This document shows, one piece after another, positions 1 through 64,000 of a DNA stretch of 64,000 bases. The stretch is from Pseudomonas mendocina (GTDB lineage Bacteria > Pseudomonadota > Gammaproteobacteria > Pseudomonadales > Pseudomonadaceae): assembly GCF_900636545.1 (NCBI RefSeq), contig NZ_LR134290.1, positions 248,001 through 312,000 of the forward strand, read 5' to 3'. The position numbers were made by a program, and so were the translations under genes. Every line of letters starts with the position of its first letter. Position 1 is the first letter of the stretch. The notes under the pieces are model-generated. The model was not told the DNA's origin and did not search any database. It saw only the letters and a list, made by a program, of their open reading frames with translations.

Positions 1-1
1 C

Positions 2-469
2 GGCTTCGCCCTGCCCGGTGTCGACCCGATGGCCATCGCCATCGACTACAGCAACTCCAGCCAGTACGGCTCCGACTTCGTCGTCACCACCAACCGTGCC
101 AGTGGTTATGCAGCGGGTGAGCAGACCGGCCTCTCGGTAGAGAAGGACGGCATGGTTTACGCCAACTACAGCAACGGCCAGCGCATGCTGCAGGGCCAGG
201 TGGCGCTGGCTACCTTCGCCAATGCCGGCGGGCTGAAGAACGTCAGCGGCACCGCCTGGGTGGAAACCGCCGATTCCGGCGCGGCCCTGATCGGTGTACC
301 CGGTGTCGGCCCATTCGGCGCCCTGGTGGCTGGCTCGCTGGAGAACTCCAACGTCGATCTGACCCAGCAGCTGGTCGGCCTGATGGAGGGCCAGCGCAAC
401 TACCAGGCCAACACCAAGGTGCTGACCACCAACAAGGAACTCACCCAAGTGCTGTTCGGCGCGATCTGA
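2..469 (+). CDS. flgE: Flagellar hook protein FlgE, C-terminal part (5' end outside window)
   Basis: The reading frame is open from the window edge, so only about the last 155 residues are present. FlgE polymerises into the flagellar hook outside the cell. The visible part ends with the D0 helix shared by rod and hook proteins (SNVDLTQQLVGLMEGQRNYQANTKVL, given here as positions 344-422), which packs in the tube core. The region before it, with a Y-SNGQ-LQGQVALATFANAGGL pattern, is typical of the end of FlgE. flgF starts 9 bases after its stop, so it belongs to the flg operon. The identification as FlgE rather than FlgF or FlgG rests on this C-terminus and on gene order. Confidence 0.93.
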   Translation, partial: GFALPGVDPMAIAIDYSNSSQYGSDFVVTTNRASGYAAGEQTGLSVEKDGMVYANYSNGQRMLQGQVALATFANAGGLKNVSGTAWVETADSGAALIGVPGVGPFGALVAGSLENSNVDLTQQLVGLMEGQRNYQANTKVLTTNKELTQVLFGAI

Positions 470-478
470 GGCTGACCC

Positions 479-1210
479 ATGGACCGTCTCGGTTACACCG
501 CAATGACCGCTGCCAGTCGCACCATGAGCTCGCTCACGGTACGCGCCAACAACCTGGCCAACGTCAACACGCCCGGCTTCCGGGCCGACCTGGAGCAGGC
601 CCAGGCCGTGGCCGTCGAGGGTTACGGCTACGACAGCCGGCACCTGGCGCGGGTCAAGAACAACGGCGTCAACCTGGCGCCCGGCGAGCTGATGGCCACC
701 GGTCGTGACCTCGACGTGGCGATCCAGGGCCGTGGTCTGTTCGCCGTCGAAGGCGATGACGGCGCCGAGCGCTACACCCGCAACGGTGCGCTGCAGGTCG
801 ATGCCGAGCTGCGCCTGACCCTCAATGGCCGCGCCGTGCTGGGCGAGGGTGGCCCCATTGTGCTGCCCGAGTACGACAGCCTGCACATCGGCCGTGACGG
901 CACCGTTTCGGTGATCCCGCGTGGCGATTTCGTCACCGCCGAAGTGGATCGCATCCGCGTGGTCGACGTCGACGCCGCCGACCTGACCAAGGATGCCAGC
1001 GGCCTGCTGACGCGCATCGATGGCCAGCCGGCCGAAGGCCTGGATGCGCCGGTGCTGGCGTCCGGCTACCTGGAAGCCAGCAACGTCGGTGCCATCGATC
1101 AGCTGGTGGCGACCATGAGCCTGAACCGCCTGTTCGAAACCCAGGTGAAGATGATGAAGGCTGCCGAAGACCTGTCCGATGCCGGCAACCGGATGATCCG
1201 CGGCGGTTGA
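479..1210 (+). CDS. flgF: Flagellar basal-body rod protein FlgF
   Basis: A 243-residue proximal rod protein, exported by the flagellar type III apparatus and assembled in the periplasm. The N-terminus (MDRLGYTAMTAASRTM, then NNLANVNTPGF at about residues 24-34) is the rod/hook D0 motif. The C-terminus (NVGAIDQLVATMSLNRLFETQVKMM) is the matching D0 helix. Length fits the family (about 245-250). It lies between flgE and flgG as in other pseudomonads. The gap to flgG is 103 bases and holds a long palindrome, which is larger than the other gaps in this operon. Confidence 0.95.
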   Translation: MDRLGYTAMTAASRTMSSLTVRANNLANVNTPGFRADLEQAQAVAVEGYGYDSRHLARVKNNGVNLAPGELMATGRDLDVAIQGRGLFAVEGDDGAERYTRNGALQVDAELRLTLNGRAVLGEGGPIVLPEYDSLHIGRDGTVSVIPRGDFVTAEVDRIRVVDVDAADLTKDASGLLTRIDGQPAEGLDAPVLASGYLEASNVGAIDQLVATMSLNRLFETQVKMMKAAEDLSDAGNRMIRGG

Positions 1211-1243
1211 GCATTCCGATTGTAGGGTGACCGAACACGACGA

Positions 1244-1294
1244 GTAGCCCGGATGCAATCCGGGAACGATTTCCCCGGATTGCATCCGGGCTAC
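1244..1294. repeat. REP-like perfect inverted repeat between flgF and flgG
   Basis: Two perfectly complementary 21-base arms (1244-1264 and 1274-1294) surround a 9-base loop. The arms begin GTAGCCCGGATGCAATCC and the reverse copy ends GGATTGCATCCGGGCTAC. There is no T tract, so it is not an intrinsic terminator. Palindromes with this GTAGCCCGGATGCAATCCGGG-type core occur as dispersed repeats in Pseudomonas genomes (general knowledge). Here it sits inside an operon, 19 bases before the flgG start. It could stabilise the upstream message or attenuate the downstream one. Confidence 0.75.
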
Positions 1295-1313
1295 AGGTAA
1301 CAGGAGACACGAT

Positions 1314-2099
1314 ATGAGTTCCGCACTTTGGGTCAGCAAGACCGGTCTGGCCGCCCAGGACAAGGCCATGAGCGCCGTGGCCAACAACCTGGCCAACGTC
1401 AATACCAACGGTTTCAAGAGCGACCGCGTGGTGTTCGAGGACCTGTTCTACGCCATCGAACTGCAGCCTGGCGCGCAGGCCGACGAGGTCAACACCGTGC
1501 CGTCGGGCATCCAGCTCGGCAGTGGCGTGCGCGTAGCCGGTACGCAGAAAGTGTTCACCGAAGGCAGCATCCAGACCACCGGCCAGCCGATGGACCTGGC
1601 GATCATCGGCGCCGGTTTCTTCCAAGTGGAAGCGCCCAACGGCGATATCTACTACACCGAGAACGGCCAGCTGCAGCTCAACGCCGAAGGCATGATCGTC
1701 AACTCCCAGGGCCTGCCACTGACCCCGGCCATCGAAGTGCCGGCCGGTAGCAGCCGCTTCACTGTGGGCAGCGACGGCATCGTCACCGCCGTACTGGCCG
1801 GCGACACCCTGCCTTCGGAGCTGGGCCAGATCACCCTGGTCAACTTCACCAACCCGGGCGGCCTTGAGGCGCTCGGTGGCAACCTCTACCGCGAAACCGT
1901 GGCCAGCGGCGAGCCGGTCGAGGGCGTACCGGGCGCCGATGGCCTGGGCAACCTCAAGCAGGGCGTGCTGGAAGGCTCCAACGTGCAGGTGGTCGAGGCC
2001 ATGGTGGCGATGATCTCCATCCAGCGTGCCTACGAGGCCAACGCCAAGGTGCTCGATGCCGCGTCGGGCATGCAGCAGTTCCTCAACCAGACCGTGTGA
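1314..2099 (+). CDS. flgG: Flagellar basal-body distal rod protein FlgG
   Basis: A 261-residue distal rod protein that forms the part of the rod passing through the P and L rings. It has the N-terminal rod motif (SALWVSKTGLAAQD, NNLANVNTNGFKSD) and the characteristic FlgG ending (GVLEGSNVQVVEAMVAMISIQRAYEANAKVLDAA). Length matches the family almost exactly (about 260). A Shine-Dalgarno AGGAGA lies at 1301-1306, before ATG 1314. flgH starts 5 bases after the stop, so FlgG and the ring proteins are made together. Confidence 0.97.
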   Translation: MSSALWVSKTGLAAQDKAMSAVANNLANVNTNGFKSDRVVFEDLFYAIELQPGAQADEVNTVPSGIQLGSGVRVAGTQKVFTEGSIQTTGQPMDLAIIGAGFFQVEAPNGDIYYTENGQLQLNAEGMIVNSQGLPLTPAIEVPAGSSRFTVGSDGIVTAVLAGDTLPSELGQITLVNFTNPGGLEALGGNLYRETVASGEPVEGVPGADGLGNLKQGVLEGSNVQVVEAMVAMISIQRAYEANAKVLDAASGMQQFLNQTV

Positions 2100-2104
2100 T
2101 CGCC

Positions 2105-2767
2105 ATGACCCGCCTGCTCCCGCTCGCTCTGCTTCTGCTCCTCGGCGGCTGCGCCAGCTTCAACGAGATGCTGCCCGACGAGGACTCCAGCCACTACGAG
2201 CCGCTGGCACTGGACTACAGCGTGCCACCGACCACCGGCGGCGGCCTGTTTCGCAGTGGCTACAGCGGCTCGCTGATCGGCGACAAGCGCGCAGTACGGG
2301 TCGGCGACATCCTCACCGTGGTGCTCGACGAGTCCACCCAGTCGAGCAAGAGCGCCGGCACCAGCTTCGGCAAGACCGCCAATGCTGCCATCGGTATTCC
2401 GACGGTGCTGGGCAAGACCTACGACCGCCTGGAAAGCTCCGCCTCGGCCGAGCGCGATTTCAATGGTTCGGCGCGCAGCTCGCAGCAGAACACCTTGCGC
2501 GGCTCCATCGCCGTGACCGTGCATCAGGTGCTGCCCAACGGCACCCTGCTGATCAAGGGTGAGAAGGCCCTGCGCCTGAACCAGGGCGACGAGTACATCC
2601 GCCTGGTCGGCCTGGTGCGCATGGACGACATCAACCGTGCCAACCAGGTGTCCTCGCAGAACGTGGCCAACGCACGGATTTCCTATGCAGGCCGTGGCGT
2701 GCTCAATGACAGCAACTCGGCAGGCTGGCTGACGCGCTTCTTCACCAGCCCGCTGTTCCCGCTCTGA
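2105..2767 (+). CDS. flgH: Flagellar L-ring lipoprotein FlgH
   Basis: A 220-residue outer-membrane lipoprotein that forms the L ring, the bushing around the rod. The start at ATG 2105 gives MTRLLPLALLLLLGGC, a lipoprotein signal peptide with lipobox LGGC and the lipidated Cys at residue 16. A GTG at 2096 would overlap flgG and add four residues, and is less likely. The motifs SLIGDKRAVRVGDILTVVL and GSIAVTVHQVLPNGTLLIKGEK are typical of FlgH, and the end (WLTRFFTSPLFPL) is the family terminus. It needs FlgI, encoded next, for ring assembly. Confidence 0.95.
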   Translation: MTRLLPLALLLLLGGCASFNEMLPDEDSSHYEPLALDYSVPPTTGGGLFRSGYSGSLIGDKRAVRVGDILTVVLDESTQSSKSAGTSFGKTANAAIGIPTVLGKTYDRLESSASAERDFNGSARSSQQNTLRGSIAVTVHQVLPNGTLLIKGEKALRLNQGDEYIRLVGLVRMDDINRANQVSSQNVANARISYAGRGVLNDSNSAGWLTRFFTSPLFPL

Positions 2768-2777
2768 GGCCTGGATC

Positions 2778-3872
2778 ATGATCAAACGCTCACTCGTCGC
2801 CCTGCTCCTGGGCTGGCCACTGTCGACCAAGGCCGTACCGCTGATGGACCTGGTGGATATCGAAGGCATCCGTGGCAACCAGCTGATCGGCTATGGCCTG
2901 GTGGTTGGCCTGGACGGCACCGGCGACAAGAACCAGGTGCGCTTCACCAGCCAGTCGGTGGCCAACATGATCAAGCAGTTCGGCATCAATCTGCCGCCGA
3001 ACGTCGATCCCAAGCTGAAGAACGTCGCCGCGGTGACCGTCACGGCGGAGATTCCGCCGTCCTACAGTCCGGGGCAGAGCGTCGATGTCACCGTCGCCTC
3101 GCTGGGCGATGCCAAGAGCCTGCGTGGCGGCCAGTTGCTGATGACGCCTTTGCAGGGTGTCGATGGCGAAACCTATGCCCTGGCCCAGGGCGCCGTGGTC
3201 GTCGGCGGCCTCAATGCCACCGGGCAGAGCGGCTCCAGCGTGGCGATCAACTCCGCCAACAGCGGCCGCGTGCCCAATGGCGCCACCGTCGAGCGGATGA
3301 TCCCCAGCGATTTCAGTACCCGTGACGAGGTCATGCTCAACCTGCGCCAGCCCAGCTTCCAGACCGCTGCCAAGGTAGTCGAGGCGGTCAACGGCCGCTT
3401 CGGCAGCGGCACTGCCAGCGCCCTGAATTCGACCAAGATCGCCATCCGCGCGCCGATTACCAGCACCCAGCGCATCGGCTTTATGGCCATGTTGGAGGGG
3501 CTCGAAGTGGAAGAAGGTCGTGAGCGACCGAAGGTGGTGTTCAACAGCCGCACCGGTACCGTGGTGGTCGGTCAGGGCGTACGGGTCAAGGCTGCTGCCG
3601 TGGCCCACGGCACCTTGACCGTGACCATCAGCGAGAACCCGCAGGTCAGCCAGCCCAACGCCTTCTCCGGCGGCCAGACTGCCGTAGTACCGCGCTCCGA
3701 CGTGGCCGTCAGCCAGGACAAGAACGCCATGTTCAAGTGGCCCGACGGCGCCAGCCTGGACAGCATCATCAACACCGTGAACAGCCTCGGCGCTACCCCG
3801 GACGATGTCATGAGCATCCTCCAGGCGCTGGAACAGGCCGGTGCCCTCAACGCTGAACTGATCGTGATCTGA
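2778..3872 (+). CDS. flgI: Flagellar P-ring protein FlgI
   Basis: A 364-residue periplasmic protein that forms the P ring in the peptidoglycan layer. The N-terminus (MIKRSLVALLLGWPLSTKA) is a Sec signal peptide. The mature start VPLMDLVDIEGIRGNQLIGYGLVVGLDGTGDK and the end LDSIINTVNSLGATPDDVMSILQALEQAGALNAELIVI are strongly conserved in FlgI. Length is as usual (about 365-370). It lies 10 bases after flgH and 3 bases before flgJ. Confidence 0.97.
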   Translation: MIKRSLVALLLGWPLSTKAVPLMDLVDIEGIRGNQLIGYGLVVGLDGTGDKNQVRFTSQSVANMIKQFGINLPPNVDPKLKNVAAVTVTAEIPPSYSPGQSVDVTVASLGDAKSLRGGQLLMTPLQGVDGETYALAQGAVVVGGLNATGQSGSSVAINSANSGRVPNGATVERMIPSDFSTRDEVMLNLRQPSFQTAAKVVEAVNGRFGSGTASALNSTKIAIRAPITSTQRIGFMAMLEGLEVEEGRERPKVVFNSRTGTVVVGQGVRVKAAAVAHGTLTVTISENPQVSQPNAFSGGQTAVVPRSDVAVSQDKNAMFKWPDGASLDSIINTVNSLGATPDDVMSILQALEQAGALNAELIVI

Positions 3873-3875
3873 GCC

Positions 3876-5000
3876 ATGAGCATCGTTTCCCTCGCCCAAC
3901 ACATGAACAGCCACCGCGGCAGCGCCGACGGTATCGGCACCGCCCGCGAGCAGCAACTGCAGGCTGCAGCCGAGCAGTTCGAGGCCTTGTTCCTGCAGCA
4001 GATCCTCAAGCAGATGCGCAAGGCCAGCGACGTGCTCGCCGAAGGTAACCCGATGCGCAGTCGCGAGATGGACACCATGCGTGACTTCTACGACGAAGTG
4101 CTGGCCGAGACCCTGGCCGGGCGCAAGCAGACCGGCATCGCCGACATGCTGGTCAAGCAATTGTCCGGTGCTGGCGATGGCACGGTGGACATGGACGCCG
4201 CCGCCGCTGCTGCCCGCTCCGCCGAGCTACCGCAGCGCCCCGGTAGCAGCCTACTGGAGCCGCTGCGCAGCACCTGGCAGCGCGGCATCGACAGCCTCGG
4301 CAAGGTCTGGGACAAGGGCTCGGCTGGCTTCGTCGCCCTGGTCGATCGCGTCATCCAGCAGGAGTCGGCCGGTCGCATCGACGCGGTATCGCCCAAGGGC
4401 GCGCGCGGCCTCATGCAACTGATGCCGGAAACCGCGCGGGAAATGGCCGCCGAGCTCGGCCTGCCATTCAGCGAAGCCCGCCTGACAAGCGACGCCGCCT
4501 ACAACAAGCGCCTGGGCAGTGCCTACCTGGACAAGATGCTGCAGCGTTACGACGGCCACCAGGCGTTGGCGCTGGCGGCCTACAACGCCGGCCCTGGTCG
4601 CGTCGACGAGTGGCTCAAGGTCAACGGCGACCCGCGCAGCGGCGAGATCGCCACCGGCGCCTGGATCGAGCGCATCCCCTTTCAGGAAACCCGTGACTAC
4701 ACGCGCAAGATTCTTGGCGACCTGGCCAAGACCGAGATGCCGGTCAAGGACGATGCTCAGGCCAGCAGCCCCCTAAGCGCGCAGACCCGCCAGCAACTGG
4801 CCAGCGCCCTGAGTGCCGACAGCGGCCTGCTGCTCGGCGCCGTCGCCGGCAAGCAGGCGTTGGCGCGTGATGAATTTAAGTCCACCGCCGATTCCGTCGC
4901 TCTGTCCTCTGGAACAGCCCAATTCGCTGCTGACAACGCCCGTGCGCCACGTCTGGCAGCCTTCGCTCAGCCGATGCGCTTCGAGCGACAGGAGAGTTAA
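3876..5000 (+). CDS. flgJ: Rod-cap/peptidoglycan hydrolase FlgJ with a lytic-transglycosylase-type catalytic domain
   Basis: FlgJ caps the growing rod and opens the murein so that the rod can pass. Residues about 20-95 are the rod-binding domain (AAEQFEALFLQQILKQMRKA, EMDTMRDFYDEVLAETLAG). The second domain, about residues 150-285, carries goose-lysozyme/Slt-type motifs: ES with the likely catalytic Glu163, GARGLMQLMP at 175-184, AYNAGPGRV at 235-243, and ERIPFQETRDYTRKIL at 265-280. The better known FlgJ of Salmonella has a glucosaminidase (GH73) domain instead. The Ala-rich linker (about 107-115) and a tail of about 85 residues have no motif I recognise. flgK follows after 3 bases. Confidence 0.92.
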   Translation: MSIVSLAQHMNSHRGSADGIGTAREQQLQAAAEQFEALFLQQILKQMRKASDVLAEGNPMRSREMDTMRDFYDEVLAETLAGRKQTGIADMLVKQLSGAGDGTVDMDAAAAAARSAELPQRPGSSLLEPLRSTWQRGIDSLGKVWDKGSAGFVALVDRVIQQESAGRIDAVSPKGARGLMQLMPETAREMAAELGLPFSEARLTSDAAYNKRLGSAYLDKMLQRYDGHQALALAAYNAGPGRVDEWLKVNGDPRSGEIATGAWIERIPFQETRDYTRKILGDLAKTEMPVKDDAQASSPLSAQTRQQLASALSADSGLLLGAVAGKQALARDEFKSTADSVALSSGTAQFAADNARAPRLAAFAQPMRFERQES

Positions 5001-5003
5001 TTC

Positions 5004-6371
5004 GTGAGCATCCTCAACCAGATCGCCTATAGCGGTGTGCGTGCCAGCCAGGTGGCCCTGGCCACCACCGGGCAGAACATCGCCAACGTCAAGACGCCGG
5101 GCTTCAGCCGCCTGCAGACCATCACCGGGTCGCTGGCCGGGCAGGGTGGACTGAGCGTCGGCGGCGGTGTCGAGGTGATCAGCATTCGCCGCATGACCAA
5201 CGAATTTCATAACCAGCAGCTGTGGCGCGCGACCACCGAGCAGAACTTCTACAGTGCCTCGCAGCAGTACCTGACCGCGCTGGAAGCGCTGATGTCCGGT
5301 ACCGGTTCGAGCATCAGCGCGGGCCTCGACCAGTTCTTCGCGGCCTTGAGCGAAGCCAGCGCCACGCCCGGCTCCATCGCCCTGCGCCAGCAGATCATCG
5401 GCGAGGCCGGCAACCTGGCGCAGCGCTTCAACGGCCTGAGCAGCAACATCGACGCGCAGGTCAAGGCGCTGCAGGAGCAGCGCACCGCCATGGCCACCGA
5501 GATCAACGGCCTGACCGAGAACATCGCGCTGCTGAACAAGAAGATCGTCGAGACCGAGTCGGTCAAGGGTGACAGCACCGCGCTGCGCGACCAGCGCGAG
5601 AGCCTGATCGGCCAGCTCACCCAGTTCGCCAAGCTGCGTATCAACGAAACGCCGGACGGCTCGGTCAGCGTCGCCCTGGCCAACGGGCAGCCGCTGGTGG
5701 CCGGTGCCACTGCCGGGCAGCTCAAGGTGGCGATGACGGCGAGCGGCGAGCAGGAAGTCAGCCTGGCGTTCGCCGGCACCAGTTTCCCGCTGCGTCAGGA
5801 TGGTTTCGGCGGTGCCTTCGGCGGCCTCCACGACGTCGAGTACGGCAGCTTGCGGCCGAACCTGGAGGCGCTGCATGACATGGCCAGCCAGCTGGCGCAG
5901 ATGGTCAACGACGTGCTCGCCACTGGCTTCGACCTCAATGGCAACCCGGGCCAGCCGCTATTCGCCTATGACCCCACCAGCACCACCGCGCTGCTGCGGG
6001 TCGAGCCTCTGACCGCCGAGCAATTGGCGCTGTCCTCGGCTGCCGGGGAAACCGGCAACAACGAAGTGCTGCTGAGCCTGCTCGGGCTGAAGAACCAGAC
6101 CATCACCCTGAACGGTAGCCAGGTGACGCTCAACGATGCCTATGCCGGCCTGCTTGGCCAGGTCGCCAGCAACAGCCGGCAGAATCAGGCCGACCTCAAG
6201 TCCGCCACTGCCGTGACCCAGCAGGCCCAGTCGCAACGTGACAGCGTCAGCGCCGTGAGCCTGGACGAGGAGGCGGTCAACCTGATGACCTACCAGCAGG
6301 CCTACCAGGCCAACATGAAGGTCATCAGCACCGCCAACCAGTTGTTCGACGACATGCTTTCCGCGTTCTGA
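5004..6371 (+). CDS. flgK: Flagellar hook-associated protein 1 (FlgK), short form
   Basis: FlgK joins hook and filament. The GTG start at 5004 lies 3 bases after the flgJ stop, with GGAGAG at 4991-4996. The N-terminus (SILNQIAYSGVRASQVALATTGQNIANVKTPGFSR) and the C-terminus (SLDEEAVNLMTYQQAYQANMKVISTANQLFDDMLSAF) are complete D0/D1 regions. At 455 residues it is shorter than E. coli FlgK (about 547) and than longer Pseudomonas forms. The difference lies in the variable surface domains, so this is a natural short form and not a truncation. Confidence 0.95.
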   Translation: MSILNQIAYSGVRASQVALATTGQNIANVKTPGFSRLQTITGSLAGQGGLSVGGGVEVISIRRMTNEFHNQQLWRATTEQNFYSASQQYLTALEALMSGTGSSISAGLDQFFAALSEASATPGSIALRQQIIGEAGNLAQRFNGLSSNIDAQVKALQEQRTAMATEINGLTENIALLNKKIVETESVKGDSTALRDQRESLIGQLTQFAKLRINETPDGSVSVALANGQPLVAGATAGQLKVAMTASGEQEVSLAFAGTSFPLRQDGFGGAFGGLHDVEYGSLRPNLEALHDMASQLAQMVNDVLATGFDLNGNPGQPLFAYDPTSTTALLRVEPLTAEQLALSSAAGETGNNEVLLSLLGLKNQTITLNGSQVTLNDAYAGLLGQVASNSRQNQADLKSATAVTQQAQSQRDSVSAVSLDEEAVNLMTYQQAYQANMKVISTANQLFDDMLSAF

Positions 6372-6394
6372 CGCGGTTTCAGAGAGACTCAGCC

Positions 6395-7312
6395 ATGATG
6401 CGCATCACCAACTCGCAGATCACCTCGATGATGCACAACTCGATGAACGCCAGTTCCGCCGAGTTGGGCAAGCTGATGCAGCAGATGGCCACCAACAAAC
6501 GCCTCCTGCTGCCCTCCGACGACCCCATCGCCAGCGTCCGCGTGCTGCGCGTTCAGCGTGAAGAATCGAGCCTGGAACAGTTCCGCAAGAACATCGCCAA
6601 CGTCTCCGGCAGCCTGTCGACCCAGGAGGCCAATCTCAAGTCGACCTCCGACGCCATGCTCAATGTGCGTGACCTGCTGCTGTGGGCGGCCAACGGTTCC
6701 AATACCAGCGAGGACCTGTCCGCCATGGCCGGCGAGCTGTCGATCATCGAGGACACCATCTTCAGCTTCGCCAACGTGCGCGACGAGGAAGGCCGCTATC
6801 TGTTCTCCGGGACCCTCAGCGACACCCCGGCGCTGGCTTTCGACACCGCGACCCAGACCTACAGCGTCACCGGCAACGACAAGCACCGTCAGGCCGCCGT
6901 GGCCAACGGCGTGCTGGTTGACGAGAACGTCACCGCCGCCAGCATTTTCGGCGCGGGGGTGGGCGTGCTCAACGAGCTGCGTGGCCTGATCAACACCTTG
7001 CAGGACCCGGCCCTGGACGCCACCGACCCGGCCGTACGGCAGCAGATCGTCGACACCCTGGGTGCCCTGGATGAGGCGCATGGTCGCGTGATGGGCTCGA
7101 TCACCGAGCTTGGTGGTCGGCAGAACGCCCTGACCCTGCTGACCGACAGCAACGAGGACGTCTCGCTGGTCAACCAGAAGATCGAGGGCGAACTGTCGCG
7201 CCTCGACTATGCCAGCGCCACGATCGACCTCAACGACTACCAACTGGCCCTGGGGGCGACGCAGAAGACCTACCTGAAGATCAACCAGATGTCGCTGTTC
7301 AGCCTGCTGTAA
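6395..7312 (+). CDS. flgL: Flagellar hook-associated protein 3 (FlgL)
   Basis: A 305-residue second junction protein between hook and filament. The flagellin-like N-terminal coiled coil is clear (MMRITNSQITSMMHNSMNASSAELGKLMQQMATNKRLLLPSDDP), as is the C-terminal one (DLNDYQLALGATQKTYLKINQMSLFSLL). Two adjacent ATG codons (6395, 6398) are possible starts. It lies 23 bases after flgK, with GAGAGA upstream. The next gene begins about 12 bases after the stop, so it probably shares the transcript. Confidence 0.95.
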   Translation: MMRITNSQITSMMHNSMNASSAELGKLMQQMATNKRLLLPSDDPIASVRVLRVQREESSLEQFRKNIANVSGSLSTQEANLKSTSDAMLNVRDLLLWAANGSNTSEDLSAMAGELSIIEDTIFSFANVRDEEGRYLFSGTLSDTPALAFDTATQTYSVTGNDKHRQAAVANGVLVDENVTAASIFGAGVGVLNELRGLINTLQDPALDATDPAVRQQIVDTLGALDEAHGRVMGSITELGGRQNALTLLTDSNEDVSLVNQKIEGELSRLDYASATIDLNDYQLALGATQKTYLKINQMSLFSLL

Positions 7313-7324
7313 GGAGTGGCATTG

Positions 7325-8353
7325 GTGATCAAGGTCGATACACAGCTGCCGGTCGTCACCGCGCTCGATCCGCAGGCGCGGCGCCCGGTGCAGGGCGAGC
7401 AGGCCGTGCAACGCCAGCGCAAGCAGGCGCCCGCTGCCGAGCAGACGGCGCAGCCACGCGGCAAGAGCGCCACCTTCAACCTGCAGCTCAACCAGCAACT
7501 GACCTCGATGCAGGCCGCCGACAGCTACCTGGGCGAACTGGCCGGGCGCCTCGGCCAGCTCAAGCTCAGCCTCAGTCGTGAGTTGAGCAATGCCCAGGCC
7601 GGTGAACGCGAAGGCCTCAAGCGCGAACTGGAGCAGGTGCGCAAGTTGCTGGACGAGCGCGGCCAGCGCTCCGGCGAGGCGCTGGATGCCGGCTTCAAAC
7701 TGCGCCTCAACGAGCCGGTGCGCAGTCGTTTCAGCCTGCAGGGCCTGGATTCGATCGCCAGCGTGCAACAGGCCGGCAAGGAAACCCTGCTGTTCAGCGC
7801 CGGGCGCAAACTGGCCGAGCCACTGGCCGTGGTGCTCGACGAAGGGCTCAGCGAACAGCAGATCCTGCGTCGTTTCAATGCTGGCCTAGGTCCGGCCGGC
7901 ATTCGCGCAGAAGTGGATAGCGGTGGAGCGCTCAAGTTCAGCGCCCGCGAAAGCGAGTGGCAGCAGCTCAAGGGCGAGCTGCGTGTGCAGGGCGAAGGCA
8001 AGCTGGCGGCCAAGGCCGCAGCGCCTGTGGTCAGCCAGGAAGACCAGTTGCTGCGCCTGCCCGACGCCGCCCGCCTGGACGGTGCCCGTGAACTGCGCCG
8101 GGCCCTGGATGAGGTGGTGGCGGCGTTGGACAAGATCGGCTCGTTGCGTGAGCAGCTCAGCCATCGCCAGGATGAAATCCGCGAGTTTCTAGCTCGGCAT
8201 GCCGAGCAGAACGAGCGCGAGTGGGCGCGGGATTTTGCCGGCGAAGTGTTCAACCTGATGCGTCGCAGCCCCAGCAGCTATGCCGCGGTAACCCAGACCG
8301 TCGTCGCCCAGGCCAACATCAGCCGCTCCAGCGTGGTCAGCCTGTTGTCCTGA
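7325..8353 (+). CDS. Uncharacterised coiled-coil protein encoded with flgL
   Basis: A 342-residue protein with no family I recognise by name. The start was set by the strong AAGGAG at 7311-7316, which fits GTG 7325 (TTG 7322 is possible, and the GTG at 7316 lies on the Shine-Dalgarno itself). Long charged helices are likely at residues about 50-110 (LGELAGRLGQLKLSLSREL) and 235-300. Between them, the stretch LSEQQILRRFNAGLGPAGIRAEVDSGGALKFSARESEW resembles the hook_IN-type beta motif of flagellins and FliD (visual resemblance only). There is no signal peptide. Position right after flgL and before the operon terminator suggests a flagellar role, such as a filament or cap accessory. That is inference from context. 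Confidence 0.7.
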   Translation: MIKVDTQLPVVTALDPQARRPVQGEQAVQRQRKQAPAAEQTAQPRGKSATFNLQLNQQLTSMQAADSYLGELAGRLGQLKLSLSRELSNAQAGEREGLKRELEQVRKLLDERGQRSGEALDAGFKLRLNEPVRSRFSLQGLDSIASVQQAGKETLLFSAGRKLAEPLAVVLDEGLSEQQILRRFNAGLGPAGIRAEVDSGGALKFSARESEWQQLKGELRVQGEGKLAAKAAAPVVSQEDQLLRLPDAARLDGARELRRALDEVVAALDKIGSLREQLSHRQDEIREFLARHAEQNEREWARDFAGEVFNLMRRSPSSYAAVTQTVVAQANISRSSVVSLLS

Positions 8354-8375
8354 TCGGCGGAATATCGATTCCTCA

Positions 8376-8422
8376 GCCGTCAGTCGCTTCCCCCTTGTTT
8401 CATGGCGACTGGCGGCTTTTTT
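8376..8422 (+). terminator. Intrinsic terminator of the flg operon
   Basis: A 12-base stem (8376-8387 pairing with 8405-8416, one G-U pair) is followed by six T residues at 8417-8422. It lies 22 bases after the last gene of the flagellar run and closes it. Confidence 0.9.
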
Positions 8423-8649
8423 ATCCGAACGCGGCAGACAAGCACGACCAGTCGTCCGCTTCATGACCAGTCGCACAGAATGATGGCGTTTTAACAGCTA
8501 TCATCGCGCCCTTTCCGCAGCATCTGGGCCGTGCGCCCGTCGAAACTGCCCCCTCGCATTCCAATAAAAACCCCGCATTCAAGGGTTCACCCATCACTGC
8601 CGGCGCTCGCCTGCGGTGCATTGCCTCGTCCTCGAATTGGAGTACCGAC

Positions 8650-9432
8650 GTGTTGAAGAAGTACCTGTCTGTCATTCTGCTCGCCTGCACCGCGCTGGTG
8701 AGCATGCCCAGCCTGGCGCAGTTGAGCGATTCCGAAGCCATGAACATGGCCGGCCTGCAGCGCTCGCTGACCCAGCGCATGGCCAAGAACTACCTGATGC
8801 TCGGTGCCGACGTGCGTGTAGATGTGGCCCAGCGTCAGCTCAAGGAAACCATCGAACGTTTCGATGCCAGCCAGAAGGCCCTGGCTGGTTACGCACCCAC
8901 TGCCGAGATCAAGGCTGCGCTGGCCAAGGTCGACGCCACCTGGGCTGTTCATCGCCAGCAGGTCGAAGCCAAGCCGGATCACGCCAAGGCCGCGGAAATG
9001 CTCGCCACCAGCGAGGAGCTGCTGCAGCAGACGCAGCACGTCAGTGACCTGATGGGTCAGCATCTGGGCGCCATGGGCGCCTCCGTGCACCACACCGGCT
9101 GGGCGCGCGTGCAGACCCAGCGCATCGCCATGCTCTACATGGCCAAGTCCTGGCGTGTGCCTGCGCCGGACCTGGACGCCAAGCTGGACAAGGCCGTGAG
9201 CGATTTCGAGACCATCCTCAAGGAGCTGGAAGCCCGCGGCACGCCGAACGAGGAAATCGCCAACACCCAGCGTCGCGCCCGCGCCCACTGGGGCTTCACC
9301 CTCAAGGGCATCGACCTGCACGCCTCGCAGGACTTCGTGCCGACCGTGATCACCGTCAGCACCGACTCGCTGTTCCGCCAGCTCAACGAGCTGACCCGTC
9401 TGTACGCCGGCCTGCAGGCCAAAGAGGCCTGA
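8650..9432 (+). CDS. Secreted PilJ/NarX-like sensor-domain protein
   Basis: A 260-residue protein. The GTG start at 8650 has GGAG at 8639-8642. The N-terminus (MLKKYLSVILLACTALVSMPSLAQ) is a Sec signal peptide. The mature part begins with LSDSEAMNMAGLQRSLTQRMAKNYLMLG, the QR-helix signature of the type IV pili methyl-accepting transducer N-terminal (PilJ/NarX) domain. A second helix pair with HHTGWARVQTQRIAMLYMAKSW repeats the pattern at about residues 139-160. There is no transmembrane segment or signalling domain after it, so it is a free periplasmic helical sensor or binding protein. The ligand is unknown. The diguanylate cyclase encoded just downstream is a possible partner. Confidence 0.75.
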   Translation: MLKKYLSVILLACTALVSMPSLAQLSDSEAMNMAGLQRSLTQRMAKNYLMLGADVRVDVAQRQLKETIERFDASQKALAGYAPTAEIKAALAKVDATWAVHRQQVEAKPDHAKAAEMLATSEELLQQTQHVSDLMGQHLGAMGASVHHTGWARVQTQRIAMLYMAKSWRVPAPDLDAKLDKAVSDFETILKELEARGTPNEEIANTQRRARAHWGFTLKGIDLHASQDFVPTVITVSTDSLFRQLNELTRLYAGLQAKEA

Positions 9433-9510
9433 TAGCCGTTCGCCAGTCTGCCTCCTCGGCCGCCTGCTTTTGCGCTATAACCAAGCGCTAGTCGGGCAGA
9501 GGTGGCGGGC

Positions 9511-10482
9511 ATGAGCGAAGCAACTGATCAGGCGGTTTACAAGACTCTTCTGGAGTCCACCCGGGCGATTCCTTGGAAGATCGACTGGAAGACCATGACC
9601 TTCGCCTACATCGGCCCGCAGATCGAGAGCCTGCTGGGTTGGTCGCAGGCCAGTTGGGTCAGCGCCGAAGACTGGGCGACGCGCATGCACCCGGATGATC
9701 GCGACAGGGTGGTGGAGTTCTGCATCTCGCAGTCGCAGAACGGCGTCGATCATGAGGCCGACTACCGCGCACTGACCGCCGCCGGTGACTACGTATGGAT
9801 TCGCGACGTGGTGCATGTGGTGCGCGACGACAACGGCGAGGTGGATTCGCTGATCGGCTTCATGTTCGACATCAGCGAGCGCAAGAAGACCGAGGAGCAA
9901 CTGCTGACCCTGCAGAAGCAGCTCGAAGAGTACTCCTACAAGGACGGCCTCACCGGCGTCGCCAACCGGCGCATGTTCGACAGCGTGTTGGCCACCGAAT
10001 GGGCCAATGCCCAGCGTACCCAGCAGCCGCTGTCGCTGATCCTGCTGGATATCGATCACTTCAAGCAGTTCAACGACCATTATGGCCACGTCCAGGGCGA
10101 TGATTGCTTGAAGAGCGTCGGCCAGGCGCTGAGCCGCGCGGCCAGCCGGCCACGGGATTTCGTCGGTCGCTTCGGTGGCGAGGAGTTCGTGCTGGTGTTG
10201 CCGGAGACCGACGAGGCCGCCGCTCGTCATATCGCCGAGCGCTGCCGCCAGCAGGTGCGTCAGCAGCGCATTCCCCATGAGCGCTCGTCGGTGTCGTCCA
10301 TGCTTACCATCAGCCTCGGCGTGGGCACTATCGTGCCGGGTGCCCACGACCGCCCGCTGGACTTCCTCAACAGCGTCGACAAGCTGCTCTACCAGGCCAA
10401 GCAACGCGGCCGTGACCGCTTGGAAGTGGCCAAGGCGCCCGCTCGCTCGACTCTGGATGGTGCCGCTGATGCCCGAGCTTGA
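9511..10482 (+). CDS. Diguanylate cyclase with N-terminal PAS domain
   Basis: Makes cyclic di-GMP from two GTP. The start at ATG 9511 fits AGAGG at 9498-9502, and the in-frame GTG at 9502 overlaps that site. Residues about 10-125 form a PAS fold with a PAC-like end (GDYVWIRDVVHVV, GFMFDISERKKTEEQ). Residues about 140-300 form the GGDEF domain with DGLTGVANRR, LILLDIDHFKQFNDHYGH, and the active-site GGEEF at 222-226. An inhibitory RxxD site (RPRD, 213-216) lies exactly five residues before it, so product feedback inhibition is likely. There is no transmembrane segment, so it is cytosolic. The signal sensed by the PAS domain is unknown. Confidence 0.92.
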   Translation: MSEATDQAVYKTLLESTRAIPWKIDWKTMTFAYIGPQIESLLGWSQASWVSAEDWATRMHPDDRDRVVEFCISQSQNGVDHEADYRALTAAGDYVWIRDVVHVVRDDNGEVDSLIGFMFDISERKKTEEQLLTLQKQLEEYSYKDGLTGVANRRMFDSVLATEWANAQRTQQPLSLILLDIDHFKQFNDHYGHVQGDDCLKSVGQALSRAASRPRDFVGRFGGEEFVLVLPETDEAAARHIAERCRQQVRQQRIPHERSSVSSMLTISLGVGTIVPGAHDRPLDFLNSVDKLLYQAKQRGRDRLEVAKAPARSTLDGAADARA

Positions 10483-10513
10483 GCAATCGTTAACCCAAGC
10501 GTAACGATTGCTC
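10481..10513. other. Perfect 12-base inverted repeat after the diguanylate cyclase gene
   Basis: GAGCAATCGTTA (10481-10492) and its exact complement TAACGATTGCTC (10502-10513) flank 9 bases and overlap the stop codon of the cyclase gene. No T tract follows. It could be an RNA hairpin at the 3' end of that message or an operator upstream of mdcA. The sequence alone does not decide. Confidence 0.55.
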
Positions 10514-10524
10514 CGCCTGCTTGA

Positions 10525-10554
10525 TTGATGACCCGAGGGTCACGCTCCTAATGT
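10525..10554 (+). promoter_or_regulatory. Candidate mdc promoter with overlapping palindrome
   Basis: TTGATG (10525-10530) and TAATGT (10549-10554) are spaced by 18 bases, 34 bases before the mdcA start. The palindrome TGACCC-GA-GGGTCA (10529-10542) covers the end of the -35 element and the spacer. A regulator such as MdcR could bind here. The assignment is inference from position and symmetry. Confidence 0.4.
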
Positions 10555-10587
10555 GCCTCCACGACAGCGGAACTCGTGGAGTCCTCA

Positions 10588-12255
10588 ATGACAACAACAA
10601 TATCCCCACCGCCGCAGTGGTCGCGTCGTCGCGCTGAAAAAGCCCGGCGACTCGATCAGGTGCGCAACCTCGCCGATGGCGTGGTGTTGCCCAGCGACAA
10701 GATCGTCGCGGCCCTTGAGGCGCTGATCGCCCCTGGCGACCGCGTGGTGCTCGAAGGCAACAACCAGAAGCAGGCGGACTTTCTCTCCCGCTCGCTGGCC
10801 AAGGCCGATCCCGGTCGCCTGCACGATCTGCACATGATCATGCCCAGCGTCAGCCGTGCCGAGCATCTCGATCTGTTCGAACGTGGCATCGCCCGTAAGC
10901 TCGACTTCTCCTTCGCTGGGCCGCAGAGCCTGCGCATCGGCCAACTGCTCGAAGACGGGCAGATGGAAGTCGGCGCCATCCACACCTATATCGAACTCTA
11001 CTCGCGCCTGCTGGTGGATCTGATTCCCAACGTCGCCCTGGTCGCGGGTTTTCAGGCCGACCGCCACGGCAATATCTACACCGGGCCGAGCACCGAGGAC
11101 ACCCCGGCGCTGGTCGAGCCCACCGCGTTTTCCGACGGCATCGTGATCTTCCAGGTCAACGAGATCGTCGACGAGCTGCCCCGTGTGGACATCCCCGCGT
11201 CCTGGGTCGACTTCGTGGTGGTGGCGGACAAGCCCTTCTACATCGAGCCGCTGTTCACCCGCGACCCGCGCCATATCAAGCCGGTGCACGTGCTGATGGC
11301 GATGATGGCGATCCGCGGCATCTACGAAAAACATAACGTGCAGTCGCTCAACCATGGCATCGGTTTCAACACCGCCGCCATCGAGCTGATCCTGCCGACC
11401 TACGGCGAATCGCTGGGCCTGAAGGGCAAGATCTGCCGCAACTGGACGCTCAACCCGCACCCGACGCTGATCCCGGCCATCGAGACCGGCTGGGTGGAAA
11501 GCGTGCACTGCTTCGGCACCGAGCTGGGCATGGAGAACTATATCGCCCAGCGCCCGGACGTGTTCTTCACCGGCCGCGACGGCTCGATGCGCTCCAATCG
11601 CATGATGTGCCAGCTGGCCGGGCAGTACGCGGTGGACCTGTTTATCGGCGCTACCTTGCAAGTGGATGGTGATGGTCATTCTTCGACGGTTACCCGTGGC
11701 CGCCTGGCCGGCTTCGGCGGTGCACCGAACATGGGCCACGACCCGCGTGGCCGCCGCCATAGCACGCCCGCTTGGCTGGACATGGCGACGCCGGGCGGCG
11801 AAGGACCGGTGACCCTGCTCGAACGCGGCAAGAAGCTGGTGGTGCAGATGGTCGAGACCTTCCAGGAGGGCGGCAAACCCACCTTCGTCGAGCAGCTCGA
11901 TGCCGTCGAGGTGGCGAAGAAAGCCGGCATGCCGCTGGCGCCGATCATGATTTACGGCGATGACGTCACCCACCTGCTCACCGAGGAAGGCATCGCCTAC
12001 CTGTACAAGGCGCGCACCCTGGAAGAGCGCCAGGCGATGATCGCCGCAGTGGCCGGCGTCACCGCCATTGGCCTGCGCCACGACCCGAAAGAAACCGCAC
12101 GCATGCGCCGCGAAGGGCTGATCGCCCTCCCCGAAGACCTCGGCATCCGCCGTACCGACGCGACCCGCGAACTGCTCGCGGCCAAGAGCATCGCCGAACT
12201 GGTCGAGTGGTCGGGCGGCCTGTACAACCCGCCTGCCAAATTCAGGAGCTGGTGA
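10588..12255 (+). CDS. mdcA: Malonate decarboxylase alpha subunit (acyl-carrier-protein transferase)
   Basis: A 555-residue protein that transfers malonyl from malonate onto the acetyl-S-carrier protein MdcC, releasing acetate, the first step of the biotin-independent malonate decarboxylase cycle. The start ATG 10588 fits TGGAG at 10577-10581. A GTG at 10576 would include that site. The CoA-transferase-like fold is seen in [49 protein letters not shown] and [27 protein letters not shown]. Length agrees with MdcA of other bacteria. It opens the tightly packed mdc operon, overlapping mdcB by one base. A candidate Crc/Hfq site lies just after the start codon. Confidence 0.96.
10593..10600 (+). 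promoter_or_regulatory. Candidate Hfq/Crc (CA) motif at mdcA start
   Basis: AACAACAA matches the AANAANAA catabolite-activity motif bound in pseudomonads by Hfq with Crc. It lies two bases after the mdcA ATG, inside the ribosome footprint. Binding would block translation of the first gene of the operon. Confidence 0.6.
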
Positions 12256-13133
12256 TGAATGCACTGACTGCAATTCAGCCCCAGCTTTCGCTCAGCGATT
12301 GGCTGGCCGACCTGGCCGTCGATGCGCTGATCGACGAGGCCGACCTGTCGCCCAAGCCGGGCCTGGTCGACCGTCGTGGCAGCGGCGCGCACACCGACCT
12401 GCACCTGGGTCTGATGCATGCCTCGGCGCTGGCGTTGTGGCCCAGCTTCAAGGCCATGGCCGAGGCCGCCCAGCAACGCGGCGCTATCGACCTGGCATTG
12501 CGTGAGGACGTCGGCCGCATTGGTCGTGAAGGTGAGGTGGAGATGCTGCGCGTCACTGGCGGCGTCAACACCCATCGCGGTGCGATCTGGGCGCTGGGTC
12601 TGCTCAGTGCTGCTGCCGCACTCGAACCCCGCGAGTTGGCACCAGAACAGGTCGCGCTGCGCGCCGCACGCCTGGCTCTGCTCAATGACCGCGCTGTACC
12701 CGTGACGGGCGACAGCCATGGTGCTCAGGTTTGCCGTCTGTACGGCGTGCATGGCGCCCGCGAGGAAGCGCAGTTGGGCTTCCCGGCGGTGATCCAGCAG
12801 GCGCTGCCGCAACTGGCGCGCAGCCGCGCCGCCGGGGCAGGCGAGCAGAACGCTCGCCTCGATGCGCTGCTGGCGATCATGACCCAATTGGCCGACACCT
12901 GCGTACTCTACCGCGCCGGCATGGCCGGGCTGGTCAGCATGCAGAGCGGTGCCCGCGCGGTGCTCGCCGCCGGCGGCTGCGCCAGCCTCGACGGCCGTCG
13001 CCATTTGCGCGAACTCGAACGCGACATGCTGCGCCTGCGCGCCTCGCCTGGCGGCGCTGCCGATCTGCTCGCCGCCACCCTGTTCCTCGACCGCCTGCAG
13101 CATGGCCTGCCGGCGCAGCTTGGGAGTCTGTGA
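12255..13133 (+). CDS. mdcB: Triphosphoribosyl-dephospho-CoA synthase
   Basis: A 292-residue enzyme that makes 2'-(5''-triphosphoribosyl)-3'-dephospho-CoA from ATP and dephospho-CoA, the precursor of the MdcC prosthetic group. It has the CitG/MdcB-type motif [31 protein letters not shown] (residues about 28-58) and the later [21 protein letters not shown] and [11 protein letters not shown]. The ATG overlaps the mdcA stop (TGATG), with AGGAG at 12244-12248, which points to translational coupling. In frame, the open frame extends upstream into mdcA, but no ribosome site supports an earlier start. Confidence 0.95.
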
Positions 13134-13134
13134 A

Positions 13135-13434
13135 ATGGAAACCCTGTCTTTTCAATTCCCCGCCGGGCAACCGGCCCAGGGTCGCGCGCTGGTGGGTTGC
13201 GTCGGTTCCGGCGACCTGGAAGTGCTGTTCGAACCCGGTCAGGCCGGCACCCTGGCGATCGAAGTGGTCACCTCGGTCAATGGCAGTGCGTCGCGCTGGC
13301 AGCTTTTGTTCGAGCGCATGTTTCGCGAGCAGCAACTGCCTGCACTGAACATCGCGATTCATGATTTCGGCGCCACGCCCGGCGTGGTGCGCCTGCGCCT
13401 GGAACAGGGCCTGGAGGAACTCAACCATGGCTGA
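13135..13434 (+). CDS. mdcC: Malonate decarboxylase acyl carrier protein (delta subunit)
   Basis: A 99-residue carrier that holds the malonyl and acetyl groups on a phosphoribosyl-dephospho-CoA arm. The motif GSGDLEVL places the modified serine at residue 25, the position known for the Klebsiella protein. The start ATG 13135 lies one base after the mdcB stop, and its end overlaps mdcD by 8 bases. It was picked out of a longer open frame by the family N-terminus METLSFQFPAG. It works with MdcA, MdcD and MdcE in the cytosol. Confidence 0.95.
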   Translation: METLSFQFPAGQPAQGRALVGCVGSGDLEVLFEPGQAGTLAIEVVTSVNGSASRWQLLFERMFREQQLPALNIAIHDFGATPGVVRLRLEQGLEELNHG

Positions 13435-14278
13435 GCAGAATATCCAACGCCTGCTGGCGCAGCGCAGCTTTACCGAACTCGGTGCCCGCGAGCGGGCCCG
13501 CGCATTGCTCGATGGCGGCAGCTTCCGCGAGCTGCTCGACCCCTTTGCCCGGCTGATGTCGCCCTGGCTGCCCAAGCAGGGCATCGTGCCCCAGGCCGAT
13601 GACGGCGTGGTGGTGGCCAAGGGGCTGATCGATGGCCAGCCAGCGGTGGTGATCGCCATCGAAGGTGCTTTCCAGGGCGGCAGCCTTGGCGAAGTGGGCG
13701 GGGCGAAGATTGCCGGCGCCTTGGAACTCTCGGCCGAAGACAACCGTAACGGCACGCCGACCCGCGCCGTGCTGCTGCTGGAAACCGGCGGCGTGCGCCT
13801 GCAGGAAGCCAACCTGGGCCTGGCGGCCATCGCCGAGATCCAGGCTGCCATCGTCGAGCTGCGCCAGTATCAGCCGGTAATCGGCCTGGTTGCTGGTCCA
13901 GTTGGCTGCTTTGGCGGCATGTCCATCGCCGCCGGGTTGTGCAGCTACCTGCTGGTGACCCGCGAGGCGCGCCTGGGGCTCAACGGCCCGCAGGTGATCG
14001 AGCAGGAAGCCGGGATCGATGAATACGACTCGCGCGACCGCCCCTTTATCTGGAGCCTGACCGGCGGCGAGCAGCGTCACGCCAGCAGCCTGGTCGACGG
14101 CTACGTGAGTGATGACGTTGAGGCCATTCGCAGCGAGCTGCATGGGCTGTTCGCCAAGGGCAAACCTGAGCTTGAGCGCAGCCGTCGCCATGCCTGGTTC
14201 CTTGAGCGCCTGCGTGACGTCGACACCTCGATCCAGGCTGATGCCGCTGCCGTGCGCAACGCCTACCAGGGAGCATGA
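13427..14278 (+). CDS. mdcD: Malonate decarboxylase beta subunit
   Basis: A 283-residue carboxyltransferase-like subunit that, with MdcE, decarboxylates malonyl-S-MdcC. The start ATG 13427 overlaps the end of mdcC and has GGAGG at 13413-13417. Crotonase-like features include AIEGAFQGGSLGEVGGAKIAGALELS, VLLLETGGVRLQEANLGLAAIAEIQ and GLVAGPVGCFGGMSIAAGLCSYLLVTREARLGLNGPQVIEQEAG. The last forms the oxyanion-hole region. Length is normal for MdcD. It is probably translationally coupled to mdcC and mdcE. Confidence 0.96.
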   Translation: MAEQNIQRLLAQRSFTELGARERARALLDGGSFRELLDPFARLMSPWLPKQGIVPQADDGVVVAKGLIDGQPAVVIAIEGAFQGGSLGEVGGAKIAGALELSAEDNRNGTPTRAVLLLETGGVRLQEANLGLAAIAEIQAAIVELRQYQPVIGLVAGPVGCFGGMSIAAGLCSYLLVTREARLGLNGPQVIEQEAGIDEYDSRDRPFIWSLTGGEQRHASSLVDGYVSDDVEAIRSELHGLFAKGKPELERSRRHAWFLERLRDVDTSIQADAAAVRNAYQGA

Positions 14279-14280
14279 AC

Positions 14281-15087
14281 ATGACAACTGCACAGGAAAA
14301 ACGCGGCCTGCACTGGTTCAACGCCTTGGCCGGCAATGCTCAGTCGATCCCCGGACTGCCGGCCTCGCTACGCGTGGCCGATGGCGAACTGGCCGGCCAG
14401 GCGGTGCGCTATCTGGCGGTGATCGCCGATGCCAACAATCCCTTCCCCCGCGCCCGTAGCGGCGAGGTCGGCTTGCTCGAAGGTTGGGGGTTGGCGCAGG
14501 CCGTGGATGAAGCCATCGAGGCGGATCGCGACCAGGCGCACAAGCGCGCGCTGATCGCCATTGTCGACGTGCCGAGCCAGGCCTACGGGCGCCGCGAGGA
14601 AGCCTACGGTATTCATCAGGCTCTGGCCGGCGCGGTGGACGCCTATGCCCGTGCCCGCCTGGCCGGCCATGCGGTGATCGGTCTGCTGGTGGGCAAGGCC
14701 ATGTCCGGCGCCTTCCTCGCCCATGGCTACCAGGCCAACCGCCTGATAGCCCTGCATGACGCCGGGGTGATGGTGCACGCCATGGGCAAGGCCGCCGCCG
14801 CGCGCATCACCCTGCGCAGCGTCGACGAGCTGGAGACGCTGGCCGCCAGCGTGCCACCGATGGCCTACGACCTCGACAACTACGCCTCGCTTGGTCTGCT
14901 GTCGGAGGTGCTCGACGTGGAGCAGGTGACGCAGCCGACGGCTTCCGATCTGGCCTGCGTGCAGGATGCATTGGGACGCGCCCTGAGCGATATCGCCGCC
15001 AGCCCGCGCGATCTGCGTAACCGCCTGGGCGCCGCCAACCGCGCGGCATCCACACAGGTGCGCGAACTGCTGCGTGCGCAGTGGTAG
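14281..15087 (+). CDS. mdcE: Malonate decarboxylase gamma subunit
   Basis: A 268-residue partner of MdcD in the decarboxylase. Two starts are possible. ATG 14275 overlaps the mdcD stop, and ATG 14281 is spaced 7 bases from GGGAG at 14269-14273. I chose the latter, so the protein begins MTTAQEKRGLHWFNALAG. The family features FPRARSGEVGLLEGWGLAQAV, VDVPSQAYGRREEAYGIHQALAGAVDAYA and GLLVGKAMSGAFLAHGYQA are clear. Length fits MdcE. mdcG follows after 9 bases. Confidence 0.94.
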   Translation: MTTAQEKRGLHWFNALAGNAQSIPGLPASLRVADGELAGQAVRYLAVIADANNPFPRARSGEVGLLEGWGLAQAVDEAIEADRDQAHKRALIAIVDVPSQAYGRREEAYGIHQALAGAVDAYARARLAGHAVIGLLVGKAMSGAFLAHGYQANRLIALHDAGVMVHAMGKAAAARITLRSVDELETLAASVPPMAYDLDNYASLGLLSEVLDVEQVTQPTASDLACVQDALGRALSDIAASPRDLRNRLGAANRAASTQVRELLRAQW

Positions 15088-15096
15088 GAGCCGAGC

Positions 15097-15729
15097 ATGC
15101 ATACCCCCCGTCCACATGATCTGCTCTGGGGCCTGCGTCCCGAGCAACTGCCACAGGAGGCGCCGGCCTGGGCCCGTGCCGCCCTGGGCGGGCATGTGCC
15201 GGTGGTGGTGCGCCGTGCGCCGGCCGAGTCCGGCTGGGTCGCGGTGGGTATTCGTGGCGCCGCTCGTGAGCAGCGTTACGCCACCTGGATGCGCCTGAGC
15301 GAGATCAGCCGTCTGGTCACCCCACAGGCAGTCGCCCGCGCCGGGCGCTGGCGCAGTCATGCGCAGCCACACTGGCCGGCATTGCGCGCCCTGAGTCTAT
15401 TGGCACCGCGTCTCGATGCCTTAGGCCTGGCCTGGGGCGTGACCGGCAGCCTGGGCTTCGAGCTGGCCAGCGGCATCAGCGCCGCGCATCCAGACAGCGA
15501 TCTCGATCTGTCTCTGCGTGCGCCGCGCCACCTGCCGCGCGATTGGGCGCGCACTCTGTGCCGACTGTTGGACGAGGCGCCGGTGCGTATCGATCTGCAA
15601 TTGGAAACGCCGCATGGCGCCGTGGCGCTACGCGAATGGGCCAGCGAGGCGCCGCGCGTTCTGCTGAAAACCCAGAACGGCCCGCTGCTGGTCAGCGACC
15701 CGTGGCAGTTGCAGCAGGTGGCAGCATGA
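15097..15729 (+). CDS. mdcG: Malonate decarboxylase holo-carrier synthase (phosphoribosyl-dephospho-CoA transferase)
   Basis: A 210-residue nucleotidyltransferase that attaches the MdcB product to Ser25 of MdcC. The nucleotidyltransferase signature is visible as WGVTGSLGFELASGISAAHPDSDLDLSL (residues about 112-139), where the DSDLD acidic pair binds metal. The N-terminus MHTPRPHDLLWG and a GGAG at 15088-15091 support the start. The end overlaps mdcH (ATGA). Confidence 0.94.
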   Translation: MHTPRPHDLLWGLRPEQLPQEAPAWARAALGGHVPVVVRRAPAESGWVAVGIRGAAREQRYATWMRLSEISRLVTPQAVARAGRWRSHAQPHWPALRALSLLAPRLDALGLAWGVTGSLGFELASGISAAHPDSDLDLSLRAPRHLPRDWARTLCRLLDEAPVRIDLQLETPHGAVALREWASEAPRVLLKTQNGPLLVSDPWQLQQVAA

Positions 15730-16652
15730 GCGCGCTGTGGGCCTTCCCCGGCCAGGGCGCGCAGCAGCCCGGCATGCTGCAGGCTTTGCCTGACGCGCCA
15801 GTGGTGCAGACCTGTATCGAGCAGGCGAGCGTTGCCTTGGGTGAAGATGTGCGCCTGCTGGATTCGGCCGAAGCGTTGCAAAACACCCGTGCCGTGCAGC
15901 TCTGCCTGCTGATCGCCGGCGTAGCGGCGGCGCGTGTGCTGAGCGAGCGCGGCCATCGTCCGGATATGGTCGCCGGGCTTTCCATCGGTGCCTATGCCGC
16001 TGCCGTGGTGGCCGGCGCGCTGGACTTCGCCGACGCCGTGCGCCTGGTCGCCTTGCGTGGCGAGCTGATGCAGCGCGCCTATCCCGATGGCTACGGCATG
16101 ACCGCCATCCTCGGCCTTGACCAGGACAGCGTCGAGCGCCTGCTGGCCGACGCCGAGGGTCCGGTGTACCTGGCCAATATCAATGCCGAAACCCAACTGG
16201 TGATCGCTGGTAGCGATGCTGCCATGGCCAAGGTGGCCGAACGCGCCCGGGCGCAGGGTGCCGGTTGTGCCAGGCGCCTGGCGATGAGCGTGCCGTCGCA
16301 CTGCGAGTTGCTCGATACACCGGCTCGCGAGCTGGCTGCTGCGTTCGCCAAGGTCGAGATGCGCACGCCGCAGGTGCGCTACCTGAGCAGCAGCTCGGCG
16401 CGCCTGATCCGTGACCCCGGAACCCTGCGTGATGACCTGGCCATGAACATGAGCCGCGTCGTCGACTGGCAGGCCACGCTCGTCACCGCTTATGAGCGTG
16501 GCGTGCGCCTGCACCTGGAACTGCCTCCAGGCAGCGTACTGACCGGCCTCGCCCGGCGTGTCTTCGACGCGGGTCAAGCCATCGCCTTCAGCGGTGCCCG
16601 TCTGGATACACTCGACGCCATGTTGCGTCAGGAGGTAAGCCGCGACCGCTGA
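15726..16652 (+). CDS. mdcH: Malonate decarboxylase epsilon subunit, malonyl-CoA:carrier transacylase
   Basis: A 308-residue FabD-like acyltransferase that primes or reactivates the carrier protein by loading malonyl from malonyl-CoA. The start ATG 15726 overlaps the mdcG stop. Motifs are FPGQGAQQPGM near the N-terminus, the nucleophile elbow GLSIGAYAAAVVAGAL, and the histidine motif SVPSHCELLDTPA. Length is typical for FabD and MdcH. It is the last enzyme gene of the operon, and a 62-base gap with A/C-rich sequence separates it from the transporter genes. Confidence 0.94.
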   Translation: MSALWAFPGQGAQQPGMLQALPDAPVVQTCIEQASVALGEDVRLLDSAEALQNTRAVQLCLLIAGVAAARVLSERGHRPDMVAGLSIGAYAAAVVAGALDFADAVRLVALRGELMQRAYPDGYGMTAILGLDQDSVERLLADAEGPVYLANINAETQLVIAGSDAAMAKVAERARAQGAGCARRLAMSVPSHCELLDTPARELAAAFAKVEMRTPQVRYLSSSSARLIRDPGTLRDDLAMNMSRVVDWQATLVTAYERGVRLHLELPPGSVLTGLARRVFDAGQAIAFSGARLDTLDAMLRQEVSRDR

Positions 16653-16677
16653 GCCGTAGCGTTTACCGAAGCACAAA

Positions 16678-16685
16678 AACAACAA
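16678..16685 (+). promoter_or_regulatory. Candidate Hfq/Crc (CA) motif upstream of madL
   Basis: AACAACAA, in the longer A-rich run CAAAAACAACAAC at 16674-16686. It lies in the mdcH-madL gap, 30 bases before the second copy at the madL start. Confidence 0.5.
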
Positions 16686-16707
16686 CTTCGATACGTAAGA
16701 CGAGGAC

Positions 16708-16715
16708 AACAACAA
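16708..16715 (+). promoter_or_regulatory. Candidate Hfq/Crc (CA) motif at the madL start
   Basis: AACAACAA lies between the ribosome site (GAGG, 16702-16705) and the ATG at 16715, sharing its A. Together with the copy at 16678-16685 it makes a double site, which favours cooperative Hfq binding. Confidence 0.6.
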
Positions 16716-17116
16716 TGATCATCTACGGTGTCGCCTTCCTGGCGTTTTGCACCCTGGCAGGCATCTTCATCGGTGAACTGCTAGGCAAACTCATCGGCGT
16801 GCCCGCCAACGTCGGGGGTGTCGGTATCGCCATGATGCTGCTGATCTTCCTCGGCAGTTACCTGAACAAGCGCGGCCTGTTCACCGGCAAGTCGGAGCAG
16901 GGCGTGGAGTTCTGGAGCGCCATCTACATTCCCATCGTGGTCGCCATGGCCGCCCAGCAGAACGTCTACGGCGCCCTCAAAGGCGGCCCGATGGCGATTC
17001 TCGCTGGCACCGCTGCCGTCGCTATCGGTTTTGCGCTGGTCCCCGCACTGAGCCGCATCGGGCAAAAGCAGCCTGAAACCGACGTTGCCCCCTCCCTGAA
17101 CAAAGCGCCACGGTGA
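16715..17116 (+). CDS. madL: Malonate transporter subunit MadL
   Basis: A 133-residue inner-membrane protein that with MadM imports malonate. It shows hydrophobic spans at about residues 2-20, 28-48, 72-90 and 94-112. The ending (QKQPETDVAPSLNKAPR) is a short cytosolic tail. The family motifs GIFIGELLGKLIGVPANVGGVGIAMMLLIFL and EFWSAIYIPIVVAMAAQQNV are visible. madM starts 5 bases after the stop. This MadLM pair replaces the MdcF-type carrier that other malonate operons use. Confidence 0.93.
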   Translation: MIIYGVAFLAFCTLAGIFIGELLGKLIGVPANVGGVGIAMMLLIFLGSYLNKRGLFTGKSEQGVEFWSAIYIPIVVAMAAQQNVYGALKGGPMAILAGTAAVAIGFALVPALSRIGQKQPETDVAPSLNKAPR

Positions 17117-17121
17117 TTGCC

Positions 17122-17886
17122 ATGTACGAATCTTTGATGAAGGTCATTACCGGCTACGGCCTGCTCAGCGGCTTCGCCATCGTCGGCATCACCATGTGGG
17201 TGTCGTACTGGATTTCCGACAAGTTCACCAAGGGCCGCCTGCACGGCTCGGCCATCGCCATCCTGCTCGGCCTGCTGCTGTCCTATATCGGTGGCGCCTA
17301 CACCGGCGGCCAGAAAGGCCTGGTGGATATTCCGCTGTTCGCCGGCATCGGCCTGCTCGGTGGTGCCATGCTGCGTGACTTCGCCATCGTCGCCACCGGT
17401 TTTGGGGTCAGTACCGAAGAACTCAAGCGTGCCGGTCTCGCCGGGGTGCTGGCGCTGTTTGTCGGCGTCTTCGCCTCTTTCGTGGCGGGTGTCGGAGTGG
17501 CCATGGCGTTCGGCTACACCGACGTGGTCAGCCTGACCACCATCGGCACCGGCGCGGTGACCTATATCGTCGGACCGGTGACTGGCGCAGCGATCGGCGC
17601 GAGCTCCGACGTGATGGCCCTGTCGATTGCCGCTGGTCTGATCAAGGCGATTCTGGTGATGGTGGCGACGCCCTTCATCGCGCCCTATATCGGTCTGAAC
17701 AATCCGCGCAGCGCGGTGATCTTCGGCGGTCTGATGGGCACCTCCAGCGGCGTGGCCGGAGGCCTGGCGGCAACCGATCCCAAGCTGGTGCCATACGGTT
17801 GCCTCACCGCGGCGTTCTACACCGCACTGGGCTGCCTGCTCGGCCCATCGCTGCTCTACTTTCTGATGCGAGGCCTTCTAGGCTGA
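17122..17886 (+). CDS. madM: Malonate transporter subunit MadM
   Basis: A 254-residue polytopic membrane protein and partner of MadL. About seven hydrophobic spans are visible, among them GYGLLSGFAIVGITMWVSYW, GSAIAILLGLLLSYIGGAYTGG, AGVLALFVGVFASFVAGVGVAMAFGY and GCLTAAFYTALGCLLGPSLLYFLM. The start ATG 17122 is preferred to the GTG at 17113, which overlaps madL. A terminator follows 6 bases after the stop, so it ends the mdc operon. Confidence 0.93.
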   Translation: MYESLMKVITGYGLLSGFAIVGITMWVSYWISDKFTKGRLHGSAIAILLGLLLSYIGGAYTGGQKGLVDIPLFAGIGLLGGAMLRDFAIVATGFGVSTEELKRAGLAGVLALFVGVFASFVAGVGVAMAFGYTDVVSLTTIGTGAVTYIVGPVTGAAIGASSDVMALSIAAGLIKAILVMVATPFIAPYIGLNNPRSAVIFGGLMGTSSGVAGGLAATDPKLVPYGCLTAAFYTALGCLLGPSLLYFLMRGLLG

Positions 17887-17891
17887 CCTTT

Positions 17892-17915
17892 GCCCGCCGT
17901 CATGGCGGGCTTTTT
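17892..17915 (+). terminator. Intrinsic terminator of the mdc-mad operon
   Basis: GCCCGCC (17892-17898) pairs with GGCGGGC (17904-17910) over a 5-base loop, followed by five T residues. It lies directly after madM. Confidence 0.92.
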
Positions 17916-17969
17916 ATTCAAGCTGAACGCGCTGCCCTGTGGCAGGCGCTTCAGCGGCGACGCTGGCGA

Positions 17970-18881
17970 CTACGATTGCCGGCTATACATCCGACACTCG
18001 GCCAGCAGCGCCAGCAGGTTGGGGTCGCGCTCCTTGGCCTTGAGAAAGACCACGCCGATATGCTGCTGCAGGTGGTACTTGGGCTGCAGCGGAATCAGCT
18101 TCACCCGGTTTTCGTATACCGCCGCCACGCGCCCCGGCAGCAGGGCATAACCGACGCCGGAGCTGACCATGCTGAGCAGGGTGAAGATGTCCTTCACCTG
18201 CATCGCCACCTTGGGCTCGAAACCGGCCTGCTGGAACACCCGCTCGCCGTCACGGAAGGTGGCGTAGCCCTGGGTCAGGGTGATGAAGGTCGAATCGCGC
18301 AGATCGGCCAGGTCCACCTCTGCGTGGTCGGCGAAGGGCGAGTCATTCGGAGTGGCGAGAAAAATGTCATCGGAGAACAGCGCCAGCTGTTCGCAATCCG
18401 GGTCGCTGACGCTGTCGTCGAGGGCGATCAGGATGGCGTCCAGCTCCATGTTCTTCAGCTTGTATAGCAGGTCGACGTTGGAGCCGAGCACCAGGTCGAT
18501 GTTCAGCTCGCTACGGCGCAGCTTTAGGCCCATGATCAGTTGCGGCACGGTCTTCACGGTCAGCGAGTAGAGCGCACCGAGTTTGAAACGCTCGGCGCCG
18601 AAACCCGCCGCTTCGCGGGTCAGACGCACCATCTCCTGGGCGTCCTGGATCAGCTTCTGCGCCTTTTCTTCCAGCACGTAGGCGCTCTCTAGCGGGATCA
18701 GGTTGCGCCCTTCGTGCTTGAACAGCGGGCAGCGCAGCGCGCTTTCCAGCGAATGGATGGCGCGGTGCACACTGACGTTGCTGGTCTGCAGCTCGCTGGC
18801 GGCACGCGCCAGGTTGCCGCTGCGCATGAAGGCGAGAAAGACCTCCAGCTTTTTCAGAGTCAGTTCTTCATCGATCAGCAT
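17970..18881 (-). CDS. mdcR: LysR-type regulator of malonate genes (MdcR)
   Basis: A 303-residue LysR protein. The start ATG at 18881 (MLIDEELTLKKLEVFLAFMRSGNLARAASELQTSNVSVHRAIHSLE) gives the standard N-terminal winged helix, and AAGGAC lies upstream on the minus strand. The open frame runs further up, but that part is not family-like. The C-terminal part is the LysR ligand domain (LDAILIALDDSV, MVSSGVGYALLPGR), which in this group senses malonate. It faces the mdc operon tail to tail. Assignment as MdcR rests on this place and on the unusual N-terminus, which lacks the common NH-RAF start. Confidence 0.88.
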   Translation of the reverse strand: MLIDEELTLKKLEVFLAFMRSGNLARAASELQTSNVSVHRAIHSLESALRCPLFKHEGRNLIPLESAYVLEEKAQKLIQDAQEMVRLTREAAGFGAERFKLGALYSLTVKTVPQLIMGLKLRRSELNIDLVLGSNVDLLYKLKNMELDAILIALDDSVSDPDCEQLALFSDDIFLATPNDSPFADHAEVDLADLRDSTFITLTQGYATFRDGERVFQQAGFEPKVAMQVKDIFTLLSMVSSGVGYALLPGRVAAVYENRVKLIPLQPKYHLQQHIGVVFLKAKERDPNLLALLAECRMYSRQS

Positions 18882-19100
18882 GGGCCTGTCCTTATCCAGC
18901 GATAGGCGATTGTGCCGTATCCGTGTGGGGCAGCGGTGATCGGTAGGTGCGACTTTGGTTGCAGATGGCAATGTCTGGAATGCCCCTTTGTTTGTCATTT
19001 CAATAGTGTTGATGTGATTGGTGAGCAGGGGCTACCGTACGGGCAGTCTTGCATCGGTACAGGTCAATGCCTGCGCCTTTCCTGTTTGAGGAGTACCGCC

Positions 19101-19553
19101 ATGAACGATTTTGCCTCGCTACCCGCGACCTCCGGCCTGAAGGCTCTGCAAGCCCTGATTCGCGGCGAACTGCCGGCGCCTTCCATCGGCGAGACCATGG
19201 GCATCCATGCAGTGCAGGTGGAGGCGGGCAGCATCACCCTGGAGGGGCGTCCGGATCAGCGCCATCTCAACCCAGCCGGGGCCGTACATGGCGGTTTCGC
19301 GGCCACCTGCCTGGACGGCGCCGCGGCGCTGGCGCTGTTCTCCACCCTGGAGGCGGACGTGCCGCACTCGACGGTGGATCTCAACGTCAAGTACGTGCGT
19401 CCCCTGCGCCCCGGCGAGGTCTATCAGGTACGCGGCTGGGTGGTCGAGCGCACCCGCAGCCTGGCGATCTGTGATGCGCAGATCGTCGACGCGCAGGGCA
19501 AGTTGTGCGCCAAGGCCACTACCACCTTCGTCATCGGAGTGGCCAAGGCATGA
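19101..19553 (+). CDS. PaaI-type hotdog thioesterase
   Basis: A 150-residue acyl-CoA thioesterase of the hotdog fold. The motif LNPAGAVHGGFAATCLDGAAALA (residues about 54-76) contains the HGG turn and the catalytic acidic residue of the long helix. VDLNVKYVRPLRPGEV is the following conserved strand pair. GAGGAG at 19088-19093 sets the start at ATG 19101. Its last bases overlap the next gene (ATGA), so the two form an operon. It is divergent from mdcR, with 219 bases between them that may hold both promoters. The substrate is unknown. Confidence 0.85.
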   Translation: MNDFASLPATSGLKALQALIRGELPAPSIGETMGIHAVQVEAGSITLEGRPDQRHLNPAGAVHGGFAATCLDGAAALALFSTLEADVPHSTVDLNVKYVRPLRPGEVYQVRGWVVERTRSLAICDAQIVDAQGKLCAKATTTFVIGVAKA

Positions 19554-20566
19554 AGGAGCTCATGGTTCAGGGTCCTGGCCAACTGGCCTGGGTCGAGGCG
19601 CCCGATCCACAACTTGCTACCGCGGCTAGTGCGCTGGTCAGGCCCATCGCCTCGGCCTCCTGTGATCTGGATCGTCGCCTGATCGCTGGTACCACCCCGT
19701 TCAAGCCGCCCTTCGCGCTGGGGCACGAATGCGTGGCCGAGGTGCTGGAAGTGGGCTCCGCGGTGCGTAACCTGAGCCGTGGCGACCTGGTTTCGGTGCC
19801 CTGGAAGATCGCCTGCGGCAGCTGTGCCCAATGCTTGGTCGGGCGTTCCAGCGCCTGTACGGCGGTACCGCGCATGGCCGCCTATGGCGTACCGGCAGGC
19901 GGGCACTGGGGCGGTCTGTTCTCGGAAATGGTGCTGGTGCCATTCGCCGACTCCATGCTGGTGCCATTGCCGGCGGGGCTCGATCCCGTGGCGGTCTCGA
20001 GTGCCAGTGACAACCTTACCGATGCCTGGGTGGCCGCCAGCCGGCCGCTGGCTACACGCCAGGGTGCCCGGGTATTGGTGGTCGGCGGCACGGAAAGCCT
20101 CGGCGTGCTCGCCGTGCAGATGGCACGGGCGGCCGGTGCGGGCAGCGTGGACTACCTCGACGAGCATCCGCTGCGCCAGCAGCTTGCCGCGCGCAGTGGC
20201 GCCGGTGTCGACCTGGCGGGGCGTGATCTCGACCGCAGCTATGACCTGGTGATCTCTGCCACTCGCGATCATCAGGCGCTGCGCCGTGGGCTGCTGGCGC
20301 TGGCGCCCGGCGGACATTGCTCGTGCATTGGCATCATCTTCGATGATCCGAAGATTCCGCTGTTCGACATGTACCTGCGCGACGTCACCTTCTCGGTTGG
20401 TGCCTGCAGCGTGCAGCAGCACATCCCCAAGGTGCTGGATCTGGTGCACAGCGGCTGCTGCGATCCGCTGCTGGTCAACCCGCAGGTGGTGGGTTGGGAG
20501 GACGCGCCACAGGCGCTGATTCAGCCGCTGACCAAGTGCATCGTGGTGCGCGAGCGTATCACTTGA
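19550..20566 (+). CDS. Zinc-dependent alcohol dehydrogenase family protein
   Basis: A 338-residue medium-chain dehydrogenase. The N-terminus MKELMVQGPGQLAWVEAPDP lines up with the usual MKALVYHGPG start of the family, so ATG 19550 is preferred to ATG 19562. Visible are the zinc/substrate loop SASCDLDRRLIAG, GHECVAEVLEVG with the conserved His-Glu, a structural-zinc-like cysteine run (ACGSCAQCLVGRSSAC), and the cofactor site VLVVGGTESLGVLAVQMA, where the usual GxGxxG is altered to GGTESLG. Cofactor preference is therefore uncertain. It ends 6 bases from the convergent marR-type gene, and a 14-base palindrome covers both stops. Confidence 0.85.
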   Translation: MKELMVQGPGQLAWVEAPDPQLATAASALVRPIASASCDLDRRLIAGTTPFKPPFALGHECVAEVLEVGSAVRNLSRGDLVSVPWKIACGSCAQCLVGRSSACTAVPRMAAYGVPAGGHWGGLFSEMVLVPFADSMLVPLPAGLDPVAVSSASDNLTDAWVAASRPLATRQGARVLVVGGTESLGVLAVQMARAAGAGSVDYLDEHPLRQQLAARSGAGVDLAGRDLDRSYDLVISATRDHQALRRGLLALAPGGHCSCIGIIFDDPKIPLFDMYLRDVTFSVGACSVQQHIPKVLDLVHSGCCDPLLVNPQVVGWEDAPQALIQPLTKCIVVRERIT

Positions 20567-20572
20567 GCGTGC

Positions 20573-21040
20573 TCAATTGAGCTGTTCGGCCAGCGCCAGC
20601 ATCACTCGGCGCCATGCCTCCTGGCCATCCGTGTCGGTGGTGGCCAGTGCCTCGCGCAGGGTGCGCCGCTCCAGCTCGGTGGCTTCGGCCTCCAGCGCCG
20701 TGCCTGTCTCGCTCAGGGCCAGCAGCTTGAAGCGATGCCGACCTGGTTCGCGGGTGTACTGCACCAGCGCCTGTTCAAACAGATGCGAGAGTGGGCGATG
20801 CAGCGCCTGGTTGCTGACGCCCAGAGTCGTGGCCAGTTCGCCGATGCTGATTGCGTCGGCGCGGGCGATCACATACAGAATGCGGTGGTGCACGCGGGAC
20901 AGCCCGCGCGCTTCGAGAAAGTGGTCGGCCGCCACCGTCAGGCCACGGAAGCCGAAGTGCAACAGCTCGAGGCTATGGTCGAGCGGATCCAGCGATTTCA
21001 GGCTCACAGACGCCGTATTGATCTTTTTTTCGATGACCAT
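20573..21040 (-). CDS. MarR-family transcriptional regulator
   Basis: A 155-residue winged-helix repressor. The HTH is ISIGELATTLGVSNQALHRPLSHLFEQALV and the wing YTREPGRHRFKLLALSETG. The first helix, HFGFRGLTVAADHFLEARGLSRVHHRILYVIAR, is the MarR dimer helix. ATG 21040 (MVIEKKIN) is preferred. A GTG at 21070 would add ten residues, and neither has a strong ribosome site. It is divergent from the GST gene (80 bases apart), which is its likely target together with itself. Confidence 0.87.
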   Translation of the reverse strand: MVIEKKINTASVSLKSLDPLDHSLELLHFGFRGLTVAADHFLEARGLSRVHHRILYVIARADAISIGELATTLGVSNQALHRPLSHLFEQALVQYTREPGRHRFKLLALSETGTALEAEATELERRTLREALATTDTDGQEAWRRVMLALAEQLN

Positions 21041-21120
21041 GAGATATTCACGCCGCTTTAGGTGGCCCACAGCCTAAGGCCTCCACCCGCTTCATCACAA
21101 CACGACACAGGAACACGCGC

Positions 21121-21726
21121 ATGCAACTGATCTACGCCGCTGCCTCACCCTTCGCCCGCAAGGTACGCGTACTGGCTGCGGAAACCGGCCTGCTGGAGCG
21201 CATCGAGCTGCTCGATACCGCTGTGCTGCCGACCACGCTGAACGAGCAGGTCAACGCGCTCAACCCGCTGGGCAAGATTCCGGTGCTGCTGACCGACGCT
21301 GGCGAGGCGTTGTATGACAGCCGGGTGATCTGCGAATACCTCGACACCCAGCATCAGGGCCCAAAGCTGCTGCCGGACGGTGCTGCGCGCTGGCCTGTGT
21401 TACGTATGGCCGCGCTGGCCGATGGCCTAATGGATGCTGCGCTGTTGGCGCGTTACGAGCGCGCTGCGCGCCCGGCCGAGCTGCAATGGACGGCCTGGCT
21501 GGAGGGGCAGTTGGGCAAGATCCAGCGGGCACTGGCGGAGCTGGAGCGCCAGGTCGACCACCTTCAGGGGCCGCTCGATCTGGCGCAGATTGGCGTCGCC
21601 TGCGCCCTGGGCTATCTGGATTTCCGCTTTGCCGATCTCGACTGGCGCGCTGCGCATCCGGGCCTGGCCGCTTTCCACCAGGCCTTCGCCCAGCGCGCCT
21701 CGATGCAGGCCAGCGCGCCGGTGTGA
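21121..21726 (+). CDS. Glutathione S-transferase family protein
   Basis: A 201-residue cytosolic GST. The thioredoxin-like N-terminal domain begins MQLIYAAASPFARKVRVLAAETGL and includes NPLGKIPVLLTDAGEALYDSRVICEYLD, the glutathione-binding cis-Pro and Glu/Ser loop. The all-helical C-terminal domain starts near residue 90. The catalytic residue is probably the Ser at position 9 (AASPFARK). The chemistry is not predictable. It is divergent from a MarR regulator and ends 9 bases before the convergent chemoreceptor gene. Confidence 0.9.
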   Translation: MQLIYAAASPFARKVRVLAAETGLLERIELLDTAVLPTTLNEQVNALNPLGKIPVLLTDAGEALYDSRVICEYLDTQHQGPKLLPDGAARWPVLRMAALADGLMDAALLARYERAARPAELQWTAWLEGQLGKIQRALAELERQVDHLQGPLDLAQIGVACALGYLDFRFADLDWRAAHPGLAAFHQAFAQRASMQASAPV

Positions 21727-21735
21727 GTCATCGGT

Positions 21736-23361
21736 TCAGAGGCGAAAGCGCGTTACCAAGTGGTTGAGGCCGATGGCCAACTGCGACAGCTCCTGGCTGG
21801 CGGCAGTGGTCTGATCGGCGCCGGCCGAGCTTTGCAACGACAGGTCGCGGATGTTGACCAGGTTGCGATCCACCTCGCGAGCCACCTGCGCCTGTTGCTC
21901 CGAGGCGCTGGCGATCACCAGATTGCGTTCGTTGATCGCGCTGATGGACTGGGTGATTTCTTCCAGCGCTTGTCCGGCGGACTGAGCCAGGTCGAGCGTC
22001 GAGCCAGCACGCTGCATGCTGGTATCCATCGCCTGCACGGCCTGTTCGGTCTCTCTCTGAATCAGCTCGATCATCTGCTCGACCTCGCCGGTCGATTGTT
22101 GGGTGCGGTGGGCAAGCGCGCGTACTTCGTCGGCCACTACGGCGAAGCCACGGCCCTGCTCGCCGGCCCGCGCGGCCTCGATGGCGGCGTTGAGCGCCAG
22201 CAGGTTGGTTTGTTCGGCAATGGCGCGGATAACGGTTACCACCTGCCCAATGTTGCGCACATTGTCGGCCAAGCGGCGGACCTCTTCGCTGGTGGTGGAG
22301 ATGTCTTGCGTCAGCAGGCCGATTGATTCCACCGTTTGCCCCACCTGATTCCGGCCTTGGCGGGCGGTATGGTCGGTCTCGCGCGATGCCTCGGATGTGC
22401 TGACGGCGTTGCGCGCGACTTCTTCCACCGCGGCGGTCATCTGGTTGACTGCGGTGGCGGCCTGTTCGATCTCGTTGTTCTGCTGGTGCAGGCCGCGTGT
22501 ACTGTCCTCGGTCACGGCATGCAGTTCTTCGGAGGCAGAAGCCAGTTGGCTGGACGAGTCGGCGATCTGCTGGATGGTGTCGCGCAGGCTACGCCGCATG
22601 GTGGCGAGTGCCGCCAGCAGTTGCGCAGGCTCGTCGTGGCCATCGTCGCTGACGTCCTGGCTGAGGTCGCCGCCTGCAATGTCCTCGGCCAGGCCAACAG
22701 CTTTGCCCAGGGGAATGACGACGCTGCGAGTGAACAGCAGGGCGAGGATGATCGTGAGCAGTACGGCCACGGCGACGGCGGCCTGCACGATGTACTTGGC
22801 GCTCACATACGCGTCTTCACTCTGCGCCGAGGCTTTTTCTGCACCGGTCTTGTTGAGCTGCATCAGTGCCCGCATCGCTGCGGTCAGTGCATCGGCCGTC
22901 TCGCTCAGTGTGCCACCGACCAGTTGCCTGACCTGGGCATCGTTGCCGGCCAGAATCGCCTCCATCACTTCGCCCTGGCTGGCCAGGTAGCGTTCCAGGC
23001 TACTGCGGAACGCATCGTAGGCCATCTGCTCCTCAGGGGAGTCGATGAACTGCACATAGGTTTGTTCGACACGTATCAGGTCGCTCTTGGCCTGATCCAA
23101 AGAGGCCAGGTCGGTGCTGCGGCTCTGCGTATCCTGGGTGATGTGAATGCGCAAGGTGAGCGCACGGATTCGGGCGGCGCTCAGGTTCATTTCATCCAGG
23201 GCCAGCACGGAAGGAAACCATTTGGCTTCGACCGCGTCGGACATGTCGTCCATGCGCGACATTTGCGCCAGGGTGATCCAGCCCAGAAGCAATACCAGTA
23301 GCCCCAATACGGCAAAGCTTGTCGCCGCGCGCCAACCGATTTTCATCTTTCTCAATAACAT
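21736..23361 (-). CDS. Methyl-accepting chemotaxis protein with four-helix periplasmic domain
   Basis: A 541-residue chemoreceptor. The first transmembrane helix is at about residues 13-31 ([21 protein letters not shown]). The periplasmic domain of about 155 residues is helical (4HB_MCP type; [33 protein letters not shown]). The second transmembrane helix is near 190-212. A HAMP domain follows ([24 protein letters not shown]), and the signalling tip is [35 protein letters not shown]. There is no C-terminal CheR-tethering pentapeptide. The ligand is unknown. The EAL gene lies upstream in the same direction, 89 bases away. Confidence 0.93.
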
Positions 23362-23450
23362 GACTACCTCGTTTACCCGCAGCGGATTAATGCGGTGGGT
23401 TACTTAAAAGTTGATTAAGCGATCAGATTTAAATGTGCGTTGAGTAATGG

Positions 23451-24248
23451 CTAGTTGGTTATTCGCGAGGAACCTTGAAGATGCTCAAGTTCACAGGTTG
23501 GTCGCCCGAAGAAATAACCTTGCACCCAGGTACTTCCCTGGCTGGCGGCCAATTGCAGGTCGGTGGAAGTTTCGATGCCTTCGACGATTACGCAGGGCGC
23601 TAGGGTCTTGCACAGTTCGAGCAGATATTTGAGGGTTTTTTCACCGGTGGCACTATCGCGCGCGCGCTGTATATAGCTCTGGTCGATCTTGATGATGTCT
23701 GGCTGGCTTTGCTGGATGAATGCCAGGGTGCCGAAGCCCGAGCCGAAGTCATCGACAGCGACCCGGCAGCCGGCATGGCGCAGGCGGTGGACCAGATCCA
23801 CCGCGCCGCGGGTACTTGGCGGTACGGCGCTCTCGGTGATTTCGATGATCAGGCGTCCGGCCAGGCTGCGGTCGGCCGTCAGGTAGTCGAGCATCTGGTC
23901 CCAGTCCGCATCCAGTACGGTGCTGAGTGCGGAAATATTGCAGCCCAGGGTCAGGCTCGGGTTGTCTCGCAACAGCACCATCACCCTGCCGATCACCCGG
24001 TGATCCAGTGGGCGTATGACGTGCAGACGTTCCAGCAGTGGAAAGGGATTGAAGCCAAGGCCGTCGCCGTCATGGCGCAGCAGGCTTTCGCGATAGAGCA
24101 CCCGCCCCGGTTCATTCGTGGCAACGACAGGCTGGAACGCCAGGTGAAAGCGTCCGCGCTGCAGTTCGTCATAGAACATATGCGCGCGCTGCAGGTCGTT
24201 CAGTGGGTCGTTGGTAGCAGAGCGTAGGTATGGCTCTTGAGTGTTCAT
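23451..24248 (-). CDS. EAL-domain protein, probable cyclic di-GMP phosphodiesterase
   Basis: A 265-residue stand-alone EAL domain. The start ATG at 24248 has GGAAGG about 7 bases upstream. The earlier ATG at 24281 has no ribosome site. Catalytic motifs are present: NIS, EITES, DDFGSGFG, IIKIDQSYI, VIVEGIET and QGYFFGRP. The signature EAL is ESL here (YRESLLR, residues 52-58), keeping the metal-binding Glu. It is therefore probably active, hydrolysing c-di-GMP to pGpG. There is no transmembrane segment or sensor domain. It may counteract the cyclase encoded at 9.5 kb, but there is no direct link. Confidence 0.85.
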   Translation of the reverse strand: MNTQEPYLRSATNDPLNDLQRAHMFYDELQRGRFHLAFQPVVATNEPGRVLYRESLLRHDGDGLGFNPFPLLERLHVIRPLDHRVIGRVMVLLRDNPSLTLGCNISALSTVLDADWDQMLDYLTADRSLAGRLIIEITESAVPPSTRGAVDLVHRLRHAGCRVAVDDFGSGFGTLAFIQQSQPDIIKIDQSYIQRARDSATGEKTLKYLLELCKTLAPCVIVEGIETSTDLQLAASQGSTWVQGYFFGRPTCELEHLQGSSRITN

Positions 24249-24687
24249 GCGATGGCCTTCCAGGCGGTGTCGGGGTTCCATGGGTTAGGCATCTTTCTTT
24301 GTCCCTTAGGTGGGCGCTGGCAATAAAAACAAATACACAAGCACCGCCAGAAGTCGGCAGTGCAGTCGTTATCGAGTATTTATTGGTACCGCGGCGTCAG
24401 ACAGTGGCAATCAGGCAAATGTCAGAGCATTCGCCAGCAGCCTTATATTGATCACAGCATGGGGCGGGATGAAAAAACGTCTTGCTGACGAAACGGTTTT
24501 TATCGGGAGATGAATGTCCCGGTTTTTATAAGGGCATTTGAAAGTGCCGGCACCCCGCCAGTCATATCCTCCCATCCGTTTTATGTTGTGAGAAGTGTTC
24601 TCGGGTACCATTCGTATGTCCCGGGAGCCGTCCTATTTATTGCGTGGTATCTGGAATAAGCGAATTAGTTAATGTTTGGAATATGAG
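24249..24687. other. Intergenic region, AT-richer, no gene seen
   Basis: A divergent gap of 439 bases between the EAL gene and the AraC gene. It is visibly richer in A+T than its surroundings. It contains short T runs around a small hairpin (CGGGA 24504-24508 with TCCCG 24517-24521) and a 17-base sequence TTTTTATAAGGGCATTT (24523-24539). That sequence recurs exactly at 39805-39821 upstream of a TRAP gene. The short open frames in it lack ribosome sites. It probably holds two promoters, and a small RNA is possible but not shown. Confidence 0.5.
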
Positions 24688-25701
24688 ATGCATACGATTA
24701 CAAATGCCTGCTTTCAGATCATGGCCAAGGCATTTTCAAGCGACGGCTGCCGTTTCGGCAGGCATCTTTCAGGGTTGGATCAGATGCTTGCCGAGGGTGG
24801 GCCGGTACGGGTCATACAGGTCTACCGGCTGCTGGAGACCTTGGTCAGTGAAAGCGGTGATGTGGATATCGGCCTGCGCGCCTATCAGCACTTTCATCCG
24901 AGCGTGCTTGGTGTGAAAAGCTATGTCCTGATGTCCAGCCCAACGCTGGCCCAGGCGTTGCAGCGCCTGGCTGACTATCACCCGATGACCAGCGATGGCT
25001 CGCACATGTTTCTGGAGCGCTATGCCGACCGCCTCGAGTTGGTGGGCGTGGAGAACTCTACCGTTGCCCAGCGTGCGCCACGTGCGTTCATCGACGCAGG
25101 GGCCGCGTTGGTCTTGGCCATCGTGCATTGGCTCGCGCCCTTTCAGAAGCCGATGCCGCAGCGGCTTGAACTGACCTATCCGGAGCCGCAGGACACCCGA
25201 CAGTTGCACCGACTGTTCGGTGAAAATCTGTGCTTTTCCGCGCGGCGCAATTGCATGACATTCGGCCTGGAGGCCGGCGCGATCGAATTGCCCACCGCTG
25301 CCGCCGCGTTGCATACGTTGCACGTTGAATACGCCCAGGCGCAAATGAGCGAACAGGTAGATGGTTCGTTGGAAGCGCGGGTGCGGCGCATACTCGCGGA
25401 GCAACTGAGCCAGGGTGTCAGCCCTGGCCTGAGCGACGTGGCCGACCTGCTCGGCATGAGTCGGCGCAGCCTGCAACATGGCCTGGTTCGTGACGAGGCC
25501 AACTTCACCTTGCTGCTCGACCAGGCGCGTCAACGACAGGCCGCGAGCTTTCTGCGCAACACCACGCGCAGCCTCAAGTACATTTCGGCGCAACTGGGCT
25601 TTCGCGATCAGAGCAGTTTCCACAAGGCCTGCGTACGCTGGTTCGGTATTTCACCCAATCAGTACCGATTGATGCATGGTGATGGCGGAGCGACTTCCTG
25701 A
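24688..25701 (+). CDS. AraC-family regulator with ArgR/OruR-type N-terminal domain
   Basis: A 337-residue regulator. Residues about 10-190 match the arabinose-binding-domain type seen in ArgR/OruR-like AraC proteins (GLRAYQHFHPSVLGVKSYVLMSSPTLAQALQRLADYHPM). The C-terminal double HTH is at about 230-330: SLEARVRRILAEQLSQGVSPGLSDVADLLGMSRRSLQHGLV, then RSLKYISAQLGFRDQSSFHKACVRWFGISPNQYR. The start ATG 24688 has TGGA seven bases before it. The target genes are unknown. No enzyme gene lies next to it in the same direction. Confidence 0.87.
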   Translation: MHTITNACFQIMAKAFSSDGCRFGRHLSGLDQMLAEGGPVRVIQVYRLLETLVSESGDVDIGLRAYQHFHPSVLGVKSYVLMSSPTLAQALQRLADYHPMTSDGSHMFLERYADRLELVGVENSTVAQRAPRAFIDAGAALVLAIVHWLAPFQKPMPQRLELTYPEPQDTRQLHRLFGENLCFSARRNCMTFGLEAGAIELPTAAAALHTLHVEYAQAQMSEQVDGSLEARVRRILAEQLSQGVSPGLSDVADLLGMSRRSLQHGLVRDEANFTLLLDQARQRQAASFLRNTTRSLKYISAQLGFRDQSSFHKACVRWFGISPNQYRLMHGDGGATS

Positions 25702-25812
25702 TTTTTTGCTTACCTCGTGGTCCTTTCTGCTATGAGGTTTCGCTCACGACTCGGACAAGCCATTACACTCCAGTGGTCTTTTCCGGCCATGGAAGGGCGG
25801 TGTTAAGGTACA

Positions 25813-25844
25813 TTGCGCGCAAAGTCATAATTGGACTGCGCGCA
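25813..25844 (+). promoter_or_regulatory. Candidate operator of the twin-HTH GntR regulator (own promoter)
   Basis: The perfect palindrome TTGCGCGCAA (25813-25822) is followed by the related TGCGCGCA (25837-25844), with centres 23 bases apart. The first is preceded by CA, giving CATTGCGCGCAA. A near-identical CATTGCACGCAA lies at 28604-28615 in front of the divergent dehydratase and TRAP genes. Shared sites of this kind suggest autoregulation plus control of the neighbouring operons (inference). Confidence 0.5.
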
Positions 25845-25907
25845 TACCCATGGAGCCGCAGGACGAGTGCCCGTAACGCCGACAAGGTGACCAGTTCGAA
25901 AACAATA

Positions 25908-26891
25908 ATGATGAAAAAGCACCTCAACGATCAGCTATTCGAAATCATCGCGACGAGCATCAAGAGCAAGCGACTGAAAGCCGGCACCTTGTTGCTGGAG
26001 GGACCCTTGGCGGAGCTGTTCGGCGTCAGCCGGTCACCCGTGCGCCAGGCGCTGGTCAATCTGCACCAGGCCGGTTTGATCTGCACCTTCGATGGCCGTG
26101 GGTATCTGGTCGGTGCCGAGCCTGGCGAGGTGCTGCGGCGCAAGCTGGAGGCCGCCGACTTCCAACTGGCAACGGATGAGGCGCAAGCCCCGCGCAAGAC
26201 CGAAAGCTGGAAGGCGGTCTATGACCAGATCGAGCGCGACCTGCTGCATCAGTCGCTGTTCGGCACCTACCGCATCAATGAGCTGGAGTTGTCACGCCAT
26301 TACGGCATCAGCCGCACGGTCTCCAGCCAGGTGCTCACACGCCTGTCGTTGATGGGCCTGGTCGAGCGCGACGAGCGCTCGCGCTGGCAGCTCGGCCAGT
26401 GGGACGAGGAGCGTCTCGGCGAGCTGTACGAAGTGCGCCGCCGCCTGGAGCCGTATGTGTTGATGAGGGCTGCGGAATTCCTGGAGGCCGAGCAACTGGA
26501 AGGCTATATCGCGCGCCTGCATCAGGCGATGGCGCTGTACCCTGACATGGACAGTCGCCAGTTCGATGACCTGGAAAGCGATTTGCACATCGAGACCCTG
26601 GGCCGCTGCCCCAACCGGCAGATGCTGCAGATTCTGCGTCGTACCCATTCGCTGTTGCTCTCGGGTAAGCACATCCTGCTCGACAAGAGCTACTTCCCGG
26701 ATGAGGAACCCTTCTTTCGCGAGCACCTGAGCATTTTCGAGAATCTGCAGGCTGGTCGCCCTGATCTGGCAGCGCAGAGCATGGAGGCGCACCTGGTGAT
26801 CGCCGAGCGCAAGGTCAAGCAACGCCTGGCGCAATTCCGCGAGCAGAACGTCATCCAGGCCGTGCCTTATCTGGAGCGGATCGAGGCTTAG
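25908..26891 (+). CDS. GntR-family (FCD) regulator with two winged-helix domains
   Basis: A 327-residue regulator, longer than the usual 230-250 of FadR/FCD proteins. It has two GntR-type winged helices in series: residues about 4-70 (FEIIATSIKSKRLKAGTLL, LAELFGVSRSPVRQALVNLHQAGLI) and about 100-163 (YDQIERDLLHQSLFGTYRI, LSRHYGISRTVSSQVLTRLSLMGLV). A single FCD ligand domain follows at about 165-310 (LGELYEVRRRLEPYVLMRAAEFL). The start at ATG 25908 or 25911 is weakly supported, as no clear ribosome site is seen. It faces the sugar-acid genes tail to tail and most likely controls them. The ligand should be a sugar acid or an intermediate. Confidence 0.82.
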   Translation: MMKKHLNDQLFEIIATSIKSKRLKAGTLLLEGPLAELFGVSRSPVRQALVNLHQAGLICTFDGRGYLVGAEPGEVLRRKLEAADFQLATDEAQAPRKTESWKAVYDQIERDLLHQSLFGTYRINELELSRHYGISRTVSSQVLTRLSLMGLVERDERSRWQLGQWDEERLGELYEVRRRLEPYVLMRAAEFLEAEQLEGYIARLHQAMALYPDMDSRQFDDLESDLHIETLGRCPNRQMLQILRRTHSLLLSGKHILLDKSYFPDEEPFFREHLSIFENLQAGRPDLAAQSMEAHLVIAERKVKQRLAQFREQNVIQAVPYLERIEA

Positions 26892-26904
26892 GCTGTCTGG
26901 TCTT

Positions 26905-26921
26905 GGTGCGCGCGGCGCACC
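26905..26921. repeat. Short REP-like palindrome GGTGCG-N5-CGCACC
   Basis: A short palindrome followed by CTACC, so the minus strand reads GTAGGGTGCGCCGCGCGCACC in part. Elements with this GTAGGGTGCGC core are common dispersed repeats in Pseudomonas genomes (general knowledge). It lies just after the GntR gene and before a terminator. Confidence 0.4.
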
Positions 26922-26963
26922 CTACCGTTGGGCGTGCTCCGCTGGCGCCTGCCCATCGAGACG

Positions 26964-26993
26964 AAAACGGCCGGGATTAACCGGCCGTTTTTC
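26964..26993. terminator. Bidirectional terminator between GntR gene and dehydratase gene
   Basis: AAAACGGCCGG (26964-26974) pairs with CCGGCCGTTTT (26981-26991). T runs follow on both strands. It serves the GntR gene on the plus strand and the UxaA-family gene, which ends at 27014, on the minus strand. Confidence 0.88.
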
Positions 26994-27013
26994 ATTCCTT
27001 CAGCGCCTGATCA

Positions 27014-28549
27014 TCAGGTCACCGCGCCCACCTGCCAGGGTACGAACTCGTTGTCACCGTAGTTGTACAGCTCGCTCTTGGACGGCTCGCCCGAGGCGAT
27101 TTCGATGAGGATGTCGAAGATCTTCTGCCCGGCTTCGGCGATGCTCAGCTCGCCATCGACGATGCCACCGCAGTTGATGTCCATGTCCTCTTCCAGCTTG
27201 CGATACATCTCGGTGTTGGTCGCCAGCTTGATGCACGGTGCGGGCTTGAAGCCGGACACCGAGCCACGCCCGGTGGTGAAGCAGATCATGTTGGCACCGG
27301 AGGCTACCTGGCCAGTGACCGAGACCGGGTCGTAGCCGGGGCTGTCCATGAACACGAAGCCGCGCTCGGTGATCGGTTCACCCCACTCATACACGCCGTT
27401 GAGCGAGCTGGTACCACCCTTGGCCGCAGCGCCCAGGGATTTCTCCAGAATGGTGGTCAGGCCGCCGGCCTTGTTGCCGGGCGAGGGGTTGTTGTTCAGC
27501 TCGGCGCCGTTGATCTGCGTGTAGTGCTCCCACCAGCTCAGGCGGTCGAGCAGTTTCTGCGCGACCTCATGACTGATTGCGCGGGCGATCAGCAGGTGCT
27601 CGGCGCCATAGATTTCCGGGGTTTCGCTTAGGATCGCAGTGCCGCCGTTGCGGGCCAACAGGTCGGCGGCGTAGCCGAGCGCCGGGTTGGCCGTGATGCC
27701 CGAGTAGCCGTCGGAACCGCCGCACTGCATGCCGACCATGATGTGTTCGACGCTCTCCGAGGTGCGCTCCAGGCGGCCGATGGCTTCCAGCATGTCGGTC
27801 ACCTGCTCGATGGCGCGCTGGATGCTGGCGCGGGTGCCGCCGGCGTTCTGGATATTGAAAACGCGGAAGTTCGGCCCTTCGCTGATGTTGTAGCGCTTCA
27901 TCAGCGAGGAAATCTGGTTGGTCTCGCAACCCAGGCCGATCACCAGGGCGCCGGCGATATTCGGGTTGCAGGCGTAGCCCCAGATGCTGCGCTCGAGAAA
28001 CTTGAAGCCCTCCGATTCGGTATTGATCGCACAGCCGCTGCCATGCGTCAGCGCCACCACGCCGTCGATGTTGTAGCGCTTGAGCAACTCCGAGCCGTTG
28101 AAGTGCGCAGCGACTGCGCGCGACACGGTTGCCGAGCAGTTCACCGTGGACAGGATGCCGATGTAGTTGCGCGTGCCGACGCGGCCATCCGGGCGGCGGT
28201 AGCCCATGAAGCGGCGACGCTGCTCCGGCGGCAGTACCGGGGTGCGAGCGATAGGGGGCGGCAGCGTGCTGTTGGTGTGGCTTTCCGGCATCGACACGTT
28301 GTGGGTATGTACGTGGGCGCCGGCGGCGATGGCCTGGCTGGCCAGGCCGATGACCTGACCGTACTTGAGCACGGCTTCGCCGGCGGCGATGGCGCGGCGG
28401 GCAATCTTGTGCCCGGCGGGGATGTCGTCCTGGGCCTCCAGGCCAAGGCTCTCGACACGACTGCCGCGAGCCAGGGCGCGGCGTGCGACGGCCACGGAAT
28501 CTTGATCGCTGAGGATAACCACGGTCGGGCTATTGGTGATGAGTTGCAT
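27014..28549 (-). CDS. UxaA/GarD-family sugar-acid dehydratase
   Basis: A 511-residue enzyme that removes water from an aldonate or aldarate to give a 2-keto-3-deoxy acid. Residues about 1-95 are the SAF domain (VAVARRALARGSRVESLGLEAQDDIPAGHKIARRAIAAGEAVLKYGQVIG). The rest is the UxaA core with VGTRNYIGILSTVNCSATV, VVALTHGSGCAI, GLGCETNQ, VGMQCGGSDGYSGITANPALGYAADLL and NPSPGNKAGGL. Conserved cysteines probably hold iron. Similarity by eye is as close to galactarate dehydratase as to altronate dehydratase, so the substrate is open. Start ATG 28549. A candidate Hfq/Crc site lies 13 bases upstream. It is divergent from the TRAP operon. Confidence 0.88.
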   Translation of the reverse strand: MQLITNSPTVVILSDQDSVAVARRALARGSRVESLGLEAQDDIPAGHKIARRAIAAGEAVLKYGQVIGLASQAIAAGAHVHTHNVSMPESHTNSTLPPPIARTPVLPPEQRRRFMGYRRPDGRVGTRNYIGILSTVNCSATVSRAVAAHFNGSELLKRYNIDGVVALTHGSGCAINTESEGFKFLERSIWGYACNPNIAGALVIGLGCETNQISSLMKRYNISEGPNFRVFNIQNAGGTRASIQRAIEQVTDMLEAIGRLERTSESVEHIMVGMQCGGSDGYSGITANPALGYAADLLARNGGTAILSETPEIYGAEHLLIARAISHEVAQKLLDRLSWWEHYTQINGAELNNNPSPGNKAGGLTTILEKSLGAAAKGGTSSLNGVYEWGEPITERGFVFMDSPGYDPVSVTGQVASGANMICFTTGRGSVSGFKPAPCIKLATNTEMYRKLEEDMDINCGGIVDGELSIAEAGQKIFDILIEIASGEPSKSELYNYGDNEFVPWQVGAVT

Positions 28550-28561
28550 GGCGCGTTCTCG

Positions 28562-28569
28562 TTGTTGTT
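28562..28569 (-). promoter_or_regulatory. Candidate Hfq/Crc (CA) motif before the UxaA-family gene
   Basis: Minus-strand AACAACAA within ACAACAACAACG, 13 to 20 bases before the ATG at 28549, over the ribosome-binding region. Confidence 0.55.
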
Positions 28570-28605
28570 GTGATCGTCTGGCCAAGATACTGACAAAAAT
28601 GAACA

Positions 28606-28615
28606 TTGCACGCAA
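28606..28615. promoter_or_regulatory. Candidate GntR operator in the divergent dehydratase/TRAP promoter region
   Basis: TTGCACGCAA, preceded by CA, differs by one base from the palindrome TTGCGCGCAA upstream of the twin-HTH GntR gene (25813-25822). It sits about 57 bases upstream of the dehydratase start and 74 bases upstream of the small ORF that precedes the TRAP genes. Confidence 0.5.
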
Positions 28616-28665
28616 TAATTTACGGTGTTAGTGTCATTGCCACACAGCTGCTCGGCAGCCACAAA

Positions 28666-28673
28666 AACAACAA
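28666..28673 (+). promoter_or_regulatory. Candidate Hfq/Crc (CA) motif before the TRAP leader ORF
   Basis: AACAACAA within CACAAAAACAACAATG, four bases before GAGG (28677-28680). That ribosome site fits the small ORF at 28689 and not dctQ, whose start is 100 bases further on. Confidence 0.55.
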
Positions 28674-28688
28674 TGTGAGGCCTTCCTG

Positions 28689-28784
28689 ATGGACCGTTGC
28701 CATCTCTCGGGGCACGTCGGCAATCAGCCGTTTCCCTGTCCAGTTTTCCCCGCCTTCCGTCGCTGGGGCGCGCGTCATGCATAA
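28689..28784 (+). CDS. Possible 31-residue leader ORF coupled to the TRAP operon
   Basis: ATG 28689 is spaced 8 bases from GAGG (28677-28680) and opens a 31-codon frame (MDRCHLSGHVGNQPFPCPVFPAFRRWGARHA). Its TAA (28782-28784) lies inside the dctQ gene, 8 bases past the dctQ ATG. dctQ itself has only a weak ribosome site, so translation may depend on this ORF. The peptide looks like no known protein, so it may be only a translational relay carrying the Hfq/Crc control. It could be chance. The coupling geometry is the main support. Confidence 0.4.
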   Translation: MDRCHLSGHVGNQPFPCPVFPAFRRWGARHA

Positions 28785-29280
28785 GCTCATCGAGGGTTAC
28801 TTCACCCTGCTCAAGGTGCTCGGAATCATCTGCCTGATCACCATGGTGGTGCTGGTATTCGGCAACGTCGTGCTGCGCTACGCCTTTAACGACAGCATCC
28901 TGGTGTCCGAGGAAGTCTCGCGCTGGGCCTTCGTCTGGCTGACTTTTCTGGGCGCGGTGATCCTGCTGCGCGAACGTGGCCACATGGGCGTCGATCTGGC
29001 CCTGCGAGCCCTGCCGAGCTGGGGCGAGAGAGGCTGCCTGATCCTTTCGCAGTTGCTGATGCTGGCCTGTTCGGGGTTGTTCTTCTGGGGCAGCTGGCAG
29101 CAGGTGCAGATCAACTGGAGCATGCCGTCGCCGGTCACCGGCTGGTCGATGGGCCTGTTCTACGGCACGGGCGTGTTCTTCGGTTTGTCGGCCTGCGCCA
29201 TTCACATCTACGAGATCGCGCGGTTGGCCATGGGCGGTGAAATCCATCGTCCGGAAATCGCCACCGAGATTCATCAGTAA
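28777..29280 (+). CDS. dctQ: TRAP transporter small permease (DctQ type), first system
   Basis: A 167-residue membrane protein with four transmembrane helices: about residues 12-32, 48-68, 85-105 and 128-150. The conserved motif VLRYAFNDSILVSEEVSRWAFVWLTFLGAVILLRERGHMGVD is the DctQ signature. In-frame stop and start analysis upstream leaves ATG 28777 as the only reasonable start. It couples with DctM and the binding protein encoded downstream to import an organic acid using the sodium gradient (family knowledge). Confidence 0.93.
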   Translation: MHKLIEGYFTLLKVLGIICLITMVVLVFGNVVLRYAFNDSILVSEEVSRWAFVWLTFLGAVILLRERGHMGVDLALRALPSWGERGCLILSQLLMLACSGLFFWGSWQQVQINWSMPSPVTGWSMGLFYGTGVFFGLSACAIHIYEIARLAMGGEIHRPEIATEIHQ

Positions 29281-29324
29281 TACGCCCGCTGGCCTGCACC
29301 TGCCACGGGCGGTGCGCTCCATAT

Positions 29325-29332
29325 AACAAGAA
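29325..29332 (+). promoter_or_regulatory. Candidate Hfq/Crc (CA) motif before dctM of the first TRAP system
   Basis: AACAAGAA fits AANAANAA. It abuts the ribosome site GGAG (29334-29337) of the gene starting at 29345. The second variable base is G, a weaker match. Confidence 0.4.
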
Positions 29333-29344
29333 CGGAGTGATGAG

Positions 29345-30625
29345 ATGATCATCATCGCGATTTTCGTATTTTCCCTGCTGGGCGCCATGGCGATTGGCGT
29401 ACCGATTTCCTATGCGCTGATCCTCTGTGCACTGGCCATGATGTATCACCTGGACCTGTTCGATGCGCAGATCGTCGCCCAGGGGCTGGTCAACGGAGCG
29501 GACAGCTTTCCACTGATGGCTGTGCCCTTCTTCATGCTGGCTGGCGAGCTGATGAACGCCGGCGGCCTGTCCAAACGCATCGTCAACATGGCTGTGGCGC
29601 TGGTCGGGCACATCAAGGGTGGCCTCGGTTACGTGACCATCCTGGCGGCCTGTGTGCTGGCCAGCCTGTCCGGTTCGGCTGCCGCCGATGCGGCTGCGCT
29701 GGCCGCGCTGCTGGTGCCGATGATGGTCAAGGTCGGACATGACCGCGCCACTTCGGCCGGCCTGGTAGCCGCTTCGGGGATCATCGCACCGGTGTTGCCG
29801 CCGTCCATCGGCCTGATCCTGTTCGGCGTGGCCGCCAACGTCTCGATCACCAAGCTGTTCCTGGCCGGTATCGCGCCGGGTCTGATGATGGGGCTGTCGC
29901 TGTGCGTCGCCTGGTACCTGGTCTCGAATCGCGAAACCCTGATCACCCGCCCGCGCGCGCCGCTGAAGGAGATCCTCAAGGCCTTCTATGAAGGCGTATG
30001 GGCGCTGCTGCTGCCGGTGATCATTCTGGTCGGGCTGCGTGCCGGCATCTTCACCCCGACCGAGGCCGGTGTGGTGGCAGCTGTGTATGCGCTGTTCGTA
30101 TCGCTGGCGATCTATCGCGAGCTGACCTGGAAGAGCATGTACCAGGTGCTGCTGTCCTCGGTGCTGACCACCTCGATGGTGATGTTCCTGGTGGCCTCGG
30201 CGATGGTCGCGGCCTGGATGATCACGGTCGCCGACCTGCCGAGCTCGGTGGTCGAGGTGCTGGAGCCGCTGATGGACAGCCCGCGCCTGCTGATGCTGCT
30301 GATCGTGGCGATCATCGTGGTGATCGGCATGGCCATGGACATGTCGCCGATCATCCTGATCCTGGCGCCGGTGATGATGCCGGTTGCGGTCGAGGCGGGC
30401 ATCGATCCGGTGTACTTCGGCGTGATCTTCGTCATGACCTGCGCCATCGGCCTCATCACCCCGCCAGTCGGCCTGGTGCTGAACGTGGTGGCCGGCGTTT
30501 CCAAGATCGACTTCCTGGCCACGGCGCGCGGCGTGTTGCCGTTCCTGCTGGCAGAGCTGGTGATCATCGGCCTGCTGCTGCTGTTCCCGCAGCTACTGCT
30601 GGTCCCTGCGCAGTGGCTGTACTGA
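29345..30625 (+). CDS. dctM: TRAP transporter large permease (DctM type), first system
   Basis: A 426-residue permease with about 12 hydrophobic segments. DctM signatures: AIGVPISYALILCAL, PLMAVPFFMLAGELMNAGGLSKRIVNMAVALVGHIKGGLGYVTILAACVLASLSGSAAADAAAL, and SGIIAPVLPPSIGLILFG. It starts 64 bases after dctQ with GGAG upstream. A C/G hairpin (30641-30660) follows before the binding-protein gene, a common way to keep permease and binding-protein levels different. Confidence 0.95.
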   Translation: MIIIAIFVFSLLGAMAIGVPISYALILCALAMMYHLDLFDAQIVAQGLVNGADSFPLMAVPFFMLAGELMNAGGLSKRIVNMAVALVGHIKGGLGYVTILAACVLASLSGSAAADAAALAALLVPMMVKVGHDRATSAGLVAASGIIAPVLPPSIGLILFGVAANVSITKLFLAGIAPGLMMGLSLCVAWYLVSNRETLITRPRAPLKEILKAFYEGVWALLLPVIILVGLRAGIFTPTEAGVVAAVYALFVSLAIYRELTWKSMYQVLLSSVLTTSMVMFLVASAMVAAWMITVADLPSSVVEVLEPLMDSPRLLMLLIVAIIVVIGMAMDMSPIILILAPVMMPVAVEAGIDPVYFGVIFVMTCAIGLITPPVGLVLNVVAGVSKIDFLATARGVLPFLLAELVIIGLLLLFPQLLLVPAQWLY

Positions 30626-30708
30626 CCCCAGATTGCGTATCGGCCGTTCCCTGACGGCCGCTACCCAGGGCTTCTTCCGCCCACATCCATGCCGGCAACG
30701 GCACACAT

Positions 30709-30716
30709 AAAAACAA
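30709..30716 (+). promoter_or_regulatory. Candidate Hfq/Crc (CA) motif before dctP of the first TRAP system
   Basis: AAAAACAA immediately precedes GAGG (30717-30720). The start codon is at 30729. Hfq bound here would cover the ribosome site. Confidence 0.5.
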
Positions 30717-30728
30717 GAGGACATAGTC

Positions 30729-31748
30729 ATGAAATTCATCCCCAAAGCGCTGACTGCACTGCTGTGCTCATCCGCGATGCTGCTGTCGGCGGCGGTGCAC
30801 GCCGAGGAAATCAACCGTCACAACTTCAAGATCGCCTTCGTGCAGGCCAAGGACCACCCGCATGGCTTGGGCGCGCAGAAGTTCGCCGAGATCATCAAGG
30901 AAAAGAGCGGCGGCAAGATGAAGGTGATGGTGTTCGCCAGCGGCACCCTGGGTGGTGATGCTCAGGTGATTTCCTCTGTACAGGGCGGCACGGTCGACAT
31001 GACGCTGGTCACCCCGGGCCTGCTGTCCGGCATCGAGAAGGGCTTTGCCCTGTATGGCCTGCCGTTCCTGTTCCAGGACACCGAAGAAGTCGATGCGGTG
31101 CTCGATGGTCCGGCCGGGCAGAACCTGCTCACCACCCTGGAGCCGCACGGCATCATCGGTCTGGGCTACTGGGACCATGGCTTCCGCCACGTCACCAACA
31201 GCAAGCATCCGGTCGAGAAGGTCGAGGACCTCAAGGGCCTGAAACTGCGCCTGCAGCAGATCCCTACCGCCATCGAGTCTTTCCGCGCGCTGGGCGCCAG
31301 CGTGGTACCGCTGTCGTTCACCGAGCTGTACACCGCGATGGAAACCCGCACCGTGGATGGCCAGGAAAACCCGCTGGCGGCGATCGAGACCTCGAAGTTC
31401 TACGAAGTGCAGAAGTACCTGTCGCTGACCGGCCACTTCTACGATCCGCTGGTGGCGATCTTCAGCAAGCGCACCTGGGACAAGCTCAACGAGACCGAGC
31501 GTGAGTTGGTACGCAGCGCCTCGCTGGAGGCCCAGGCATACGAGCGCAAGGTGTCCCGCGAGATGGCCGTGAGTTCGCGCGAAGCGCTGGCCAAGCACGG
31601 CATGCAGATCAACGAGGTCGCTCCGGCGGAGATCGAGCGCATGCGTGAGCAGGTGCGTCCCACCGTCGAGAAGCTGGTGGCCGAGTATGGCCCTGAGCTG
31701 ATGGCCGAAATGAATGCCGAGATCGCCAAGGTCCGCAACGCCCAGTAA
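30729..31748 (+). CDS. dctP: TRAP transporter substrate-binding protein (DctP type), first system
   Basis: A 339-residue periplasmic protein. The signal peptide MKFIPKALTALLCSSAMLLSAAVHA is cut after residue 25. DctP features: FVQAKDHPHGLGAQKFAEIIKEKSGGKMKVMVFASGTLGGD, the carboxylate-binding Arg region EDLKGLKLRLQQIPTAIESFRALGASVVPLSFTELYTAMETRTVDGQENPLAAIETSKFYEVQKY. It captures an acidic substrate, presumably the one dehydrated by the divergent UxaA-family enzyme. The downstream metabolic genes follow in the same direction with short gaps. Confidence 0.94.
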   Translation: MKFIPKALTALLCSSAMLLSAAVHAEEINRHNFKIAFVQAKDHPHGLGAQKFAEIIKEKSGGKMKVMVFASGTLGGDAQVISSVQGGTVDMTLVTPGLLSGIEKGFALYGLPFLFQDTEEVDAVLDGPAGQNLLTTLEPHGIIGLGYWDHGFRHVTNSKHPVEKVEDLKGLKLRLQQIPTAIESFRALGASVVPLSFTELYTAMETRTVDGQENPLAAIETSKFYEVQKYLSLTGHFYDPLVAIFSKRTWDKLNETERELVRSASLEAQAYERKVSREMAVSSREALAKHGMQINEVAPAEIERMREQVRPTVEKLVAEYGPELMAEMNAEIAKVRNAQ

Positions 31749-31811
31749 TCCCCACCTGCAGTTGGCCGTCGTCCGGCGGCCGCTGCGCCTGCACGCAAGG
31801 TAGAAACGCTC

Positions 31812-32729
31812 ATGACCGCTATCAATGTCGGTTTCATCGGCCTCGGATTGATGGGCCACGCCATGGCCGCCAACATCCAGAAACGGGGTTTCGCCCTGGG
31901 GGTGATGGCGCACCGCAACCGCCAGCCAGTCGAAGACCTGGTCAGCAAGGGCGCCCGTGAATATGCCAATGCCGCCGAGCTGACCCGCGCCGTCGATGTA
32001 GTGCTGCTGTGCCTGCCCGGCAGTGCCGAAGTCAGCCGCATTCTGGCTGGCGATACCGGCATCCTCGCTGGCCTGCGCCCTGGACAGATCGTCGTCGACT
32101 GCAGCACGGGCGACCCGAATCGCACCGCCGAGCTGGCTGCCCAGGTGACCGCTGGCGGTGGGCATTACCTCGACACACCGGTCAATCGCACGCCCAAGGA
32201 CGCCCAGGCCGGGCGCCTCAACGTGCTCGCCGGAGGCGATGCCGAGGTGCTCGACAAAGTGCGTCCGGTGCTCGAGTGCTTCTCCGAGACCATCCATCAC
32301 CTCGGCCCGCTGGGCTCGGGCCACAAGGCCAAGGTGATCCACAACTTCATCTCTCAGGGCAACGCCACCATCCTCGCCGAGGCGTTCTGCACGGCGGCGA
32401 AGAATGGCATCGACCTGGCCGCATTCGCCGAGATCTGCAGCATGAGCGGCGGCTACAGCCGCACCTTCGAGCGGATCATCCCCTACGTCCTGCACGGCGA
32501 TGACTCCGGGCAGCAGTTCGCCCTGGCCAACTGCGAGAAGGACATGCGCTATTACACCGAGCTGACCAAGCTGACGCCGACCACCGGCATCGTTTCCGAC
32601 GCGGTGTACCAGACCTTCATGCTGGCCAAGGTGCTCGGCCACGGCGACAAGTACGTGCCGCGCCTGTTCGACGTGCTGGGCGAAATCAATGGTGTACGGG
32701 TCAGCGCCCGTCAGGAGGACAAGGTATGA
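31812..32729 (+). CDS. NAD(P)-dependent beta-hydroxyacid dehydrogenase (GarR/MmsB family)
   Basis: A 305-residue dehydrogenase. The nucleotide site is VGFIGLGLMGHAMAANIQKRG, the substrate strand is DTPVNRTPKDAQAGRLNVLAGGD (where the usual SGG is NRT), and the catalytic lysine sits in GSGHKAKVIHNF. The altered substrate loop suggests a substrate other than tartronate semialdehyde or 3-hydroxyisobutyrate. It overlaps the next gene (ATGA). In this block it could oxidise the 2-keto-3-deoxy acid to a diketo acid, or act as a semialdehyde reductase. Confidence 0.85.
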   Translation: MTAINVGFIGLGLMGHAMAANIQKRGFALGVMAHRNRQPVEDLVSKGAREYANAAELTRAVDVVLLCLPGSAEVSRILAGDTGILAGLRPGQIVVDCSTGDPNRTAELAAQVTAGGGHYLDTPVNRTPKDAQAGRLNVLAGGDAEVLDKVRPVLECFSETIHHLGPLGSGHKAKVIHNFISQGNATILAEAFCTAAKNGIDLAAFAEICSMSGGYSRTFERIIPYVLHGDDSGQQFALANCEKDMRYYTELTKLTPTTGIVSDAVYQTFMLAKVLGHGDKYVPRLFDVLGEINGVRVSARQEDKV

Positions 32730-33574
32730 AACTGCTGCGTTACGGCCCACCGGGCCAGGAAAAACCAGCTTTGGTCGCGGCCGATGGCAGCCTGCGCGAT
32801 CTGTCGTTGCACGTGCTCGACATCAGCCCGCGGGTGCTCGACCCCAAGGCGCTCGGCGAACTGCGCGCGCTCGATCCAGCTAGCCTGCCGAAGGTCGAGG
32901 ACGGCGTGCGCATCGGTACGCCCATCGCCAATATCGGCAAGCTGATCTGCGTTGGGCTGAACTACGCCGACCACGCCAAGGAATCCAACCTGCCGGTGCC
33001 CAGTGAGCCGGTGCTGTTCATGAAGGCGACCAGCGCCATCTGTGGCCCCAACGACGCCGTGATCATTCCGCGTGGCTCGGAAAAGACCGACTGGGAAGTG
33101 GAGCTGGGCATCGTCATCGGGCGCAAGGCGCAGTACGTCGAGCGTGAGCAGGCGTTGGAGCATGTCGCCGGCTACTGCATCGTCAATGATGTGTCCGAGC
33201 GTGCCTATCAGCTCGAAAGGGGCGGCACCTGGGACAAGGGCAAGGGCTGCGACACCTTCGCGCCCATCGGTCCCTGGCTGGTGACGCCTGACGAAATCGC
33301 CGACCTGCGCAATCTCGATATGCACCTGAGCGTGAATGGCGAGACCCGGCAGAACGGCAACACCCGCACGATGATCTTCTCCATCGACGAGATCGTCAGC
33401 TACATCAGCCAGTTCATGACGCTCAACCCGGGCGACGTGATCTGCACCGGTACGCCACCGGGCGTGGGCGCGGGCATGAAGCCGCCGCAATTTCTCAAGC
33501 CCGGTGACCGCATGCGTTTGAGCATTAGTGGGCTTGGTGAGCAGTGCCAGGACGTGGTGGCCTGGAGTCGCTAG
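32726..33574 (+). CDS. Fumarylacetoacetate-hydrolase-family protein (diketo-acid hydrolase type)
   Basis: A 282-residue FAH-fold enzyme. Metal ligands are seen in KTDWEVELGIVIG (Glu, Glu) and YCIVNDVSERAYQ (Asp). The N-terminus MKLLRYGPPGQEKPALVAADGSLRDLS and the motif LICVGLNYADHAKESNLPVPSEPVLFMKATSAI are those of the group containing 2,4-diketo-3-deoxy-L-fuconate/rhamnonate hydrolases and ureidoglycolate lyase-like proteins. The likely reaction is cleavage of a 2,4-diketo acid to pyruvate plus a 2-hydroxy acid (inference from family and neighbours). It overlaps the dehydrogenase gene by four bases, so the two are coupled. Confidence 0.85.
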   Translation: MKLLRYGPPGQEKPALVAADGSLRDLSLHVLDISPRVLDPKALGELRALDPASLPKVEDGVRIGTPIANIGKLICVGLNYADHAKESNLPVPSEPVLFMKATSAICGPNDAVIIPRGSEKTDWEVELGIVIGRKAQYVEREQALEHVAGYCIVNDVSERAYQLERGGTWDKGKGCDTFAPIGPWLVTPDEIADLRNLDMHLSVNGETRQNGNTRTMIFSIDEIVSYISQFMTLNPGDVICTGTPPGVGAGMKPPQFLKPGDRMRLSISGLGEQCQDVVAWSR

Positions 33575-33636
33575 GCACTGCCTGAAAGCAGGGCGGTCAG
33601 GGGCCGCCCGTCATTCGCGAGTACAGAGACCAGACT

Positions 33637-34842
33637 ATGAAACGACGCCTTTATCCGGGGCGCGATTTTCGTCGTGCGCAGAACATCGAAGAGCTGCGCC
33701 AGATGGCCCGCCGCCGCCTGCCCAACTTCTCCTTCGAGTACGTCGAAGGCGGGGCGGACGATGAATTCACACTGGGGCGCAATCGCTCGATCTTCGAGAG
33801 CGTGACCCTGCAACCGCGCACCTTGCGTGACGTCGGTCAGCGCAGCCTGGAGCGCAGCTTCTTCGGCCGCGCTTCGCAATTGCCGTTCATGGTCGGGCCC
33901 ACCGGCTTCAACGGTCTGCTGACGCGCGACGGCGACCTGCACCTGGCGCGTGCCGCTGGGGATGCCGGCATTCCCTTCGTACTGAGCAATGCTTCGACCA
34001 CTTCCATCGAGGACATCGCCGCAGTCGACGGCGTGCGTGCCTGGATGCAGATCTACCTGTACCGCACCCGCGACCATGTGGCCAAACTGGTCGAGCGGGT
34101 GAAACGGCTGAACCTGGAAGCCATCGTGGTGACCACCGACAGCGCCATCTTCGGCAATCGCGAGTGGGACAAGCGCAACTACGCCAAACCGCTGCAGCTG
34201 GACCTGCGCAACCGCCTCGATGTGTTGCGTCACCCCGAGTGGATCTGGGACGTGCTGGTGCCCGATGGCGTACCGCGCTTTCGCAACCTCGGCGACCTGC
34301 TGCCGCCCGGCAAGGACTCGGTGAAGGGCGCTGCCAGCGCACTGGCCGCCGAACTCGACCCGACCCTGAGCTGGGACGATATCGCCTGGTTGCGAGACAT
34401 CTGGCCCGGCAAGCTGATCGTCAAGGGCATGATCCACCCGGATGACGCGCGCCTGGCGCTGCAGTACGGCGTCGACGGCGTGGTGCTGTCCAACCACGGC
34501 GGGCGCCAGCTCGATGGTGCGGTGTCGGCGCTGGAGACGCTGCCTGAGGTGGCGCGCATCAACCAGGGACGGATGGAGATTTTCCTCGATGGTGGGTTCC
34601 GTCGTGGCAGCGACATCGCCAAGGCCCTGCTGCTGGGCGCCAGCGGCGTGCTGATCGGTCGCGCCGGCCTATACGGCCTGGCCGCCGGCAAGGGACCGGG
34701 CGCGGCGCATGCTATCGGCATCCTGCGCACCGAGCTGGATCGCACCCTGGGCCTGCTCGGCTGCAGCAGCCTGGAGGAACTGACCCCCGACCTGATCCAC
34801 GCGCCGCACTGGCGTGCGCTGGCCGAGCGCATCCGCGCCTAG
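33637..34842 (+). CDS. FMN-dependent 2-hydroxyacid dehydrogenase (LldD/MdlB type)
   Basis: A 401-residue flavoenzyme that oxidises an L-2-hydroxy acid to a 2-keto acid. Motifs: LPNFSFEYVEGGADDEFTLGRNR near the N-terminus, PFMVGPTGFNGLLTRDGDL, WMQIYLYRTRD, and the active-site loop SNHGGRQLDG with the catalytic His at residue 287, then LDGGFRRGSDIAKALLLGASGVLIGRAGLYGLAAGK for phosphate binding. Substrates known for the family are lactate, mandelate and glycolate. Here it would use the hydroxy acid released by the FAH-family hydrolase (inference). A terminator follows 8 bases after the stop. Confidence 0.92.
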   Translation: MKRRLYPGRDFRRAQNIEELRQMARRRLPNFSFEYVEGGADDEFTLGRNRSIFESVTLQPRTLRDVGQRSLERSFFGRASQLPFMVGPTGFNGLLTRDGDLHLARAAGDAGIPFVLSNASTTSIEDIAAVDGVRAWMQIYLYRTRDHVAKLVERVKRLNLEAIVVTTDSAIFGNREWDKRNYAKPLQLDLRNRLDVLRHPEWIWDVLVPDGVPRFRNLGDLLPPGKDSVKGAASALAAELDPTLSWDDIAWLRDIWPGKLIVKGMIHPDDARLALQYGVDGVVLSNHGGRQLDGAVSALETLPEVARINQGRMEIFLDGGFRRGSDIAKALLLGASGVLIGRAGLYGLAAGKGPGAAHAIGILRTELDRTLGLLGCSSLEELTPDLIHAPHWRALAERIRA

Positions 34843-34850
34843 TTTTCCCT

Positions 34851-34893
34851 CCGTCTCGTACTCCCCCACGATTGCGGTACGAGGCGGTTTTTT
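34851..34893 (+). terminator. Intrinsic terminator of the first sugar-acid operon
   Basis: CCGTCTCGTAC (34851-34861) pairs with GTACGAGGCGG (34877-34887, one G-U) and is followed by TTTTTT. It ends the TRAP-dehydrogenase-hydrolase operon. Confidence 0.9.
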
Positions 34894-34901
34894 ATTGCCA
34901 A

Positions 34902-34935
34902 CATGAAGAAGGGCGCCGAGGCGCCCTTCTTCATG
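34902..34935. terminator. Strong hairpin downstream of the arabonate dehydratase gene
   Basis: A perfect 15-base stem (34902-34916 with 34921-34935) with a four-base loop. It lacks a T tract on either side. It probably stabilises or ends the minus-strand transcript from the IlvD/Edd gene, whose stop is 85 bases away, and insulates the convergent operons. Confidence 0.6.
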
Positions 34936-35019
34936 TCTGCATAGACCGGAGCTTTCCCCGACCCTACTTTCGCAGGGCCGGGTTTGCACGTGCCTCGCTT
35001 GCCGCGAGGCCGGATCGAC

Positions 35020-36756
35020 TCAGTGCGAATGTCGCGGCACGGCGGAGCCGCGGCAGCCAACCAGAAAGTCGAAATCGCAGCCTTCGTCGGCCTGCAGCAC
35101 ATGGTCGACGTAGAGGCGGCGGTAGCCACCGTCCCAGAGCAGGCCCTGTGGTTGCTGCCAGGCTGCCAGGCGCGCCTGCAGTTCCGCTTCGGGGATGTCC
35201 AGATGCAGGCGCCCGTTGGCGCAATCGAGCTCGATGAAGTCACCGTTGCGTACCACCGCCAATGGGCCTCCAGCCGCAGCCTCCGGGGCTACGTGCAGTA
35301 CCACGGTGCCATAGGCGGTTCCGCTCATGCGGGCGTCGGAGATACGCACCATGTCGGTGATGCCCTTGGCCAGAACCTTGGGTGGTAGGCCCATGTTGCC
35401 GACTTCCGCCATGCCCGGATAACCCTTGGGGCCGCAGTTCTTCATGACCAGAACGCAGGTTTCATCGACGTCCAGTTGCGGGTCATTGATCCGCGCTTTG
35501 TAGTCGTCGAAGTCCTCGAAGACCACCGCGCGGCCGCGGTGTTGCATCAGTTCCGGGCTCGCTGCCGAGGGCTTCAGCACCGCTCCCTTGGGCGCGAGGT
35601 TGCCGCGTAGCACACAGATACCGCCATCGGCGCGCAATGGATTGTCGAGCTGACGGATCACCTCATCGTCGCCATAGATCGGCGCATCCTTGCAGTTTTC
35701 CCACAGGTTCTTGCCATTGGCCGTCAGCGCCTGCGGGTTGGGCAGCAGGCCGTTCTCGCCGAGTCGGCGAATGACGGCAGGCAGGCCGCCGGCGTAGTAG
35801 AACTCCTCCATCAGGAAGCGGCCGGAAGGCTGCAGGTCGACGATGGTCGGCGTGCCACGCCCCACGCGGGTCCAGTCGTCCAGCTCCAGCTCGACGCCCA
35901 TACGCCCGGCGATGGCCTTGAGGTGGATCACCGCGTTGGTCGAACCACCGATTGCAGCATTGAGCCGAATCGCGTTCTCGAATGCTTCGCGAGTCAGAAT
36001 CTTCGACAGGCGCAGGTCTTCATGGACCATTTCGACGATGCGCATGCCCGACAGGTGAGCCAGCACATAGCGTCGTGAGTCGACCGCAGGAATGGCCGCG
36101 TTGTGTGGCAGCGAGGTGCCCAGGGCTTCAGCCATGCAGGCCATGGTCGAGGCCGTGCCCATGGTGTTGCAGGTGCCCGCCGAGCGCGACATGCCCGCCT
36201 CGGCGGCCATGAAATCATGGATCGAGATCTTGCCGGCCTTGACCTCTTCGCTGAGCTGCCAGACCACCGTGCCGGAACCGATGTCCTTGCCCTGATGCTT
36301 GCCATTGAGCATGGGGCCGCCGGTTACGACGATGGCCGGGACGTCGCAGCTCGCTGCACCCATCAACAATGCCGGCGTGGTCTTGTCGCAGCCGGTCAGC
36401 AGGACCACGGCGTCTATCGGGTTGCCCCGGATCGCTTCCTCGACATCCATGCTGGCCAGGTTGCGGGTGAGCATGGCGGTCGGGCGCAGGTTCGACTCCC
36501 CGTTGGAGAACACCGGGAACTCCAGAGGGTAGCCACCGGCTTCGAGTACGCCCTGTTTGACGTGCTCGGCGATCTTGCGAAAGTGTGCATTGCAGGGGGT
36601 CAGTTCGGACCAGGTATTGCAGATGCCGATGATCGGCTTGCCCTGAAACTCATGGTCCGGAATGCCCTGGTTCTTCATCCAGCTGCGGTACATGAAGCCA
36701 TTCTTGTCGGCGCTGCCGAACCACTGGGCGGAGCGGAGGGGGCGTTTGTCTGTCAT
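35020..36756 (-). CDS. L-arabonate/pentonate dehydratase (IlvD/Edd family)
   Basis: A 578-residue Fe-S dehydratase that turns an aldonate into a 2-keto-3-deoxy acid. N-terminus LRSAQWFGSADKNGFMYRSWMKNQGIPDHEFQGKPIIGICNTWSELTPCNAH and the ending DFDFLVGCRGSAVPRHSH closely resemble L-arabinonate dehydratase of Rhizobium (same length, about 579). Cluster and magnesium ligands: GCDKTTP, SAGTCNTMGTASTM, and NAAIGGSTNAVIHL. D-xylonate is another possible substrate. With the AraD1/XylX-like and semialdehyde dehydrogenase genes downstream in the cluster, it completes a non-phosphorylative pentonate route. It lies 66 bases from dctM of the second TRAP system, reading in the same direction. Confidence 0.9.
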   Translation of the reverse strand: MTDKRPLRSAQWFGSADKNGFMYRSWMKNQGIPDHEFQGKPIIGICNTWSELTPCNAHFRKIAEHVKQGVLEAGGYPLEFPVFSNGESNLRPTAMLTRNLASMDVEEAIRGNPIDAVVLLTGCDKTTPALLMGAASCDVPAIVVTGGPMLNGKHQGKDIGSGTVVWQLSEEVKAGKISIHDFMAAEAGMSRSAGTCNTMGTASTMACMAEALGTSLPHNAAIPAVDSRRYVLAHLSGMRIVEMVHEDLRLSKILTREAFENAIRLNAAIGGSTNAVIHLKAIAGRMGVELELDDWTRVGRGTPTIVDLQPSGRFLMEEFYYAGGLPAVIRRLGENGLLPNPQALTANGKNLWENCKDAPIYGDDEVIRQLDNPLRADGGICVLRGNLAPKGAVLKPSAASPELMQHRGRAVVFEDFDDYKARINDPQLDVDETCVLVMKNCGPKGYPGMAEVGNMGLPPKVLAKGITDMVRISDARMSGTAYGTVVLHVAPEAAAGGPLAVVRNGDFIELDCANGRLHLDIPEAELQARLAAWQQPQGLLWDGGYRRLYVDHVLQADEGCDFDFLVGCRGSAVPRHSH

Positions 36757-36822
36757 GAGAAAAACCTGCCAGGGTGCGAAAGGCCGCTCAGGGCCTTTCG
36801 GGTTGATCGAAAAGGAAGAGGT

Positions 36823-38124
36823 TTACAGCAGCCAGGTCGAGAGCGCCGGCATGTAAAGCAACAGGCCGAGGACGAACAGCTGGATGAAGATGAACGGCAC
36901 CATCGACCTGAAGATGTCGGTGAGGCTGATGTCCGGTGGGGCCACGCTTTTCAGGTAGAAGGCTGCCGGGCCGAATGGGGGCGAGATGTACGACACCTGC
37001 ATGCTCACGGCGAAGAGGATGCCGAACCACACCGGGTCGTAGCCGAGTTGCACGACAATCGGCACGAAGATCGGCAGGCAGAGCATGGCGATGCCGATCC
37101 AGTCGAGGATCATGCCCAGCACCAGGAAAATCAGCATCATCACCAGGATGATGACGAAGGGCGCTACATCCAGGCCGGTGATCGCCGAGGAGACGAAGCG
37201 GTTGCCGCCCATCAGGTTGTAGACCCCGACCAGGCAGGCTGCACCGATGCCTATCCAGACGATCATCCCGCAGGTTTCCAGCGTTTGGGTCAGGCTGCCC
37301 TGAAGCAATTTGACGCTGAACTCTCCACGCACGATCACCGCAAGCAGTACGCCCAGCGCACCCATGGCTGCGGCCTCGGTGACCGAGGCGATACCGCCGT
37401 AGATGCTGCCGAGTACCAGACCGGCAATGGCCACCGGGTAGAACATGCCGCTGAAAGCCTCGGCGACCGTGAGGCGTGGGGTATGACTATCCTGTTCGAG
37501 ATTGGCGCCGCCCATCTGCGGATAGCGCGTACACATCACCACCACGTAAATCATGTAGCAACCCATCAGCAGAAACGCCGGCACTACCGCAGCCTTGAAC
37601 AGGTCGGCGATCGAGACGCTGGCGATCAGGCCATAGATGATCAGTACGATCGATGGCGGCACCATAGTGCCGAGCGAGCCACCTGCACATACCACACCGA
37701 TGGCGATGCGTTTGTCGTAACCCAGGCGCAGCATCTGCGGCAGTGCCAGCAGACCTAGCAGGACGATCTCACCGCCGATGATTCCGGAGATGGCGGCCAG
37801 GAAGAACGCCACGACCAAGGTCTGTACCGCGACCCCGCCCGGCAGGCGGCCCGCGAAGAAACGCATCGAGTTGAACAGGTCCCGGGCCAGGCCGGAGCGG
37901 TCGAGCAGCCCGGCCATGAAAACGAACATGGGAACGGCGACCAGGGAGTATTCGGTGATGAAGCCGAACATGCGACTGGCGACCAGGGGCACGGCCATCG
38001 GGCCGAACCAGCCCAGGGTAAAGATCGCCGCTACCAGGCCGGTGACATAGGCCAGGGGCAGGCCCAGTATCAGCAGGCCGAAGATGGCAAAAATGATCAG
38101 ATAAGTTGCGATTTCAATGCTCAT
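36823..38124 (-). CDS. dctM: TRAP transporter large permease (DctM type), second system
   Basis: A 433-residue permease with about 12 membrane spans. Signatures: LLILGLPLAYVTGLVAAIFTLGWFG, LVAVPMFVFMAGLLDRSGLARDLFNSMRFFAGRLPGGVAVQTLVVAFFLAAISGIIGGEIVLLGLLALP, and GGSLGTMVPPSIVLIIYGL. It is longer and more divergent than the first DctM (FAAISGI replaces the usual SGSAAA stretch), closer to the mannitol/chloroaromatic subtype. It reads with dctP and the broken dctQ, 15 bases after dctQ, and before the pentonate dehydratase. The substrate is presumably a pentonate. Confidence 0.93.
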   Translation of the reverse strand: MSIEIATYLIIFAIFGLLILGLPLAYVTGLVAAIFTLGWFGPMAVPLVASRMFGFITEYSLVAVPMFVFMAGLLDRSGLARDLFNSMRFFAGRLPGGVAVQTLVVAFFLAAISGIIGGEIVLLGLLALPQMLRLGYDKRIAIGVVCAGGSLGTMVPPSIVLIIYGLIASVSIADLFKAAVVPAFLLMGCYMIYVVVMCTRYPQMGGANLEQDSHTPRLTVAEAFSGMFYPVAIAGLVLGSIYGGIASVTEAAAMGALGVLLAVIVRGEFSVKLLQGSLTQTLETCGMIVWIGIGAACLVGVYNLMGGNRFVSSAITGLDVAPFVIILVMMLIFLVLGMILDWIGIAMLCLPIFVPIVVQLGYDPVWFGILFAVSMQVSYISPPFGPAAFYLKSVAPPDISLTDIFRSMVPFIFIQLFVLGLLLYMPALSTWLL

Positions 38125-38139
38125 GGCGCGATTCCGGGG

Positions 38140-38693
38140 TCATGGGTTCTTGCGCCAGTGCTGGCTGATGCGTACGACCTGCTGCAGCGCCATGAGGGCA
38201 ATCGAGACCAGGATGATGATCTTGATGAAGGCGGGTAGCGGCGGGTTCCAGGAGGAGCCTGAGGTTTCCAGGCGCCAGCTGCCGTCCGGTGCATGGGTGG
38301 CGTTGAAAGCCAGAACCCAGGCGGCGTAGCCGATGGCCAGGCAGAAGAGGATGCCCAGGACCAGGTTCAGCAGATCCAGCCAGGAGCGCTTTTGCGGCGA
38401 AAGGCGGTCGAGCAGGATGCGAATCTGGATATGCCTGTTGGTCGCCAGCGCATAAGGCCCGCCCAGGGCGAAGATGGTCGCGACCAGGAACATGGTGGTC
38501 TCGTGAGCCCATTCCGTGGGGCATTGAATCCATAGCGCATGATCACTTCATAAACACTGACCAGCATGGCGACGAACACCAGCCAGGCGACTGCCTGACC
38601 GATACGCTGGATGATCTGGTCGAAGCGGTTCTGGCCAGGTACGGGTTCTGTGACGGGAAGAGGACCGTCGCTCGGTGATTGCGGCAGTTTCAC
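38140..38693 (-). pseudogene. dctQ: TRAP small permease (DctQ type), second system, frameshifted
   Basis: Two overlapping frames encode the halves of one DctQ protein. The N-terminal half ends normally at VYEVIMRYGFNAP and then runs into wrong-frame sequence. The other frame resumes with TEWAHETTMFLVATIFALGGPYALATNRHIQIRILLDRL. Adding one base to the G run at 38518-38521 (C run on the coding strand) joins them into an intact protein of about 184 residues. Both halves are well preserved and codon use is normal, so the change is recent, or is a sequencing error in a homopolymer. If real, this TRAP system is inactive unless the frame is recovered. Confidence 0.85.
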
Positions 38694-38762
38694 TGTAAAG
38701 CTCCTCGTCAGCCCCGACCGTAACCGGGGCTGTGTGCTCTGAGTGTGGTTTGGAGAGTGGCG

Positions 38763-39788
38763 TCAGAGCAGGCCTTTGCTCTGCAGGTAGGCCTGGATCG
38801 AGTCGACGGCTTCCTTGGCCTCAGGGCTGCGGTCACGCCAGGCGCTCCACTCGGCGCGGGCAATCTGGCGGAATTTCTTCAGCTCTTCGGCTGGGAGCGT
38901 GGTCAGGGTCACGTCGCCTTTCTGCTTGGCGATTGCCACCTGCTCTTCGTCCTTGGTCTGCAGGTCTCCGATCAACTGGGCGGTGAAGGCATCCACCGAC
39001 TCTTCGAGAATGCGCTTCTGCTCGTCGCTGAGCCCATCCCAGGTGGCCTTGTTGATGGAGATGTCCTTCATCGGCATCGAATGGAAGCCGGGGTAAATCG
39101 CGAAAGGAGCGTACTTGTGGTAGCCCTGCTGATAGTTGGTGGCGAACACGGTGTAGTCGGCGGCATCGATCACGCCCTTTTCCAGTGCCGTGTAGACCTC
39201 GGAGGTCGGCAGGTTCACCGGTGCTGCGCCGATCAGCTTGAAGGCGTTCGAGACCATGCCTTCCGGGGCCCGGACCTTGAGGCCCTTGAAGTCGTCGAGT
39301 TTTTCGATGCGCCGCTTGGTGATCAGCGACTCGACGCCAACGGCACCGGCGCGGATCAAGTGCACGTTGTAGGGCTCGACCAGGCGGTTGTAACCGTCCT
39401 CACCGCCGTTGCGCATGTAATCGAGGAAAGTCGAGGTATCGCTCCAGGCACCGACCATGTTGCCGTAGACGGCGAAGGCCGGATTCTTGCCGGAGAAGTA
39501 GCCGGGGTCGGTCATGTGGCCCTGGATGATGCCGGCGCCGACGGCGTCCAGGGTCTCGTTGTTGCCAACGATGGTGCCGGTTGGCATCACCTCGATGAGG
39601 ATTTCGCCATTGGTCTTTTCGCCGACGCTCTTGGCCCATTCCTGGGCGATGCGGAATTCGTCATCGCCGGCATTGACGTTGATCTGGAACTTCCATTCCT
39701 CTTTCGCCAGTGCGCTGGTCGAACTCAGGATCAAAGCCAGGGCAGCGAGGCCCTTGCCTAGGCGGTAAGGGGTTGTAGTGAGTTTCAT
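38763..39788 (-). CDS. dctP: TRAP transporter substrate-binding protein (DctP type), second system
   Basis: A 341-residue periplasmic protein. ATG 39788 has GGAGAGG upstream and gives the signal peptide MKLTTTPYRLGKGLAALALILSSTSALA. The open frame extends upstream into non-coding sequence. DctP features: AQEWAKSVGEKTNGEILIEVMPTGTIVGNNETLDAVGAGIIQ, KLDDFKGLKVRAPEGMVSNAFKLIGAAPVNLPTSEVYTALEKGVIDAADYTVFATNYQQGYHKY. It is the first gene of the minus-strand operon dctP-(dctQ)-dctM-dehydratase and is divergent from a LysR gene. Confidence 0.94.
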   Translation of the reverse strand: MKLTTTPYRLGKGLAALALILSSTSALAKEEWKFQINVNAGDDEFRIAQEWAKSVGEKTNGEILIEVMPTGTIVGNNETLDAVGAGIIQGHMTDPGYFSGKNPAFAVYGNMVGAWSDTSTFLDYMRNGGEDGYNRLVEPYNVHLIRAGAVGVESLITKRRIEKLDDFKGLKVRAPEGMVSNAFKLIGAAPVNLPTSEVYTALEKGVIDAADYTVFATNYQQGYHKYAPFAIYPGFHSMPMKDISINKATWDGLSDEQKRILEESVDAFTAQLIGDLQTKDEEQVAIAKQKGDVTLTTLPAEELKKFRQIARAEWSAWRDRSPEAKEAVDSIQAYLQSKGLL

Positions 39789-39801
39789 GGTGCCTCTCCG
39801 G

Positions 39802-39809
39802 TTATTTTT
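39802..39809 (-). promoter_or_regulatory. Candidate Hfq/Crc (CA) motif before the second dctP
   Basis: Minus-strand AAAAATAA lies directly upstream of the GGAGAGG ribosome site of the gene starting at 39788. It overlaps the 17-base sequence that is repeated at 24523-24539. Confidence 0.45.
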
Positions 39810-39946
39810 ATAAGGGCATTTTCTAGCGCATAGGCCCGCGATAGAGCCTCGGCAGAAAACAGACGGGCAGTGCGACATCTGTAATTCTGAGGGTAGAGAG
39901 TAGACAGACGAGGGATCATCAACAAATATGTAATTGCGCCTTCTAC

Positions 39947-39962
39947 ATATCCAAATGGATAT
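39947..39962. promoter_or_regulatory. Candidate LysR operator between dctP and the LysR gene
   Basis: ATATCC-N4-GGATAT is a perfect dyad, 12 bases before the LysR start at 39975, within the divergent promoter region. A T-rich dyad in this place is typical of LysR autoregulatory sites. Confidence 0.45.
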
Positions 39963-39974
39963 ACCTGATTCTTT

Positions 39975-40946
39975 ATGAAACCTCTCAATAGCAGTTGGTT
40001 TGTCCGGGCCCGGCTGAAGAGCCGGCACATTCCCCTGTTGGTGGCGCTGGGTGATACCGGCAACCTAAATCGTGCCGCCGAAGGTCTGGGTATCTCCCAG
40101 CCGGCCATCTCCAAGCTGCTCAAGGAGCTCGAGGATGGCCTGGAAGTAGCGCTGTTCGAGCGACATGCCCGTGGCGTGGTGCCGACGCTCTATGGCGAGG
40201 CGATGATCCGTCATGCACGGAGAATCCAGACCAGCCTCGAGGATGCCTTCGATGAAGTCTGTGCGATGCGCGGTGGGCAACGCGGGCATGTGCGCATCGG
40301 CACCATCCTCACCCCCTGTGCCGAGCTGCTTCCGGAGCTGACGCGACGAGTCAAACAGAGCCATCCGAATCTGGAGTTGAGTATTCGTACCGGGTCGAGC
40401 CTCGATCTGATGGCGATCCTCAACGATGGCGAGCTGGATTTCCTGGTTGCGCGGTTCTTTGCCGACAGTGCCCAGACCGGCATGTGCTTCGAGCCCTTGT
40501 ACAAGGAACCACTGTGCGTCTGTGCGCGGGCAGGACTGATCAACCATGTACTGTCGCGCGAGGACCTGCACGCTGCCGATTGGGTGCTGCCGCCGTCCGG
40601 TAGTGTGCTGCGGCATGAGTTCGATGCTCTCTTCCAGCACGTCGGCATGTACCCGCCGAGCAAGGTGGTGAATGCCGAAAACCTGTTGATGGTGACCACG
40701 CTGCTGGAGCAGAACGACATGCTGACCGTGCTGCCGCGCGAAGTGGTGGCGCACTACGCACGCTACGGCATGCTGGCGATCGCCGAACTGGATGCTGGAA
40801 TAGAGGAGGACCTCAATCGCAACCTGATGGCCTACGGCATCATCACCAAGAACGAGGAGCTGCTGTCTCCTGCTGCCAGGAGCGTGCTGGCGCTGTTGCG
40901 CGAGAGCGCGCAGCTGTTGCCGACGGTGGAGCGGTCGGCAGTCTGA
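39975..40946 (+). CDS. LysR-family regulator of the second TRAP/pentonate dehydratase operon
   Basis: A 323-residue LysR protein. The HTH region is HIPLLVALGDTGNLNRAAEGLGISQPAISKLLKELEDGLEVALFERHARGVVPTLYGE (residues about 17-75), followed by the ligand domain (LDFLVARFFADSAQTGMCFEPLYKEPLCVCARAGL). It is divergent from the dctP-dctQ-dctM-dehydratase operon, with 186 bases between them, which makes that operon the likely target. The start ATG 39975 lacks a clear ribosome site. It belongs to the same subgroup as the three other LysR proteins of this cluster. Confidence 0.9.
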   Translation: MKPLNSSWFVRARLKSRHIPLLVALGDTGNLNRAAEGLGISQPAISKLLKELEDGLEVALFERHARGVVPTLYGEAMIRHARRIQTSLEDAFDEVCAMRGGQRGHVRIGTILTPCAELLPELTRRVKQSHPNLELSIRTGSSLDLMAILNDGELDFLVARFFADSAQTGMCFEPLYKEPLCVCARAGLINHVLSREDLHAADWVLPPSGSVLRHEFDALFQHVGMYPPSKVVNAENLLMVTTLLEQNDMLTVLPREVVAHYARYGMLAIAELDAGIEEDLNRNLMAYGIITKNEELLSPAARSVLALLRESAQLLPTVERSAV

Positions 40947-40988
40947 ATTGCTCGTCCACTGTCCATAGTGGGCGTGCCGCGGGGATTT

Positions 40989-41020
40989 CCGGGACGAGAG
41001 CTGAGCCCTCTGCGTCCCGG
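40989..41020. terminator. Hairpin between convergent LysR and Ldh_2 genes
   Basis: CCGGGACG (40989-40996) pairs with CGTCCCGG (41013-41020), and GAG/CTC inner pairs extend the stem. No T tract follows. It is a possible weak bidirectional terminator for the two converging genes. Confidence 0.4.
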
Positions 41021-41065
41021 TTGCTGCCACGTGTCGCTGAGCCTATCCGAGCACGCTGCGCGCTA

Positions 41066-42112
41066 TCAGAAGGGGGATTCGCAACCGGCTTCGCTGGCTG
41101 CCCCACGCAGCGCCGCCAGCACATCCTCCGGGAGCTCCAGCCCCTGTTCGAAGGCCTTGGCGCGGCGGTCGATGCCGGCATGACCGGGCATGCGCACCGG
41201 GCGCTTGGGTTCGCGCGGCCGGCTGTCCAGGCAGGCGCCGACGAAGTGATCCATCTCTGCCTTGAACTCATCGACGCCGCCGAAGAATGCCGGGTCGAAG
41301 GTCAGCACGGTCACTGCAGCCCCCCATTGCTTGACGCCATCCTTGCGGCCGAAGCCGCCCAGGCCGGCGGTCAGGGCCTCGACCATGGTGCCGAGGGCGA
41401 AGCCCTTGTGGCCGAACTCCAGGCTGCCCAGCGGCAGGATCGCGCCCGGCGGCGTGCCGAAGTACGCCGCCGTATCGCGGGTCGGCTGGCCATCCGGACC
41501 GATCAGCGCGGCATGCTCGAGCTGCCCGCCAGCCTGATGGGTCTTGTTCACCAGGCCATTGGTGATGGTCGACATGCTGACGTCGATGAGAATCGGCTTC
41601 TCGCCGGTGGGAATGCCGATGCCCAGCGGATTGGGCGTGTACACCGGGTCGAGGCTGCCATGCGGTGCCACCGAGGCCACGGCCGGGTCGGAAGTGAGTA
41701 CCAGCGGAATCAGGTTCTGCTCGGTGTAGCGCTGCAGGTAGGCCGCCAGGCAGGCGATATGGTGCGAGCGACGGATGGTCGCCACGCCGATGCCGAAGGT
41801 GCGGGCCGCCTGGGTGGTGAAGTCCAGCGCCTGCTCCACGCAGTAGGGGCCAAGCAGGTAGTCGGCATCATAGAGTCGCGCCGCCGGTGTCTGGCGGATG
41901 ATTCGCAGACTCTCGGCATTGCCTTTGGCGTGGCTGGCGCGCAGGTCCTTGAGATAGCCCTGTGCGAGCTTCACGCCATGGGTGTGATGGCCGAGCAGAT
42001 CGCCCTCGACCAGTACGCGGCTGACGACACTTGCCACGTCCGCGCTGACCTCAGCGTCGAGAAACAGCTGTTCGATGAATTGTTCGAGTTCTGCAGGGGC
42101 GATACGGCTCAT
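41066..42112 (-). CDS. Ldh_2 (malate/L-lactate dehydrogenase) family oxidoreductase
   Basis: A 348-residue NAD(P)-dependent enzyme. The start ATG 42112 overlaps the tctA stop (ATGA). Family features: SVVSRVLVEGDLLGHHTHGVKLAQGYL with the catalytic His, FGIGVATIRRSHHIACLAAYLQRY, TPNPLGIGIPTG, and LGGFGRKDGVKQWGAAV near the end. Members reduce 2-keto acids (diketogulonate, sulfopyruvate, pyrroline-2-carboxylate), so the substrate is not set by sequence. Co-transcription with tctCBA suggests that it acts on the acid imported by that transporter. Confidence 0.87.
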   Translation of the reverse strand: MSRIAPAELEQFIEQLFLDAEVSADVASVVSRVLVEGDLLGHHTHGVKLAQGYLKDLRASHAKGNAESLRIIRQTPAARLYDADYLLGPYCVEQALDFTTQAARTFGIGVATIRRSHHIACLAAYLQRYTEQNLIPLVLTSDPAVASVAPHGSLDPVYTPNPLGIGIPTGEKPILIDVSMSTITNGLVNKTHQAGGQLEHAALIGPDGQPTRDTAAYFGTPPGAILPLGSLEFGHKGFALGTMVEALTAGLGGFGRKDGVKQWGAAVTVLTFDPAFFGGVDEFKAEMDHFVGACLDSRPREPKRPVRMPGHAGIDRRAKAFEQGLELPEDVLAALRGAASEAGCESPF

Positions 42113-43644
42113 TCGAGTGCTTCCTTGGGCTTGGTCAGGGCGCGTGGGTAGCGCATGCGCCAGTACTTGGCGAGCAACGGGAACAGGGCCACCAGCAGTA
42201 CGAGCGAGGCCAGGCCGATGCTGATCGGGCGCTCGACGAAGGCCAGCAGATTGCCGTTGGCCTTGATCATCGAGGTCATGAAATTGCTTTCCAGGATATT
42301 GCCCAGCACCAGGCCCAGGATCGCCGGGGCGATGGGGAAGTCGGCGCTGGCGATCAGGTAGGCGACCACGCCGCAGATCAACATGATCCACACGTCGGTG
42401 ATGCTGTTGTTGATGGCAAAGGCGCCGACGATGCAGAAGCACAGGATGATCGGCATCAGCACGCGGGTTGGCGTGACGGCAAAGACGTGGGCGCTGCGAA
42501 TCGCCAGGTAGCCGATGGGGATCAGGATCAGGTTGGCGACGAAGAAGGCGGTGAACAGACCGTAGGCCATGGCGCTGTTGTCCATGAAGATGGTCGGGCC
42601 GGGGTTCATGCCCTTCATGTACAGCACGCCGATCACGATGGCGGTGATCGAGTCGCCGGGAATGCCGAACACCAGAGCCGGTACCCAGGCACCCGCTACC
42701 GCAGCGTTGTTCGCCGAGCCGGCGTCGACCAGACCCTCGATATGACCTTTGCCATAGGCTTCGGGCGTCTTCGAGCGTTTCTTGCTGACGGCGTAGCAGA
42801 TCCAGGCGGCGATGTCCGCTCCGGCACCCGGCAGTGCGCCGATGAAGGCGCCCAGGCTGCTGCCGCGGATCACGTTCTTCCAGTAGCGCTTGAGGTGCAT
42901 CGGCACCAGGCCGAAGACGCTGCCGCTCTGGGGGGCGATGTCCTGGGCCGAGCCGTTGTCATTGGCCTTGTCCCGCGGTTGAGCGTAGAGCTTCATGACC
43001 TCATACATGGCGAAGAAGCCGATCATCACCGGAATGAAGTTGATCCCGGCCATCAGGTCCGGCACGTCGAAGGTGAAGCGCGGCGCGCCGGTGACCAGGT
43101 CCAGGCCGACGGTGGCCAGCAGCAATCCGACCAGCAGTGACAGGAATCCCTTGATCGCCGAACCGGTGGAGATGAACACCGCGCTGCCGAGGCCAAGCAC
43201 GGCCAGCCAGAAGTATTCGAAGGAGCTGAAGTTCAGCGCGAACTCGGCCAGCGAAGGCGCAATCATCACCAGCACCAGGGTGCCGGTCAGACCGCCGATC
43301 ACCGAGCAGGTGACGTTTACCCCCAATGCTTCGCGGGCACGACCCATGCGCCCGAGCGCGGCCGAGTCGGCGACGTAGGCCGCTGATGCCGGTGTGCCGG
43401 GGATGTTCAGGTAGGTGCCGGGGATGTCCCCGGCGAAGATCGCCATGGCCGCAGTGGTGATGATCGCGGCGATGGCGGCAGTGGGCTCCATGGCGAAGGT
43501 GATGGGCACCAGCAACGCAACGGCCATGGTGGCCGAAAGGCCTGGAATGGCGCCGACGAAAACGCCGAACAGCGCTGCAATGATGATCACAAACAGCGTC
43601 TGGAAATTGAAAACGAGCAAGATGCCGTCGAGTAGTTCGTTCAT
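42109..43644 (-). CDS. tctA: Tripartite tricarboxylate transporter large permease TctA
   Basis: A 511-residue protein with about 11-12 membrane spans. Signatures: LFGVFVGAIPGLSATMAVALLVPITFAM at the N-terminus, AIFAGDIPGTYLNIPGTPASAAYVAD, RGSSLGAFIGALPGAGADIAAWICYAVSKKRSKTPEAYGKGHIEGLVDAGSANNAAVAGAWVPALVFGIPGDSITAIVIGVL. These are diagnostic of TctA. tctB ends 10 bases upstream, and the Ldh_2 gene overlaps its stop. It transports the ligand delivered by TctC, driven by an ion gradient. Confidence 0.95.
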   Translation of the reverse strand: MNELLDGILLVFNFQTLFVIIIAALFGVFVGAIPGLSATMAVALLVPITFAMEPTAAIAAIITTAAMAIFAGDIPGTYLNIPGTPASAAYVADSAALGRMGRAREALGVNVTCSVIGGLTGTLVLVMIAPSLAEFALNFSSFEYFWLAVLGLGSAVFISTGSAIKGFLSLLVGLLLATVGLDLVTGAPRFTFDVPDLMAGINFIPVMIGFFAMYEVMKLYAQPRDKANDNGSAQDIAPQSGSVFGLVPMHLKRYWKNVIRGSSLGAFIGALPGAGADIAAWICYAVSKKRSKTPEAYGKGHIEGLVDAGSANNAAVAGAWVPALVFGIPGDSITAIVIGVLYMKGMNPGPTIFMDNSAMAYGLFTAFFVANLILIPIGYLAIRSAHVFAVTPTRVLMPIILCFCIVGAFAINNSITDVWIMLICGVVAYLIASADFPIAPAILGLVLGNILESNFMTSMIKANGNLLAFVERPISIGLASLVLLVALFPLLAKYWRMRYPRALTKPKEALE

Positions 43645-43654
43645 GCGTGTTTCC

Positions 43655-44107
43655 TCAGAAACCCAGAGGGCCGACGGGCAAAGGGACCTTGAGCAGGTGG
43701 CCGAAGGACAGGCTGATCACCGCCGTGGCCAGCGCAGCGATGACGATGGCGGGCAGTACGCGAACACCGCGTTGCACAAGCAGCACCAGCATGATCAGCA
43801 GCATCATCGTGGCCGCGCCCAGCACGTCGCTGAGGTAGATGTAGGCCACCACCAGGATGCCCGGCAGAATCACCGCGAAGCTGGGCAGGGGCAGGCGGGG
43901 TGTGCTTTGGTCCGGCCCACTGGCGCGCAGCTGGCGCAGGGCGCTGATGCTCAGCAGCAGACCGCCTACGGTCATGCCGATGGCAATCAGGGAAGGAAAC
44001 AGGTCGGCCCCGTACTGCATGCCCGGTACGGCGGGGAACTCACGCGCGAGCAGCCATACGGTGATGCCAAGGGCGATGAAAATGATGCCGAACAGAAGGT
44101 CTTTCAT
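43655..44107 (-). CDS. tctB: Tripartite tricarboxylate transporter small permease TctB
   Basis: A 150-residue membrane protein starting at ATG 44107 (MKDLLFGIIFIALGITVWLLAREFPAVPGMQYGADLFPSLIAIGM), with four membrane spans. The motif PGMQYGADLFPSLIAIGMTVGG is typical of TctB. The open frame extends upstream across a hairpin, but that part is not protein-like. It lies between tctC (45 bases beyond, with a strong hairpin in the gap) and tctA. Confidence 0.92.
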   Translation of the reverse strand: MKDLLFGIIFIALGITVWLLAREFPAVPGMQYGADLFPSLIAIGMTVGGLLLSISALRQLRASGPDQSTPRLPLPSFAVILPGILVVAYIYLSDVLGAATMMLLIMLVLLVQRGVRVLPAIVIAALATAVISLSFGHLLKVPLPVGPLGF

Positions 44108-44137
44108 GGTGCGTTCTCGAACCGCTGGAACAAAAGC

Positions 44138-44164
44138 ATGCGACGCCCCGGCGGGGCGTCGCAT
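44138..44164 (-). terminator. Attenuator-type hairpin between tctC and tctB
   Basis: ATGCGACGCCCC (44138-44149) pairs perfectly with 44153-44164 over a three-base loop. On the coding strand the stem is followed by GCTTTTGTTCC, a weak T tract. It probably ends part of the transcripts and protects the tctC message, so that more binding protein than permease is made. Confidence 0.65.
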
Positions 44165-44173
44165 CGGATGAAG

Positions 44174-45157
44174 TCACTTCTTCATGCCGATCTTTTCGAT
44201 GATGCCGCCCATGTACGCATTGTTGTCGACCAGGAATTTCTTGAAGTCCTCGCCCTTGTGCCATTCGACACCGAAACCCTGGCGCTTCATGAAGTCCTGG
44301 TAGAACTCGCTGTTGTAGGCCTTCTCCAGGGCGTCCTCGAGCTTGGCCACCACGGCCGGGTCCATGCCTTTGGGGCCGGCGACACCGCGCCACTCACCCA
44401 GCGAGTAGTCGCTGCCGATGCTCTCCTTGATCGTCGGGATATCCGGGAAGGCCGGGTTGCGCTCGGGGGAGAGAATCGCCAGGCCCTTGGCCTTGCCGGC
44501 TTCGATCATCGAGCGGGCTTCGGGTACCGAGGACGGGACGAGTTCGATGCTGCCAGCGGCCAGTTCGACCATGGCCGGAGCCGCGCCCTGGCTGGGAATC
44601 CAGGTGACCTTGTTGGGCTCGATGCCGCGATCCATCAGCAGGCCGGCGAAGGCCACATGCCAGATGCCGCCCAGGCCGGTACCGGAAGCCTTGAAGGTAC
44701 CCTTCGGCTTGTCGGCGATGTCCTTCAGGAGCTCTTCGACGTTGCTGTACGGCGCATCGGCGCTGACCTGTACGCCCGGGTAGTCGTAGTTGGTCATGGC
44801 CAGGGGCGTGAAGTCCTCGTGGGTGATCTTGGTCAGCCCCTGCCAGTGCATCATGTTCAGCTCACCGGTCACGAAGCCCAGGGTGTAGCCGTCGGGTTTG
44901 GCGCTGGCCATTACCGTGTGGCCCACCACGCTGCCACCGCCGGGACGGTTGACCACGTTGATGGTGACGCCCAACTCCTTCTCCAGCGCCGTGGCGATAC
45001 CGCGTGCGGCAGAGTCGCTGCCGCCACCGGCGGCCCACGGCACGATCAGCTGGATGGGTTTGTTCGGGTATTCGGCCATGGCTGCCACTGGGGCGCCCAG
45101 AAGGGAAAAGCCGAGGGCGAGGCTGAGCGGGCGAAGCAGAGTGCTTAGCTTGATCAT
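44174..45157 (-). CDS. tctC: Tripartite tricarboxylate transporter substrate-binding protein TctC
   Basis: A 327-residue periplasmic protein with signal peptide MIKLSTLLRPLSLALGFSLLGAPVAAMA. The start of the mature protein, EYPNKPIQLIVPWAAGGGSDSAARGIATALEKELGVTINVVNRPGGGSVVGHTVMASAKPDGYTLGF, is the standard Bug/TctC signature. The usual G(T)TD is here GGGSDS. First gene of the tctCBA-Ldh_2 operon. The LysR gene at 45313 lies just upstream in the same direction, and the 155-base gap holds the operon promoter and a dyad ATGAG-N5-CTCAT (45288-45302). Confidence 0.95.
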   Translation of the reverse strand: MIKLSTLLRPLSLALGFSLLGAPVAAMAEYPNKPIQLIVPWAAGGGSDSAARGIATALEKELGVTINVVNRPGGGSVVGHTVMASAKPDGYTLGFVTGELNMMHWQGLTKITHEDFTPLAMTNYDYPGVQVSADAPYSNVEELLKDIADKPKGTFKASGTGLGGIWHVAFAGLLMDRGIEPNKVTWIPSQGAAPAMVELAAGSIELVPSSVPEARSMIEAGKAKGLAILSPERNPAFPDIPTIKESIGSDYSLGEWRGVAGPKGMDPAVVAKLEDALEKAYNSEFYQDFMKRQGFGVEWHKGEDFKKFLVDNNAYMGGIIEKIGMKK

Positions 45158-45312
45158 GAAAGGTCACCTATTGAAGTTATTTTGAGTGAGGTGCAGCTAG
45201 GTTCCGCTTGAACGAGTCGGCCAGGCAGATGGCACGGCGTGGAATCAAAGCCAGGCCGAAACTAGGCAACTCTGGTGGAGGTGTCTAATGAGGCTTTCTC
45301 ATCGAGTCATAA

Positions 45313-46269
45313 CTAGGGGTTATTCGCTGATGATTCGTCGCGAATGGCTGCCCGCAATGCCTCTATGAAGTCGCGGACTGCGGAGGATATGGGCTCGTCC
45401 TTGCGCAGCAGCACACCGTAGGCCAGTGGCGGCGGCGCCAGGTTTGTCTGTACCTGTTTCAGGCTGCCGTCGAGCAGGTTCTGTCGCACCACGGCTTCCG
45501 GCAGCAGGGCCAGGGTGTCGCTGTTGCACAGCAGTTTCAGCGTGGTTTGCACGGAGGTGGTTTCGATGCTGTTCGCTGGCGGGTTGACCCCGGCGTCGCT
45601 GAACGACTGCTCCAGCGATTGACGCAGCGGGGTGTTGAGCGGGTAGAGCACCCAGGGCCATTCGGTCAGTTGCGCCGGGCTGACGCGTTGCCGCGCGCAG
45701 AGCGGGTGTTCGGGGCGGGCGATGAGCAGGAAGGGTTCTTCGGCCAGCGCGGTGAAATCGAAGCGCTGGCGCTGCGGATGATCGGTGAAGCGCCCGACCA
45801 CCAGGTCCAGCTGCTTGTGCTCCAGCAACTTGAGCAGATGGTCACTGGTGTCCTCCAGCAGTTCGATGGTCAGCAGCGGGCGCCTGCCTTTCAGGCGCAA
45901 CAGGGTTTCAGGCAGGGCGTGGGCAGTGGCGGCGAAGATGGCGCCCACCTTGAGGTAGCCATGGCCGCCCTGGCGCAGGCTTTCCAGGCGATAGCTGAAG
46001 GTCTGGCAATCATTCAGGGCGCGCTGTGCATAGGCGATCACTTCCGCGCCCAGCTCGGTTGCCGGCAGTTCGCGGTTGAGGCGTTCGAACAGGGTGAAGC
46101 CGAACTGGTTCTCGATGTCGCGCAGCATCTTGCTCACCGCAGGCTGGCTCAGCCCCAGCTGCTGGGCGCTGCTGTGCATGTTGCCGGTGCGGGCCAGGCT
46201 GTCGATCAAGGCCAGGTGGCGATAGCGCAGCCAGTTGTGAAGCGTCGGGAGATTGCCGGTTTGGCTCAT
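45313..46269 (-). CDS. LysR-family regulator between tctCBA and the XylX-like gene
   Basis: A 318-residue LysR protein. HTH: YRHLALIDSLARTGNMHSSAQQLGLSQPAVSKMLRDIENQFGFTLFERLNRELPATELGAE. Ligand domain with LDLVVGRFTDHPQRQRFDFTALAEEPFLLIARPEHPL and ETTSVQTTLKLLCNSDTLALLPEAV. Divergent from the XylX-like gene (159-base gap) and upstream of the tct operon, so it could control both. The gap contains the dyads TGACT-N3-AGTCA (46316-46328) and CGATAACC/GGTTATCG (46292-46299, 46334-46341). Confidence 0.9.
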   Translation of the reverse strand: MSQTGNLPTLHNWLRYRHLALIDSLARTGNMHSSAQQLGLSQPAVSKMLRDIENQFGFTLFERLNRELPATELGAEVIAYAQRALNDCQTFSYRLESLRQGGHGYLKVGAIFAATAHALPETLLRLKGRRPLLTIELLEDTSDHLLKLLEHKQLDLVVGRFTDHPQRQRFDFTALAEEPFLLIARPEHPLCARQRVSPAQLTEWPWVLYPLNTPLRQSLEQSFSDAGVNPPANSIETTSVQTTLKLLCNSDTLALLPEAVVRQNLLDGSLKQVQTNLAPPPLAYGVLLRKDEPISSAVRDFIEALRAAIRDESSANNP

Positions 46270-46291
46270 GACGGATGTGCTCAGGAAGACT

Positions 46292-46341
46292 CGATAACCG
46301 GATCATATCGCGTACTGACTAATAGTCATTGGTGGTTATCG
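46292..46341. promoter_or_regulatory. Nested dyads in the LysR/XylX divergent promoter
   Basis: CGATAACC (46292-46299) and GGTTATCG (46334-46341) form the outer arms. TGACT-AAT-AGTCA (46316-46328) lies within. These are the strongest symmetrical sequences in the gap and are likely LysR or promoter elements. Their roles are not resolved. Confidence 0.4.
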
Positions 46342-46428
46342 CGATTGGGGAGATAAGGTCGGCCGGCCTGACTGCACCACTGGGTGCCCCTGCAGGCATC
46401 CCCTTCGCATAACAAGACGGACACTGCC

Positions 46429-47610
46429 ATGTCACATGCTCTCAGCCTTTCGCCCAGCAACACCTTGCCATCCGACGGCCTGCGCGGAACCCTCGTCGGC
46501 CGGGCCTGGCTGCCCGGAGAGCACGCGGGGCCTGCGCCTATCCTGCTGCGTGAAGATGGCGTCTACGATCTTTCCACTCTCGCGCCGACCCTAAGCGGGT
46601 TGTTCGAGCGCGAGCAGTTGTTGGCCAGCCTGGCGAGCGTTGGCGGCAGCCCGCTATGCAGCGTCGAGGCATTGCTGTGCAACAGCGGTGCTGATTTCAA
46701 TCCACAGCTGCCCAGCCTGCTGGCGCCGGCCGATCTGCAAGTGCTCAAGGCTGCCGGCGTCACCTTCGCGTCCAGCATGGTCGAGCGTGTGATCGAGGAG
46801 CGCGCCGGTGGCGACGCCAGCCTGGCCGAAGGTGTGCGAGCCAAGGTCAGGCAGGTACTGGGCGACGATTTCGCCAGCATCAAGCCGGGCTCCGAGAAGG
46901 CCCAGCAGGTCAAGGCGCTATTGCAGGAGCAGGGCCTGTGGTCGCAGTACCTGGAAGTCGGCATCGGCCCGGATGCCGAGATTTTCACCAAGGCACCGGT
47001 ACTGGCTGCCGTTGGCAGCGGGGCGGAGATCGGCATTCATCCCGGCTCGGTGTGGAACAATCCGGAGCCGGAGGTCGTGCTGGCCGTCAACAGCCGGGGC
47101 GAGGTGCTGGGTGCAACCCTGGGCAACGACGTCAACCTGCGGGATTTCGAAGGCCGCAGTGCCCTGTTGCTGAGCAAGGCCAAGGACAACAATGCCTCAT
47201 GCGCCATCGGCCCCTTCATCCGCCTGTTCGACGATACCTTCAGCCTCGATGATGTGCGCAACACGGTAGTTCGCCTGCGCGTCGAGGGCGCTGACGGCTA
47301 TGTGCTAGAAGGCACCAGCTCCATGGACAAGATCAGCCGCGATCCGCTGGATCTGGTCGGCCAGGCGCTCAACCGCAATCACCAGTATCCGGATGGCTTC
47401 CTGCTGTTTCTCGGCACCCTGTTCGCGCCGACCGAGGATCGTGATGCACCGGGTGGCGGCTTCACCCACAAGCTCGCCGATCGGGTGATCATCAGCAGTG
47501 AGCAGCTGGGCGCCCTGCACAACAGCGTCAACCACAGCGACAAGGCGCCGGTCTGGCAATTCGGTCTCAACGCGCTGATCAACAACCTGGCGGCACGCGG
47601 CCTGGTCTGA
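46429..47610 (+). CDS. xylX: XylX-like 2-keto-3-deoxy-pentonate dehydratase (FAH fold)
   Basis: A 393-residue enzyme. The stretches LKAAGVTFASSMVERVIEERA, QEQGLWSQYLEVGIGPDAEIFTKAPVLAAVGSG, WNNPEPEVVLAVNSRG and GNDVNLRDFEGRSALLLSKAKDNNASCAIGPFIRLFD match Caulobacter XylX very closely, as I recall it. XylX dehydrates 2-keto-3-deoxy-xylonate to 2-oxoglutarate semialdehyde. The metal-binding EPEV Glu pair is intact. Start at ATG 46429; the frame upstream is not family-like. It is divergent from a LysR gene and ends 3 bases from the convergent next LysR gene. The enantiomer it uses (D-xylonate or L-arabonate series) is not certain. Confidence 0.9.
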   Translation: MSHALSLSPSNTLPSDGLRGTLVGRAWLPGEHAGPAPILLREDGVYDLSTLAPTLSGLFEREQLLASLASVGGSPLCSVEALLCNSGADFNPQLPSLLAPADLQVLKAAGVTFASSMVERVIEERAGGDASLAEGVRAKVRQVLGDDFASIKPGSEKAQQVKALLQEQGLWSQYLEVGIGPDAEIFTKAPVLAAVGSGAEIGIHPGSVWNNPEPEVVLAVNSRGEVLGATLGNDVNLRDFEGRSALLLSKAKDNNASCAIGPFIRLFDDTFSLDDVRNTVVRLRVEGADGYVLEGTSSMDKISRDPLDLVGQALNRNHQYPDGFLLFLGTLFAPTEDRDAPGGGFTHKLADRVIISSEQLGALHNSVNHSDKAPVWQFGLNALINNLAARGLV

Positions 47611-47613
47611 TGC

Positions 47614-48546
47614 TCAGGCGTTGCCCAGCGCCGGTGTGAGCTGCTCGATGAACAGGCGGCTGATCGAAGACAGGCTGACACCGCGCCGGGTGATCAACTG
47701 ATACGGCTCGCTGCGGCTCTTCAGTTGCAGCGGCAGGATGCAGGTCATGCCGAAACCGGTGCAGAAGCGCGCCACGTCTGTCGACAGCAGGGCGACCAGT
47801 TCCGGGTTCTTCTGCAGCAGCGACAGGGTGGTGAAGGCCGAGGTGGTTTCCAGCAGGTGCAACGGGAAGCGTAGCCCCGCCTGCTGGAATTCCCGCTCCA
47901 GTGAGAGGCGCATCGGCATGTTGGCCGAGTAGACCACCCAGCGGCTGTCAGCCAGGTCGGCCAGTTCCAGTTGCGCTCGGCCGGCCAGCGGATGATCACG
48001 GTTGGCGACCACGGCCAGGGTTTCGTCACGCACGTCGATGCAGTCGTATTGCTCCGGCTGGCGGCTGATGCTGGTGCGACAGATCGCCAAATCCAGACGG
48101 CCCTGGTCGAGCAGGCTGAGCAGTCGCGCACTGGTGTCTTCGACGATTTCCACTGAAAGATCCGGGTGCTCTTCCAGCAGCCGGGTCAGCGCATCCGTCA
48201 TGAATGGCACCGCGCCCATGATCACGCCGACTGACAGCCGTCCGCCGTGGCCCTGGAGAATACCCAGCATTTCCTCGCGCAGATGGGTCAGGTCGGTCTG
48301 GATCAGCTTGGCATAGCGAATTGCGCAATGCCCCAGCTCGTTGGCTTCCAGGCCTCGGTTGGTGCGTACGAAAAGCGGCGCGCCCAGCGTGGTCTCTATT
48401 TCCTGCAGCGCCTTGGTGGCCCCGGGTTGGCTGATCGAGACCAGTTCTGCGGCCTTGATCAACGAGCCCTGCTCGCCAAGGGCGATCAGCAGACGCAGTT
48501 GGCGGAAGCGCAGGCGGGAAAAAATGGAGGACACCGATGGCAGCAT
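47614..48546 (-). CDS. LysR-family regulator divergent from the iron alcohol dehydrogenase gene
   Basis: A 310-residue LysR protein. HTH: LRFRQLRLLIALGEQGSLIKAAELVSISQPGATKALQEIETTLGAPLFVRTNRGLEANELG. It is clearly paralogous to the LysR protein at 49857-50801 along its whole length (for example EEMLGILQGHGGRLSVGVIMGAVP against DEMQGILQGHGGHLAVGTIAGSVP). The divergent gene 161 bases away encodes an iron alcohol dehydrogenase, the likely target. The two LysR copies and their partner genes look like a duplicated regulator used for two steps. Confidence 0.9.
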   Translation of the reverse strand: MLPSVSSIFSRLRFRQLRLLIALGEQGSLIKAAELVSISQPGATKALQEIETTLGAPLFVRTNRGLEANELGHCAIRYAKLIQTDLTHLREEMLGILQGHGGRLSVGVIMGAVPFMTDALTRLLEEHPDLSVEIVEDTSARLLSLLDQGRLDLAICRTSISRQPEQYDCIDVRDETLAVVANRDHPLAGRAQLELADLADSRWVVYSANMPMRLSLEREFQQAGLRFPLHLLETTSAFTTLSLLQKNPELVALLSTDVARFCTGFGMTCILPLQLKSRSEPYQLITRRGVSLSSISRLFIEQLTPALGNA

Positions 48547-48685
48547 ATATAGCTTTCCCTTATAGCAGTATCAGCGCCTCTCATTAGTCAGGAGCGCCTC
48601 TATCTCATAGTTTGCCTGGGCGGCAAGGCTATCCGTGAGAATGTCCGAGTGATCTTACTCGACGTTTTCCGCTGCCTGCTATTAC

Positions 48686-48693
48686 AAAAACAA
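48686..48693 (+). promoter_or_regulatory. Candidate Hfq/Crc (CA) motif before the iron alcohol dehydrogenase gene
   Basis: AAAAACAA, five bases before AGAGG (48697-48701), with the start at 48708. It covers the ribosome-binding region. Confidence 0.5.
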
Positions 48694-48707
48694 AGCAGAG
48701 GCTTCCC

Positions 48708-49847
48708 ATGGCACTTATCAACTACCTCACGCAAGTCCAGTTCGGCTATGACGCCCTCGGCCAGTTGGCTGCCGAGTGTCAGCGCATTGGTATCACTCGG
48801 CCCTTTATCGTCACCGATACCGGGGTGCGTGCTGCAGGTATCGTCGACAAGGTGCTGGCGCAACTGGCCGAGCCCGCCGTTGCCGAGGTATTCGACCAGA
48901 CGCCGCCGAATCCGAATGAAGGTGTGGTGCGTGCTGCGGCTGCGCGTTATCGCGATGGCGGCTTCGACGGCATCATCGCGGTAGGTGGCGGTTCTTCCAT
49001 CGACCTGGCCAAGGGTGTTGCCGTATGCGGCACCCATGAAGGCCCGCTGAAGCAGTTTGCCGTCATCGAAGGTGGGCTGACCCGCATCACCGCCGCCACC
49101 GCGCCGGTGATCGCCATCCCCACCACCGCCGGCACCGGCAGCGAAGTCGGTCGTGGCGCCATCCTGATTCTCGATGATGGGCGCAAGGTCGGCGTCATCT
49201 CGCCCTACCTGATCCCGCGTTCGGCGATCTGCGACCCCGAACTGACCCTCGGCTTGCCGGCGCAACTGACCGCTGCCACGGGCATGGATGCCATCGCCCA
49301 CTGCCTGGAAACCTTCATGGCGCCGGCGTTCAACCCACCCGCCGACGGCATCGCCCTGGATGGCCTGTGGCGCGCCTGGCGGCACATCGAGCGTGCAACC
49401 CGTACCCCCGGAGATCGCGAGGCGCGGCTGAACATGATGAGCGCCTCGATGCAGGGCGCCCTGGCGTTCCAGAAGGGCCTGGGTTGCGTGCACAGCCTCA
49501 GTCACGCGCTTGGCGGCATCAACCCAAGGTTGCATCACGGCACCCTCAACGCGGTATTCCTGCCAGCAGTCATCGCCTTCAACGCGCAGTCCGATTCGGT
49601 GCGCGACGAGCAGAAACTGCAACGCATCGCTCAGGCCATGGGGTTGGGTAGTGCGGAGGAAATCATCCCGGCGATCCGTGAGATGAACCGTCGTCTCGGC
49701 ATGCCTTCGGGCCTGGCGGAAATGGGCGTGGACGAGTCGCTGTTCCCGGCGATCATCGAAGGTGCGCTGGCCGACCATAGCCACAAGACCAACCCGCGGG
49801 TGGCGAGTGCCGAGGACTACGCCGAGTTGCTGCGTCAGTCGTTGTAA
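48708..49847 (+). CDS. Iron-containing alcohol dehydrogenase
   Basis: A 379-residue group III alcohol dehydrogenase. The NAD site is VGGGSSIDLAKGVAV, followed by the family signature PTTAGTGSEVGRGAILI. Metal ligands: Asp and His in GMDAIAHCLETFMAPAFNP, and two His in GCVHSLSHALGGINPRLHHGTLNAVFLPAV. AGAGG at 48697-48701 supports the start. In this cluster it could reduce an aldehyde by-product, such as glycolaldehyde, or oxidise a sugar alcohol or sugar acid. Sequence does not decide. It is divergent from a LysR gene. Confidence 0.92.
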   Translation: MALINYLTQVQFGYDALGQLAAECQRIGITRPFIVTDTGVRAAGIVDKVLAQLAEPAVAEVFDQTPPNPNEGVVRAAAARYRDGGFDGIIAVGGGSSIDLAKGVAVCGTHEGPLKQFAVIEGGLTRITAATAPVIAIPTTAGTGSEVGRGAILILDDGRKVGVISPYLIPRSAICDPELTLGLPAQLTAATGMDAIAHCLETFMAPAFNPPADGIALDGLWRAWRHIERATRTPGDREARLNMMSASMQGALAFQKGLGCVHSLSHALGGINPRLHHGTLNAVFLPAVIAFNAQSDSVRDEQKLQRIAQAMGLGSAEEIIPAIREMNRRLGMPSGLAEMGVDESLFPAIIEGALADHSHKTNPRVASAEDYAELLRQSL

Positions 49848-49856
49848 GGGTACCGC

Positions 49857-50801
49857 TCAATCATCCTCCAGCAAGGCGTCCTGCTCGCTGCGCAGGTGTT
49901 CGAGCAACTGCGTAGCGAGCGGCGGCAGGCTAGTGCCGCTGCGATGGATGATCGAGCACGGTTCGTTACGCGACTGCAGCGATAGTGGCAAGCGGCGCAG
50001 CAGGCCGAAGCCTTCGCTGGAGCAGGCGATGGAGTGGGGCATCACCGCCACCAGCTGCGGGTCTTCCTGCAGCAGGCTGAGCATGGTGAAGGTCGAGGAA
50101 GTTTCCAGCGGGTTGCGTGGAAACTCCAGGCCGGCTTCGCCGAATTCACGCTCCAGCACCGTGCGCATCGGTGTGCCGGTCGGGTAGACCACCCAGCTGT
50201 AGGTGCTCAGGTCGGCCAGCTGCAGTGCCGGGTTGTTCTGCTGCGGATGCTGCGGGGCTGCGACCAGCGCCAGGCGTTCGGCATGCAGGCTCAGACACTC
50301 GTAGGCGTCCGGATGCTGGCTGCCACTGGTGCGGGCGATGGCCAGATCCAGGCGGCCTTCATCGAGCAGCTTGAGCAGTCGCGGGCTGATGTCCTCGACG
50401 ATCTGCACGGAAATATCCGGCTGCGCCTGGCGCAGCCGGGTGAGGGCGCGCAGGACCAGCGGCACCGAGCCGGCGATGGTGCCCACTGCCAGGTGACCAC
50501 CATGGCCCTGGAGGATGCCCTGCATCTCGTCGTGTAGGTGTGCCAGGTCGTTGTGGATCAGGCGCGCGTAGCGGATCACGCAGCGTCCCATGTCATTGGC
50601 TTGCAGGCCCTGGGCCGTGCGTATGAACAGGGGCGTGCCGAAGGTGGTTTCGATCTCGTGCAGCGCCTTGGTCGCACCCGGCTGGCTGATGGCGATGCGC
50701 TCGGCTGCACGGTGCAGGGTGCCCAACTCGTCGAGGGCGATCAGCAGGCGCAACTGGCGAATACGCAGGCGCGAAACGATGTAGTTGAGTGGCTGCAACA
50801 T
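49857..50801 (-). CDS. LysR-family regulator divergent from the AraD1-type gene
   Basis: A 314-residue LysR protein. The start ATG 50801 (MLQPLNYIVSRLRIRQLRLLIALDELG) lines up with the start of the paralogue at 48546, so the GTG at 50825 is not needed. HTH: GTLHRAAERIAISQPGATKALHEIETTFGTPLFIRTAQG. The ligand domain contains RLDLAIARTSGSQHPDAYECLSLHAERLALVA. The divergent gap holds CCTAAT-N11-ATTAGG, a classic T-N11-A LysR box. Likely targets are the AraD1 gene and the semialdehyde dehydrogenase gene. Confidence 0.9.
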   Translation of the reverse strand: MLQPLNYIVSRLRIRQLRLLIALDELGTLHRAAERIAISQPGATKALHEIETTFGTPLFIRTAQGLQANDMGRCVIRYARLIHNDLAHLHDEMQGILQGHGGHLAVGTIAGSVPLVLRALTRLRQAQPDISVQIVEDISPRLLKLLDEGRLDLAIARTSGSQHPDAYECLSLHAERLALVAAPQHPQQNNPALQLADLSTYSWVVYPTGTPMRTVLEREFGEAGLEFPRNPLETSSTFTMLSLLQEDPQLVAVMPHSIACSSEGFGLLRRLPLSLQSRNEPCSIIHRSGTSLPPLATQLLEHLRSEQDALLEDD

Positions 50802-50824
50802 AGGGGGATGACGAAAAGTTATCA

Positions 50825-50847
50825 CCTAATCAGAAGCTTTCATTAGG
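50825..50847. promoter_or_regulatory. LysR box between LysR and AraD1 genes
   Basis: CCTAAT (50825-50830), 11 bases, ATTAGG (50842-50847). The inner T and A give the T-N11-A spacing of LysR sites. It lies 24 bases before the LysR start and 91 bases before the AraD1 start. AAGTTATCAC just before it (50817-50826) recurs in front of the semialdehyde dehydrogenase gene. Confidence 0.6.
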
Positions 50848-50902
50848 CAGCACTGCGGGCAATTTTTAAAGTGCTGGCCAAGCAACGCCGCAGCGTCGGC
50901 GT

Positions 50903-50924
50903 AAGAACAACCGGACAAGAACAA
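50903..50924 (+). promoter_or_regulatory. Two AANAANAA-like motifs before the AraD1 gene
   Basis: AAGAACAA occurs at 50903-50910 and again at 50917-50924, ahead of the ribosome site AGGAG (50926-50930). Both have G at the first variable position, so they are weaker matches to the Hfq/Crc motif. Confidence 0.35.
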
Positions 50925-50937
50925 CAGGAGCACAGCG

Positions 50938-51939
50938 ATGCGGTTGATTCAGTTTGAGAACGAACAGGGCCAGCGCCAGGTCGGCGTCGTCGGTGACGCA
51001 CGCATCAGCGTGGTCAAGGGCGTCAGCAGCACCCGTGAGCTGGCGCTGCAGGCGATCCGTAACGGTCACGGCCTGATCGCCGAGATCGAGCGTCTGGGCG
51101 TCGAACAGGGCCCGGTCTACGCCGAGCTGATCGAGCAGAAGCGTCTGCTGGCTCCGCTGGATCACAGCGATCCGGCTCACTGCCTGATCTCCGGTACCGG
51201 TCTGACCCATCTGGGTAGCGCCTCCACGCGCGACAAGATGCACCAGCAGGTGGAAGCGCAGCAGGCCGAAGGCAAGCTCACCGACACCATGCAGATGTTC
51301 CAGTGGGGCATGGCCGGCGGTCGCCCGGCTGCAGGCCGCGAAGGCGCACAGCCGGAGTGGTTCTACAAGGGTGACGGCAGCATCGTGGTTCGCCCCGGTG
51401 AGGACTTCCCGGTACCCGACTTCGCCGAGGACTTCGGTGAAGAGCCGGAGCTGACCGGCCTCTACGTGATTGGCGACGATGGCCAGCCGTATCGCATCGG
51501 CTTCGCGCTGGGCAACGAGTTCTCCGACCACGTGGTCGAGCGCAAGAACTACCTGTACCTGGCCCACTCGAAGCTGCGTTTCTGCTCCTTCGGTCCGGAG
51601 ATGCTGATCGGTGAGCTGCCGCGCCACCTGTCCGGCATCAGCCGTATCCGACGTGGCGACCAGGTGTTGTGGGAGAAGGAGTTCCTCTCCGGCGAGGACA
51701 ACATGTGCCACAGCCTGGAGAACCTCGAGTACCACCACTTCAAGTATCGCCAGTTCCTGCGTCCGGGTGACGTGCACGTGCACTTCTTCGGCACCGCGAC
51801 CCTGTCATTCGCCGACGGCATCAAGGCGCAACCTGGGGATACCTTCGAAGTCAGCCTGGATGCGCTGGGCGAGCCGCTGCGCAACGGGATCAGCGTGCAT
51901 GCGCCAGCGGTTAAGGTCGGTGGTGTACGCCAGCTTTAA
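50938..51939 (+). CDS. AraD1/GguC-family 2-keto-3-deoxy-L-arabonate dehydratase (FAH fold)
   Basis: A 333-residue FAH-fold enzyme of the AraD1 (GguC) type, which converts 2-keto-3-deoxy-L-arabonate to 2-oxoglutarate semialdehyde. Typical stretches: MRLIQFENEQGQRQVGVV, CLISGTGLTHLGSASTRDKMH, MFQWGMAGGRPAAGREGAQPEWFYKGDGSIVVRPGEDFPVPDFAEDFGEEPELTGLYVIGDDGQPYRIGFALGNEFSDHV, with the metal-binding Glu residues in the EPELTG segment. AGGAG at 50926-50930 sets the start. It lies upstream of the semialdehyde dehydrogenase gene in the same direction and fits the step just before it. Confidence 0.9.
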   Translation: MRLIQFENEQGQRQVGVVGDARISVVKGVSSTRELALQAIRNGHGLIAEIERLGVEQGPVYAELIEQKRLLAPLDHSDPAHCLISGTGLTHLGSASTRDKMHQQVEAQQAEGKLTDTMQMFQWGMAGGRPAAGREGAQPEWFYKGDGSIVVRPGEDFPVPDFAEDFGEEPELTGLYVIGDDGQPYRIGFALGNEFSDHVVERKNYLYLAHSKLRFCSFGPEMLIGELPRHLSGISRIRRGDQVLWEKEFLSGEDNMCHSLENLEYHHFKYRQFLRPGDVHVHFFGTATLSFADGIKAQPGDTFEVSLDALGEPLRNGISVHAPAVKVGGVRQL

Positions 51940-52050
51940 GCCGCTGTCAGGCCCGGCGGCGTTGCTGTCGGGTCGAAAATCCGCCTGGCGGATTTACGGA
52001 TTGCGCCCTCACAAGGGGACGAATGCCGAAGTTATCACTTATCATATGTC

Positions 52051-52073
52051 TGACAACTGCAGTAGAGTTGTCA
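52051..52073. promoter_or_regulatory. Candidate operator upstream of the semialdehyde dehydrogenase gene
   Basis: TGACAACT-N7-AGTTGTCA is a perfect dyad, 76 bases before the start at 52149. Just upstream, AAGTTATCAC (52029-52038) matches the AraD1/LysR promoter (50817-50826). A second small hairpin, CCTCGAC-N7-GTCGAGG (52076-52096), follows in the untranslated leader. Confidence 0.5.
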
Positions 52074-52148
52074 CTCCTCGACTCAGAAGGTCGAGGCCTC
52101 ATTCATTGTCCGGGGCGGTGTTGCCGTCCCTCCTGACAGGAGAACGCC

Positions 52149-53732
52149 ATGCTGAGTCTGACTGGCCACAATTACATCGGCGGTGAGCGCCGCGCCGCCG
52201 GCACCGTCGAGCACAAGAGCCTCGACGCCAGCAGCGGTGAAGCGCTGCCGTACACCTTTATCCAGGCCACGCCGGAAGAAGTCGACGCTGCCGCCCAGGC
52301 TGCCGCTGCCGCTTATCCGACCTACCGCAACCTGTCGGCCGTGCGCCGTGCCGAGTTCCTCGAGGCCATCGCCGACGAAATCGATGCCCTCGGTGACGAC
52401 TTCGTTACCCTGGTCACCCGTGAAACCGCACTGCCCGCTGCCCGCATTCAGGGCGAACGTGGTCGTACAAGTGGCCAGATGCGCCTGTTCGCCAAGGTGC
52501 TGCGTCGTGGTGACTTCTACGGTGCGCGCATCGACCGCGCCCTGCCGGATCGCCAGCCGCTGCCGCGTCCGGATCTGCGCCAGTACCAGATCGGCGTTGG
52601 TCCGGTTGCCGTATTCGGCGCCAGCAACTTCCCGCTGGCCTTCTCCACTGCGGGTGGCGATACCGCCTCGGCCCTGGCCGCCGGTTGTCCGGTGGTGTTC
52701 AAGGCGCACAGCGGCCACATGGCCACTGCCGAGTGCGTGGCCGATGCGATCATCCGCGCCGCCGAGAAAACCGGCATGCCCAAGGGCGTGTTCAACATGA
52801 TCTTCGGTGGCGGCGTCGGCGAGATTCTGGTCAAGCACCCGGCCATCCAGGCCGTTGGCTTCACCGGTTCGCTGAAAGGCGGTCGCGCCCTGTGCGACAT
52901 GGCTGCTGCCCGTCCGCAGCCGATCCCGGTGTTCGCCGAGATGTCCAGCGTCAACCCGGTGATCGTCCTGCCGGGCGCCCTGAAAGCGCGTGGCGCCACC
53001 GTGGCCAAGGAGCTGGCGGGTTCCGTGGTACTGGGCTGCGGTCAGTTCTGCACCAACCCAGGCCTGGTCATCGGCATTCGCAGCTCCGAGTTCAGCGACT
53101 TCGTTGCCGGCCTGGCCGACGCCATGGGCGCGCAGCCGGCGCAGACCATGCTCAACGCCGGCACCCTGCGCAGCTACGCCAGCGGCGTCGCGCAGCTCAA
53201 AGGCCACGCCAAGGTCACCCACCTGGCGGGCAACGAGCAGGCTGGTAACCAGGCGCATCCGCAACTGTTCAAGGCTGACGTGAGCATGCTGCTCGAAGGC
53301 GACCATCTGCTGCAGGAAGAAGTCTTCGGCCCGACCACCATCGTCGTCGAAGTCGCCGACAGCGCCGAGCTGACCCGTGCCCTGCAGAGCATGCACGGCC
53401 AGCTGACCGCGACCCTGATCGCCGAGCGTGAAGACCTGAGCGCCTTCCGCGATCTGCTGCCGCTGCTGGAAGTCAAAGCCGGCCGCGTGCTGCTCAATGG
53501 CTACCCGACTGGCGTGGAAGTCTGCGACTCCATGGTTCATGGCGGCCCGTACCCGGCGACTTCCGACGCTCGCGGTACTTCGGTCGGAACCCTGGCGATC
53601 CACCGTTTCCTGCGTCCGGTGTGCTACCAGAACTACCCGGACGAAGTACTGCCGGAGGCCCTGCAGAACGCCAACCCGCTGGGCATTCAGCGTCTGGTTG
53701 ACGGCGTGCACACGCGTGATGCGCTGAGCTGA
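52149..53732 (+). CDS. 2-oxoglutarate semialdehyde dehydrogenase (2,5-dioxovalerate dehydrogenase)
   Basis: A 527-residue aldehyde dehydrogenase that oxidises 2-oxoglutarate semialdehyde to 2-oxoglutarate, last step of the non-phosphorylative pentonate and aldarate routes. It is of the long KGSADH type (N-terminus LTGHNYIGGERRAAGTVEHKSLDASSGE). Catalytic Cys301 lies in GCGQFCTNPGLV and Glu264 in PVFAEMSSVNPV. The nucleotide site is VGFTGSLKGGRALCDMAAARPQPIP. ACAGGAG at 52136-52142 sets the start. The gene stands alone between its own promoter and a strong terminator. It can serve both the AraD1 and XylX branches. Confidence 0.92.
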   Translation: MLSLTGHNYIGGERRAAGTVEHKSLDASSGEALPYTFIQATPEEVDAAAQAAAAAYPTYRNLSAVRRAEFLEAIADEIDALGDDFVTLVTRETALPAARIQGERGRTSGQMRLFAKVLRRGDFYGARIDRALPDRQPLPRPDLRQYQIGVGPVAVFGASNFPLAFSTAGGDTASALAAGCPVVFKAHSGHMATAECVADAIIRAAEKTGMPKGVFNMIFGGGVGEILVKHPAIQAVGFTGSLKGGRALCDMAAARPQPIPVFAEMSSVNPVIVLPGALKARGATVAKELAGSVVLGCGQFCTNPGLVIGIRSSEFSDFVAGLADAMGAQPAQTMLNAGTLRSYASGVAQLKGHAKVTHLAGNEQAGNQAHPQLFKADVSMLLEGDHLLQEEVFGPTTIVVEVADSAELTRALQSMHGQLTATLIAEREDLSAFRDLLPLLEVKAGRVLLNGYPTGVEVCDSMVHGGPYPATSDARGTSVGTLAIHRFLRPVCYQNYPDEVLPEALQNANPLGIQRLVDGVHTRDALS

Positions 53733-53747
53733 TCCGAGCGCTGCAAC

Positions 53748-53783
53748 GAAAAATGCCGCACCCGTGAGGGTGCGGCATTTTTC
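53748..53783. terminator. Bidirectional terminator
   Basis: GAAAAATGCCGCACCC (53748-53763) pairs perfectly with 53768-53783 over four bases, with A/T runs at both ends. It serves the semialdehyde dehydrogenase gene and the convergent hydrolase gene. Confidence 0.95.
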
Positions 53784-53801
53784 ATTCTGAAGGCGGCGTC
53801 T

Positions 53802-54575
53802 TTATTTGGCAGCAGCCTGGGTTTTCTCCACCGCCTGAATGATCACCTTCGCTACATCGGCCGGACGCGACTGCTGCGGCACGTGGCTGGCGGCGACCTC
53901 GGTGGTCTGCGCACCGATCTTCTTGGCGAAGTCGCGCTGCATCTCCGGCACGATCATCCGGTCATCGCTGGCAACGAGGTACCAGGACGGCTTCTGCTTC
54001 CAAGCCGCGACGCTGGTGCGCTCATCGAACGCCGCTGCGCGGATCGGGCCTTGCGTGGCGGTCATCACAGCCGTCTGCGCGGCTGGCAGATCCTGGGCGA
54101 AGTCGGCGGCCATGCCCTGTGGCGTCAGGTAGAGGAAGCCATTCTTGTCCGCCGCGATCTGGCTCGAACCCGGCGCGGTGCGGTAGCCGCTGTAGAGCTC
54201 GCCGCTGGACTGGCCGGCGTTGGGGGCGAAAGCGGCGACATAGACCAGGCTGCGCACTTTTTCGTCGGCACCGGCCTGGCTGATCACCGTGCCACCCCAG
54301 GAGTGGCCGACCAGTACCACGTCGCCGTCCTGGTTGTTCAGCACACGCTGGGTGGCGGCCACGTCGTCGACCAGCGAGGTCAGCGGGTTCTGCACCACTG
54401 TGACCTTGATGCCTTTTTCCTGCAGCAGCGGCACGACCTTGGCCCAGTCGGAACCGTCGGCGAAGGCACCATGGACGATCACCACCGAGGGCTTGGCCTC
54501 GGCAGCCTGGGCATTGATGGCGAAGAAGGGGCTGGCGATGGCGAGTGCGAGGATCAGCGGCTTGGTATTGAACAT
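53802..54575 (-). CDS. Secreted alpha/beta hydrolase
   Basis: A 257-residue protein with signal peptide MFNTKPLILALAIASPFFAINAQA, so periplasmic or secreted. The alpha/beta hydrolase core: VVIVHGAFADGSDWAKVVPLL (oxyanion hole HG), the nucleophile elbow LVGHSWGGTVIS with Ser92, the acid in VASDDRMIVPE, and the likely His in AASHVPQQSRP. It is closest by eye to the small esterase or signal-cleaving group with GHSWGG. The substrate is unknown. It is divergent from the HD-GYP/LuxR gene, 101 bases away. Confidence 0.88.
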   Translation of the reverse strand: MFNTKPLILALAIASPFFAINAQAAEAKPSVVIVHGAFADGSDWAKVVPLLQEKGIKVTVVQNPLTSLVDDVAATQRVLNNQDGDVVLVGHSWGGTVISQAGADEKVRSLVYVAAFAPNAGQSSGELYSGYRTAPGSSQIAADKNGFLYLTPQGMAADFAQDLPAAQTAVMTATQGPIRAAAFDERTSVAAWKQKPSWYLVASDDRMIVPEMQRDFAKKIGAQTTEVAASHVPQQSRPADVAKVIIQAVEKTQAAAK

Positions 54576-54676
54576 GATGGAATCTCCTGTGCTTGGGGGA
54601 GTTCAGTGTCGATAATGCGCCGGTGTCCCGGTATCGGTCGTTTATCCGAGGCCGGCAAAAAACAGGAGAGCTGCCC

Positions 54677-56107
54677 ATGCAGGTGAATGACGCCGTCGCG
54701 CTGGAAGACGCCATGCTGGCGCTGGCCATGGTCGGTGACCTGAGCATGGGCCAGCCCATCGACCAGTCGCGGCGTACCGCGCGCCTGGCGCAGTGGTTGG
54801 TGCAGGCTGCTGGTGGCGATCAGGCGCAGATCGATGCCGCCCGGCAGGTGGCGCTGCTGCGCTGGTCCGGCTGTACCGCCAACGCCGAAGGTTTCATGCG
54901 CCTGTTCGGTGATGATGTCGGCGGGCGCCGCGACATGCTCGCGCACACCCTGGATGCCGCCGGTCAGCGCGCCATGCTGCGCACCACTCCCTTGGCCGTG
55001 GTGCACTGCGAGGTGGCCGGTGAGGTGGCCCGCACCCTCGATTTGCCGGCGCAGGTCGAGCTGGGGTTGCGGCATATCTTCGAATGCTTCGACGGCAGCG
55101 GCCGGCCGCTGGGCCTGCGTCATCCCGATATTCCGCAGGTGGTCTATCACGTGGTGCTGGCCGGCGATCTGGAAATCCTCTCGCGCGTCCACGGGCTGGA
55201 GGCGGCGCTGGAGTGGATCGGTGCGCAGGGTGATCGCCGCTATCCTGCCGGCCTTGCCGAACTGCTTGTCCGCCATGCCGCAGATTGGCTGGAGGCACTG
55301 CGTACGCCCGAGAGCATGCTGCCTGGCGTCGGGCCGCAGGTTTCGCTGACCCTGGTGGGCGATGTGATCGACCTCAAGCTGTCCTGGCTGGCCGGCTACT
55401 CGCGGCAGGCCTCGAATCTGGTGCGCGACGCAGCTCGGCTTTGGGGCTTACCCGAAGCGCGTATCGAACTGCTGGCCAAGGCTGCGTTGCTCCATGGCCT
55501 GGGGCGTGCGGCCGTGCCCAATCGCATCTGGAGCACGCCCGGCCCGCTGCTTGAGGGCGACCTTGAATCGGTACGCCTGGTGCCGTATTGGGCGCACCGC
55601 GCCTGCAGTCAGATCGGTGGCCTGAGCGAAGCCGGACAACTGGCTGCGCATGCCTACGAACGGCTGGATGGCAGCGGCTATTTCCGCTCGCTGAGCGGTG
55701 ATGCCCTGAGCGCCGAACACCGACTGCTGAGCGCCGCACTGGCTTGGCTCGCATTGCGCGGCGAGCGCCCCTGGCGAGCTGCCCTCGGTGACGAGCAGGC
55801 TGCTCGCGTATTACTGGATGAAGCCGAGCAGGGCCGCTTTGACTCACGCGCCTGCCAGGCAGTGATCAGCGCCGCGCACGGCGAGCAGGCGCCGCTTACC
55901 AGCAGGCCCGGCAACGGCCTGCTCAGCGAACGCGAGACGCAGATCCTGCAGCGCATCAGCAGCGGTGCCAGTAACAAGGAAGTGGCGCGCGACCTGGGCA
56001 TCAGCCCGAGCACGGTGCGTACCCATGTCGAGAGCGTGTTCCGCAAACTGCAGTGCTCCACGCGCGCAGCGGCGACCTTGAAGGCGCTGACGCTAGGCGT
56101 GATCTAA
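54677..56107 (+). CDS. Degenerate HD-GYP protein with LuxR-type DNA-binding domain
   Basis: A 476-residue protein, set to start at ATG 54677 by AGGAGAG (54664-54670). The C-terminal 60 residues are a LuxR HTH (LLSERETQILQRISSGASNKEVARDLGISPSTVRTHVESVFRKLQ). The middle resembles an HD-GYP domain, but key residues are lost: ALLHGLGRAAVPNRIW stands where HDIGKIGVP is expected, and HAYERLDGSGYFRSL where HERWDGSGYP is expected. The N-terminal part has another trace of the same fold (FECFDGSGRPLGLRHPDIPQVV). It is probably a non-catalytic sensor that binds DNA. Whether it still binds a cyclic dinucleotide is unknown. It is divergent from the secreted hydrolase. Confidence 0.8.
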   Translation: MQVNDAVALEDAMLALAMVGDLSMGQPIDQSRRTARLAQWLVQAAGGDQAQIDAARQVALLRWSGCTANAEGFMRLFGDDVGGRRDMLAHTLDAAGQRAMLRTTPLAVVHCEVAGEVARTLDLPAQVELGLRHIFECFDGSGRPLGLRHPDIPQVVYHVVLAGDLEILSRVHGLEAALEWIGAQGDRRYPAGLAELLVRHAADWLEALRTPESMLPGVGPQVSLTLVGDVIDLKLSWLAGYSRQASNLVRDAARLWGLPEARIELLAKAALLHGLGRAAVPNRIWSTPGPLLEGDLESVRLVPYWAHRACSQIGGLSEAGQLAAHAYERLDGSGYFRSLSGDALSAEHRLLSAALAWLALRGERPWRAALGDEQAARVLLDEAEQGRFDSRACQAVISAAHGEQAPLTSRPGNGLLSERETQILQRISSGASNKEVARDLGISPSTVRTHVESVFRKLQCSTRAAATLKALTLGVI

Positions 56108-56209
56108 GCCGCGTCTTCAGGCTTGGAAGAGGTAGTCGGGGTTGTGGCCTGGCATGCAGATGCGTACCCTGCCTCGCGGCCATGATGGCCTCGAATGGAA
56201 AAGGATTTC

Positions 56210-56467
56210 ATGCTCAAACGTATTGATCGACTCTTCGCGCTTGCCGTACTGCTAATGCTGGGTTTTCACGACCTGGCGCTGGCCAGTTTCGAATATGGCA
56301 ATCGGCGTCTTGCCGCGAGCGCAACGGAAGTGCTGGCCCACTTCGTGTTTGCCTTCGTCGCGCTCACCATCATCGGTGCAATCGCGATGCTCATCGGTGA
56401 TATTCGCCGCTGGCTGCGTCGCAGGTTTGGCAAGGAACAGGAAGAAGACCCCTCCGCGGACACCTAG
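56210..56467 (+). CDS. Small inner-membrane protein, unknown function
   Basis: An 85-residue protein. ATG 56210 is preceded by AAGGA (56201-56205). The ATG at 56195 has no ribosome site. A hydrophobic N-terminal segment (LFALAVLLMLGFHDLALAS, about residues 8-26) and a second one (VLAHFVFAFVALTIIGAIAMLIG, about 40-62) are followed by a basic then acidic tail (DIRRWLRRRFGKEQEEDPSADT). That suggests a two-span membrane protein with a cytosolic C-terminus. I do not recognise the family. Confidence 0.65.
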   Translation: MLKRIDRLFALAVLLMLGFHDLALASFEYGNRRLAASATEVLAHFVFAFVALTIIGAIAMLIGDIRRWLRRRFGKEQEEDPSADT

Positions 56468-56527
56468 CCTCCCAACGTCGTAATGATGTCACTGCCAGAC
56501 GGTGTACCGGCCTGGTGGCAAGGAGCT

Positions 56528-57223
56528 TCAATTGATGCGCTCAAACGTGCGCTCAATGCATGGTTCGAACCACGATAGCCAGAGACCGCACCCCGGGCCT
56601 TGCGCTGCCTGCCAGCCGGTTGGGATGACTTCGGCACCTGCAACACGGCCGAGCCGTTCGAGCGCGTCGACATAGCCGCCGAAGGTGACCGGGCAACCGG
56701 CTTCGATGATTAGCAAGGCCTGAACTGCCGCTCTGCAGGGCTTGTCATGCAGGCGTGCCGATAGCGACTCGACTGCTTCGGCAAGGTTCGTCCCATGGGC
56801 ATGTAGGCTGCGGCCGACCCGCAAGCCTGGGCTCCAGTTGGTGTAGCTATTCCAGTCGAGCCCTGGTATCGCTGGGTTTCCCCTCGCCCGATAGAGGCTG
56901 GCCCAGAAGCCCGCCATCTGCTTGCTGCTGTCCCAGATGTAGTGGCGAAAGCCTGAATGCAGCTCGCGGTGCGGCAGCCGACACTGGTGGATATGGACGA
57001 TAGCCGCCAGGCTAGCGAGGCTTTGCCGAGGGAGTGCTGCGTTGCCGTTTGGCAGCCAGTGCACCTCGTGGAAATACTTTTCGGGCCAGCTTTCGTCCAT
57101 CCCCAATGCGAAGAATCGGGCATGCTCGATATTGCCGACCTGGCGTATCCGCGCAAGCAGGTGCTCAGCCTGCACCTTGGTCGGCGCCAGCAGTGCGATA
57201 TCCAGGACGACTGTTTCGCCCAT
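56528..57223 (-). CDS. Uncharacterised protein, second gene of the WYL-box pair
   Basis: A 231-residue soluble protein. The ATG at 57223 lies two bases after the stop of the 55-residue ORF (TAGTGATG), so translation is probably coupled. A longer frame upstream overlaps that ORF and is unlikely. It contains many Trp, His and Tyr (HEVHWLPNG, HYIWDSSKQMAGFWASLYRARG, LDWNSYTNWSPGLRVGRSLHAHG). The N-terminal half looks alpha/beta, with no signal peptide or membrane span. I recognise no domain. Its link with a palindrome also found at the WYL regulator promoter suggests that this regulator controls it. Confidence 0.65.
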   Translation of the reverse strand: MGETVVLDIALLAPTKVQAEHLLARIRQVGNIEHARFFALGMDESWPEKYFHEVHWLPNGNAALPRQSLASLAAIVHIHQCRLPHRELHSGFRHYIWDSSKQMAGFWASLYRARGNPAIPGLDWNSYTNWSPGLRVGRSLHAHGTNLAEAVESLSARLHDKPCRAAVQALLIIEAGCPVTFGGYVDALERLGRVAGAEVIPTGWQAAQGPGCGLWLSWFEPCIERTFERIN

Positions 57224-57225
57224 CA

Positions 57226-57393
57226 CTATCCGCGAACCTGAACCGGCGAGTTGAAGCATTTGTAACCTGGGTACTGGGCTTCGGCAGTGGCTTTGGCCAT
57301 CGCCGAGTTGATGGCCTGCACGGTCATGGTGAAATTTGCGGCCGGGCCAGCGCCGGCCACGGTGCGCTGCATGAACACGGAATAGGTTTTCAT
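57226..57393 (-). CDS. 55-residue small protein upstream of the WYL-controlled pair
   Basis: This short gene starts at ATG 57393 after an excellent ribosome site (AAAGGAGG) and runs MKTYSVFMQRTVAGAGPAANFTMTV and on to PGYKCFNSPVQVRG. It is compact, soluble and not very charged, with the single Cys near the end. It reads in another frame from the overlapping long frame of the next gene. A palindrome GCGACA-N5-TGTCGC lies 47 bases upstream, between it and the WYL gene. The strong Shine-Dalgarno and the coupled downstream gene are the evidence that it is real. Function unknown. Confidence 0.65.
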   Translation of the reverse strand: MKTYSVFMQRTVAGAGPAANFTMTVQAINSAMAKATAEAQYPGYKCFNSPVQVRG

Positions 57394-57431
57394 CGGTGCT
57401 GCCTCCTTTCAGGTGATGGAGGCAGGATGGG

Positions 57432-57464
57432 TGAGCATCGCGACAGCCTGTGTCGCGATGCTCA
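57432..57464. promoter_or_regulatory. Candidate WYL-regulator operator, copy 1
   Basis: A 14-base perfect inverted repeat (57432-57445 and 57451-57464, five-base spacer) with core GCGACA-N5-TGTCGC. It covers the WYL stop codon and precedes the 55-residue ORF. The same core with the same spacing recurs at 58474-58490. No T tract follows, so an operator fits better than a terminator. Confidence 0.6.
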
Positions 57465-58454
57465 ACCCTTGTCGTAGAGCCTGGCCATGCTGAGCGCGAT
57501 ACCACGCATCTGTTCACGCAGGGATATAGGTTCGATTACCTCCACATGCTCGCCCTGGCCCAGCAGCCAGAGCTCCAGTCCCTGACTCAGGTGCAGGTTT
57601 GCACTCAATCGCCACCAGCCATCCGCGTCGGCGTGCAGGCGCTGGTCGGCAGTCAAGGCATTCTCCTGCAGGCGTTCGCAGAGCGTTGGGCTGATGCGCA
57701 GTTCGAGGCGAACGGGCCGGTCGGATTTGAGGTTCACCAGGCTCCGCTGCGCGGCGACGGAATTGATGTCGTAATCCTGCGGAGCGGGCAGGTCTTCGAA
57801 GGTCGTGCGCGCCGAGATGAAGCGTTGCAGCGGCAGCGCCGCGATGTTGCCCGGCGGCAATCCCTTGAACACGCAGGACAGGTAGATATTGGAGTCCTGG
57901 TAGGAAAGCCCCAGCGGCTTTAGTAGCAGTGACTTTGGCTCGCTGGCACCGCGCTTGAGGTAGCTGACCTCAACCGAACTCTCATCCAGCAATGCCTGCT
58001 GCACCACCTCCAGAACCTCGGGTTTCACCGCCCCGGCCTCCAGCGTCACGAAGCGGGTGTTGCTGATGACCTTGCCTGAATAGTCCTGATCCAGATGCTT
58101 GCCCTTGAGCAGCGAGCGCGCATATTCACGGAGTGGCGCCAGCTTCTCGACCTGTGCGGCCATGCCGAAGCGTGCCGCGTGATCCATGATCATCACCAGG
58201 TTCATCGCATCGGTGGGCAGCATGCTCAGGCGTGAAAGCGACTTCTCTGCCCACCAGAGGTTGGCCTTGTTTTCCTTGCGACTGCGGATGTGGGGATATT
58301 TCTGGCTCAGCTCCTTGAGGTCCCGCTGCACGGTGCGTATGTCGGCCTCGATGCCCTGATTGAGCACGCGCTGGTGAATGGCCTGGGAGTTCAGCGGGTT
58401 GTCCTTGCCGGGAAGCAGGCGAAGGATCAGGTCATGACGATAAAGCTGCTCCAT
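57462..58454 (-). CDS. WYL-domain transcriptional regulator
   Basis: A 330-residue regulator of the YafY/BrxR-like type. The N-terminal winged helix is at about residues 1-75 (LYRHDLILRLLPG, NSQAIHQRVLNQGIEADIRTVQRDLKELSQKYP). The WYL domain is at about 150-230 (EVSYLKRGASEPKSLLLKPLGLSYQDSNIYLSCVFKG), where the name-giving WYL is LSY. A WCX-like C-terminal region follows. AAGGA upstream supports ATG 58454. WYL proteins sense nucleic acid or nucleotide ligands and often repress phage-defence or DNA-repair genes. Palindromes on both sides of this gene suggest autoregulation and control of the flanking genes. Confidence 0.88.
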   Translation of the reverse strand: MEQLYRHDLILRLLPGKDNPLNSQAIHQRVLNQGIEADIRTVQRDLKELSQKYPHIRSRKENKANLWWAEKSLSRLSMLPTDAMNLVMIMDHAARFGMAAQVEKLAPLREYARSLLKGKHLDQDYSGKVISNTRFVTLEAGAVKPEVLEVVQQALLDESSVEVSYLKRGASEPKSLLLKPLGLSYQDSNIYLSCVFKGLPPGNIAALPLQRFISARTTFEDLPAPQDYDINSVAAQRSLVNLKSDRPVRLELRISPTLCERLQENALTADQRLHADADGWWRLSANLHLSQGLELWLLGQGEHVEVIEPISLREQMRGIALSMARLYDKG

Positions 58455-58473
58455 GTTTCGTCCTTGTGCTCAT

Positions 58474-58490
58474 GCGACATGGCCTGTCGC
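58474..58490. promoter_or_regulatory. Candidate WYL-regulator operator, copy 2
   Basis: GCGACA-N5-TGTCGC, 20 bases before the WYL start and 47 bases before the divergent Sel1 gene start. Flanks (CAT on the left, GATG on the right) also match copy 1. It is placed to control both genes. Confidence 0.6.
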
Positions 58491-58536
58491 GATGATGTAG
58501 AGAATGTGCCGAGGCGATCAGCGAACGGGCGGCAGC

Positions 58537-59358
58537 ATGAGCAAATCGAGCAACGTGTTCAATCTTGTCGACGGGCTTCTTCCGCAAGTCGCCGCAATCG
58601 ACATCCGCCAGCCAGGCCTACTGCAAATGCTTTACGCCGGTATAGGTATGCCGTCGTTGCGTATCGAGGAAATGGCGACGCAGGGCTGCGTGACCTACTG
58701 CCAGATAAAGGCCGGTAACCGGCTTCGGAGTCTCTACGACCCGCATGCCCTACGTCAGCATTACGAGGTGCTGCGCGCGCAAGCCGTCGCTGGTGATGCC
58801 GATGCGCTGAACGATCTTGGCTGGTTGTGGCTGAACGGCTCGCGTGTCGAAGCTGACCCGCAGTTGGCACAGCAACTGTTCAGGATCGCAGCCATGCAGG
58901 GCTCGGCTGAAGCACTGTTCAACCAGGCCGAGCAGCACGCTTACGGCAAGGGCGTGGTCGTCGATCTGCACCTGGCCAGCGAGTACTACGAATTGGCGTT
59001 CCAGCAGGGTGTTCGATGTGCCGCGCAGGCACTTGGCGGGCTTTACGAAAACGGTGACGAGGGCTTTGCCGCTGATCATGCCAAAGCCCTGGCTTGGTAC
59101 AGGCATGGTGCCGATGAGCAGGATCCCATGGCCTGTTACCTGCTCGGCCGGTTGGCATTGGATGAGTTATCGAGTGTCTTCGATCCACTACTCGGGCTGT
59201 ACTGGCTGCAGTGGGCGGCGATGCGGGGCGAAGTGCTTGCCAGCGAGCGTCTGGCTTCTTTCTACTACGACTCTTTCGACACCCCGCCTGACCCCGATGG
59301 GCTGCTTCATGGGTTCTGGCGAGGCGTGGCCATCCAACAGGGCAGCACCTCGGTATGA
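58537..59358 (+). CDS. Sel1-repeat protein
   Basis: A 273-residue protein with about four or five Sel1/TPR-like repeats between residues 80 and 250: DADALNDLGWLWLNGSRVEADPQLAQQLFRIAAMQGSAEALFNQAEQHAYGKGVVVDLHLASEYYELAFQQGVRCAAQALGGLYENGDEGFAADHAKALAWYRHGA. The first 75 residues lack repeats and have no recognised domain. No signal peptide, so cytosolic. Sel1 repeats bind other proteins. It is divergent from the WYL gene and shares its palindrome-bearing promoter region. The next gene, 70 bases on, reads in the same direction. Confidence 0.82.
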   Translation: MSKSSNVFNLVDGLLPQVAAIDIRQPGLLQMLYAGIGMPSLRIEEMATQGCVTYCQIKAGNRLRSLYDPHALRQHYEVLRAQAVAGDADALNDLGWLWLNGSRVEADPQLAQQLFRIAAMQGSAEALFNQAEQHAYGKGVVVDLHLASEYYELAFQQGVRCAAQALGGLYENGDEGFAADHAKALAWYRHGADEQDPMACYLLGRLALDELSSVFDPLLGLYWLQWAAMRGEVLASERLASFYYDSFDTPPDPDGLLHGFWRGVAIQQGSTSV

Positions 59359-59428
59359 GTGCGTAGCGATCAAGAATTGAGCGGGGCGTGCGCTGCGTGT
59401 CGCGTGAGGATTTCCAGTGAGGGAAAAG

Positions 59429-60211
59429 ATGCATCAAGACAATCCACTAACCGTCTATCTGCGCGACTTCATCGGCAACGTGAATGAACATTACAAGTGG
59501 TCATTCAACGAGGTAGCGGCAGCGAAGTACCTCGATCAGCCCTTGCCGGCAGAGGCCACCTGGTTCGACAAGACGCTGGCTCTTAAAGCCCGGCTGAAAG
59601 AGCGTCTGGCACAATCGGATAGCCGCCAGGAACATCTGGACATCGCCAGCTACTTCATTTCCGACTGGGGTGGCGTGGGCACCAACAAGAACCTCGAACG
59701 TGTCGTTGACTGGACTCGTGCCCAGGCGGCAGAAGGGCGGCAGGCGTTCGAGCAGGTGGAGCTGAAGGGTGTCAGCAGTTGGTCCAAGTACCTGAGTCTG
59801 CTGTGCGACTGGGCGCCTATCTACGACTCGCGGGTGGCCTTCGCGATCAACGCCATCAACTACATGCACGGCCAGCTGGACTGCTTTTATCCGATGCCGG
59901 AAGGGCGCAGCCCGCGACTGAGCCTGATCGATCTGGAGACCCTCTTCCTCCTGGCCCGTCTGGACCTGATCAGCGACGACGATGTCCGGCATCGCCAGCT
60001 CTCTGCGCGGGTGCAGAAGAAATTTCATCTTCCGGAGAAGCAGACCTATTCGCGCTACGTTGCGCTGCTCGAGGAGGTCGCCATACAGCTTGGCCTGGGC
60101 GTGGACGGTCACCATCAGGTGGAGATGCTGCTGTTCTCGATGGCGCCCGAGCGCATCTTTTCCGATCTGCTCGGGCATCTGCGCAAGACGCAGGCCGTCA
60201 CTCCAGCCTAG
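59429..60211 (+). CDS. Uncharacterised protein, possible OGG/HhH-glycosylase-like fold
   Basis: A 260-residue soluble protein. ATG 59429 is chosen because GAGGG (59419-59423) precedes it. The GTG at 59417 would remove that site. The segment VELKGVSSWSKYLSLLCDWAPIYDSRVAFAINAINY (residues about 110-145) recalls the helix-hairpin-helix plus catalytic-Asp region of 8-oxoguanine-glycosylase-like proteins seen in accessory loci. That is resemblance by eye and weak. The rest is helical. It follows the Sel1 gene and may belong to the same WYL-controlled unit. Confidence 0.6.
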   Translation: MHQDNPLTVYLRDFIGNVNEHYKWSFNEVAAAKYLDQPLPAEATWFDKTLALKARLKERLAQSDSRQEHLDIASYFISDWGGVGTNKNLERVVDWTRAQAAEGRQAFEQVELKGVSSWSKYLSLLCDWAPIYDSRVAFAINAINYMHGQLDCFYPMPEGRSPRLSLIDLETLFLLARLDLISDDDVRHRQLSARVQKKFHLPEKQTYSRYVALLEEVAIQLGLGVDGHHQVEMLLFSMAPERIFSDLLGHLRKTQAVTPA

Positions 60212-60281
60212 CCCTGCGCCGTCTCGTCAGATCGACGGTGGCCGGCAAACGCGTCCTGCGGCTGGTTTGAGAGCGGAAAAC

Positions 60282-60310
60282 AAAAAGGCCCAGGTTTTTC
60301 AACTGGGCCT
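60282..60310 (-). terminator. Intrinsic terminator for the 62-residue membrane-protein gene
   Basis: On the minus strand, AGGCCCAG (60310-60303) pairs with CTGGGCCT (60293-60286), followed by TTTTTG. It lies 14 bases after the stop at 60324. Confidence 0.85.
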
Positions 60311-60323
60311 GGTACTTAGCGGC

Positions 60324-60512
60324 TCAGTCGCCCCCTCCGCCATCGCCCCCGCCGCCCGAGTCGAAGTCCCCGTCACCAAAGCCGGTGTTGGAGTCCTGCC
60401 CGTTCAGGCCGCTTCTCCTCTTTTTACCCGCGAGTGACTTGGGCCTTGAGCGTTGCCACGAATAGATGGAAAGCACCACGAATGCGATAGCGATCAGCGG
60501 CAGAATATCCAT
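60324..60512 (-). CDS. Small single-span membrane protein with Gly/Asp-rich tail
   Basis: A 62-residue protein. GGAGAG lies upstream of ATG 60512. Residues 4-18 form a membrane segment (LPLIAIAFVVLSIYSW), then a basic patch (RSRPKSLAGKKRRS). The C-terminus is FGDGDFDSGGGGDGGGGD, like the glycine-rich tail found in some TPM-domain and small envelope proteins. A dedicated terminator follows. The family is not recognised and its role is unknown. Confidence 0.7.
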   Translation of the reverse strand: MDILPLIAIAFVVLSIYSWQRSRPKSLAGKKRRSGLNGQDSNTGFGDGDFDSGGGGDGGGGD

Positions 60513-60617
60513 GCGTATTTCTCTCCATTGGCTAGCGATGGTCGTGGCAGCAGCGGCCTGCTGATCTCGGACGCCTATCCAGCGAAAACCTCGCCGTTAG
60601 AGAGGCCTCCGAGTCGC

Positions 60618-62867
60618 CTACAGGGCACTTTCTGCAAGCGCCGGCACGGTGAACTGAAACTCCGAGCCCTTGCCCAATTCGCTCTCGACGACGATATGCC
60701 CGCCGTGGGCTTCCACTATGCCTTGGGTAATGTACAAACCAAGCCCGGTCCCGGTTGGATTGCCATCTTTTGCTGTCCAGTAACGATCGAATACATGAGG
60801 CAGATGCTCCTCGGGGATGCCCTCGCCGCTGTCGCGCACGCTAAATACGATATCGCCGCCGACAGATTTTGCGCGAACGCCGACTGTGCCCCGGCGTGGG
60901 GTGAACTTGATCGCATTGCCGATCAGGTTTGAGAGCACCTGAAACAGCCGCTCGGGATCAGCGTGAATCCGTAGGTCAGGATCCGCCTCGAAGGAAATGC
61001 TGATGTCCTTGTCGAGGGCCAGTGGTGCGAGCAACGATTGCGCTTCTTCGAACATGTGCCCGACATCGAGCTTTTGCGGGGTGATGGTGTAGCGCCCGGC
61101 ATCGATCTTCGACGTGTCGAGCAAATCTTCGAGCAGCGTATTCATTCGTCCGGCAGCCTGCTGCATGGTGTCGAGTGCTGTGGCGATGCGTCGTGACGTA
61201 TGCGGACCGTCGGAGCTGAAGGTCTTTTGCATCATGCTGCAGAGCATCGAAATCACCGTCATGGGATTTCTCAGATCGTGCGAAACCACGGCAACCAACT
61301 CGTCACGGGCACGCACCGCTTCCTGTTCGCGCAGTACTTGGCGGGCGAGGTCATGCTCCAGCGCCGAGCGGCGCAGGTCCTTGGCCGCAAACAGATCTCC
61401 CTGGCTCCACTTGGTTGAGATCCCAGCCATCTCGACTTTCCAGATTTCGAACGAAGTGCGAGGCCGCAAGCGCAAGCCTGCATCGGAATTTTCCAGACCC
61501 ATGGGTTTGCGCGGGTCGCCGCTCCAGTTGATGCTCTCTTTTACCTCCGGTCGAAACCACAACACAGCGTTATCCACCGGTTTGGGTAGGCTCATCGCCA
61601 GTACACCGCTAGCCACCTGTGGGTATTGCGCGGCGGGCGGATAGACCCCTGAAAGGTGATGGCTGGAAAACACCGGCTCGCCTCTGTCTTGCAACCATTT
61701 GTGCAGCGCACGGATTTCCTGGGGCTCCGGGCAGTTGCCGTATCGGTGTAACTGCTTGTCTTCGATGATCGCGACACCGCCAGCCGCTGTTAGCGCCATC
61801 AGCACGTCAGGCCGCCTTGCCAGCCCATCGAAAACTGTCGGGGTAGAGTCGTTCATGGCCTGATTGAGCAGCGTAAGCGCATCGATTTTCTCTTCACGCT
61901 GACGGTTGATCTCCAGCGACTCCAGGGCGCTGATCTGTAATGAGAGTACCTGACCGATGGTCTGGCAGGCGCTGCGCAGCTCATGCGGTACGTGCAACGG
62001 CTGGCGATTGCCGCAGCTGATCAGGCCCCAAAGCTGATCGCCCTTGAGCAGGGAAATGCTCATCGACGACAGCACCCCCATGTTCTTCATGTACTGGCAG
62101 TGAATCGGGGAAACGCTACGCAGCGTGGCGAAGCTCAGATCCAGCGGGGTCTGCGTGTCGGGACGCAGCTTCGGTACCAGAGGCACCGGTTGGTAATCGG
62201 CATTGGGGATGATTCGCAGCCAATTGGTGCGATACAACTCACGAGCTTGCTCGGGGATATCCGAGGCGGGGAAGAACAAACCATTGAAGACCTCCATTGA
62301 CGGGGCGGAGGCTTCAGCGATGACCTGGCCGTGACCTTCCTCCTCGAAGCGGTAGATCAGCACCCGGTCGTAACCGGTCATCGCCTGAATTTCCCTGACA
62401 CTGATGTCGTATAGCTCCTGCAGCGCGCTCGCTTTTTGCAGGCGCTGGAGCATGCGTCCCAGGTTGGCGTTGAGCCCAGCGACGTTGCGCGGCTGGAAAT
62501 TCTCGACGTGGATTTCCAGCTCCAGGATCAACACACCTTCATGCCGGTGCAGCAAGCCCTCGAATGCCTTGCCATTGACGTGAAAGTGCAGCGGGCCGGC
62601 GTCTGCAAACCCAGGCTGCACGAGCGCCTTGCACACCGCGTCGGCATGGGCCTTGCCGATCAGCCGGTGTAACGGCAGGCCGATCACTTCTTGCGGCGTG
62701 TGCGCCAGCAAGGTTTCGACATTGGCGCTGACCTGAATGATCTCGAGGCCGGGTTCGCTGAGAGTCAGCAGTACGCCATGAGGCTGAATCGCTCCGGGGA
62801 AGCGGATGGGTTCGTCGGCGCAGTTGGCCAGCAGTACTTCGAAGGCCTCTTTGTTCGGTGGGGTCAT
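60618..62867 (-). CDS. bphP: Bacteriophytochrome histidine kinase BphP
   Basis: A 749-residue red/far-red photoreceptor kinase. The PAS domain begins with ANCADEPIRFPGAIQPHGVLL, where Cys16 binds biliverdin. The GAF domain has FFPASDIPEQARELYRTNWLRIIPNADYQPVPL and LRSVSPIHCQYMKNMGVLSSMSISL. A PHY domain follows (about residues 320-500). The kinase has the H-box VSHDLRNPM (His530), NLIGNAIKFTP, RDSGEGIP and GTGLGLYI. No response regulator gene is adjacent. It overlaps bphO (ATGA), so the chromophore-making enzyme and the apoprotein are made together. Confidence 0.96.
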   Translation of the reverse strand: MTPPNKEAFEVLLANCADEPIRFPGAIQPHGVLLTLSEPGLEIIQVSANVETLLAHTPQEVIGLPLHRLIGKAHADAVCKALVQPGFADAGPLHFHVNGKAFEGLLHRHEGVLILELEIHVENFQPRNVAGLNANLGRMLQRLQKASALQELYDISVREIQAMTGYDRVLIYRFEEEGHGQVIAEASAPSMEVFNGLFFPASDIPEQARELYRTNWLRIIPNADYQPVPLVPKLRPDTQTPLDLSFATLRSVSPIHCQYMKNMGVLSSMSISLLKGDQLWGLISCGNRQPLHVPHELRSACQTIGQVLSLQISALESLEINRQREEKIDALTLLNQAMNDSTPTVFDGLARRPDVLMALTAAGGVAIIEDKQLHRYGNCPEPQEIRALHKWLQDRGEPVFSSHHLSGVYPPAAQYPQVASGVLAMSLPKPVDNAVLWFRPEVKESINWSGDPRKPMGLENSDAGLRLRPRTSFEIWKVEMAGISTKWSQGDLFAAKDLRRSALEHDLARQVLREQEAVRARDELVAVVSHDLRNPMTVISMLCSMMQKTFSSDGPHTSRRIATALDTMQQAAGRMNTLLEDLLDTSKIDAGRYTITPQKLDVGHMFEEAQSLLAPLALDKDISISFEADPDLRIHADPERLFQVLSNLIGNAIKFTPRRGTVGVRAKSVGGDIVFSVRDSGEGIPEEHLPHVFDRYWTAKDGNPTGTGLGLYITQGIVEAHGGHIVVESELGKGSEFQFTVPALAESAL

Positions 62868-63478
62868 ATCAGTACCTCTCTGCTTTCGAGCCAGCGCTCG
62901 AAACAGGCGAATGTGGCTTGGGCCGCCCTGACAACGGCTCCGCGCTCGTCCGTATCCAGGGATCGACTACCCAGGTACGCGATAAAACTGCGCCAGCGTC
63001 GCCCGGTTTCCGCACCGTAGATATCGAGGAATGCCGCTCCGTTGTCGGCATCCAGGCCCAGCCGCGAAGCCATTTCCCGGCGCAGGATTTGTCCACCGAG
63101 TGTTGCCCCTTCGAGCACATACAGAACGCCCAGCCAGGTGGGCCTGCAGCTTATTGCAGGCAACGACTGGCAGACCGGCAAACACTCGATGGCCTCGTCT
63201 GACAGACCTAGAGCATGCAGGTCCTGGCGCAGGGTCGGTGCTTTGAGACGCGACACCAGATCGAAATCGGCAGGCGTCACGTCGCTGTCGAGCAACGCGT
63301 TTTCAAGCGGCAGATAGAAACCGTAGTACGCCTGCATCAGCCGTTGAAAGGCGTTCGTATCGAGAAGAACTGAGAAAAAAGGAAGCTGTTTTTCCAGTCT
63401 GATGTGCAGTTTTGCAGTGCCGGCCCGCAGATCTTGCAGCACCGGCAGCACAGGAACTTCGCGTGCCTTGGCTTGCAT
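62864..63478 (-). CDS. bphO: Heme oxygenase BphO (biliverdin-forming)
   Basis: A 204-residue heme oxygenase of the bacteriophytochrome-associated type. It opens heme to biliverdin, the BphP chromophore. The likely proximal His is in LRAGTAKLHIRLEKQLPF, and distal-helix features are in WLGVLYVLEGATLGGQILRREMASRLGL. ATG 63478 is preferred to a TTG at 63514. The ribosome site is weak. Its stop overlaps the bphP start. Which biliverdin isomer it makes cannot be read from the sequence. Confidence 0.93.
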   Translation of the reverse strand: MQAKAREVPVLPVLQDLRAGTAKLHIRLEKQLPFFSVLLDTNAFQRLMQAYYGFYLPLENALLDSDVTPADFDLVSRLKAPTLRQDLHALGLSDEAIECLPVCQSLPAISCRPTWLGVLYVLEGATLGGQILRREMASRLGLDADNGAAFLDIYGAETGRRWRSFIAYLGSRSLDTDERGAVVRAAQATFACFERWLESREVLI

Positions 63479-63919
63479 TGGGAGGCTCTTGTGAAGGCCC
63501 TGTACGGGGGCCAATTGTAAAGTGAGCAGGGACTAACCCTACCACGCGAGCTGTTATACCCAAGCTAAAAACGGTGATTCCGGATAAGCGGAGTGCTGAG
63601 TAGCCAAAGGCCATCCTGGATATCAGAGCCATCGCGAGGCGCGCCGACCTGCTGCCGGGTGGGGGGCGACACGTCAACCCGCGACTATTCGAGTCGCTGC
63701 ACCTTCATCGCGCCTGACTTATGTGATTAACAGGCTCCAGCGATCAAGGGCTTCGTCTTGTGCGATATCGGCACGTGAGAAAATGAGTGCGCCAAATGCT
63801 TCCTGGGAAAACCTGGCCTTGCTTCAGGCCTTGGCGCGAAGTCGTTGGTCATGTCCATGAGACATGCACCATTGGAAAAAACAAAGGGCCTAGGTTTTCA
63901 CCTAGGCCCTCGATTTATC
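63479..63919. other. Intergenic region upstream of bphO, no gene supported
   Basis: About 440 bases between bphO and tRNA-Arg. It should contain the bphO promoter and, at its far end, the tRNA terminator. A 25-codon open frame at 63784-63861 ([15 protein letters not shown] and on) has gene-like composition but only weak support. No repeat or integrase trace is seen. Confidence 0.5.
63875..63910 (-). terminator. Intrinsic terminator of tRNA-Arg
   Basis: On the minus strand an 11-base stem (63910-63900 with 63895-63885) over a four-base loop is followed by TTTGTTTTTT (63884-63875). It begins ten bases after the tRNA 3' end. Confidence 0.92.
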
Positions 63920-63996
63920 TGGCGCACTCGGCGGGATTCGAACCCACGACCCCTGCCTTCGGAGGGCAGTACTCTATCCAGCTGAGCTACGAGTGC
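63920..63996 (-). tRNA. tRNA-Arg (anticodon CCG)
   Basis: A complete 77-base cloverleaf with encoded CCA. The acceptor stem is GCACTCG/CGAGTGC with discriminator G. The D arm is GCTCAGCTGGATAGAGT, the anticodon arm is CTGCC-CTCCGAA-GGCAG with anticodon CCG, and the T arm is GTGGGTTCGAATCCCGC. It decodes CGG. Confidence 0.97.
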
Positions 63997-64000
63997 GTTG

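Follow-up and report, generated by a model that had tools for sequence, protein, structure and literature searches.

An Apparently Co-Regulated Module of a WYL Regulator, a Candidate OGG-Like Glycosylase and Small Families of No Known Kind, with a Probable DNA-Conflict Function in Pseudomonadaceae

INTRODUCTION

The closest described relatives of the locus analyzed here come from work on WYL regulators and on antiphage glycosylases. CapW and BrxR are described as WYL repressors of CBASS and BREX (PMC9122588, PMC9122601). BrxR boxes are palindromes with a 5-bp spacer (PMC9122601), and CapW binds palindromes too (PMC9122588). SiwR, a WYL regulator reported to have a role in genotoxic stress (PMC10693628), represents the alternative. 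On the enzyme side, Brig1 and Brig3 are described as antiphage DNA glycosylases of the uracil-DNA-glycosylase superfamily, with Brig1 alone giving immunity and Brig2 called a Brig1 homologue (PMC11078745, PMC13160076).

Here, we describe a Pseudomonas mendocina locus in which a WYL regulator stands with genes for a 55-residue protein (A55), a 231-residue protein (B231), a Sel1-repeat protein and an OGG-like glycosylase candidate (OGGL). It resembles the CapW and BrxR systems in its WYL and WCX domains (as in CapW), in its defense-like neighbors, in the palindromes that precede both the regulator and a target gene, and in a 5-bp spacer equal to that of BrxR. It differs in its target genes; the operators were compared by layout, and binding in the module is predicted. 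With Brig1 and Brig3, it has in common a (candidate) DNA glycosylase in a patchy, defense-like locus, and genes for predicted ADP-ribosyl glycohydrolases are neighbors in both Brig1-type and Brig3 loci, as they are in some of the modules described below. Unlike those enzymes, the OGGL model is nearest to HhH-GPD enzymes, and OGGL comes with Sel1, A55, B231 and sometimes RecBCD or AddAB.

RESULTS

Five genes in two divergent transcription units

The locus lies in the 64,000-nucleotide stretch that we analyzed as a whole, called the window (G000:C1:248001-312000), within a single-contig genome of 5.19 Mb. On the minus strand, the gene for the 330-residue WYL regulator (57462-58454) is followed by A55 (57226-57393) and B231 (56528-57223). 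The divergent plus-strand genes encode the 273-residue Sel1-repeat protein (58537-59358; PF08238) and, 70 nt further on, the 260-residue OGGL (59429-60211), an HhH-GPD-type glycosylase candidate. The starts of these two genes, ATG 58537 and ATG 59429, were read from the sequence and lie within longer mechanical open reading frames (open from 58504 and from GTG 59417, respectively). All five genes of the initial annotation were thus present where it had placed them; of the overlaps that it had mentioned, none is seen within the minus-strand pair of the window, where 2 nt separate the stop codon from the start codon. In relatives, profile matches of A55 and B231 often overlap.

To the left lie an HD/LuxR-type regulator identified by Pfam search (54593-56107) and a 90-residue open reading frame, and to the right are a 62-residue open reading frame and a gene that reads by sequence as a phytochrome-like histidine kinase (60618-62867). 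The GC content of the module (60.5% versus 63.5% for windows of the same size, SD 2.2) gives no strong sign of recent entry. In a search for the empty site, 7 of 57 genomes, one of them the genome of the window itself, matched the left flank. In the other genomes the match of greatest length was 69% over about 760 nt, and higher identities were confined to short pieces; the relatives were too distant for this test to be informative.

Only the WYL and Sel1 proteins passed Pfam cut-offs. The regulator matched the WYL domain (PF13280, 29.5 bits against a cut-off of 21.8) followed by the WCX domain (PF25583, 56.5 bits against 23.9), which is the order of CapW and BrxR and bears out its assignment in the initial annotation. 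For an N-terminal winged helix-turn-helix, the regulator gave sub-cut-off matches to HTH_12 (E 0.052) and to Arg_repressor (E 0.21). A 13-row WYL profile matched solved WYL proteins at E values of 5e-13 to 1e-12 and PafBC at 7.8e-9, and it touched Fur and ArgR chains weakly; the single window sequence alone found none of those solved WYL proteins. WYL matches occurred in 41 of 119 family genomes (E≤0.001, own included) and 12 times on plasmids. Sel1 was found in 7 of 119 family genomes (E≤1e-15, own included), and all of these matches except one (G002) adjoined other module genes. NCBIfam gave only sub-cut-off matches, for Sel1, and PHROGs gave only families of unknown function, with E values below 0.01 just for WYL and Sel1. 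PADLOC 2.0.0 recognized the WYL protein only; none of the four flanking proteins matched at E≤1.

A55 is the best-conserved component

A55 showed 56 to 80% identity to the window copy in relatives, versus 24 to 39% for B231. Of 398 family genomes, 25 had it; among 244 genomes drawn across the order there was no other carrier than the window genome. Neither protein had a Pfam match at E≤1; A55 was also without a match in NCBIfam, PADLOC or PHROGs, and B231 was without one in NCBIfam or PADLOC and had two weak PHROGs matches (E 0.018 and 0.076), both to families of unknown function. Profile searches of the PDB returned nothing trusted (best E, 1.6 for A55 and 0.087 for B231). Viral contigs held one A55 relative; neither A55 nor B231 was found on plasmids.

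B231 occurred in 6 of 119 family genomes (own included) and adjoined A55 in all six. A55, however, does not always come with B231: at 12 of 31 A55 loci, there was no B231 within 300 nt. Residues E53, H55, H79, W97 and L154 of B231 are invariant across the family. An AlphaFold2 model from five near-identical rows reached a pLDDT of 35 and supports no fold claim. By eye, the C-terminal half of B231 looked like the C-terminal domain of FtsZ. A comparison with seven FtsZ sequences in hhalign gave 5.1% probability (E 0.0077), and we treat the likeness as a weak lead only.

Operator-like palindromes and a hairpin at the start of A55

A palindromic site precedes each of the two transcription units, WYL-A55-B231 and Sel1-OGGL. 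Both copies read GCGACA-N5-TGTCGC. The first (57440-57456) begins 63 nt upstream of the A55 start, inside a longer palindrome at 57429-57467 (17-nt arms, 94% complementary, 5-nt spacer), and the second (58474-58490) lies between the divergent WYL and Sel1 genes; the matching palindromes reported earlier are therefore both real. In the genome, this strict 17-bp form occurred three times, two of them at this locus, and a control read backwards occurred twice, which makes the count weak evidence. The third strict site (4650761-4650777) lies about 94 nt before the open frame of a WYL paralogue and 163 nt before its profile match.

It is the position of the sites, not the genome count, that carries weight. 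We examined 31 A55 loci, comprising the stretches around all 25 A55-bearing genomes and including one remnant (L146 7907); two shorter A55 remnants were excluded. A loose form of the site was present within 160 nt upstream of A55 in 24 of these loci, always with a copy 57 to 66 nt from the start, and the strict form was present upstream of A55 in 12. In 530,557 bases, the loose form occurred 62 times versus 3 for the reversed control. Assigned to the nearest downstream gene (≤400 nt), these sites stood before A55 (20), WYL (20), RecC (7), Sel1 (3) and others (2), with 10 unassigned. Because two of the stretches overlap (L148 and L158), the seven RecC sites represent 6 of 7 distinct module RecC loci, the seventh (G620) being without a site; of the six with a site, four belong to genomes that seem to be related to one another (G414, G426, G451 and G457). 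A terminator was considered as another explanation for the palindrome and rejected: a terminator scan reported none there, and copies of the site also precede WYL and recC. On sequence grounds the palindromes look like operators, and we infer that the WYL protein binds them.

Between the first site and A55 lies a hairpin (CTGCCTCC...GGAGGCAG; 57399-57425, minus strand) that holds the A55 ribosome-binding site. The strong ribosome site noted earlier is thus present: AGGAGG pairs with an upstream CCTCC, and the window fold had a z score of -3.7. Among 13 sequences folded (window included), z was below -3 in four, between -1.5 and -2 in four and showed no clear excess in five. The GCC/GGC pair of the window is GTC/GAC in many relatives, an apparently compensatory change.

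The genes recur together in relatives

Of the 31 A55 loci, 22 had a WYL gene no more than 1.5 kb away and 23 had a Sel1 gene no more than 5 kb away; B231 homologues lay within 300 nt of A55 in 19, and 17 had an OGG-like gene at a distance of up to 6 kb. Further families recurred: F5 within 6 kb in 9 loci and RecB or AddA within 12 kb in 14, while six loci had a gene of the inositol-phosphatase type at up to 5 kb. The profiles were built partly from the same loci, which makes weak family calls circular; the first four protein searches (B231, OGGL, WYL and Sel1) are free of this. On one 11.4-kb contig (G104), Sel1, WYL and the family F3 occurred without A55. Since the linkage recurs in several genera and both transcription units have the operator-like site in common, the reading of the five genes as one co-regulated unit is, at the level of sequence, well supported. 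The initial proposal of a single unit stands for WYL, A55, B231 and Sel1, which are linked in relatives; the fifth gene, OGGL, is partly scattered.

OGGL is a candidate HhH-GPD-type glycosylase

Window-type OGGL had no adjoining Sel1, A55, B231 or F3 in 47 of 47 other genome loci, several of them short; some WYL gene was present in 5 and a RecB-like match in one (L018). Ten further short OGGL loci likewise contained no other module gene. These data, together with the 70-nt gap behind Sel1, would fit a unit of WYL, A55, B231 and Sel1 only, with the glycosylase-like gene as a separate arrival whose place downstream of Sel1 is accidental. We consider this unlikely. F3, a distant OGGL homologue by profile comparison, stands near Sel1 in many relatives and replaces OGGL there (16 genes in module stretches); the same Lys/Asp pair is invariant in 9 of 9 F3 rows, and the same enzyme class is not expected to reach one slot twice by chance.

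In OGGL, for which a faint glycosylase-like segment was noted earlier, PF21790 matched below its cut-off (E 2.4e-4; 21.3 bits against 27). K124 and D137 (numbered on the 264-residue OGGL open reading frame) are invariant in 32 of 32 rows. They lie in the pattern GVSSWSK...IYDSRV, which we take to resemble the HhH-GPD Lys/Asp motif, and would correspond to K249 and D268 of OGG1 by motif reading rather than superposition. In the VIA structure comparison, the first two rows for the OGGL model were true 8-oxoguanine glycosylases, namely, the archaeal enzymes MjOgg (3knt) and SsOgg (3fhg). OGGL has the invariant Lys and Asp in the motif expected of archaeal Ogg and differs from it in its weak overall similarity and its genomic setting. 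The model ranks closest to HhH-GPD enzymes, moderate evidence for a predicted HhH-GPD fold; that no uracil-DNA glycosylase was among the 50 VIA entries listed excludes nothing. A PDB sequence search with the OGGL profile gave nothing trusted (best E 0.97), and a viral structure library gave no match at E≤0.001. OGGL was found in 2 of 119 family genomes (own included) and 11 of 388 genus genomes, with one distant match on plasmids and no relative on viral contigs.

Could the enzyme instead be a nucleotide or RNA N-glycosidase like the queuosine nucleotide hydrolase DUF2419, so that depletion of such a molecule would let the module kill an infected cell or halt its growth? DUF2419 does appear in the structure comparison, with a Z score lower than those of MjOgg, SsOgg and EndoIII. 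Given also the presumed HhH-GPD motif and module nucleases that act on DNA, we consider this very improbable and regard OGGL as an HhH-GPD-type glycosylase candidate that may excise bases.

Large forms carry a second RecBCD or AddAB

In several relatives, the gene order is Sel1, F3, F5 (197 residues), RecC and RecB, in some also RecD; in others, it is Sel1, with or without F5, followed by AddB and AddA. In the large modules, Pfam identified RecC and RecD together with two nucleases, one of them a UvrD/PD-(D/E)XK helicase-nuclease; a PDB search with the F5 profile gave nothing trusted (best E 0.042). The subunits are full length, as in standard RecBCD and AddAB. The module copies differ in being extra, and the RecBCD form also differs in the operator-like site before recC: all seven genomes with a module RecC had another RecC elsewhere (in two pieces in G417), which identifies the module genes as extra copies. 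Six of the genomes tested have no RecC in a module; RecC was present in all six. Of 15 genomes tested for the AddA type, four had it, each as a single copy inside the module. The window locus has no RecBCD or AddAB of its own; its genome had one RecC match, far from the module (2931083-2934448), and no AddA-type match at E≤1e-20. The best reading of the window locus is a small form of the module without its own nuclease.

Other genes join the module in places. A pPIWI-RE set (REase, DinG and pPIWI) follows B231 in four apparently related genomes (L143 and L147, identified by scans of their members; L145 and L158, recognized by common families). The inositol-phosphatase-type gene is fused to an ADP-ribosylglycohydrolase in L097 and not in L098, according to Pfam, and F3 stands beside A55 in 3 of the 6 loci having this gene. 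A Pseudomonas luteola plasmid carries F3, WYL, the fusion-type gene and F5 together; A55 and B231 were not detected on it.

DISCUSSION

Our data reveal a recurrent, apparently co-regulated module with a probable function in DNA conflict. Its parts are of known or of no known kind, and their combination appears new: no library named the system, and a literature search of titles and abstract openings, mainly of open-access papers, found no account of it.

We give about even credence to a patchily spread, WYL-repressed, DNA-attacking module that is most likely antiviral. A WYL protein related to CapW, BrxR and PafBC would sit on the palindromic sites common to both units and keep the genes low until a signal, for example, single-stranded or damaged DNA or an infection-derived nucleotide, releases it; translation may be a further level of control, through the hairpin that covers the ribosome site of A55. 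Sel1 would serve as adaptor to the OGG-like enzyme, and this enzyme would remove, or nick at, modified or oxidized bases through its conserved Lys/Asp pair. The abasic or nicked DNA would then be destroyed by the second RecBCD or AddAB of the large modules or, in this genome, by host RecBCD. A55 and B231 probably gate or sense, a role at which we can only guess. The inducibility and the stress or defense role, both proposed in the initial annotation, are suggested by the enzyme classes, the neighbors and known WYL regulators.

The same enzyme classes would also suit a DNA damage repair unit, in which a PafBC/SiwR-like WYL protein detects the single-stranded DNA that follows oxidative damage and switches on a dedicated OGG-like enzyme for the cell's own oxidized bases while the accessory RecBCD or AddAB mends breaks. 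The two leading structural rows for OGGL, the match of the WYL profile to PafBC (E 7.8e-9) and the reported finding that SiwR answers genotoxic stress and binds single-stranded DNA (PMC10693628) are consistent with this idea. Patchy spread (A55 in 25 of 398 family genomes and OGGL in 11 of 388 genus genomes), pPIWI-RE neighbors in some relatives and a duplicated RecBCD favor conflict genes instead. Repair genes with a housekeeping role are, as a rule, universal. We therefore find a repair role rather doubtful.

Returning to the antiviral reading, we tentatively propose, with less confidence, that the module is a new antiviral class in Pseudomonadaceae. In it, a WYL-repressed HhH-GPD glycosylase would mark foreign modified DNA for degradation by a dedicated second RecBCD or AddAB. 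Such modules would be built around the highly conserved A55, which would have a new function, with its start hairpin; a pPIWI-RE Argonaute would be a possible add-on, and the window locus would be a small form. A55 with its upstream site also offers an inexpensive way to detect loci of this type.

That base-removing enzymes can defend bacteria is a recent finding. Brig1 and Brig3 are of the uracil-glycosylase kind (PMC11078745, PMC13160076). If our reading is true, a second great glycosylase fold would have been recruited to defense, together with a regulator, an adaptor and a RecBCD or AddAB of the module's own. A RecBCD duplicate controlled by a switch of the phage defense type would then be a notable twist on the classic machine that degrades phage DNA.

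A third operator-like site and the surroundings of the module

A pattern count across the P. mendocina genome revealed only one strict operator-like site (GCGACA-N5-TGTCGC) outside the window. This third site lies at position 9762 of L163, a fetched stretch of the same genome (G000:C1:4641000-4660900), directly 5' of a gene encoding a WYL paralogue with 28% identity. Downstream of the paralogue are a 593-residue ORF, in which an HNH-like stretch was noted by eye, and then a 294-residue ORF. The L163 genes possibly constitute a second WYL-controlled unit.

Within the window, a 62-residue minus-strand ORF with a glycine/aspartate-rich end (60324-60512) matched a YxzE-like putative bacteriocin below the cut-off. 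A minus-strand tRNA-Arg (CCG) gene at 63920-63996, 3.7 kb away from the module, is a possible integration point.

Neighbors of module genes in relatives

In four stretches from relatives (L143, L145, L147, and L158), pPIWI-RE genes (REase, DinG, and pPIWI families) were located immediately 3' of B231, an assignment based on scans of the proteins of L143 and L147. In L097, the neighbor was a gene fusing inositol-phosphatase and ADP-ribosylglycohydrolase (6157-7998). Genes of the same family occur in L149, L150, L151, and L009 (8629-10464), the fusion itself being demonstrated for L097, and all five adjoin Sel1 and A55 or WYL. This arrangement is reminiscent of Brig antiphage DNA glycosylase loci, which have predicted ADP-ribosyl glycohydrolase neighbors.

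Islands containing Sel1, A55, and B231 were found in L098 (G046:C15) and L099 (G105:C35), the former with three additional WYL genes within ∼15 kb and a GTPase-like protein. A55 was also detected on a contig classified as viral (IMGVR_UViG_3300011458_000001; L159, 10001-10162), where the 10.4 kb covered gave no match to the rest of the module genes.

The large-form protein F5 (L141, 5121-5714, minus strand; 197 residues) shares 59 to 93% identity with the seven other rows of alignment A7 and gave no trusted Pfam match. On inspection by eye, Arg, YAS, and ELFFE form a pattern that could represent an ADP-ribosyltransferase signature.

Disrupted WYL genes

Several modules carried a disrupted WYL gene and retained their remaining genes. 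The WYL gene was interrupted by an IS3 type insertion in L139 (9879-12221) and by an IS5 type insertion in L141 (7632-9838); it was in pieces in L143 (905-1906), L145 (9979-10491), L147 (981-1493), and L158 (6059-6571), shortened in three of these stretches. Read as loss of the switch, these disruptions suggest that constitutive expression of the module may be tolerated.
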